The translations under genes and the position numbers were made by a program. DNA of 28,214 nt, taken from positions 1-28,214 of IMG/VR virus record IMGVR_UViG_3300030098_001731. One strand, written 5' to 3'. The stretch comes from a virus. The first letter of the stretch is position 1. Each line of letters starts with the position of its first letter. The notes beneath the pieces were generated by a model. That model was not told the DNA's origin. It did not search any database and saw only the letters and a list, made by a program, of their open reading frames with translations. Shown piece by piece: positions 1-28,214 of the stretch.

Positions 1-723
1 TGCTGCAGAACCAGTAGTACCTACACCGATTGCGTTGGACTGATACAGGTCAAAACCGTGAAGTTTTTGCTCTGTTACCTTTCCATTTAGCAAGGGTGAA
101 GAACCACCACCAGTTACGGACATATCCATGACTTTTGAAGACGCTTGACGCAGTACTTCATAAAAGCCGGGAGCCGCTACTAGCCAGCGATTTTCTTCTG
201 GAACATCGTTCTTATCTAGTTCCGCTGCAGCCTGTGCTACCAAGTTGGCGACTTCATCACCAGTGTTAGCAGAGGTTGATTGCGTTTGTAGCGTTCCTGA
301 AGGAGTCGCAGCATTGTCAGCAATGTTTTTGAGTACGTTATAGTCGTACGCTTTCTTGAGGGTATACGCTCCTGAAGAGGTGGCAAGTGCCTCAAAGTTT
401 AGGTGACTATGACGTTCCTCGATATCATCGACCTTAAAGGCAAAATAGTTGCCTTGATCAACCACCAACTGAATCTGGTCATCTGCCAGAGCCTCAGTAT
501 TTACGGTGCTACCACGCTGATAGGCATTAACCGTAATGGTTGGTTCTTTAATGATATTAACAGTATCCCCGAAGTTCTCAATTTCTCCAGCGTAGTCGGT
601 GTTGGTAATAGCTTCCGCTACCGAAGCACGACGAAAGAATTTGAGGACTTTTTGGGAGTAAATGACGGGTACAAAATTACCTGACGGTAGATTGCCGTAC
701 CCTGCAGCAGTAGTAAAAGCCAT
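1..723 (-). CDS. Major capsid protein, N-terminal 241 residues (3' end outside window)
   Basis: Open frame read leftward from ATG at 723 to the window edge with no stop. AAGGAG precedes the start by a few bases. The translation begins MAFTTAAGYGNLPSG and then shows a run typical of HK97-fold coat proteins of tailed phages: an early helix with LKFFRRASVAEAITN, then GEIENFGDTVNI, and YFAFKVDDIEE at about residues 98-108. Residues about 170-195 contain the usual interior stretch with WLVAAPGFYEVL. It would form the icosahedral shell. It lies directly downstream of the scaffold gene, the standard head-gene order. The family call rests on motif recognition, not a search; the protein is cut by the window edge. 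Confidence 0.85.
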   Translation of the reverse strand, partial: MAFTTAAGYGNLPSGNFVPVIYSQKVLKFFRRASVAEAITNTDYAGEIENFGDTVNIIKEPTITVNAYQRGSTVNTEALADDQIQLVVDQGNYFAFKVDDIEERHSHLNFEALATSSGAYTLKKAYDYNVLKNIADNAATPSGTLQTQSTSANTGDEVANLVAQAAAELDKNDVPEENRWLVAAPGFYEVLRQASSKVMDMSVTGGGSSPLLNGKVTEQKLHGFDLYQSNAIGVGTTGSAA

Positions 724-758
724 GATAATTCTCCTTTTATATCATAGACTGTGCTGTA

Positions 759-1676
759 TTACTCTACGGAATCCACAACTCTTCCCTCACGAACTGCTCT
801 GTCGATTTCTTTCTCGACCTTTTCATATTCCCAAGGTTTAAGTCGTGATATTTCGCTAATAGACCAAATCTTTTTATCATCCTGAAATTGTTCCAAGGAC
901 ATTTTAGTGTTAGTCCTTGTTACTGCTTGTGCAGCGTCATTCCTTGATGCATTAGATTGTGATCTTTTGGTTGTTTTAGACTTATTACGAGTCTTAGGCA
1001 TTTTGATGTTGTTGTCAGCCTTAAACAAATCAATAACTCTAGCGGCCCATTTTACATCTGTGTTATTTTTATAGATGCCATCAGAAATACTAGACGGTTG
1101 TTCGTCAAGCCAACTAAGGAACACATCACTTTCCTTAAGTACTTCAAAATCAGGATGAACATTCATAAGTTGCTTGGCTGCAGTTTGCACAACGGCTTCC
1201 TGTTCCTTAATACGCAAATTATGTAATTTATCCTCAATATCCCGTACTCGTTCATTAGCTTGAAGTGTAGAAATAGTCTCTACGACATCGTAAACGTCTG
1301 GATACTTTTCTTTAAACTCTGTCAACTCTTCTTCAGTCTTGGGCAACTCTTTTATATCATGCTTTTTTGCCTCTACAGAGAATTTAGCTTGCAGCAGTTC
1401 TTTTTCTTGTTTCCATTCATTTAACTTAGTATCATAATGACGTTTTAAATCATCATAACGCTTTTTAAAATCGTGAGTCTGTTCCGTACCCTTCTTAGAG
1501 ACTAGTCCTTCGGTTTTAGCAAGTTGTTGACGAGTAGCTTCTACAGGGTCGTCTATTTCTGCTTCTTCCTCTTCATTGAACGTAGGTTCCTCTAAGTTAC
1601 GCCTATAATCATTCTGATATGGGGTAGGCTCTAGTTCTGTTTCGTTCTCCTCGTTTAAAGTGTTATCTTCAACCAT
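759..1676 (-). CDS. Capsid assembly scaffolding protein
   Basis: 305 aa. The N-terminal 50 residues are very acidic (many Glu), the middle (about 65-185) is charged and predicted helical or coiled coil, and the C-terminal third has a basic Lys/Arg/Ser/Asn segment at about 228-245 followed by a short charged helical end. A charged helical rod with a basic C-terminal end, encoded immediately upstream of the coat protein, is the normal make-up of tailed-phage scaffolds, where the C-terminal helix docks on the coat protein. SD AGGAGAGG lies just before ATG at 1676. A function in prohead assembly is inferred from position and composition; no enzymatic motif is seen. It could also contain a protease or decoration function, but nothing shows this. 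Confidence 0.75.
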   Translation of the reverse strand: MVEDNTLNEENETELEPTPYQNDYRRNLEEPTFNEEEEAEIDDPVEATRQQLAKTEGLVSKKGTEQTHDFKKRYDDLKRHYDTKLNEWKQEKELLQAKFSVEAKKHDIKELPKTEEELTEFKEKYPDVYDVVETISTLQANERVRDIEDKLHNLRIKEQEAVVQTAAKQLMNVHPDFEVLKESDVFLSWLDEQPSSISDGIYKNNTDVKWAARVIDLFKADNNIKMPKTRNKSKTTKRSQSNASRNDAAQAVTRTNTKMSLEQFQDDKKIWSISEISRLKPWEYEKVEKEIDRAVREGRVVDSVE

Positions 1677-1767
1677 AGTTACCTCTCCTTCTATTGGGGC
1701 TGCACTGTGTGCAGGTTGCCATCGGTAGGTGTGTTATAAGACAGGGCCGCTATATGCAGGTAGCTGT

Positions 1768-2262
1768 CTACGCTAGAAACAACTTATAAAATTCCTCATT
1801 TCGTTGTCTCAATTCTTTTTTAGCACCGAATCCATCAGAATAATATCTTTTGTATTCAGCGCACATTGTATCAATGTCATTGTTGCATATTGCTCCAACA
1901 AACTTAGGGAAACTTTTTAGTCCGTAGCTTCCTAAGTTGTAAGCAAAGTCGATAAGCATTTCTTGGCTATTCTGTGATAGTGAGTCAAAGTCATCGTTAA
2001 AATGTGTAGAGAGTATGGTTCTAGCTCCATCTGTAGCATACTCTATGTCTTCTACCAGTAATTCTTCTACTTCATCATCAGTAAGCCCTTTGTTAGCTTG
2101 TTCCACTTCAGCATCACGTAGTTTATGACCGTAAGCTATTGTGTCGTTACCTCCTTCTGGTGATGCGTGTGGAAACCATAGTTGTTGATCTTCATCCCAA
2201 CCAACTTTACTACCATTCTCAACGTACTTGAGATATTCTATAAACTGATCTGAAGGCATCAT
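1768..2262 (-). CDS. Phage lysozyme, T4-lysozyme-like (GH24-type muramidase)
   Basis: 164 aa. The N-terminal helix carries the expected general-acid Glu in KYVENG (E15). After an insertion of about 24 residues comes DTIAYGHKL (about 40-48), which matches the TIGyGH signature of T4-type lysozymes. The C-terminal lobe (about 95-160) has the usual LIDFAYNLG and FPKFV segments. It should cleave the MurNAc-GlcNAc bond of peptidoglycan. There is no signal peptide or membrane segment, so it needs a holin or acts as a virion-borne lysozyme. It overlaps the upstream structural gene by 4 nt and precedes the scaffold gene, a position inside the head cluster that leaves both roles open. The Glu-to-Thr spacing is longer than in T4 lysozyme. 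Confidence 0.8.
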   Translation of the reverse strand: MMPSDQFIEYLKYVENGSKVGWDEDQQLWFPHASPEGGNDTIAYGHKLRDAEVEQANKGLTDDEVEELLVEDIEYATDGARTILSTHFNDDFDSLSQNSQEMLIDFAYNLGSYGLKSFPKFVGAICNNDIDTMCAEYKRYYSDGFGAKKELRQRNEEFYKLFLA

Positions 2263-3230
2263 GCTAAACGCTCATCTGTTCGTTGTTTACCCATAAATGA
2301 TTTTTCATAACCTTTAAGAATATTAGCTGCATCTTCAGCATTTTGTCTCATCTGTGATACGTTAGCAGGTGTAATATCCTTTGGTACAAATCCTAGACCT
2401 TGGTGTATTTCTCCACCATGTTTATAACCCATTGGGGCTGATAGACCTTGTTTAATCCTTTTACCCTCTGGAGTCACCATCGCAGGTTGTTGTGTTTGGG
2501 TGCGTTTTGCTTCTGCTGTTGCAGGTTTATCTTCTTCAAGAATAGCTGCATCCTGATCCTTTGATAACACAAATCCACCTTTCTGCATCATAGGTGGCAT
2601 ACCACCTTCAGGCGCACCTGCCATCATCGCTTCAGGTGGCGGCATAGCTCCTTCAGGCGGTGGCATCATTTCACCTTCTGCCATTGGCATCTCAGGAGGT
2701 GCTTCCATAGCTGGTGCATCCAGAAAGCTTTCACCACCCATAGGTGCAGCAGCTTCCTGTTGACTAGCAGCGTCACCTTCTCCGCGCTTCTCTAATTCTT
2801 CTCTAAATGCTAAACCTTCGTCACGTATCTTATCTAAATATTTTTGTCCACCACCAAAGAACGGTACAAGACCTTTAGGAATAACGTACTCATAATTACT
2901 AATCTTAATTGGAACGTCATCTTCAGGATCAATGTTAGCGGCAGATAGATCGACTTTATTCTTTTGTGCTAACTCTATAGCTTCTTTTGCGTAACGGTTA
3001 AGCTGGTTCAAACCGTATAAAAGGACTGTTTCGTACGGTAGAACGTAGTCACCTTCATTCGCTTCTTGTGGTATATCGTCAGCTACTGATTCAACACCTC
3101 CTTCTTGTGGCGGCATGGCTTCTGGTTCGTTAACCATACCTAAACTTGCCATCTCTGGACTTTCTGCAAAACCGCCCTCTACTGGACCGCCTTCCTGTTT
3201 TAGATCAAAATCTTTTGTGTATAGTCCCAT
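2259..3230 (-). CDS. Low-complexity virion-type protein with repeated Y/F-V-I/L-P motifs
   Basis: 323 aa, function not recognised. It is rich in Pro, Met, Gly and Glu, with a low-complexity P/M/E/G stretch at about residues 165-220. Three spaced copies of a short pattern are visible: GDYVLPYETV (about 60-70), NYEYVIPKGLV (about 112-122) and KGGFVLSKDQD (about 217-227), each beginning with an aromatic-Val-aliphatic core and followed by a helix. The second copy is followed by FFGGGQKYLDKIRDEG. Similar G-E-Y-V-I-P motifs are common in uncharacterised marine phage structural-region proteins. It sits between two other virion-module genes and overlaps the lysozyme gene by 4 nt. A virion or ejection role is inferred from location only. 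Confidence 0.55.
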   Translation of the reverse strand: MGLYTKDFDLKQEGGPVEGGFAESPEMASLGMVNEPEAMPPQEGGVESVADDIPQEANEGDYVLPYETVLLYGLNQLNRYAKEAIELAQKNKVDLSAANIDPEDDVPIKISNYEYVIPKGLVPFFGGGQKYLDKIRDEGLAFREELEKRGEGDAASQQEAAAPMGGESFLDAPAMEAPPEMPMAEGEMMPPPEGAMPPPEAMMAGAPEGGMPPMMQKGGFVLSKDQDAAILEEDKPATAEAKRTQTQQPAMVTPEGKRIKQGLSAPMGYKHGGEIHQGLGFVPKDITPANVSQMRQNAEDAANILKGYEKSFMGKQRTDERLA

Positions 3231-3243
3231 TGTAAGTTATCCT

Positions 3244-4944
3244 TTAATTTAATACAGATATATCTGCAGGTTTAAGCCAGTTACGTTTAATCATTAAACC
3301 TACTACATAACTTGGAGTGTCAATTAACGTAGCTCTATATAGTCTACCTAACCAACTACGTCTTGTTCCTTTCATTTCAGCCACAATATCATCAGTACGT
3401 TTATTAGCTATATGCGAAAGAACTTTAGCAATTACTTTATTAGAAGGCATCATAGATACTAGTTTGCAATAAAGTTTATGGTAGCCTAATTGGTGTTCTG
3501 GTGTAAGATAACGGTTTGAATAAAGTAGCCATTGTTTAGAACGATAGTTTCCTAAACCATACATACGGTTCATCATTGTACATATTATTTTACCATACCC
3601 CGGATCAGCATGACCTGCTTGGTCATCTCCTGTTGGGTGAGGATCAGTTTCTAAAGCTGGATTATACGGATCAGGTGATAAAGTGTCACTTCCTGCTCCT
3701 CCTTTTACCACTCTATGTCCTCTTCTATCTTCCCTTGCTTGTCTAGCGTCATACGCTTCTTGTCCTTTTGTAGTTGGAGTAAACCCGAATAATGATAAAC
3801 CATGTCTTTGTGGGTTTTGAGGATCATATTCTGCTAAAATATTACCATGTATATCTACTGCTACTACTCCTTTGTCTGTTTGAGCAAAACCATGTACAGA
3901 CGATACAGTAGTAGTACCAAGAGCAGCACCACCGGGATTCCAGTAATCATCTGAAACTATAGCGGTAGCTCCTATTTGACCTTGCCCTTCAGAAAGCATA
4001 ATGTCTAAAACAGGTTTCATCATAAATCCAGATATGGGATTTGATTTAAAAAGAAAAGCATTTAAAAACGAACCTGTAATTCCTTTCGCTATCGGCTCTA
4101 CTAAAGTAGAAGGTTCTCTAAAACCTTTTTCAATAGAATCCATAACTCTTGATGGAATATTTGCTATATCATATCCTAATTCTTTTGCTTTATATTCTAC
4201 GTAAGATGAAAAGTCAGCCCTATCTTTTGCAACATCTTTAAAGGAAATTGATGGACCAATAGCTTCTTGTTTGTCATACGCTTGTTGCATTTTTTCATTA
4301 AATGCTGCTATATCAGGAGAAAACCCTAATGCTTCAAGTTGTGTTGGATCACCTTTTTCATAAGCATCGTAAGCTTCTGCCATTCTATCTTGTATTTTAG
4401 ATTCATATTGATCTAAAGTATCGTAAGATCGTACCATACTATCGCCAACTGCTACATTAACACTTTGCATACCTCTTACAGAATCGTCTTGTAACCCTCC
4501 GTCATCCTGTAAATCAAAAGCTTCCTGTAGTTGTCTTCCTACGTTCTGTGCAGATGTTGTAGCAGTAGTAGTCGTAGGCGTAGTTGTAGGCGTAGTAGTC
4601 AATGCTGTTGTAGGCGTTTCAGGAGCTAAAGGTTTAGTAAAGAACTGTGACGCACCAGCAGGTAACTTGCCTGATTGTGTAGCTGTTCTATAGAACGTAC
4701 TAGCAGGTATATTCTTTGGTACTTCTGGTAAACCTTCTCCCGGTTTTAAAGCTATACCTTCACCAATTCTATTAAACACATCATTCCAAGATAATTGATT
4801 ACTTTGTTGTGGAGCTATAGGTGTAACTGTACCGGGTTTAATAGAGGTAGCTGTACCTGAAAGCATATCTTCAATGTTACTGGCAGACAAAGCTGATCCT
4901 GTTCCTTCTAATGCGGATTCAAGTTGTTCTGCCAATGTTGCCAT
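3244..4944 (-). CDS. Probable virion-associated protein with conserved C-terminal domain
   Basis: 566 aa, not assignable to a named family by eye. The N-terminal 110 residues look disordered, followed by a Thr/Pro/Ala low-complexity linker at about 108-132. The middle (about 135-300) is charged and helical. The C-terminal approximately 115 residues form a compact domain starting at GKIICTMMNRMYGLG, with Cys, Trp and aromatic residues and a hydrophobic end. This type of Cys-containing tail recurs in phage tail or internal virion proteins, but I cannot name it. SD AAGGG precedes ATG at 4944. It follows the portal gene by about 30 nt, consistent with a connector, tail or ejection protein. Confidence 0.5.
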   Translation of the reverse strand: MATLAEQLESALEGTGSALSASNIEDMLSGTATSIKPGTVTPIAPQQSNQLSWNDVFNRIGEGIALKPGEGLPEVPKNIPASTFYRTATQSGKLPAGASQFFTKPLAPETPTTALTTTPTTTPTTTTATTSAQNVGRQLQEAFDLQDDGGLQDDSVRGMQSVNVAVGDSMVRSYDTLDQYESKIQDRMAEAYDAYEKGDPTQLEALGFSPDIAAFNEKMQQAYDKQEAIGPSISFKDVAKDRADFSSYVEYKAKELGYDIANIPSRVMDSIEKGFREPSTLVEPIAKGITGSFLNAFLFKSNPISGFMMKPVLDIMLSEGQGQIGATAIVSDDYWNPGGAALGTTTVSSVHGFAQTDKGVVAVDIHGNILAEYDPQNPQRHGLSLFGFTPTTKGQEAYDARQAREDRRGHRVVKGGAGSDTLSPDPYNPALETDPHPTGDDQAGHADPGYGKIICTMMNRMYGLGNYRSKQWLLYSNRYLTPEHQLGYHKLYCKLVSMMPSNKVIAKVLSHIANKRTDDIVAEMKGTRRSWLGRLYRATLIDTPSYVVGLMIKRNWLKPADISVLN

Positions 4945-4977
4945 TATCTACCCTTTTTATGTACTTTTACTGTATCG

Positions 4978-7104
4978 TTAACCGACTTCTTGAGGCATAC
5001 CAAGGTTTCCAGTAAAACCAGCTTCCCCTGCAGTCGGCGCATTTCCGACTCCGATTCCTCCACCACCAGCCGTTGCCTGTGGCGCACCACCAACTCCTTG
5101 AGGTATTCCTCCAGCACCTCCCATGCTTGCTGGTTGTTGACCAGCGGCAGGAGCAGCTTCGCCTGTTGTTCGTTCATTTAATCCTCTCAATACTTCTGCA
5201 AAAATTGCTGCATCACTAATATCGTTAACCAACGCATCAGGATCAATATCCTGACTTATAGCTAACTCACGTATCAGATTAGGTATCTTTATAAATGGAG
5301 CCAGCATCGGATTGGACACAGTTTGAAGAAGTGCAGTAAGTCTTTGTGTGCGTACTTCTTTCTGTACTACCGCGCTAGTTCCTTTTGGTTTAATTTCAAG
5401 ATCGCCAATCTTTTCTGGTGTTTCATCGTTAAATTGCATATTCCATTGAAAGAACGCTTCGCCTACTGGCTTGAGTAGGAAATCATCTATATTTTTTATT
5501 ACAGTCTTTACACTTAGTCCTGCACTGGACATAAGCATACTTAAACCTGCTGCAGTTCTACCAGTACCAGTTACACCTGTTTGCCCATGCATAATACTAG
5601 GTATACCTGTTTGTTCGTCTGATAGTTGTCGTGCTTTGTCGTACATTTGTATGTTTTCACCAGCCGTACTAGGAAACTTGATAGCGTTAACTGCAGTACC
5701 CGTTACGCCAGATTGCCTACGAAAGACTTTACCGGGATACACATCATAAGATTGACCGGGAACTAGTTGTGTTTCGTCAATGTCAAATACGAGATGTCCT
5801 GCTAAAGCTAGGTTATCAATAGCCATTCGCATATGTCCATTCATCAACAGTTGGCTATCTTCCATATTTTCTGCTACACCAACACCAAATAACTGGTACG
5901 GATTTAGTTCGTATGGAAAAGAATGGTACGGAATACGTGAAGGAATAAAAGGATTAACTACAAACCGTAGTATCTCTTGCCCACATATCCAAACGTTTAC
6001 TTGAATCGAATCAAGATCGCCTTCAATTCCTTCCATGTCAAATCCAAAGTCTTCAGCCAAAGCACTGTCAAGACTACCCCAATACTCGTACACTTCGTAG
6101 CGATTAGACGAGTACGTTGGATCATCTTCATTAGCATGAAGTGAAGCTTCAAAATAACGCTCATGGTAGTTTGGACCGCCAGACAATACATTGCCAATAG
6201 CTTCTTCATCAAAGTGAGGACGATTAACAAGATCACGTATCTGTTCCCTGTTCATTCTATGACGTTGTATAACGTATTCAGCGTCACCAATATTAGTAGC
6301 ACTAGGATCAGGATAGAAGTCCCAACAACTTACTGCTTCTATCCTTGGTACATTGCGTTCCATAGGTTCGTAGGTTTTTTCACCTTCTTCATCCATAGAC
6401 CAGTTATGTATGGTTTTGTTGTAGTTAAACGGTCCTTTTATAACACCAGTACCTAATAGCGCACACTCAAAAATAGCATGACGTAATACTGTAACAGCAC
6501 TAGTATCAAGAAGTTGATCCTGTATACATTTCTCCATTATCCTTGCAGCTTCTGCTGCAGGAGATATCTGTGGCTCACCCATACGTGCAGGACCAGAAGC
6601 TAAATTAGCTCCCTCGTACATACCTTCAAGACCGCCTAGTTCTGCTGGTTCAGGTTTAGCGGTAGCTTCCATAGCTCCCGGTAACAGTTCCTTACCATCT
6701 CCTTCAAAACCAAACGGATCGTCTGGCATATCTTCTTCCTCTATAGGTATCTTACTTAAGTGAGCAAACTCATCAATACCTGTCGGCATAGGAGTAGACT
6801 CAACAGAAATAGGAAACTTATTATTAGCAAATAAGATATCTACTATCTGACCATAAGCAGCTAGAACTTTAGTTTTAGTTATCTTAATAAAGACCTGACT
6901 ACGTTCATTACTACGGTATTGTGTGCTGGAATCGTACACACCCCTATAGTTCTTGTACGCTTTAAGCCATCGTTCTTCTTCTAGCTGTCTTCCTGATTCA
7001 GCGTTACGAAAACGCTCCATGATAGTCCCTATAATGCCTGTAGCTTCTCTAGCTTCAGGCACATCTCTCATTTCTTCGCCTTCGTATTCGATATCATCTG
7101 CCAT
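4978..7104 (-). CDS. Portal protein
   Basis: 708 aa, in the size range of large podovirus-type portals. The N-terminal region has GIIGTIMERFRNAE followed by a helical segment with Trp/Tyr (about 40-60). The central part has FGVGVAENMEDSQ and MRMAIDNLALAGHLVF, and the core helix region has IPSIMHGQTG and a Thr/Gly/Ala-rich helix before IKNIDDFLLKPVGEAFF. These match the stem and clip regions of portals in T7- and P22-like phages. It forms the dodecameric DNA channel and docks the terminase. The last 55 residues are Gly/Pro/Ala-rich and probably disordered. It lies in the expected cluster with terminase and scaffold. Confidence 0.8.
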   Translation of the reverse strand: MADDIEYEGEEMRDVPEAREATGIIGTIMERFRNAESGRQLEEERWLKAYKNYRGVYDSSTQYRSNERSQVFIKITKTKVLAAYGQIVDILFANNKFPISVESTPMPTGIDEFAHLSKIPIEEEDMPDDPFGFEGDGKELLPGAMEATAKPEPAELGGLEGMYEGANLASGPARMGEPQISPAAEAARIMEKCIQDQLLDTSAVTVLRHAIFECALLGTGVIKGPFNYNKTIHNWSMDEEGEKTYEPMERNVPRIEAVSCWDFYPDPSATNIGDAEYVIQRHRMNREQIRDLVNRPHFDEEAIGNVLSGGPNYHERYFEASLHANEDDPTYSSNRYEVYEYWGSLDSALAEDFGFDMEGIEGDLDSIQVNVWICGQEILRFVVNPFIPSRIPYHSFPYELNPYQLFGVGVAENMEDSQLLMNGHMRMAIDNLALAGHLVFDIDETQLVPGQSYDVYPGKVFRRQSGVTGTAVNAIKFPSTAGENIQMYDKARQLSDEQTGIPSIMHGQTGVTGTGRTAAGLSMLMSSAGLSVKTVIKNIDDFLLKPVGEAFFQWNMQFNDETPEKIGDLEIKPKGTSAVVQKEVRTQRLTALLQTVSNPMLAPFIKIPNLIRELAISQDIDPDALVNDISDAAIFAEVLRGLNERTTGEAAPAAGQQPASMGGAGGIPQGVGGAPQATAGGGGIGVGNAPTAGEAGFTGNLGMPQEVG

Positions 7105-7110
7105 AACGAT

Positions 7111-7338
7111 TTAGATTCCTTGGTTGGATGAAGCCATAATCATAGATGCTTGACCCATGTGCTTGTTACCAGATTCTGAAGGAAAGTCCTCAGTAAGAAC
7201 GCCTTGCTTTGTTCCTACACCAAACTCCATCTTTTCACGGTAAAGGTTCGACTCTTTAGCGTCAGACATTTCGCCCTGCTTGCTCATCTGACCCATGATG
7301 TACCCTGAACCGTACATATGTTTGTTACCTGCTGGCAT
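7111..7338 (-). CDS. Small Met/Gly-rich protein upstream of portal
   Basis: 75 aa, not recognised. A strong SD (AAGGAG about 7 nt before ATG at 7338) supports it as a real gene, and it ends 6 nt before the portal start. The sequence carries an internal imperfect duplication: GNKHMYGSGYIMG near the N-terminus and GNKHMGQASMIM near the C-terminus. It has no membrane segment. Small proteins of this size beside the portal are often head-completion or connector factors, but nothing in the sequence shows this directly. Confidence 0.6.
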   Translation of the reverse strand: MPAGNKHMYGSGYIMGQMSKQGEMSDAKESNLYREKMEFGVGTKQGVLTEDFPSESGNKHMGQASMIMASSNQGI

Positions 7339-7365
7339 GATATTCTCCTTTTTCTTTTGGTTAAG

Positions 7366-9804
7366 TTATCTTAATGCAGACCCAGTATCAGGACCGGGCC
7401 TTATAGTTATACGTAATCCTTCGCCTTCTTCGTCTTCATCTGAAATATTAGAACGTTTTAATGCAAAACCTTCAAATCCTTCAGCATCTTCAGCAGCGTA
7501 ATCTTGTAACGCTGATTCATATGTTTTAAGTCTTTGTTGTGCTTTTCTTTGACCAGCTTTAGCCATACCCCGTACACCTTTTCTCTCAGCTTGCGCTCTA
7601 GCACCTTCTGCTCTAGTACGTGCTTCTGTTGCAGCTAATTCTGAAAATTGTTTCATATCAGGAGTTATGCTATCTGATTCCATCATTTGTAATAATTCTT
7701 CTTGTCCTAAACTACTAGGGTCATCTTGTATTACAGGTCCAAGAGCAGTGGGTGTTGTAGCTACATCTAAAAGAATATCAGCAGCTTTTAATGGAGCAGC
7801 TACAGCAGCAGTTACGCCTGTTGTTATAGCTCCTACAACTTGTTGTGTCGTAGGTTTAAATTTCTGCATCCTAGAAAGAACTGAATCCATTCTTGATTTA
7901 GCAGATGACGTTATATCTTCTATTGATCTAGATGCTACGTCCGTATCAAAGTCAGACATCCATGAGAATAAAGGTTTTTTCTTTATTCCTAACATATTTT
8001 CTAAAGCTTGTTTTTCTACTCTTTGTTTTTTAGTTAAATCTTCAGACTTTATGAGATTTAATGTTTGAAGATTATTAAGAGCTTTTTCTTTAACTTCTAT
8101 TTCATTTATTTCTTCTTTAAGTTGTAGACCGTATCTTTCATCTACAGGACGTTTAGCTGCAATCTTTCTTGCAGCCCATAATTTTTGTTCAGTTTTAAGA
8201 TTTTCTTTTTCAATTTTTAATGATTCTTGTATGAATTTTTGTTGAGCTAATTGTGAACGAGCAATCTCTTCTTTAGTTTTTTGTGAAGCTAATCTTTTTT
8301 CTCCTCGCGTCATAGGTCGTTTTTGATTTGTAAAATCAGGATTCGACTCTTCTGGAACAGCTAAAGCATTAGCCTCGTTAATCAAATTAGTTTCACTATC
8401 CCATAATTCAGGAATATCCACGTTAAAACCACCAGCTATTTGATTTATATGTGTGTATCCTAATGCTCTAGCAAAGTCATTTCCTATAGATAAAAGCACA
8501 CGTTGAGTAGCATCATCTCCTTGTCCTACAACTTTACCTATGTAACTTTCTTCATCTACTGCGGTCATACTTCCTATAGCACTTGGTTTACGCCCCATTG
8601 CAATACTAACTTCGCCTCTTTCATTTATAGGAAATCTTGCTGCAGCATACGTTGCAACAATCTTCCGCATATCAGAAGCACCTTCAAATGGTCTTCCCAT
8701 CAAAGTTTCATATTTTTTGAGTTTTTCAGCTAAACCTCCTCCACCTTTTTTTGGATCACCTAGTAAAAAAGCTGTAAGTCTAGATACAGGTTGTTTAATT
8801 TTATCTGGATTAAAGATAGGCGTACCTGTGTAAGACCATCCTCCACCTCCTTTACCTGATACTGTTAACTTATTATCAGGATTTTTAGTATCATATCTTT
8901 TATCTTTTAAACTACCGTCAGGATTAAAAACAATAGATCGTACTAAATTTAAAGTTAAAGGATTAAGAGTTTGTGCTGCTCTAATTTTATTATGACGTAT
9001 TTGCTCTGGAACATAGCCTGTAGTAAAATCTATATCTTCTATAAATAAGTCAGCTATTTCACCTATTCGCATTATAGAATTTCTAGAAAATAATAAAGCT
9101 TTTTTTGCAAGTTGTGCGTTAGGATTTATTTTTTGAGGGTCTATATCGTTAAGAGCATCTTTAAATATCTTATCAAAGTCAGGTTGAGGAGGAAGTTTAT
9201 TTATCGGATTTGCTTTTCTTGGTTGGTAAGCTAAAGCATTTGTACCATCGTCAGCACCATATGCTCTTGCTATACCAGCATCTCCAGAAACTCTCGTTCT
9301 ATGAACATTTACAATTTGACCGGGAGAAGTGATTCCAAAAGGGTATTGTTTAAGATTTTCAAAAGATGGGTCTAAATCTCTAAGAGCTTTTTCAGTATTT
9401 ATTTTATTTCTGTCGTAAAATGAACTAACATTATTTTCAACATTTTCTAAAATAGTATTCATAAAATTTAAATTGTTAAAATACGCAGGTCTTGATACAA
9501 CATTTCCTTTTTTATCAGTTTTAGTTACTGTTTTTAAAACTTTTTGAGGATTTACAACTTCTGGAGTAGCAAATTCAACCCATTTAACTTTACTTAAATC
9601 TGGCTCTTTAGCTCCTTTTTGATTACCTATAATACCATTTAAAACTAATTTTTTAAAACTTACTTTTGCTTCTTGTGATTTATCTATAACAGAGTCATTT
9701 TCTGAAGCATATATCTCAGCAGCCTTTAGATATTCCTCTATAGAAATAGTTTCATCGGATATCTTTTTCATTAAATCTATTTTTAATTCAGACGAATATT
9801 CCAT
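7366..9804 (-). CDS. Large virion-module protein with embedded tyrosine-recombinase-like domain
   Basis: 812 aa. Residues about 230-425 read like the catalytic domain of a tyrosine recombinase: MRIGEIADLFIEDIDF (R246 aligns with the first catalytic Arg), then HNKIRAAQTLNPLT (possible Lys and the beta-strand end), SDMRKIVATYAAA (R380 in the HxxR box, His replaced by Ser), GRKPS where the LGH box is expected (His replaced by Arg) and Y421 in DEESY. Both His positions are substituted and Y421 is about 41 residues from R380, longer than the roughly 30 usual, so activity is doubtful. The remainder is helical and charged: about 520-620 looks coiled-coil, a hydrophobic Ala/Thr/Val segment lies near 670-700, and the C-terminus is acidic. 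It sits between terminase and portal, an unusual place for an integrase. SD for ATG 9804 is weak. Confidence 0.7.
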   Translation of the reverse strand: MEYSSELKIDLMKKISDETISIEEYLKAAEIYASENDSVIDKSQEAKVSFKKLVLNGIIGNQKGAKEPDLSKVKWVEFATPEVVNPQKVLKTVTKTDKKGNVVSRPAYFNNLNFMNTILENVENNVSSFYDRNKINTEKALRDLDPSFENLKQYPFGITSPGQIVNVHRTRVSGDAGIARAYGADDGTNALAYQPRKANPINKLPPQPDFDKIFKDALNDIDPQKINPNAQLAKKALLFSRNSIMRIGEIADLFIEDIDFTTGYVPEQIRHNKIRAAQTLNPLTLNLVRSIVFNPDGSLKDKRYDTKNPDNKLTVSGKGGGGWSYTGTPIFNPDKIKQPVSRLTAFLLGDPKKGGGGLAEKLKKYETLMGRPFEGASDMRKIVATYAAARFPINERGEVSIAMGRKPSAIGSMTAVDEESYIGKVVGQGDDATQRVLLSIGNDFARALGYTHINQIAGGFNVDIPELWDSETNLINEANALAVPEESNPDFTNQKRPMTRGEKRLASQKTKEEIARSQLAQQKFIQESLKIEKENLKTEQKLWAARKIAAKRPVDERYGLQLKEEINEIEVKEKALNNLQTLNLIKSEDLTKKQRVEKQALENMLGIKKKPLFSWMSDFDTDVASRSIEDITSSAKSRMDSVLSRMQKFKPTTQQVVGAITTGVTAAVAAPLKAADILLDVATTPTALGPVIQDDPSSLGQEELLQMMESDSITPDMKQFSELAATEARTRAEGARAQAERKGVRGMAKAGQRKAQQRLKTYESALQDYAAEDAEGFEGFALKRSNISDEDEEGEGLRITIRPGPDTGSALR

Positions 9805-9806
9805 GT

Positions 9807-11480
9807 TTAATATCCAAATATCTGATTAACAGGAGCGTAAGTCTGCTCCTTAACTCTGTTCATCATACCAGCGTGTGGTAATCCAGTTTGTCTAGTCATA
9901 CACATATACCTTAATGCATCGTAGGCGTGGTCTTCGGCCTTGGTATCCACGTCCTCAGAATTCGTCTTAGACAGTGGTAGAGTTGGAAGAGTACGCACAA
10001 GATTAGTGCAAGTACTAAAGATGCGTAATCGTGGTTCAGCAGTTTTCTCATTCATCATCAGTCTACGGTGTAGTTCTATCTTACCCGACATACGGTTCTT
10101 ATCTGCTGGAATGAACCGTACGCCATTACGTGTTAGTGTTTCAGCTATGCTTGGTCCTGTACCATGTTTTGACCAACAAGCACCATCCAGTACAGATATA
10201 CTCATTGGTGGATCAAACTCTTCTAAAGCTGTTATCATTTCAGCTAGGGTTTCCCCGGTGTATCCCTTGTTATATAGTTCTCTGTATATCCAGAAGTTAT
10301 TATCCCAGTCTACTGCACCCCAAAGGACGCAGCTAGGGCTACTGTAACCATAGTCAGCAGCACGTACTCTAGGCCAGTTGTAAGGTACTTCAAACGGCTC
10401 AACAACGTGGACTGATCTATCAAATTCTGAAAATGCTGCACCATCTGCGACATCCCAATCACCTTCCAGTAACCTTCGGCGTTCTACTTCTGGCAGAGAC
10501 AGAAGCATAGCTTCGTATTCGCCTGACTCCGCAAGGTGAGGATTGTCCGTTAGTCTGGCTGGAATAAATCTTCTTTGAAATAATGGTTCTCCCGGTCTGT
10601 GTGGGTGGTTAATACTGTGCATTAAAGTCTTGCCAGTATCAACATCTGTAGCCCAAAATGGGTCATTAGGTGGTGCAGGATCAATAAACATCTTTTTAAT
10701 CCACCAACCCCCACCACCACCGGGGTTAGCTGAAGCCCTCATATACGTATCTATTGTTGTGTCGGTTGTACGTAGTCGGCTTCGTAAGTAGTTCCAGACG
10801 TATGGTGTAGGATAATGGCCTAGCTCATCTATTCCTATCCATGTAAACGCCTGTCCTTGGTAGCGTGTTACGTCAGTATCCTTGTCTACGTAGCTGAATA
10901 AGGCTGTTGCTCCGCTAGGAAATGACCATGTACTCTTTGATTCTCTGAATACTGAACCGGGAAATGCTTGAGGGTATATCTTTCTAGATTGGTCAATCAG
11001 TTCTGTCAGTTCAGCTAGAGTACGTCTTAGTAGAAGTGCGCGGTGGTTGCCGTTATGTGCGTAGCGTAACAAGTCCATTAACATTGCAAATGACTTACCG
11101 CCACCTGCTGCACCGCCATATAGCACTTCCTTTTCTGGAGCAGCTAAGAAGTCCGTTTGTGGGCCGTTATTAGGATTAAATAAAATTTGTGTGTTATCGT
11201 CTAATCTTGCCCTCACACTTTTCGGTAGCTTCTTAACATTCTCCTCGACAGCCAACCCTCCGCTTCTTATTAGCTTTTCGGCGTGTTTGATATTGGCTGA
11301 CTTGTCTTTTAAAGTATCTAGTTTCCTTTTTGCTTGTGCTTCTGCGTTCTTGAGTACTTTTATTCGCTTACGTGTAACACGTTTCTTTCGTTCTAAATGA
11401 GATAAATGGTAGTTTCCTTTTTCACCTTCTTTTAACTTTGGTCTACCACCTTTATTCTTTTTAGGTGTGTCGTCTGTCAT
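9807..11480 (-). CDS. terL: Terminase large subunit (ATPase and nuclease)
   Basis: 557 aa. Walker A is GGAAGGGKS (K129-S130), Walker B is WIGIDELGH (D218-E219), and the coupling motif is in MRASANPGG (about 246-254). The RNase H-like nuclease has acidic residues at D375 (RAADYGYSS), D431 (VLDGACW) and D516/D520 (DHAYDALRY). The first 75 residues are a highly basic helical extension with an AT-hook-like GGRPK at 11-15, which may help DNA binding. It drives DNA translocation into the prohead through the portal and cuts the concatemer. It overlaps the upstream 94-aa gene by 4 nt (ATGA) and ends 3 nt before the recombinase-like gene, so all three are probably co-translated. Confidence 0.95.
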   Translation of the reverse strand: MTDDTPKKNKGGRPKLKEGEKGNYHLSHLERKKRVTRKRIKVLKNAEAQAKRKLDTLKDKSANIKHAEKLIRSGGLAVEENVKKLPKSVRARLDDNTQILFNPNNGPQTDFLAAPEKEVLYGGAAGGGKSFAMLMDLLRYAHNGNHRALLLRRTLAELTELIDQSRKIYPQAFPGSVFRESKSTWSFPSGATALFSYVDKDTDVTRYQGQAFTWIGIDELGHYPTPYVWNYLRSRLRTTDTTIDTYMRASANPGGGGGWWIKKMFIDPAPPNDPFWATDVDTGKTLMHSINHPHRPGEPLFQRRFIPARLTDNPHLAESGEYEAMLLSLPEVERRRLLEGDWDVADGAAFSEFDRSVHVVEPFEVPYNWPRVRAADYGYSSPSCVLWGAVDWDNNFWIYRELYNKGYTGETLAEMITALEEFDPPMSISVLDGACWSKHGTGPSIAETLTRNGVRFIPADKNRMSGKIELHRRLMMNEKTAEPRLRIFSTCTNLVRTLPTLPLSKTNSEDVDTKAEDHAYDALRYMCMTRQTGLPHAGMMNRVKEQTYAPVNQIFGY

Positions 11481-11761
11481 TCTTTATATTTAGCTTTTCT
11501 AGGCTGTATCATTTTAGCGTCTTCTGCTGCTACAAAAGAACCTTTACCATATAATTTTTTTAATTTTGTTTCATACTTTTTTTGCCTTTCTTCAAGCATT
11601 TTTTTAGTAGTAGGAGTTTTCAATACCCTGACAGGATCATTTTTCAACTGTTTAATTCTTTTTTCCAGTGTTGCCTTATCATCAGGATCAACAGTTCTTT
11701 TAAATTCAGAAAATGTTTTTCCTTCTCCAAATTCTTCATAAAGTTCTCTCATACTAGACAT
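11477..11761 (-). CDS. Small basic protein upstream of terminase large subunit
   Basis: 94 aa, not recognised. Rich in Lys and Glu, predicted helical; about residues 30-70 could form a short coiled coil. The start at 11761 has GAGGAG about 6 nt upstream and the stop overlaps the terL start by 4 nt, so expression is coupled to the terminase. Position suggests a packaging-module accessory, but no domain is visible. Confidence 0.6.
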   Translation of the reverse strand: MSSMRELYEEFGEGKTFSEFKRTVDPDDKATLEKRIKQLKNDPVRVLKTPTTKKMLEERQKKYETKLKKLYGKGSFVAAEDAKMIQPRKAKYKE

Positions 11762-11764
11762 TAC

Positions 11765-11929
11765 CTACTCCTCAAAGTCCTGCACCAATCCATCTTGTTT
11801 AGGCGTATCTACCTGTTCACAGTCACAGTTATCAGGATCACACGTACATCCTTCTCGTCCACACTTAGGACACTTATCGTCTAAATAAGGCATCATTTCC
11901 ATTGCTCGTACCACCGCCATTCCAAACAT
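11765..11929 (-). CDS. Cysteine-rich 54-aa peptide, putative metal binder
   Basis: 54 codons from ATG at 11929 to TAG at 11765, just upstream of the 94-aa gene. The N-terminal segment (MFGMAVVRAMEMM) is mildly hydrophobic. The centre holds six cysteines in 18 residues: CPKCGREGCTCDPDNCDC, i.e. CxxC, CxC and CxC pairs. The C-terminus is acidic. The Cys pattern suggests binding of zinc or another soft metal. No clear SD lies before 11929; a downstream ATG (at about 11895-11902) is possible but would shorten only the hydrophobic start. Coding status is supported by the dense Cys spacing and its fit in the operon, not by homology. Confidence 0.5.
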   Translation of the reverse strand: MFGMAVVRAMEMMPYLDDKCPKCGREGCTCDPDNCDCEQVDTPKQDGLVQDFEE

Positions 11930-12093
11930 TGTTAACACAAAAATCCCATAGTTATTGTATCCATGTAGCGTATCATAAAACTAGCGTATATTTGTTCAAA
12001 AAGAAATACCATGTTGGTTAAGGTCGATTATTATTTCAGAGATGTGTAGGAGTATGTCAAGTAACAGCAGTAAAAGAATAAGACGTAGTGGGT

Positions 12094-12489
12094 TTATGAC
12101 TTTTCCCTTGAAGACTTAGCTACACGCCCACCGTAAGCATATTTCTTTTTAACTGAACCGCCACTCTTTCTTCCTAATCTTGAAGGGGTATTGAACGATT
12201 TTGCTCTACCGGCCTTTGAACCATAGTCTGCTAAAAGTTCTACGTCTTTTACATGCCCTTTTAATCTTTGAGAAGCAGGTCGTACTTTTGAACGAGTAAT
12301 TATATTAACTCCACCTTCTTTTTGATACTTACGAGCAAGTCTTTTAAGTTCCTTTTCAGTTTTTTGATATTCTCTACCAACACTTTCCATAAGTGATGCT
12401 ATTGTTTTTGGATTACTGTCTTTTTTATAAATAGTATTTGCTAGTTTTTTTATTACTCTTTGTGGTACTTTTATATCTTTATTAGCCAT
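12094..12489 (-). CDS. Basic phage protein with GGSVKKKYAYGGRVA tail (paralogue 1)
   Basis: 131 aa, strongly basic and helical, not recognised. Residues about 95-103 read SFNTPSRLG. The protein ends with SGGSVKKKYAYGGRVA followed by a short charged tail. The same 16-residue segment ends the neighbouring 183-aa gene, encoded by a 45-bp exact repeat. Gly/Lys/Tyr-rich tails of this kind are common in uncharacterised marine phage proteins. GAGG lies about 9 nt before the ATG at 12489. It lies between the terminase subunits, so a role in packaging or in virion DNA binding is possible but unproven. Confidence 0.6.
   Translation of the reverse strand: MANKDIKVPQRVIKKLANTIYKKDSNPKTIASLMESVGREYQKTEKELKRLARKYQKEGGVNIITRSKVRPASQRLKGHVKDVELLADYGSKAGRAKSFNTPSRLGRKSGGSVKKKYAYGGRVAKSSREKS
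12119..12163. repeat. 45-bp exact direct repeat, copy 1
   Basis: Starts gctacacgcccaccgtaagc and is identical over 45 bp to 12517-12561. It encodes, on the minus strand, the GGSVKKKYAYGGRVA tail of the 131-aa protein. Identity stops abruptly on both sides although the flanking protein regions show only weak similarity. Confidence 0.95.
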
Positions 12490-12500
12490 CTATCACTACC

Positions 12501-13052
12501 TCACTTCTTATACCTTGCTACACGCCCACCGTAAGCATATTTCTTTTTAACTGAACCGCCAGATGCTTTTCTATTACGTTGCATTGTTTCGTAATCAGTT
12601 TGAGCAGAAGGACCACTTTTTGTATTTTTTAATATCTCTGCTCTAATTTCAGAGTCAGACATATCTTCTCTTGTCGTTCCTTTACGAGAAGGAGTCATAA
12701 AACTTCTATATTCTCCAGCATCTTTTTTAGCCCTATCTACTATTCTTCTATCACTTTTATACTGTTCTCTAGCTGTTTCTGTTCTTGAGGATAATGCGTT
12801 TAACGCTTCTTTTGCTTCTTTTCTAATTTTAGCTCTAGCTGCTTTTACTTCTTTACGAGCTTTATCTTTTAAATAAGAAGTATTTTCTCCCCTATCTTTA
12901 GCCGCTATTAATTTTTTAGCGTAAATTCCAGCAGCTTTTTTAAGTTTATCTTTCTCATCTTGTTTGATACGTTTTCTAGCTCTAACTACCGCACCAGTTT
13001 CCATCCCTCTTTCATTAGCAACTTGTCTTTTATAATATGCTGAACTAGCCAT
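12501..13052 (-). CDS. Basic phage protein with GGSVKKKYAYGGRVA tail (paralogue 2)
   Basis: 183 aa, extremely Lys/Arg/Ala/Glu-rich and probably a long helical bundle or coiled coil over residues 20-110. It shares with the downstream 131-aa protein the motif SFxTPSRxG (about 118-126 here) and the identical tail SGGSVKKKYAYGGRVA. The translation-start contexts also match (TAGTGATAG before ATG GC in both). The two genes are therefore likely diverged tandem duplicates, with the tail either recently converted or strongly constrained. GGAG lies upstream of ATG 13052. The start overlaps the end of the terminase small-subunit gene by 8 nt. Function unknown; strong positive charge suggests nucleic acid or membrane contact. 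Confidence 0.6.
   Translation of the reverse strand: MASSAYYKRQVANERGMETGAVVRARKRIKQDEKDKLKKAAGIYAKKLIAAKDRGENTSYLKDKARKEVKAARAKIRKEAKEALNALSSRTETAREQYKSDRRIVDRAKKDAGEYRSFMTPSRKGTTREDMSDSEIRAEILKNTKSGPSAQTDYETMQRNRKASGGSVKKKYAYGGRVARYKK
12517..12561. repeat. 45-bp exact direct repeat, copy 2
   Basis: Identical over 45 bp to 12119-12163, 398 bp away in the same orientation; encodes the shared C-terminal tail of the 183-aa protein. Confidence 0.95.
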
Positions 13053-13461
13053 CTATCACTAACTCCACTTCCTTCGGTTTATCCTTGGCAGGTAGCATCA
13101 CTACACCGTGTACTATCTCACCCTGTACTTCTGTTATCTGCTTCTTACCTAATCCTACACGGTCCAGTATAGCTTCTGCACTCTTGAGGCGCATATCCAT
13201 CTGGTTCATTGGAACAGTACCGTCAGCGTCTAGTCCCTCTGTAACACGGTGGGCAGCTTTAACGGAGTACGATGCCAGCATAGAACGAGTACGATCCAGT
13301 ATCTCGTCCTTGAGGGTACGCATTAACCAAGACCGACTAGTTTCTCTGTAGCCAGCTTCTGCTACTGCTTGACCTACTTTACCACCGTTAGCTATAAGAC
13401 AGTTTATAAACTTTTCTTGCTTGTCGGTTAGCTCACGCTTCTTAGTCGTAGCAGGTAACAC
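13045..13461 (-). CDS. terS: Terminase small subunit
   Basis: 138 aa. The N-terminal part has LTDKQEKFINCLIANGGKVG followed by AVAEAGY and a second helix, a helix-turn-helix of the terminase_2 / P27-like type used for recognising the packaging site. The middle has a helical segment (about 55-105) suited to ring oligomerisation, and the C-terminal segment would contact the large subunit. The start is GTG at 13461, chosen because AAGGATAGG lies 4-5 nt upstream; it sits 4 nt after the stop of the small membrane protein. Expected role is to bind pac or cos DNA and recruit TerL. The call rests on motif and operon position. Confidence 0.75.
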   Translation of the reverse strand: MLPATTKKRELTDKQEKFINCLIANGGKVGQAVAEAGYRETSRSWLMRTLKDEILDRTRSMLASYSVKAAHRVTEGLDADGTVPMNQMDMRLKSAEAILDRVGLGKKQITEVQGEIVHGVVMLPAKDKPKEVELVIDG

Positions 13462-13465
13462 AATC

Positions 13466-13684
13466 CTATCCTTTTTCCTTCATAAAGATACCAGCACCAA
13501 CAGTACAGATAGCGATAATCCAGAGTGCAATAGCTATAGCAGGAATCATCATAGACAGGACTACAGCACCTACACCTACGGCAAGCCATGTAGTTGGTTC
13601 TACGATACGACTTTTAATCCAATTCATAATATTCATAATTCTTTTACACACCTCCGATGGTTCAGTTTTAGGTAACAGGCTCAT
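13466..13684 (-). CDS. Small two-helix membrane protein, holin candidate
   Basis: 72 aa. A cytoplasmic-type N-terminus (about 1-28, with WIKSRIVEPTTW) is followed by a continuous hydrophobic stretch of about 37 residues (about 32-68), enough for two short transmembrane helices with a tight turn at the Pro, and ends in FMKEKG. This size and topology fit class II holins. There is no sequence signature that proves this. It overlaps the upstream 99-aa gene by 4 nt and precedes terS. The window contains two peptidoglycan hydrolases that would need such a pore, but neither is adjacent. Confidence 0.5.
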   Translation of the reverse strand: MSLLPKTEPSEVCKRIMNIMNWIKSRIVEPTTWLAVGVGAVVLSMMIPAIAIALWIIAICTVGAGIFMKEKG

Positions 13685-13980
13685 ATACCCATTCCCTCAT
13701 TCTTTTTACGTGATGGTGGATGACCTAGATCATCATTTATAGAATCTATATCTTGTTGTGTCATACACTCCATCATCTCTACCTTGTTGATGATCTTAAT
13801 ATGATGTTTCATCACACTCATAAAGTACACACCTTTATTAGATTGTAGCTCTGCTTTACACTCTGCTCTAGTATCAAAAGGATGAAGCATCTGTACCCAT
13901 CCTTGTGGTGGTTGATTAGGAGAGTTTACAGATATGAGTATTGCTATGTAGTATTTTGCTAATTGAGATGTCAACACCAT
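13681..13980 (-). CDS. Small protein with hydrophobic N-terminus, first gene of structural operon
   Basis: 99 aa from ATG at 13980. Residues about 8-18 (KYYIAILISVN) are hydrophobic and could be a weak signal or anchor. The rest is soluble, with FDTRAECKAEL and MMECMTQQD providing two cysteines that could form a disulphide if exported. No SD precedes 13980; an in-frame TTG at 13995 and an internal ATG with AAGGA upstream (near 13886) are alternatives. It is the first gene downstream of the perfect leftward promoter at 14155-14182 and of the structured RNA, so lack of an SD may mean translation is controlled by that leader. Function unknown. Confidence 0.5.
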   Translation of the reverse strand: MVLTSQLAKYYIAILISVNSPNQPPQGWVQMLHPFDTRAECKAELQSNKGVYFMSVMKHHIKIINKVEMMECMTQQDIDSINDDLGHPPSRKKNEGMGI

Positions 13981-13993
13981 GTTATGTACACAC

Positions 13994-14149
13994 AAAAAAT
14001 AAGGAGAGAGGTAAGGTGTTTATAGTACTGCAGTGTTCCTTTTTAAACGTACGAAAGCGATTTACGAATGACGCTTTTTATTGGTAAGGAACTATACCTT
14101 TATGTAAAATGAAACAGTACCCCGGTAATAATACACCTTGCCTCTCTGT
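13994..14149 (-). ncRNA. Structured leader or small RNA with four nested stems
   Basis: The approximately 155 nt after the leftward promoter can fold as one long interrupted hairpin. Outer stem: 14133-14147 with 14005-14019 (14 of 15 pairs, one C-A mismatch). Second: 14115-14121 with 14024-14030 (7 bp, one G-U). Third: 14086-14092 with 14035-14041 (7 bp). Apical: 14072-14077 with 14054-14059 (6 bp). All four are nested in order. The outer 3' arm is followed, 5 nt on, by UUAUUUUUU at about 14002-13994, so the RNA may end there. The closed-end rod with bulges recalls 6S-type RNAs or a cis antitermination leader; no family is recognised. Orientation is assigned from the promoter. Expression is inferred. 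Confidence 0.55.
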
Positions 14150-14154
14150 TATCT

Positions 14155-14182
14155 ATTATAGTCTATATATGGTATGTGTCAA
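14155..14182 (-). promoter_or_regulatory. Perfect-consensus leftward sigma70 promoter
   Basis: On the minus strand TTGACA (14182-14177), 16-bp spacer, TATAAT (14160-14155): both hexamers 6/6. An A/T-rich tract upstream (14183-14222) could serve as an UP element. Predicted start near 14148. It precedes the structured RNA and the packaging and structural operon. Confidence 0.9.
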
Positions 14183-14222
14183 CTAAAAAATATAAAAAAA
14201 TTAAAATTACTTCACTTTTCTC

Positions 14223-14250
14223 TTGACAGATTCGTGGTGGGGTGTATAAT
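14223..14250 (+). promoter_or_regulatory. Perfect-consensus rightward sigma70 promoter
   Basis: TTGACA (14223-14228), 16-bp spacer, TATAAT (14245-14250): both hexamers 6/6. It diverges from the leftward promoter with 40 bp between the -35 boxes, sharing the A/T-rich centre. It drives only the lipoprotein gene. A small inverted repeat AGTGT-N6-ACACT lies just after the -10 box and could be an operator. Confidence 0.9.
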
Positions 14251-14282
14251 AGTGTACACAGACACTATATAAGGAGTGCAAT

Positions 14283-14468
14283 ATGTATGATAGTAGAGAG
14301 GGTATAGAGATACGTAGAAGGTCTAAGATACTTACTGCAGTTACTTTAATATTATTTCTATTATTTTTAATTATACTTACCACTGGATGTAGTACTTTAG
14401 ACAAAGCTTTTACTGAACCTGTTTTAGAATTAGTAATAATTACTGAACCTATTTTTAAAGACTATTAA
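14283..14468 (+). CDS. Small lipoprotein, moron-type gene
   Basis: 61 aa. Charged n-region (1-15, RRRSK), hydrophobic h-region (about 16-32) and a lipobox-like LTTGCS with Cys36 as the probable lipidated residue, giving a mature peptide of about 26 residues. T at -3 is less usual than L/V but the pattern satisfies the broad lipoprotein rule. AAGGAG lies 6 nt before ATG. It is the only plus-strand gene in the first 23 kb and has its own perfect promoter and intrinsic terminator, the arrangement of lysogenic-conversion or superinfection-exclusion morons. Outer-membrane receptor blocking, as in phage T5 Llp, or an Rz1-like spanin, are possible; the sequence does not decide. Confidence 0.7.
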   Translation: MYDSREGIEIRRRSKILTAVTLILFLLFLIILTTGCSTLDKAFTEPVLELVIITEPIFKDY

Positions 14469-14492
14469 AACCTTAACACGTACTGTCGTTGT

Positions 14493-14524
14493 GCCGCCAT
14501 TATTGAGTTAGTGGCGGTTTTTTT
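14493..14524 (+). terminator. Intrinsic terminator of the lipoprotein unit
   Basis: CCGCCA (14494-14499) pairs with TGGCGG (14512-14517), 12-nt loop, followed by seven T (14518-14524). It starts 25 nt after the lipoprotein stop. Confidence 0.9.
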
Positions 14525-14854
14525 GTGTATTCCAAAGTTGGTTTAAAAAAATAAAAAATAGAGCGGCTGGGAGTAAACATATGTATATGGGGGTACTGGC
14601 CCTATCGGGGTACAGAAAGTGAACACGCCCACTTTACATCATAGAGGAAATCATAGGTCACATATGTTCAGTTTGACAGTATATGAACAATCTCTTTTCA
14701 AACCCTTGTCGCGTTGTTTCCTAGTTTTTTTATACTACAGTCTGACAAAATTGTTTTGTTGAGCGCACCAATGCGTTCCATTTAGTCAGTATCGAATAGC
14801 GTTGTTATTCTTTCCTCTTAATAGCTTGGCTAGTTATCCCATTCTTTATCGTAT
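14525..14854. other. Gene-free stretch between converging transcription units
   Basis: About 330 bp with no ORF supported by an SD and length. It holds direct copies of GGGGTAC near 14590 and 14618, an isolated copy of TGACAAAATTGTT at 14743-14755 matching the arrays at 17.2 and 19.1 kb, and a TTGACA near 14675 without a -10 box at normal spacing. It lies between the rightward lipoprotein terminator and the leftward terminator at 14855-14892. No tRNA or recognised RNA is seen. Confidence 0.6.
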
Positions 14855-14892
14855 CCAAAAAGAAACCCTCTGCACTGGTTAGATGCAGAGGG
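14855..14892 (-). terminator. Intrinsic terminator closing the leftward accessory block
   Basis: Perfect 9-bp stem CCCTCTGCA (14866-14874) with TGCAGAGGG (14884-14892), 9-nt loop. Read on the minus strand it is followed by TTTCTTTTT. A second perfect 7-bp hairpin (AGCTCAC-attg-GTGAGCT, 14900-14917) lies between it and the stop of the 81-aa gene. Confidence 0.85.
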
Positions 14893-14927
14893 CTAAGTTA
14901 GCTCACATTGGTGAGCTTGGGGAGAAA

Positions 14928-15173
14928 CTACTCAGAAGCGGTAGCGATTAACTTTCTCAATTCTTTAGTTGCTTGGATGCTACCTTTCGACTTGGAGGCT
15001 TTTTCATCAAGGAAGAATTCAACACGGCAAGGCTTATCGTGGTTATCTGTCCAATCAATTCTAACCATATCCCGATCAGATATTGAGGACTTATCCAGTG
15101 TAATCTTGATTTGAGTTAAGCCAAAGATATGAAGCTCATTACGGTGATTCCAATTAGTGTAAGAAATAGACAT
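14928..15173 (-). CDS. Hypothetical 81-aa phage protein
   Basis: 81 aa, not recognised. Mixed alpha/beta composition with WTDNHDKPCRVEFFLD in the middle and a Lys/Ser-rich C-terminal third. AGGAG lies 9 nt before ATG 15173, supporting the start. Last gene of the leftward accessory block, directly before two hairpins including an intrinsic terminator. Confidence 0.65.
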   Translation of the reverse strand: MSISYTNWNHRNELHIFGLTQIKITLDKSSISDRDMVRIDWTDNHDKPCRVEFFLDEKASKSKGSIQATKELRKLIATASE

Positions 15174-15194
15174 GGTGTTTTCTCCTGTTTGTTT

Positions 15195-15329
15195 CTAAGT
15201 AACGATAGCAATTATATAGAGCATTACGAAGATCGAGACAATAGCCAATAACGAGCCAAGATTATCTAGCCAGTTTGCACGTTTCCGCTCGTCATCATAA
15301 AGCCAGTATTTTGTGTTTTTAATCATCAT
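15195..15329 (-). CDS. Small single-pass membrane protein (44 aa)
   Basis: 44 aa from ATG 15329 (an adjacent ATG at 15326 is equally possible) to TAG at 15195. The N-terminal half is soluble and charged (KYWLYDDERKRANWLDN), the C-terminal half (about 25-43) is one transmembrane helix with few polar residues, giving an N-in C-out or reverse tail-anchored topology. AAGGTG lies upstream, and the start follows the stop of the zinc-ribbon gene by 1 nt, so it is probably translated by coupling. No family recognised. Confidence 0.6.
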   Translation of the reverse strand: MMIKNTKYWLYDDERKRANWLDNLGSLLAIVSIFVMLYIIAIVT

Positions 15330-15330
15330 A

Positions 15331-15663
15331 TCACACCTTCATGTCCAATGAGTTTTTAAAGTCAGTAAAGAAGGAATCGTCTATCTTTACTTCAAGCTCG
15401 CCCTTTTCTAGGATTTCTTGCCGCATTGTATTACTACAGACTATCCTCTCTTTAACTGGATCAGGCTTTTTACCTTCTGCTAGTCGATTAATACGAGCAA
15501 GTCTAGCCAGTAAAACGTAATCGTTGCAGGTATCGCAACAACGCCCACGCCCACCATTTAACGGCCAAGGGTTATGGCCAAAACCTTTGTAATCCTCAGA
15601 ACATAACACACAAGAATTGACTGTGTTAGCAGACTTGATTGGTTGAACTTTTACCCAAGACAT
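15331..15663 (-). CDS. Zinc-ribbon phage protein
   Basis: 110 aa. Two Cys knuckles, CVLC (18-21) and CCDTC (42-46), frame a Gly/Pro/Arg-rich loop (GFGHNPWPLNGGRGR) and should bind one zinc. They are followed by a helix YVLLARLARINRLAEG. Such proteins occur widely in T7-like and marine phages without assigned function. The start at 15663 has GGAGAATG about 4-10 nt upstream. It is followed by the 44-aa membrane gene with a 1-nt gap. Binding to nucleic acid is plausible but not shown. Confidence 0.65.
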   Translation of the reverse strand: MSWVKVQPIKSANTVNSCVLCSEDYKGFGHNPWPLNGGRGRCCDTCNDYVLLARLARINRLAEGKKPDPVKERIVCSNTMRQEILEKGELEVKIDDSFFTDFKNSLDMKV

Positions 15664-15690
15664 TTTTCATTCTCCACATTGTTAAAGTTT

Positions 15691-15716
15691 AGGGCGGTAC
15701 ATCGCTGCACCGCCCT
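15691..15716 (-). terminator. GC-rich hairpin without U-tract, possible attenuator or processing site
   Basis: AGGGCGGT (15691-15698) pairs with ACCGCCCT (15709-15716), 8 bp, 10-nt loop. Neither strand has a following T run, so it is more likely a transcript stabiliser or weak attenuator between the 27-aa gene and the zinc-ribbon gene than a true terminator. Confidence 0.4.
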
Positions 15717-15722
15717 ATTGTT

Positions 15723-15806
15723 CTAGACAAATTGCACTATAATAGCAAGTACAAGAATAAAGGCACCAAGAATAGCCAATCTATACAGTAATAGAAAAAA
15801 CTCCAT
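15723..15806 (-). CDS. 27-aa transmembrane microprotein
   Basis: ATG at 15806 to TAG at 15723. The sequence MEFFLLLYRLAILGAFILVL is almost entirely hydrophobic apart from one Arg, and would form a single membrane helix. It has no SD, but its ATG lies 1 nt after the DUF932 stop (TGATATG), so translation would depend on termination-reinitiation. Small hydrophobic phage peptides of this type can be antiholins or host membrane modulators; function here is unknown, and chance cannot be excluded. Confidence 0.4.
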   Translation of the reverse strand: MEFFLLLYRLAILGAFILVLAIIVQFV

Positions 15807-15807
15807 A

Positions 15808-16977
15808 TCATGCCACTAGCTCAAGCGCACGTTCATGGGCTTTACCTTTAATGTCACGGCCAGAAGCTGGGCCATACAAAGCACGATCTAGCCGAAGGTC
15901 CGCGCCATAGTTTCTGACAGGTTTATGGTCTGCCATCCACATCACCGTTTGATATGCACCCCAAAGAGTACCTTCTGCACTCTTAAGATCATGGCCGGGA
16001 TTGACAGGACCATCGTCGTTGACAGGTTCGACGGCTGACACATCCTCTCGTTTAGTTTCCAAGGACTTGATATCTATATCCTTGCCAGCTTTGATTGATG
16101 CAATAAGCTCATCCAACGTAGCAGCTTGGCTGGCATTCTGTTCTGCCAATTCAGCTTTAGTGACAGTCTTACCCTTAGATGACGTAGCAGAGAATTGCTG
16201 ACCACGGAAAGCCGCCATCGCTTTTCTGACAGCTTCCGACTGAATAAGAACACCATTCTCACCTTCACGCTCTTTACCGCCAAAGACATACTTAAAGTAT
16301 TCAAGCTCCTCGTCACCTTTAAGAACCTTCTTAGCCATTAGCTTCGCTACTTCCTCAAACTTGCCAAAGTTTTGGCTAGAGATACCTAGAGCAATCTTCA
16401 TAGCATCAGCGTCAAATGGAACCTTATGATTGTGTGTTACAATATCGTCTGATGTATCTAGAGCCAGACGCATTGTATTATTACACACTACTCTAATAGG
16501 CGTTAACAATGCGCTATTAGCATTGACACCAGTATGGGCAATAGTGAATAGCATATTGTTATTTACTTGGTCATCTTTCCCAAGGGTAAAACCCTCGTTA
16601 GTAGTAGCCATGCACCAGACTTTTCTACCACCAAATAATGAGCCAGCAGTATGTAAGAACATACTACCGTCATCAATGAATGGTGCGAAGAAATCAAATA
16701 GGTCTTGGTTCTGAAAAGGCTTGTACATTGTACCTGCTACATACTCACCTAGAATTGAACCATCGTTAGAACGCTCGATAAAATGAGAATTAGGAACTGG
16801 CTCCGATGGATGCGTTGCGTGGTCCGGTGGATAGTGGTTCGCAGTTAGCGATACTTCCCAATCCAAACCAGCAGCAGTCATCATCTCCGCTGGTGTCATT
16901 TCGTTGGTAACTGGTACACCAAGCCCATGCCAAGGAACTTCTCCAGCGTAGGCCATCGTTTCAATTTCATGCGACAT
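15808..16977 (-). CDS. DUF932 family phage/plasmid protein
   Basis: 389 aa from ATG 16977, chosen over an upstream GTG at 17001 because AAGGA lies 9 nt before it. The N-terminus has MSHEIETMAYAGEVPWHGLG and the core has YKPFQNQDLFDFFAPF, VWCMATT, LFTIAHTGVNA and VRVVCNNTM-like segments, the hallmarks of DUF932 (TIGR03299-type phage/plasmid proteins). A charged region follows (about 255-310) and the C-terminus has GPASGRDIKGKAHERALEL. The biochemical role of DUF932 is not established; it is frequent in phages and plasmids. It is preceded by its own promoter-like site and three 22-bp repeats. Confidence 0.85.
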   Translation of the reverse strand: MSHEIETMAYAGEVPWHGLGVPVTNEMTPAEMMTAAGLDWEVSLTANHYPPDHATHPSEPVPNSHFIERSNDGSILGEYVAGTMYKPFQNQDLFDFFAPFIDDGSMFLHTAGSLFGGRKVWCMATTNEGFTLGKDDQVNNNMLFTIAHTGVNANSALLTPIRVVCNNTMRLALDTSDDIVTHNHKVPFDADAMKIALGISSQNFGKFEEVAKLMAKKVLKGDEELEYFKYVFGGKEREGENGVLIQSEAVRKAMAAFRGQQFSATSSKGKTVTKAELAEQNASQAATLDELIASIKAGKDIDIKSLETKREDVSAVEPVNDDGPVNPGHDLKSAEGTLWGAYQTVMWMADHKPVRNYGADLRLDRALYGPASGRDIKGKAHERALELVA

Positions 16978-17016
16978 TATAAATATCCTTTTTTCTGTCA
17001 CGTTTCGGAAGACCTG

Positions 17017-17056
17017 AATATGCGCCTAAAAAAAACGGAAATCAAGAACTTTTATT
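17017..17056 (-). promoter_or_regulatory. Candidate promoter of the DUF932 operon with shared upstream box
   Basis: Minus strand TTGATT (17045-17040), 17-bp spacer, CATATT (17022-17017): 4/6 and 4/6. The -35 overlaps the 15-mer AATAAAAGTTCTTGA (17056-17042), which recurs exactly at 18758-18744, also overlapping a -35. The shared box suggests a common activator or a phage-specific promoter class. Confidence 0.5.
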
Positions 17057-17057
17057 G

Positions 17058-17123
17058 GGTCAGACCGAGCTAGCAGATAGGTCAGACTTAGCTAGCAGAT
17101 AGACTGGACCGAGCTAGCAGAAA
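17058..17123. repeat. Three tandem 22-bp repeats (iteron-like)
   Basis: Units at 17058-17079, 17080-17101 and 17102-17123, with consensus gGTCAGACcgAGCTAGCAGA and a constant palindromic GCTAGC core. The 22-bp period (about two helical turns) places each copy on the same DNA face. They lie immediately upstream of the DUF932 promoter, as expected for regulator sites. Confidence 0.85.
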
Positions 17124-17173
17124 AGAAGAGAGCGGCTAAGTCGAATAAGGAGACTGAAAATTCGACTTGCCGC
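17124..17173 (-). terminator. Candidate terminator after the GP88-like gene
   Basis: GCGGCTAAGTCGAAT (17132-17146) pairs with ATTCGACTTGCCGC (17160-17173): 14 pairs with one bulged T, 13-nt loop. On the minus strand the stem is followed by a pyrimidine-rich TCTCTTCTTTTC. Strong stem, imperfect U-tract. Confidence 0.6.
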
Positions 17174-17230
17174 CCTCGCTTTGTCAACGCTAGTCTAGGG
17201 GAAACACCGAGAAAAACCTAAACTTTATGG

Positions 17231-17293
17231 CTGACAAAATTGTTGTTGACAAAATTGTTGACAAAATTGTTGACAAAATTGTTGACAAAATTA
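17231..17293. repeat. TTGACAAAATTG array, 12-bp unit, five copies
   Basis: Copies start at 17231 (CTGACAAAATTG), then after 15 bp a perfect head-to-tail run at 17246, 17258, 17270 and 17282, the last ending in TTA. The core ACAAAATTGT has ACA/TGT dyad ends. The run lies only 3 bp after the stop of the GP88-like gene. Each copy contains a perfect -35 hexamer TTGACA on the plus strand but no spaced -10 box. Confidence 0.9.
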
Positions 17294-17296
17294 TTC

Positions 17297-17920
17297 TCAG
17301 TATTTCTTAACCTTCTCAACGATAGTAGGCGTGGTATCATGCTTATAACATAATAAGCAATCTTTGCACTTCTGCCCTGTACAATTCTGCAACGGTACAG
17401 CCTCATCAACTAGCACGTTGTTAAACGTCTTATCAAAATATTCAGGTATCTTATGCTTTGGTAAGATATTACTAATTTTAGGATTAGAGTATATCAAGAT
17501 AAGATTAGATGGTTTAGCTCTATAAGAGAATAACCGTTCTATATAATCCTTACGCTTAGTCCATAGAGAGAATGTACAGTGTGGATTGTGTTCTGCAATA
17601 TCTGTAAGGTTAGCTAGGTGTTGAATATTAATTAATTCACCGTGTGCGCTAAAACGAAAGAAGCTATCCATTATAAATGGTAATTCTTCTTTAGTTAAAG
17701 ACCTAGAACTTAATAGATCGCTATTACGTTGTAAGGCATTAGCCATATTTTTTCTAAAACCATTTAACATAATATGGCTATAACAAACTTTACAGATTGT
17801 TTTCTTATTGGCTTTATTCATCTTAATACAGAACTTGTTAGTAAGAGTGTTAGTGCTAATAGCTCTAAAGCCTTCTAGCTTTCCTGTCATGGTGCTAATG
17901 TGTACACTGTTAGCTTGCAT
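17297..17920 (-). CDS. GP88-like phage protein with cysteine clusters
   Basis: 207 aa. The N-terminal part (GFRAISTNTLTNKFC...ICKVCYSH, about 20-50) and the overall layout match the phage Gene product 88 family: an early CxxCY, a central region with SLWTKRKDYIERLF and a C-terminal CTGQKCKDCLLCY (about 180-192). The two Cys groups could bind a metal or Fe-S cluster. The family is common in phage genomes and has no established activity. AGGAG lies 8 nt before ATG 17920. The upstream 54-aa gene overlaps it by 11 nt and begins with the same codons (MQAN). The gene ends just before a 12-bp repeat array. Confidence 0.75.
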   Translation of the reverse strand: MQANSVHISTMTGKLEGFRAISTNTLTNKFCIKMNKANKKTICKVCYSHIMLNGFRKNMANALQRNSDLLSSRSLTKEELPFIMDSFFRFSAHGELINIQHLANLTDIAEHNPHCTFSLWTKRKDYIERLFSYRAKPSNLILIYSNPKISNILPKHKIPEYFDKTFNNVLVDEAVPLQNCTGQKCKDCLLCYKHDTTPTIVEKVKKY

Positions 17921-18074
17921 TATTATAGCTCCTAAATAGTCTAGGTATACCTGACGCTTTCGCTTCTTTTAAGGTTTTAAATACCTTGGTTGCACCATTA
18001 GAATACTGCGCTTGCCATTTATTTTTAGCTAATTTCTTAACAATAAAAAGCCTTCCTTCAATATTAGCTTGCAT
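17910..18074 (-). CDS. Hypothetical 54-aa basic protein
   Basis: 54 aa from ATG 18074 to TAA 17910. Sequence begins MQANIEGRLFIVKKLAKNKW and contains QAQYSNGATKVFKTLKEA, a beta-beta-alpha pattern like the small DNA-binding N-terminal domain seen in some integrases or HNH proteins, though this is only a resemblance. GAGGTGGAAGG lies 3 nt upstream. It overlaps both neighbours by 11 nt, which fits the tight coding of the block. Nothing assigns a function. Confidence 0.6.
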   Translation of the reverse strand: MQANIEGRLFIVKKLAKNKWQAQYSNGATKVFKTLKEAKASGIPRLFRSYNNAS

Positions 18075-18306
18075 GACCTTCCACCTCTAATTCAAAATGC
18101 AGATTGTCATCATCCATTAAATCTTGTAAATGAGCGTAGATACATTCTTTCACAACGTCATCAGTATTTAACCATGCGTACTCGTCATTAGTCTCGACAT
18201 TTAAAGTAACAAGAATTTTATAAGTACGCTCCTTTGACGTAGGCGGTATTTTTCTTTTTGGCTCATCTACCTCGACTAAAGCATTTCCTCTAATTTCAAC
18301 TGGCAT
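18064..18306 (-). CDS. Hypothetical 80-aa acidic protein
   Basis: 80 aa, acidic, not recognised. The middle reads TYKILVTLNVETNDEYAW, a beta-strand pattern, followed by an acidic helix VKECIYAHLQDLMDDD. GGAAGG lies about 8 nt before ATG 18306. It overlaps the upstream 128-aa gene by 11 nt and the downstream 54-aa gene by 11 nt, so these four genes (128, 80, 54 and 207 aa) form one operon. Confidence 0.65.
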   Translation of the reverse strand: MPVEIRGNALVEVDEPKRKIPPTSKERTYKILVTLNVETNDEYAWLNTDDVVKECIYAHLQDLMDDDNLHFELEVEGHAS

Positions 18307-18682
18307 AAGCTTGTCCTTCCTGCTTTTCCTTGATTGAAGCTAATAATGCTTTCTGTTTAGCTGTTTGTTTACTAGGATTAGCGTCAGTATATGCTATGTA
18401 ATAAGACTGTAGCTTACGCTCTAGTCTGTCTAATGTGTAATAGTACCCAGTTAATTTAATAGTAGGATATTTAGAATCATTATCCATAATAAACTTTCTA
18501 CTTAACTTAATAGCTTTATATAAGCTATCTATGGATTGCCTAACAGTTAATGACTTACTAAATCTAGCATCCTCTAATACCTTATCAAAAACAGTTAAAG
18601 CAATAACGCTGGCTCTAAGGTTCCCAATCATACCATCAGCGATAAGGTCGAAAGCTTTTTGATTGACTTTTACATATGACAT
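18296..18682 (-). CDS. Hypothetical 128-aa helical protein
   Basis: 128 aa, predicted almost all helical, with a Tyr-rich middle (KLTGYYYTLDRLERKLQSYY, about 75-94) and a Lys/Gln-rich C-terminus. Not recognised. AAGGAAA lies upstream of ATG 18682. It is the first gene after the candidate promoter at 18719-18747, heading the operon that ends in the GP88-like gene. Confidence 0.65.
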   Translation of the reverse strand: MSYVKVNQKAFDLIADGMIGNLRASVIALTVFDKVLEDARFSKSLTVRQSIDSLYKAIKLSRKFIMDNDSKYPTIKLTGYYYTLDRLERKLQSYYIAYTDANPSKQTAKQKALLASIKEKQEGQAYAS

Positions 18683-18718
18683 TTTTTGTGTTTCCTTTTT
18701 TGTGTTAATGACCCAACC

Positions 18719-18758
18719 CTTTTAAAGGTAGTAAAATCTCTTGTCAAGAACTTTTATT
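18719..18758 (-). promoter_or_regulatory. Candidate leftward promoter for the 18.7 kb operon
   Basis: Minus strand TTGACA (18747-18742, 6/6), 17-bp spacer, TAAAAG (18724-18719, 4/6). The 15-mer AATAAAAGTTCTTGA (18758-18744) overlapping the -35 is identical to the one at 17056-17042. Confidence 0.6.
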
Positions 18759-18761
18759 ACG

Positions 18762-19070
18762 TCATATGTATGTAACAGATAAGTTATCATTACCTTTAAA
18801 ACATTTCCTTCCCCATGTCTTCTTGCAAAATTCTGTAGCTTCTTTCTTATTACGTTGGACCGAAACAATAATCCATCGTCCTATTGTTCTATTGTAAGTT
18901 TTGTCCATTATCTCTTCATTATCAAAGTCAGAGCTATCAAAGAACTGGTGGAAGATACCTCGTAGGTTATTGTTGCGTACTGCATCGCTTAAAGTAACAT
19001 ACTGCCACACATCATATTTCTTGTCAGCACGTTTGTTAACTTCTACTTTAATGTTATCTAGTTTATACAT
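18762..19070 (-). CDS. Hypothetical 102-aa protein
   Basis: 102 aa from ATG 19070, selected because GGAGATATT precedes it; a longer reading frame reaching 19151 only translates the upstream repeats. The protein has KYDVWQYVTLSDAVRN, a mid segment DSSDFDNEE and a Lys/Cys/Trp-containing end. Not recognised; possibly a small alpha/beta protein. Its 5' untranslated region would carry the 21-bp repeat array, so its expression is a candidate target of whatever binds there. Confidence 0.6.
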   Translation of the reverse strand: MYKLDNIKVEVNKRADKKYDVWQYVTLSDAVRNNNLRGIFHQFFDSSDFDNEEIMDKTYNRTIGRWIIVSVQRNKKEATEFCKKTWGRKCFKGNDNLSVTYI

Positions 19071-19088
19071 AATATCTCCGTTTCTAGG

Positions 19089-19156
19089 TTGACAAAATTG
19101 TTTAATAGGTTGACAAAATTGTTTAATAGGTTGACAAAAAAGACTTGACAAAATTA
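19089..19156. repeat. TTGACAAAATTG array, 21-bp spacing, four copies
   Basis: Copies start at 19089, 19110, 19131 (ending AAAAG) and 19145 (ending TTA): periods 21, 21 and 14 bp. The 21-bp unit ggTTGACAAAATTGtttaata repeats exactly twice. Same core and orientation as the 17.2 kb array. It fills the gap between the nuclease gene stop (19158) and the SD of the 102-aa gene. Confidence 0.9.
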
Positions 19157-19157
19157 T

Positions 19158-19724
19158 CTATATTCTATAACCAGATAAGTCATCTTTACTGTTATCTGGA
19201 TACATTTCTGGTATTTTATTATTGACAAATTTTAAATTAAGACACAATAAATTAATATCCCTTAGTTCATTTTGTTCCATTACAAACACTTTACCATGTC
19301 CTAGATCACCTATCCTATCCTTATTAATTAAATCTTCTTTTTTAGCCCAACCTCTAATGACAACTTTAGGATAGTGTTGAGCAGTAACCAAGACAAAAGT
19401 ATTTATATCACCGTAATCAGTTTTATAAAAAGCTATTAGCTTACCTTTACCGTAAAAGGTAGTCTTAACATCTATCTTTTTATCATCATGTGTTATTAAA
19501 TCAGCACCACCCTTACGTACAAATATAGAAAGATCAGGATACACATTAAGATGCTTTGCAACTGCTAACTCACCAGCTATACCTAACTTCTCTATATCCA
19601 TAGGATTACGTTTTGAAACTTTAGCGTTAGGTAATCCAGCTTTACGATTAGAATTGTAACGCATTTTTCCCCCAGTAGAACATAACTTCTGTTCTAGTTC
19701 TGTAAGAGTATATTCAACAGACAT
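19158..19724 (-). CDS. PD-(D/E)XK superfamily nuclease-like protein
   Basis: 188 aa. The core fits a restriction-endonuclease fold: GIAGELAVAKHL (E52 on the first helix), GGADLI (D75) and IDVKTTF (D85-x-K87), then the strand-helix region with FVLVTAQ and VVIRGWAKKED. This E-D-DxK set is the metal-binding site of the family, seen in Holliday junction resolvases and repair or restriction nucleases. The first 45 residues are basic and may bind DNA. It overlaps a 34-aa gene by 11 nt. Only a weak SD precedes ATG 19724, so translation is probably coupled. Which DNA substrate it cuts is unknown. Confidence 0.7.
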   Translation of the reverse strand: MSVEYTLTELEQKLCSTGGKMRYNSNRKAGLPNAKVSKRNPMDIEKLGIAGELAVAKHLNVYPDLSIFVRKGGADLITHDDKKIDVKTTFYGKGKLIAFYKTDYGDINTFVLVTAQHYPKVVIRGWAKKEDLINKDRIGDLGHGKVFVMEQNELRDINLLCLNLKFVNNKIPEMYPDNSKDDLSGYRI

Positions 19725-19818
19725 AGTTTACTCTTGTACCTAGTACGTTACAATTTAACATATCACGTATCCTTTCATACGTCATACAGACGTAGTATAT
19801 CATAGCTTTATTTACCAT
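19714..19818 (-). CDS. 34-aa microprotein, leader of the nuclease gene
   Basis: ATG 19818 to TGA 19714, preceded by a near-perfect SD (AAGGAGAT, about 6 nt before ATG). Sequence starts MVNKAMIYYVCMTYERIRDM; it has two Cys and no clear membrane helix. Its last 11 nt overlap the nuclease start, which itself lacks a good SD, suggesting that this peptide serves at least to deliver ribosomes to the nuclease gene. Confidence 0.55.
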   Translation of the reverse strand: MVNKAMIYYVCMTYERIRDMLNCNVLGTRVNYVC

Positions 19819-19847
19819 CAATATATCTCCTTAAATATGTTTATTCT

Positions 19848-20030
19848 TTAAATCTTCTTTTCAGCTATTTTCTTTTCATATCTATCGTTTAAAAACTTAA
19901 TTTCCTTAATCACAGTGTCTTCAGCCGTATTTATAGCTTCTCTGATACCTGACAAATTATCATGTTTCTCAGATAAAGTATAAGCATCGTTTAACTTAAA
20001 AAAAATGTCTTGCAGTATTTTTATATTCAT
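19848..20030 (-). CDS. Hypothetical 60-aa helical protein
   Basis: 60 aa, predicted entirely helical with Lys/Glu/Ile heptads (about 25-60), so a small coiled coil is likely. Not recognised. AAGGAGATACACTG precedes ATG 20030, a strong SD. It overlaps the stop of the upstream gene by 1 nt. Confidence 0.65.
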   Translation of the reverse strand: MNIKILQDIFFKLNDAYTLSEKHDNLSGIREAINTAEDTVIKEIKFLNDRYEKKIAEKKI

Positions 20031-20353
20031 CAGTGTATCTCCTTAGATGTCATAATGTGACGTAAATCTATTGGTTGTGTTTCTTCTAACTTGCTTGATA
20101 ACATTTCCATAACACGTTCAAAATGGTTATAGAACATAATCGTGATAGCGTCTTTCCAGAAATAGTCTGTCTCTATACCATAACGATCCGTTAAACCAGA
20201 TTCATTCATTGCACCCTCTATACAATCTATAAGGTACTCATCAATAGATGTAGCCTCTCTTACCTCAGTATCCTTAATGAACGTAGCAAGGATATTGTAT
20301 GTCTTTTCTATTCTGTCTTCTAGATCACCTTGGGCTTGACTTGGTAGGCTCAT
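20030..20353 (-). CDS. Hypothetical 107-aa acidic protein
   Basis: 107 aa from ATG 20353, chosen over ATG 20368 because AAGGAG lies 6 nt upstream. Acidic, helical, with YLIDCIEGAMNESGLTDRYG and FYNHFERVMEMLSSKL. No family recognised. It follows the SleB hydrolase by 11 nt and precedes the 60-aa gene. Confidence 0.6.
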   Translation of the reverse strand: MSLPSQAQGDLEDRIEKTYNILATFIKDTEVREATSIDEYLIDCIEGAMNESGLTDRYGIETDYFWKDAITIMFYNHFERVMEMLSSKLEETQPIDLRHIMTSKEIH

Positions 20354-20364
20354 ATCATACTCCT

Positions 20365-20862
20365 TCATTTAACATCATTATATTCCCATCTATAGAATAT
20401 ATGATCCTCTATTTCTACTGTTCTAGTCTTGGTATACGCCCAAGACGGTGTAATATAGTCAGCGTGATAGTGTGTAGCACCATCAGTAATATCAAGATAC
20501 GGCATATTTTGGTATAACATATCCTCTGCCATACCATATATAGCGTCATAAGTCTCTATATCGCTAGGTTCATCCGACTTACCATCACAATACCAACTGA
20601 ATTGACACCTGTTACGTACTGGTATAAATTTATTTTTATCCTTCCATGATGGTCTTGTTGGTCCTTCATGGACTACTTCACAAATAGTATCTGGATACCT
20701 GTCATCTGCTACACGGTTCATTACTACGTTACTTACAGCTAACATCCCTGCTAGGCTCTGGTTCCTTGCTTCAAAATACATATTATCTGCAAGGCACGTA
20801 ACCTCATCATGTGTTACACCCATTAGCATCCCTACTAGAAGTAATTCTTTACCTATCATCAT
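20365..20862 (-). CDS. SleB-type cell wall hydrolase
   Basis: 165 aa. LADNMYFEARNQSLAGMLAV and the following NVVMNRV (about 24-49) are the hydrolase_2 / SleB signature, with E31 as the expected catalytic Glu. CQFSWYCDG and GATHYHADYITPSWA are the other conserved blocks (about 86-94 and 128-142). The family hydrolyses peptidoglycan, usually as a lytic transglycosylase. Residues 5-16 are hydrophobic but short, giving a possible weak export or signal-anchor segment. It overlaps the upstream 129-aa gene by 4 nt, in the same operon as the EF-hand membrane protein. With the lysozyme at 1768-2262 it makes two unrelated wall hydrolases in this phage. Confidence 0.85.
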   Translation of the reverse strand: MMIGKELLLVGMLMGVTHDEVTCLADNMYFEARNQSLAGMLAVSNVVMNRVADDRYPDTICEVVHEGPTRPSWKDKNKFIPVRNRCQFSWYCDGKSDEPSDIETYDAIYGMAEDMLYQNMPYLDITDGATHYHADYITPSWAYTKTRTVEIEDHIFYRWEYNDVK

Positions 20863-21248
20863 TTCACCTTGTAAGTTCTACTAGACGGTTTAAACAATAA
20901 CTCTGCCTTTATAGCTCTCCTCAAAGAAGATTTAATCTCACTGTCAGTTACGTCTTCTACAATAAATTTTCGTATCTTACCAAAAGTATCTTGTTTCCAT
21001 CTAACAGCATCTATGACAAAATTATCTACATACTTCTTACGCTTCCTTCGCAGTAAGACATCTTGTTTCTTTTTAATTATTTCTTTCCTACGTAACGCCC
21101 TTCGTTCCTTTTTCTCTTTATGCTCACGCAGTAACCTCATCCAAGATTCTTCTTTCTTAGGTTCAGTATCTTCTTCAATGATAGTTTCTGATTCCTTAAC
21201 TTCTCTTTTAAGAAACTCAGGAATATCTAATAAGTCTTTATCATCCAT
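20859..21248 (-). CDS. Hypothetical 129-aa basic protein beside SleB
   Basis: 129 aa from ATG 21248, which overlaps the upstream stop (ATGGATGA). The first 30 residues are acidic, the middle (about 35-75) is an uninterrupted run of Arg, Lys and Glu likely to be a long helix, and the C-terminal part (VDNFVIDAVRWKQDTFGKI) is more globular. Alternative starts at 21263 and 21275 exist. No family recognised; the position between EF-hand, 74-aa and SleB genes suggests co-expression with lysis functions. Confidence 0.55.
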   Translation of the reverse strand: MDDKDLLDIPEFLKREVKESETIIEEDTEPKKEESWMRLLREHKEKKERRALRRKEIIKKKQDVLLRRKRKKYVDNFVIDAVRWKQDTFGKIRKFIVEDVTDSEIKSSLRRAIKAELLFKPSSRTYKVK

Positions 21249-21465
21249 TTTGACGTTTCTCATTTGCAGGAACATCTATAACAGATATTATCTTATGTTG
21301 GTTGATAATATCATATACATGGGCAGGGTTATAAGCTTCAATGTATATTTCACATACTTTAGGCTTTCGTTTAACTCGTCCTTGAATTACATACCCCCCT
21401 TCTTCTTCAGCTAAATCATTTAAGTAATGTTCCACAACATACTTGACACAAAAAAGATATTTCAT
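21241..21465 (-). CDS. Hypothetical 74-aa protein
   Basis: 74 aa from ATG 21465 with GGAAGGCG upstream. It has a beta-rich pattern (YVIQGRVKRKPKVCEIYIEAYN) and a final strand ISVIDVPA. Not recognised. It overlaps the next gene by 8 nt and starts 3 nt beyond the stop of the EF-hand protein. Confidence 0.6.
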   Translation of the reverse strand: MKYLFCVKYVVEHYLNDLAEEEGGYVIQGRVKRKPKVCEIYIEAYNPAHVYDIINQHKIISVIDVPANEKRQNG

Positions 21466-21467
21466 TT

Positions 21468-21809
21468 TCAACGCCTTCCGTTTCCATTTGACATATAAGC
21501 TGTCATTCCCATAAAGGCTCCGACAACCCCTGCTTGACCTATATAGAACAATCCAAACAAATCTGCAAGTGCTTTTATTCTGCTGTCTGAAAAGATAGGT
21601 AAAAAGACCATCAAAGTGAACACAATCATAGATATCATGGCTACCCATGCCATACGTTGTTGTGCTACTAGCTTGGCTTCCTGATTGATAGCGTGGATTG
21701 TTTTCATCTCATCATCCGAAACAACACCATCACCATCTACATCATACTTAGCGTACTCACTCTTATCTTGAAGTACTTTATCTCCACGTTTTACACGCAT
21801 ACTATTCAT
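21468..21809 (-). CDS. EF-hand membrane protein, holin candidate
   Basis: 113 aa. Residues 23-34 (DVDGDGVVSDDE) are a complete canonical EF-hand loop: D23, D25, D27, G28, S31 and E34 occupy the calcium-ligand positions. Two transmembrane helices follow at about 54-75 and 86-106. A soluble calcium-binding head plus a two-helix anchor, in an operon with a SleB hydrolase, suggests a lysis or membrane-permeabilising role, possibly calcium gated; this is inference. AAGGAG lies 10 nt before ATG 21809 (ATG 21800 is an alternative). Only one EF-hand is present, whereas these motifs usually pair, so dimerisation may be required. Confidence 0.7.
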   Translation of the reverse strand: MNSMRVKRGDKVLQDKSEYAKYDVDGDGVVSDDEMKTIHAINQEAKLVAQQRMAWVAMISMIVFTLMVFLPIFSDSRIKALADLFGLFYIGQAGVVGAFMGMTAYMSNGNGRR

Positions 21810-21963
21810 TTAATGTTAACTCCTTTTTACTTACTGTTGTAGTTTGGTGTATTACAACAGGATTATACCCTTTATCTTTTAAAATATTGTAGTTATCTTT
21901 TATCTCAAATTCGTCATCTGAATAAATTAATTCATTGTTATTGACTTTAAGTATATACTTCAT
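21802..21963 (-). CDS. Hypothetical 53-aa protein
   Basis: 53 aa from ATG 21963 to TAG 21802. Starts MKYILKVNNNELIYSDDEFE and continues with NYNILKDKGYNPVVIHQTTT, a beta-hairpin plus helix pattern. It overlaps the upstream 95-aa gene by 4 nt and the EF-hand gene by 8 nt, which argues for a real gene. No SD-independent evidence and no family recognised. Confidence 0.55.
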   Translation of the reverse strand: MKYILKVNNNELIYSDDEFEIKDNYNILKDKGYNPVVIHQTTTVSKKELTLNE

Positions 21964-22247
21964 AATGATTTAATCTCATCTTCAGTATTACCATCTAAAA
22001 TATAGTTATACACAAAATCTTCTATATCTTTAGATTCATAATGCTTTCGTAATCTGTTACGTTTATTAATTAATTTAGCCCATTTACCTGTAGTAAATCT
22101 ATAGTCATATGCTATATGTTTTAAATAAGGATGTTGAATATATAACGTATGATTTTTTAACTCATATTCTAAGTTATTATAATCTAAAACATCTTTAGCG
22201 TGTTGTAAAGTATCTTTATATTCTTTACTACTTGATTTCATACCCAT
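21960..22247 (-). CDS. Hypothetical 95-aa basic protein
   Basis: 95 aa, rich in Tyr, Lys and His. It has the strand-loop pattern YELKNHTLYIQHPYLKHIAYDYRF (about 28-51, given here by its start and end residues Y28 and F51), then a basic helix and an acidic C-terminus. AAAGG lies upstream of ATG 22247. The start overlaps the stop of the 47-aa gene (TAATG). Not recognised. Confidence 0.6.
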   Translation of the reverse strand: MGMKSSSKEYKDTLQHAKDVLDYNNLEYELKNHTLYIQHPYLKHIAYDYRFTTGKWAKLINKRNRLRKHYESKDIEDFVYNYILDGNTEDEIKSL

Positions 22248-22390
22248 TATGGCAACCTTTCATCTCTCCACTTATTTAAGAATATAACATGATTGTTGTA
22301 AAAGTAACTATGTACTTTACTAACACGTTTAGAGATAAAAAGATACACTCTAAACATATAGAAATAGTATCTTCCTTTAAGATAACTCAT
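22247..22390 (-). CDS. Hypothetical 47-aa basic protein
   Basis: 47 aa from ATG 22390 to TAA 22247, preceded by AAGGAAG. Starts MSYLKGRYYFYMFRVYLFIS, an aromatic-rich and amphipathic segment that may associate with membranes, and ends in a charged tail WRDERLP. It overlaps the 142-aa gene by 14 nt and touches the next start. Its frame fills an otherwise empty 130-nt gap. No family recognised. Confidence 0.5.
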   Translation of the reverse strand: MSYLKGRYYFYMFRVYLFISKRVSKVHSYFYNNHVIFLNKWRDERLP

Positions 22391-22805
22391 AAGGATACTT
22401 CCTTGGTTTATACTGTTCTAGAAAACTACCTAAACTATTCTGTAAGTAATCATAAAACTTAGGACATTTTAACTTAAAATATTTTTCTAAAACATACTCT
22501 GATGTCATTATTTCAAAAGGAAATATCACCACACAACCAGCATTAAGTACTTCTTTTAGTCGTGTAAAGTCAGTATTAACTTGGTATACAATAGGAACAT
22601 ACTGCTCATCATCGTAATATGAATCTACTCCCTTACCACCTGATCTTTTAATAGTTAGAGGTAGTGCTACATTAGTGTAGTTTCTAATATTAGCTGAAAT
22701 AGGATCACCACCTTTATGCTCCTCATTCTCTATATACATGTAGAAACAATTCTCATTAAAAGAAGGATCATTTGGGTGTAGCTTATAGTTATTTACTATT
22801 GGCAT
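22377..22805 (-). CDS. Hypothetical 142-aa protein
   Basis: 142 aa, not recognised. Alpha/beta composition: N-terminal FYMYIENEEHKGGDP, central LPLTIKRSGGKG and VPIVYQVNTDF, then GCVVIFPFEIM and a Tyr/Lys-rich helical end (KCPKFYDYLQNSLGSFLEQY). AAAGG precedes ATG 22805, and the gene overlaps the upstream SH3-like gene by 10 nt. Confidence 0.6.
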   Translation of the reverse strand: MPIVNNYKLHPNDPSFNENCFYMYIENEEHKGGDPISANIRNYTNVALPLTIKRSGGKGVDSYYDDEQYVPIVYQVNTDFTRLKEVLNAGCVVIFPFEIMTSEYVLEKYFKLKCPKFYDYLQNSLGSFLEQYKPRKYPYELS

Positions 22806-23275
22806 TGGAAGTGCCTTTCACCAGCGTACTTGATATACTGTATAGTATCAAGGTTTACGTTACGATAACATCTTTTACGTTCCTCTATACTTTTACCTTT
22901 AGCACTTTTCATATCGAACACAACAAGATATTTATTTTCATCTGCTGTTTGTTTTCCATCACCACAATGTGCTTTTACAGCAAGCCTACAAGTCATCTCT
23001 CTTAACGTACCATCTTTTTTGATAAAAGCAACTTTAAATACTCTATGTCCTACCAACTCAATGATATCTTGTTTCTTACGTAAAAGTTGTTTATCTACTT
23101 CCTTTTGCATTTCAATATCTCTCTTTGTTTTAATAGAAGTGAACTTTCTTCCCTTCATACGTTTCATCCATAACTCATTAGATTGTAATAAGTACTTAGG
23201 TGCAGAAGGCCAACCAGTTCTATATTGGTTGCCTCTTATATTACCTTTCTTTCTATCTTTTTTCGTTAGTGGCAT
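22796..23275 (-). CDS. SH3-like beta-barrel phage protein, first gene of leftward block
   Basis: 159 aa. The N-terminal half is very basic (MPLTKKDRKKGNIRGN onward, helix about 35-72). The C-terminal half reads like the small SH3-fold protein frequent in T7-like and marine phages: VAFIKKDGTLREMTCRL (about 82-98), KYLVVFDM and YRNVNLDTIQYIKYAG (about 136-151). The fold is usually annotated as SH3 beta-barrel with no established function. It is the promoter-proximal gene of the leftward accessory block, about 35 nt after the predicted start site, so an early host-takeover or regulatory role is possible. Confidence 0.65.
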   Translation of the reverse strand: MPLTKKDRKKGNIRGNQYRTGWPSAPKYLLQSNELWMKRMKGRKFTSIKTKRDIEMQKEVDKQLLRKKQDIIELVGHRVFKVAFIKKDGTLREMTCRLAVKAHCGDGKQTADENKYLVVFDMKSAKGKSIEERKRCYRNVNLDTIQYIKYAGERHFQCQ

Positions 23276-23295
23276 AATTCACCAAAAAAAAGTTA

Positions 23296-23346
23296 TTGCA
23301 ATTACTTGACAAATGAGATAGTATACGAACAGAAAATGGTTGTCAA
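23296..23346. promoter_or_regulatory. Divergent control region between accessory and replication blocks
   Basis: Leftward promoter: minus strand TTGACA (23346-23341, 6/6), then TACTAT at 17 bp (23323-23318) or TATACT at 15 bp (23325-23320). Rightward: TTGCAA (23296-23301), 17 bp, TAGTAT (23319-23324), weak. Inverted heptamers TTGACAA (23306-23312) and TTGTCAA (23340-23346) flank the shared -10 region and could be operators. The rightward start is uncertain. Confidence 0.6.
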
Positions 23347-23380
23347 GAGAAATTTTGTTAACTAAATCAACAGGTTAGTC

Positions 23381-23566
23381 ATGGGATACAAAAGAAGACA
23401 AAAAGAAATTGAACGTCAGGATAAAAAAAGACGTAGAGATTTTAAAAGCAATATAGTCGCTAAAGACTTGCATACTTCTAAGTATAGACAAAGAGTAGTT
23501 CCAAATAAAAAGAAACACAATACATTGGAATTAAATATTAATACTGTACTTAAAGATTATGAGTAG
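23381..23566 (+). CDS. Hypothetical 61-aa basic protein, first gene of replication block
   Basis: 61 aa, over a third Lys/Arg (starts MGYKRRQKEIERQDKKRRRD), likely a basic helix able to bind nucleic acid. AGG lies 8 nt upstream of ATG 23381, a weak SD. It overlaps the DNA polymerase start by 8 nt, so translation of the polymerase is probably coupled to it. No family recognised. Confidence 0.6.
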   Translation: MGYKRRQKEIERQDKKRRRDFKSNIVAKDLHTSKYRQRVVPNKKKHNTLELNINTVLKDYE

Positions 23567-25280
23567 TATAATGCAAAGAAAAATAATTATAGATATAGAA
23601 ACAGACGGCTTAGATGCTACAGTCATATGGTGTACTGTTTGTAAAGAGCTTCAAGGTGAATTGAAAGTATTTACTAATGCAGAAGAGTTTAATAATTATA
23701 TCAAGGAAGATGATATCTTCATTGCACATAATGGTATTTCATTTGATATACCGTTATTAAGAACTTTATGGAATGCTGAGATAAATAACGTTGAAGATAC
23801 TTTAGTTATGTCTCGTCTATATAATCCAGAACGTGAAGGTGGACATTCTCTTGAAGCATGGGGGACTAAGTTAGGTTACAGTAAGATAGCATTTAATGAC
23901 TTTTCACGTTATACTGAAGAAATGCTAGAATACTGTAAAAGAGATGTGCTTCTTACTGAGAAGATATATTTTGTGTTATTAGAGGAAGGTCGTCAGTTTT
24001 CTAGACAAAGTTTAGAATTAGAGTATAACATTGCACGTATTATAGAAAACCAACGTAAGCATGGTTTCTACGTAAATAAAACTAAGGCAATACAATTATA
24101 CTTTGAAACTAAAACTAAAGCTGAAGAGATAGCCGCATCAGTACACAAATATTTTCTTCCTAGAGCTAAGTTAGTAAGAGAGATTACACCAAAATATAAA
24201 AAAGATGGTGTTATGGCAAGAACAGGTCTAGCAGGTCTAAGTGACGTAGCAGGGCCATTCTCTCTTATTCAGTTTAAAGAGTTTAATTTAGCTAGTCCTA
24301 AACAAATAGTTGAAAGATTAAACGAGTATGGCTGGAAGCCTACTGTCTTTACACCTAAAGGCTCACCTAAAATATGTGAAGAAAATTTAGCTACAGTATT
24401 TAATACTGCGCCAGAACCAGCTAGGAGATTAGCTGAATGGAAAATGCTAGAAACACGGTGGAAGACAGTACAAGCATGGCTTGAAAACTTAGACAACAAT
24501 AACAGAATACATGGCACTGTATATACTATGGGTGCAGTTACTGGACGTATGACACACGCTAACCCTAATATGGCTAATATAGTGTCAAACGATAAACCTT
24601 ATGGTAAAGAATGTAGGGCTTGTTTTACTGTACCAAATAGTAATTACAGAATAGTAGGTATGGATGCTAAAGGCTTGGAGCTACGTATGCTTGCTCATTA
24701 TATGCGTGATGAGAGTTACATGGATGTTGTGTTAAATGGTGATCCACATGAAGTTAATAGGATTGCGGCTGGTCTTGAAACAAGAGCAGATAGTAAGAGA
24801 TTTATTTACGCTTTCTTATATGGTGCTGGTGCAGAAAAACTAGGAAGCGTAGTAGGTGGAACTGCGCTAGATGGTGCAAAGCTGAAACGTGACTTCCTTA
24901 GAAATATGCCAGCCCTAGAAGAACTTATTTTAAAGGTACAAGCTATGGCTGAAAAAGGTTCACTTAAAGGACTAGATGGACGTAGAATATTAGTACGTCA
25001 TCAACATGCAGCATTAAATACATTGTTGCAAGGAGCAGGTGCAATATCTTGTAAGCAATGGTCTGTATGTATGGATGACGAGATACGTAAAAGAAAGCTA
25101 AAAGCTAATCTTGTCAATACTATACATGACGAAATGCAGTTCGAGGTACACAAAAATGATGTCGATGAAATTATTTCAATTTCGGACTTGACAATGCAAA
25201 AAGCAGGGACTATACTAGGGGTAAGGTTGACGTTAAATGCTGATGCAAAGTTAGGATTTAATTGGGCCGAAACTCACTAA
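23559..25280 (+). CDS. Family A DNA polymerase with 3'-5' exonuclease
   Basis: 573 aa, T7 gp5-like but shorter than the about 700 residues of T7. Exonuclease: D12 and E14 (IIDIETDGL), D63 (AHNGISFD), Y125 and D129 (YCKRDV). Polymerase: motif A D369 (GMDAKGLELR), motif B R409, K413 and Y417 (RADSKRFIYAFLYG), motif C H523-D524-E525 (IHDEMQ). All catalytic residues are present, so it should be an active proofreading replicase. Tyr at 417 matches T7 Tyr526. ATG 23571 is an alternative start. The thioredoxin-binding loop of T7 cannot be identified and may be missing. It works with the SSB, exonuclease and primase-helicase encoded downstream. Confidence 0.95.
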   Translation: MSSIMQRKIIIDIETDGLDATVIWCTVCKELQGELKVFTNAEEFNNYIKEDDIFIAHNGISFDIPLLRTLWNAEINNVEDTLVMSRLYNPEREGGHSLEAWGTKLGYSKIAFNDFSRYTEEMLEYCKRDVLLTEKIYFVLLEEGRQFSRQSLELEYNIARIIENQRKHGFYVNKTKAIQLYFETKTKAEEIAASVHKYFLPRAKLVREITPKYKKDGVMARTGLAGLSDVAGPFSLIQFKEFNLASPKQIVERLNEYGWKPTVFTPKGSPKICEENLATVFNTAPEPARRLAEWKMLETRWKTVQAWLENLDNNNRIHGTVYTMGAVTGRMTHANPNMANIVSNDKPYGKECRACFTVPNSNYRIVGMDAKGLELRMLAHYMRDESYMDVVLNGDPHEVNRIAAGLETRADSKRFIYAFLYGAGAEKLGSVVGGTALDGAKLKRDFLRNMPALEELILKVQAMAEKGSLKGLDGRRILVRHQHAALNTLLQGAGAISCKQWSVCMDDEIRKRKLKANLVNTIHDEMQFEVHKNDVDEIISISDLTMQKAGTILGVRLTLNADAKLGFNWAETH

Positions 25281-25304
25281 ACTCAAGAAAAGGAGTAGTG
25301 CTAA

Positions 25305-25769
25305 ATGAGAGAGAGTGCAGTAGTAAAAGGTGACGCAATGTGGGCTAGCCTACATGAAGTCAACAAGATGTCAGAAAAATATCAGATTGATATCTGTAAT
25401 CTTGATAAGAAGGATGTTAAGTCTCTAGAAGACCTTGGCATCTCAGTCAGAGTTGGTGAAGGTGAAAAGGCTGACAAAGGTCATTTCATTACAGCTAAGA
25501 CTAAACTCGTTCCTAAAGTTATGGATTCAGCTAAGAATCCTTGGCCTTCTGGTACAGTGGTAGGTAATGGTAGTACTGTAAAGTGTTCTATCAGTCCTTT
25601 TAACTGGACGTATCAGAAAAAATCCGGTATATCAGCATCACTTAATGCTGTTATGGTTATTGACTATAAACCATATACTGGCTCAGACGATCTAGATACA
25701 GAGGATGGATTTGTTCTGGATGACGATGAAGTTTTAGATAATCTGACTGATGAGGATGATGATCTATAG
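25305..25769 (+). CDS. Single-stranded DNA-binding protein, T7 gp2.5-like
   Basis: 154 aa. A beta-rich core includes FITAKTKLVPKVMDSAKNPW (about 61-80) and VKCSISPFNWTYQKKSG, a layout seen in T7 gp2.5-type OB-fold proteins. The last 30 residues are strongly acidic, ending TDEDDDL with an otherwise typical acidic tail that contacts polymerase and helicase. It would coat ssDNA and recruit partners at the fork. AAAAGGAG lies 10 nt before ATG 25305. It lies between polymerase and exonuclease genes, and the following intergenic region carries a terminator-like hairpin that may set its expression apart from the downstream genes. Confidence 0.8.
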   Translation: MRESAVVKGDAMWASLHEVNKMSEKYQIDICNLDKKDVKSLEDLGISVRVGEGEKADKGHFITAKTKLVPKVMDSAKNPWPSGTVVGNGSTVKCSISPFNWTYQKKSGISASLNAVMVIDYKPYTGSDDLDTEDGFVLDDDEVLDNLTDEDDDL

Positions 25770-25771
25770 TA

Positions 25772-25900
25772 TGACGTAATAGTGCGTCAAATAGAGAGAG
25801 AGTTTTGAGGAGCGGCCTTGAAACTCTCTCTTACTTTTAAATAGTAGGGGAAGTTACATAGTAGGTAACTTAATGATAGCAGAGGGATGGTAGCTATCAT
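25772..25900 (+). other. Intergenic run of four consecutive hairpins, including a terminator
   Basis: Four inverted repeats follow one another: TGACG/CGTCA (25772-25789); GAGAGAGTTT/AAACTCTCTC (25796-25830), 10 bp, followed by TTACTTTTAAA, the likely intrinsic terminator or attenuator; AAGTTAC/GTAACTT (25851-25871), 7 bp; ATGATAGC/GCTATCAT (25873-25900), 8 bp. The last two lie within 55 nt of the exonuclease ATG and could regulate its translation or be processing sites. Confidence 0.7.
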
Positions 25901-25924
25901 ACTCTTTAACAGAACGGAGATTCA

Positions 25925-26773
25925 ATGGCTAAGAAAAAGAAAGTTTATACGTTAGTCCAAGATATCAAAGATTTAATTCTTAACGGTAAAGAAGATATCA
26001 GTAAAGATAACTTAGAAGAATTCTTAGACACTATGCGTGAAGAAATGGAGAAATTTCTATCTCCGTATGAAGGAGAACGTAAAAGAGTTAGACTGTCAGC
26101 TATTGGACGTACAGATCGTAAACTATGGTACGAAGTAAATGATCCAATAAAACGTAAAGAGACAGCCCCATTACGTATGCGCTTCTTCTACGGTCATATA
26201 TTAGAAGCTATACTGTTATTTCTAGCCAAGGAAGCTGGACATGACGTACAGCATCAGCAAGCAGAAGTAGAGTTAGAAGGTGTAAAAGGACATATTGATG
26301 CAGTAATTGATGGTGCGTTGGTTGATGTTAAGTCTGCTTCTGACTATAGCTTTAGAAAGTTCAGTGAAAAACAATTATTAAACTCTGATCCATTTGGATA
26401 CGTAGCACAGATAAGTGCTTACATGGAAGCGTTAAACGTTGAGGAAGGTGGTTTCCTAGCTATAAATAAGAATAACGGTGATATCTGTTTTCTTGAGATG
26501 GATGAACTTATGACTATTAATGCTTCAGATAGAGTTAACCATGTTAAGAAGATGGTAAAAAGTAAGAAGATTCCAGAACGTTGTTATGAGCCTGTTCCAG
26601 AAGGAAAGTACGGTAATATGGTGCTTGCCAAGGATTGCCTGTTCTGTGATTACAAGGAAAGATGCTGGAGTGATGTTAACGATGGAGAAGGTCTAAGAAT
26701 ATTTAAATACTCCAATGGAAGAAAGTACTTTACACATATAGAAAGAGAGCCTAATGTGTCGGAGATATTATGA
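25925..26773 (+). CDS. PD-(D/E)XK exonuclease of Cas4/RecB-like type
   Basis: 282 aa. Nuclease core: GHILEAIL (H91, E94), GHIDAVIDG (D125), LVDVKSAS (D134-x-K136), then QISAYMEAL (Q162, Y166), the usual QxxxY motif of RecB-like nucleases. C-terminal Cys are at 220, 238, 241 and 247 (KDCLFCDYKERCW), an arrangement like the Fe-S site of Cas4/AddB nucleases, although the first Cys is here rather than at the N-terminus. It likely replaces T7 gp6 exonuclease in RNA-primer removal, recombination or host DNA degradation. GGAGATT lies 3-9 nt before ATG 25925. It overlaps the primase-helicase start by 4 nt. Confidence 0.85.
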   Translation: MAKKKKVYTLVQDIKDLILNGKEDISKDNLEEFLDTMREEMEKFLSPYEGERKRVRLSAIGRTDRKLWYEVNDPIKRKETAPLRMRFFYGHILEAILLFLAKEAGHDVQHQQAEVELEGVKGHIDAVIDGALVDVKSASDYSFRKFSEKQLLNSDPFGYVAQISAYMEALNVEEGGFLAINKNNGDICFLEMDELMTINASDRVNHVKKMVKSKKIPERCYEPVPEGKYGNMVLAKDCLFCDYKERCWSDVNDGEGLRIFKYSNGRKYFTHIEREPNVSEIL

Positions 26774-28214
26774 GTAAGCTACTTAAAGCCCATCAACCTT
26801 GCCCTACGTGTGGTAGTTCAGATGCGTTATCATATTATACTGATGGAACGTACTGCTACTCTTGTGAAACTTTAACTAAGGATGTTAATATGGAAATCCC
26901 ACAGGATAAACCAAAGATTGTAAAGAACAATGCCTTGAGTAAAGGTAAGACACAAGAACTTACTAAGCGAAAGATAACAAAGGAGACTTGTTTAAAGTAC
27001 AATGTTACTGTTGAAGATGGTAAACACATATATCCTTATTATAATACATGGAATGAACATGTAGCTAACAAGGTACGTGCAAAGAACAAAGCGTTCTCTG
27101 TAGAAGGACGTATAAGTGAAGCAGGTTTGTTTGGTCAACAGTTATTTAAGAAGGGTGGTAAGTACATTACTATATGTGAAGGCGAGATAGACGCTCTTTC
27201 CGCTCACCAGATGTTTGACAGTAAATGGCCTTGTGTGTCGGTTAGAACTGGAGCCGCAGGAGCCAGTAAAGACGTTAGCGATAACTACGAGTATCTTATG
27301 AGTTTTGATAATATAGTTATCTGCTTTGATAATGATAAGGCAGGTAGTGATAACGCTAAGAAGGTAGCAGAGATATTATCTCCTAAAGCCAAGATAATGA
27401 AGATGCGTTACGATGATGCTTCTGCTTATCTTATGGAGAACAAGGCTACAGAGTTTTCTGCTGATTGGTGGAACGCTGATACTCATACACCTGACGGTAT
27501 AGTAGCAGGGTCAGAGCTATGGGACGTACTACAGAAAGGACCAGAGAAATCTATTGTAGATTATCCTTTTGACGGCTTAAACACTATGACTTACGGCTTA
27601 CGTAAAGGTGAGCTAGTAACTATCTGTGCAGGTACAGGCATAGGAAAGAGTAGTTTCCTGCGTGAAATAATATACCACATATATAAAAATACTGATGAGA
27701 ATATAGGTCTTATGTTTATGGAAGAGAGTGTAAGGACTACAGCAGAGAGCCTTATGAGCCTACATATGAATAAACCGTTACATCTTCCTGACGTAGTGTA
27801 CGAAGATCAAGCCTATGAGGATGCGTTTAACGAGGTTCTAGGATCAGAACGTTTCTACTTCTTTGACCATTTTGGTTCTAACACCATAGAGAACATTATA
27901 GCACGTATACGATACCTTGTACGTGCGCTAGGTTGCAGATACATAGTATTAGACCATATCAGTATATTGGTTAGCGCACAGGAAAATGCGTTAGATGAAC
28001 GTAAAACCATCGACTCATGCGTAACCAAGTTACGTACTCTTGTGCAAGAACTAGGTATATGTTTACTGATGGTATCTCACTTACGGAGAGCATCTAACGG
28101 TTCACATGAGACTAACTCTGTTAATGTCAGTCTAAGTGATCTTAGAGGTAGCCACAGTATAGGACAGTTAAGTGATATCGTTATAGGACTAGAACGTAAC
28201 GGACAAGCTGATTG
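26770..28214 (+). CDS. Primase-helicase, T7 gp4-like (3' end outside window)
   Basis: 481 complete codons, truncated by the right edge. Primase zinc finger: C11, C14, C29 and C32 (CPTCG...YCYSC). Toprim core: ICEGEIDA (E137, D141) and CFDNDKAG (D187, D189). Helicase: Walker A GTGIGKSS (K293), a Walker B-like YIVLDHISIL, then SHLRR and SDLRGSHSIGQLSD near the end, as in RecA-fold DnaB/gp4 helicases. It would unwind DNA and prime lagging-strand synthesis for the upstream polymerase. Start ATG 26770 overlaps the exonuclease stop by 4 nt, with GGAGATATT directly upstream. Confidence 0.95.
   Translation, partial: MSKLLKAHQPCPTCGSSDALSYYTDGTYCYSCETLTKDVNMEIPQDKPKIVKNNALSKGKTQELTKRKITKETCLKYNVTVEDGKHIYPYYNTWNEHVANKVRAKNKAFSVEGRISEAGLFGQQLFKKGGKYITICEGEIDALSAHQMFDSKWPCVSVRTGAAGASKDVSDNYEYLMSFDNIVICFDNDKAGSDNAKKVAEILSPKAKIMKMRYDDASAYLMENKATEFSADWWNADTHTPDGIVAGSELWDVLQKGPEKSIVDYPFDGLNTMTYGLRKGELVTICAGTGIGKSSFLREIIYHIYKNTDENIGLMFMEESVRTTAESLMSLHMNKPLHLPDVVYEDQAYEDAFNEVLGSERFYFFDHFGSNTIENIIARIRYLVRALGCRYIVLDHISILVSAQENALDERKTIDSCVTKLRTLVQELGICLLMVSHLRRASNGSHETNSVNVSLSDLRGSHSIGQLSDIVIGLERNGQAD

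Follow-up and report, generated by a model that had tools for sequence, protein, structure and literature searches.

In podophages of a clade related to HMO-2011, the position between the genes for the large terminase subunit (TerL) and the portal protein constitutes a slot that is filled in nearly every genome and is hypervariable, a feature newly reported here; no description of the terL-portal slot was found in the open-licence literature, which is weak evidence of absence. The gene in this slot almost certainly encodes a genuine, very divergent tyrosine recombinase, and it is exchanged as a whole open reading frame (ORF) between otherwise near-identical phages. The stretch of DNA analysed (the window) is 28,214 nucleotides long and represents bases 1-28214 of a 49,103-bp IMG/VR record; its source is a marine podophage related to HMO-2011 and HTVC033P, with a portal protein ~50-53% identical to the portals of HTVC033P and HMO-2011.

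Gene neighbourhood and identity of the slot protein

The slot gene of the window occupies 7366..9804, the coordinates given by the initial annotation, but on the minus strand, and from its ATG start encodes a protein of 812 aa for which profile, fold, and alignment all point to a tyrosine recombinase with a C-terminal extension. The order of genes on the minus strand is a TerS-like ORF, small ORFs, terL (9807..11480; PHROG_979, E 1.5e-59), the slot gene, a 75-aa ORF (7111..7338) that is found at the same place in relatives and is conserved beside the slot, the portal gene (4978..7104; PHROG_332, E 6e-74), and structural genes. The slot gene starts 2 bases past the terL stop, is followed by a gap of ~27 bases, and shares its strand with terL, portal, and the structural genes that follow. 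Between the TerS-like gene and terL, two small ORFs (12094-13052) have a common C-terminal SGGSVKKKYAYGGRVA peptide, the DNA of which forms a 50-nt repeat at 12114-12163 and 12512-12561 (96%). Elsewhere in the window are tandem TTGTTGACAAAA (12 bp) and TTGACAAAATTGTT repeats that resemble promoter -35 sequences (17228-17302 and 19085-19166), a cell wall hydrolase gene (Hydrolase_2, PF07486) outside the structural block (20365-20862), and a 16-bp inverted repeat with a 5-nt spacer, a candidate terminator or binding site, between the genes for a ssDNA-binding protein and a PDDEXK-like nuclease (25795-25831). L082 encodes, at 4333-11531, two very large proteins (1397 and 996 aa) that belong to no clear family and may be ejection proteins.

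Taken alone, the window protein gives a marginal match to Pfam Phage_integrase (residues 227-276, E=0.011). A leave-one-out family profile, made from 43 relatives with the window protein excluded, matches it over residues 202-470 with 95.2 bits (E 2.3e-27 when all ORFs of the fetched loci are searched); of 2000 shuffled versions of the window protein, the highest-scoring reached 11.1 bits against this profile. Other slot proteins match Phage_integrase with E values down to 4.3e-17 and PHROG integrase families down to 2.4e-26. When a profile of the catalytic segment was compared with the PDB, the matches were archaeal XerC-like 4a8e (5.9e-6), IntI4, XerH, XerA, and XerD; two designed TIM-barrel chains in the same list matched over a 32-residue stretch only and were taken as chance. 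A tblastn search of 50,697 phage records with the window protein and three relatives gave no match, no cultured phage with the gene was found, and viral contigs scanned directly with the window protein yielded no relative; the slot relatives were recovered through the neighbouring portal and terminase.

The catalytic domain (residues 200-470; 8395..9207, this and all further slot-gene features being on the minus strand) was modelled with a pLDDT of 83.8 and a pTM of 0.84. The domain model aligns with S. aureus integrase 3nkh (Z 12.8), XerA 4a8e (12.6), XerH (11.8), the lambda Int core (11.0), an SSV-type integrase (9.6), Cre (~9), and XerD (8.7), and the 50 matches listed, with a best Z of 12.8, are all tyrosine recombinases or type IB topoisomerases. 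In Foldseek, the best match of this model had an E value of 0.01, which is not significant, and the top matches listed were all recombinases. The full-length model aligns with XerA, XerH, Tn1549 Int, lambda Int, and Cre from residue 7-20 onward (Z 9-12), and because the match extends that far, an N-terminal core-binding (DNA-clamp) domain is present at approximately residues 1-200 (9205..9804), a domain that the first reading of the sequence had overlooked. Profile, alignment, and predicted fold thus uphold the tyrosine-recombinase assignment of the initial annotation, and the predicted structure by which it was to be checked has the recombinase fold. The accompanying idea, that a domain of this kind had been recruited into a virion protein, was right as to a recombinase in a packaging and structural operon, but what is found is a whole recombinase, with core-binding and catalytic domains spanning residues ~1-470, rather than a small domain.

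Catalytic residues and the C-terminal extension

Catalytic residues were counted in 72 slot proteins, the window's own included, one row of phiM6-type cargo being excluded. In a leave-one-out alignment, R246, K273, R380, R405, and Y421 of the window protein fall at the Arg-I, Lys, Arg-II, GH, and Tyr positions of the family, respectively. The Arg-I codon (9067..9069) encodes R in 70/72 proteins and Arg-II (8665..8667) is R in all 72, the Lys of the beta hairpin (8986..8988), not remarked on previously, is K in 56/72, and the nucleophile tyrosine (8542..8544) is Y in 70/72; model confidence is low in the segment around Y421. The boxes MRIGEIADLFIEDIDF, SDMRKIVATYAAA, and DEESY that had first suggested a recombinase are present in the window protein, with R246, R380, and Y421 correctly numbered and, in the comparison then proposed, conserved among relatives. 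DEESY had been described as terminal, but Y421 lies mid-protein and is followed by ~390 residues.

Both catalytic His positions are replaced in the window copy, as had been observed. S377 (8674..8676) occupies the position of the HxxR histidine of box II, a feature of tyrosine recombinases that is His in 0/72 slot proteins (K 22, S 14, Q 9, G 8, and others), and R405 (8590..8592) that of the second His/Trp, where H is found in 53/72 and R in 15/72, the window's own among them. The HxxR position varies in known tyrosine recombinases too, so that another residue there is compatible with membership. Residues 405 and 421 of the window protein are 16 residues apart, and the equivalent spacing is usually 9 residues in lambda Int, XerD, and Cre.

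Of nine slot-gene pairs compared over the whole gene, seven have a dN/dS below 1, one is saturated, and one exceeds 1 with very few changes; for the catalytic segment the ratio is 0.08-0.50 in the seven computable close pairs, and the C-terminal part is mostly faster-evolving. With Arg-I, Arg-II, and Tyr kept in 70, 72, and 70 of the 72 proteins, most members of the slot family are, judging from sequence, probably active enzymes. The inactive DNA clamp that the initial annotation had considered is therefore unlikely for the family at large, since these three residues are near-universal in 72 divergent relatives and dN/dS is mostly below 1. A narrower version, in which the window's copy acts as a DNA clamp devoid of catalysis, is highly improbable. 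It would account for S377 and R405 at both His positions, and it fits the lack of a close relative of the window allele in the collections searched, but R246, K273, R380, and Y421 are all kept, the Arg at 405 recurs in other slot proteins, and no member of the family has the HxxR His, a loss that the window copy therefore shares with all of them.

Beyond the catalytic domain the protein extends for a further ~320 aa. This region includes a charged linker predicted to form long helices (~residues 500-605; 7990..8307; 40% charged residues) and a conserved C-terminal domain (residues 650-764; 7513..7857) that contains an A/G-rich, mildly hydrophobic segment, as defined by profile, alignment, and hydropathy. 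A profile of the C-terminal domain matches most slot ORFs (some loci being represented twice in the set) and no other ORF of the fetched loci; compared with the PDB by profile it has no recognised relative, and its fold is predicted with low confidence. Near the C-terminus, EGFEGFALK (7456..7482) is the counterpart, by motif comparison, of the EEYQGF end in other slot proteins. The pattern [YFSV]xG[FY] is found within the last 60 residues of 28/83 slot proteins, in some not at the very end, and such terminal motifs depend on the clade, others ending in QMxxL. C-terminal tags common to other virion proteins were considered and rejected, the slot motifs being essentially slot-specific. A 191-aa protein of G000 has a QGF-like end, which may be chance.

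Occupancy and exchange of the slot

Occupancy was counted over the IMG/VR relatives in which the end of TerL and the start of portal lie in one locus, and in all but one of these the slot holds a large ORF of 530-1034 aa. In the exception, L051, TerL is followed directly by the next small ORF and there is no slot gene, so the gene is not essential there; the right flank of L051 is 86-95% identical to those of gene-bearing relatives, with a far greater divergence in TerL. Among cultured relatives, the slot position is empty in HMO-2011, holds small ORFs in HTVC033P and HTVC115P, and holds a GDSL hydrolase in phiM6; L167 has unrelated cargo in the form of a 339-aa ORF. The latter ends in a tail similar to SGGSVKKKYAYGGRVA.

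Between the window and L090/L091, the DNA is ~98% identical across terL as far as the ATG, the slot ORF itself gives no match at the DNA level, and similarity resumes (88-91%) at the stop codon or ~13 bases beyond. Near-identical relatives that differ exactly from start to stop codon indicate that the gene behaves like an interchangeable module. Among 64 genomes, slot proteins are <30% identical in 58/98 pairs with TerL identity of at least 95%, and in pairs with TerL identity of at least 98%, median identity is 97.6% for portal, which tracks TerL, and 25% for the slot; the lowest slot identities, of a few per cent, derive from free-end-gap alignments and mean 'not alignable' only. The same slot alleles recur in independent samples, and assembly chimeras were rejected on this ground as the source of the variability. 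Besides the slot, the near-identical G010 and G016 (L173-L176) differ at two further places, the small ORFs of the TerS-TerL interval and the N-terminus of a structural protein encoded downstream (666-aa ORF, L176:8981). As a search for a partner that covaries with the slot, this comparison was set aside: over ~11 kb these two places and the slot are the only differences, which is too little to name one.

Precise replacement of the ORF amid homogenised flanks, a gene-free allele (L051), and the unrelated cargo that phiM6 and L167 carry in this position are what would be expected of a selfish or competitive gene, each allele attacking or converting the slot region or another locus of coinfecting relatives in the manner of a free-standing homing endonuclease and spreading by recombination in its flanks. 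We consider this quite improbable, in that no target site was found and the proteins in the slot are nearly always of one kind and share a conserved C-terminal domain, which argues for a function of the phage itself.

Life cycle, proposed role, and known systems

Phages of the HMO-2011 type are among the most abundant in marine viromes; a canonical tyrosine integrase, encoded upstream of the replication module, is present in their subgroups I-III, and subgroups IV-X are reported to lack identifiable lysogeny genes (PMC9038755). One of the related CRP phages, CRP-3, integrates into a tRNA-Met gene (PMC6918029). In the present collection, Pfam detected no second tyrosine recombinase in 26 records, many of them fragments, with a model that misses most slot enzymes (its cut-off is passed in 1/26 records). 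The family profile gave one clear match, in the slot, in each of six records, that of G006 being weaker at 4.5e-7, and no second enzyme was found in G000 (49.1 kb, probably an incomplete genome) or in the circular G001 and G002.

The slot protein may be a standard integrase of lysogeny, relocated to the late operon and inserting the phage into the host chromosome, with alleles that differ in the attachment site they use. Some family members match PHROG integrase (2.4e-26) and Pfam Phage_integrase (4.3e-17), and related subgroups have a canonical integrase where the records checked have the slot enzyme only. Exchange of integrases is also common in temperate phages. Against this, the gaps of 2 and ~27 bases leave no room for an attP adjoining the gene, neither tRNA genes nor fragments of them were found in the window or in six relatives, no repressor family was matched among ~20 G000 proteins scanned against Pfam or PHROGs, and the integrases described in the literature for HMO-2011-type phages are encoded upstream of the replication module. 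An attachment site in the form of a tRNA fragment was rejected, the slot gene itself having been included in the search; an att site may lie within the slot ORF or match a non-tRNA locus. Among the DNA repeats, many of them weak, none could be tied to the slot as a cognate site. A portal scan of 84,980 genomes, in which the host is poorly sampled, returned no prophage and only a 4.1-kb phage contig in a metagenome-assembled genome (MAG). That contig is the HMO-2011-like L167, in a Winogradskyella MAG, and is probably contamination. Overall, we hold the lysogeny integrase to be a serious if tentative candidate, nearly as likely as a late virion-coupled role, with a resolvase or a competition gene less so.

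A late resolvase of multimers or concatemers, Cre- or Xer-like and acting in replication or packaging rather than in the virion, appears unlikely. XerA, XerH, and XerD are among the closest solved structures, the slot adjoins terL, and the tyrosine recombinase of phiCbK has such a proposed role (PMC3556154), but one would not expect a housekeeping enzyme to be much more variable than both of its neighbours, to carry a 320-aa extension, or to be missing in one relative (L051). In addition, record end points differ among genomes, which is consistent with circular permutation, and a single resolution site would therefore not define the ends. The large size of the protein and the K at the HxxR position in 22 relatives had also raised the idea of a hairpin telomere resolvase (protelomerase); this is disfavoured by the varying end points and by G001 and G002, which close into circles via 99-bp end overlaps.

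The reading we prefer, although as a whole it falls somewhat short of an even chance, is a slot recombinase that is made late and is coupled to the virion or to packaging. Given its position in the terL/portal operon, the slot gene would be co-expressed late with terminase and portal, and its C-terminal part may tether the recombinase to the packaging or virion apparatus. The enzyme could then be carried in the virion and enter a new cell along with the DNA, where Y421 would mediate site-specific strand exchange on the incoming phage genome, such that the genome is circularised, resolved, or placed in the host chromosome. Alleles of differing DNA specificity would be swapped by homologous recombination in the conserved flanks. 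Points in favour of this reading are the late position, the near-constant occupancy of the slot, the ORF-precise exchange, the recurrence of alleles, the lack of a second tyrosine recombinase in G000, G001, and G002, and a C-terminal domain confined to slot proteins in the fetched loci; weighing against it are the absence of any recognised relative of that domain and its low-confidence fold, the failure to find a cognate DNA site, the L051 genome without the gene, and, in the window protein, the Arg at the second His position and the poorly modelled Tyr segment. The more specific proposal, of a virion-delivered, ORF-swappable site-specific recombinase of which the population keeps many specificities exchanged as whole genes, is advanced only tentatively. 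Ejected proteins of DNA ends that are proposed to aid circularisation are known, an example being 80alpha gp44, encoded beside portal (PMC7290940). A divergent recombinase in the packaging operon would escape standard annotation, as the Pfam cut-off passed in a single record illustrates, and should the slot enzyme be at work in these phages, current views of how they live, circularise their genomes, and exchange genes would have to be reconsidered. With its ORF-precise allelic diversity, the slot also offers a clean system in nature in which to ask how recombinase specificity is selected.

Among known systems, the Xer recombinases (XerA 4a8e/5hxy, XerH 5jk0, XerD 1a0p) give the best profile and structure matches and share the core-binding and catalytic fold and the Arg-Lys-Arg-Tyr residues; they are, however, ~300 aa, host-encoded, and conserved, whereas slot proteins are hypervariable, span 530-1034 aa, extend further at the C-terminus, and lack the HxxR His. 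The tyrosine integrases of HMO-2011 and CRP phages (PHROG_1, PHROG_216) belong to the same superfamily and to related phages, but their genes lie upstream of the replication module, and that of the slot enzyme belongs to the packaging operon and has no att site next to it; tblastn found no link between the two. Like the slot protein, phiCbK gp143 is a tyrosine recombinase, in a phage without reported temperate behaviour (PMC3556154), but at 208 aa it is nearly a catalytic core only and is encoded outside the packaging operon. The suicidal integrases of the SSV type resemble the slot protein in catalytic fold (Z 9.6), and a target site located within the gene, as they have, might in principle account for the lack of an att site outside the slot ORF; they are reported only in archaea (PMC8371274), and the slot gene contains no tRNA fragment. 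Finally, gp44 of Staphylococcus phage 80alpha, a non-specific end binder for which no recombinase fold is claimed and which is likened here by description, not sequence, resembles the slot protein in its place beside portal, and it is ejected and proposed to promote genome circularisation (PMC7290940).
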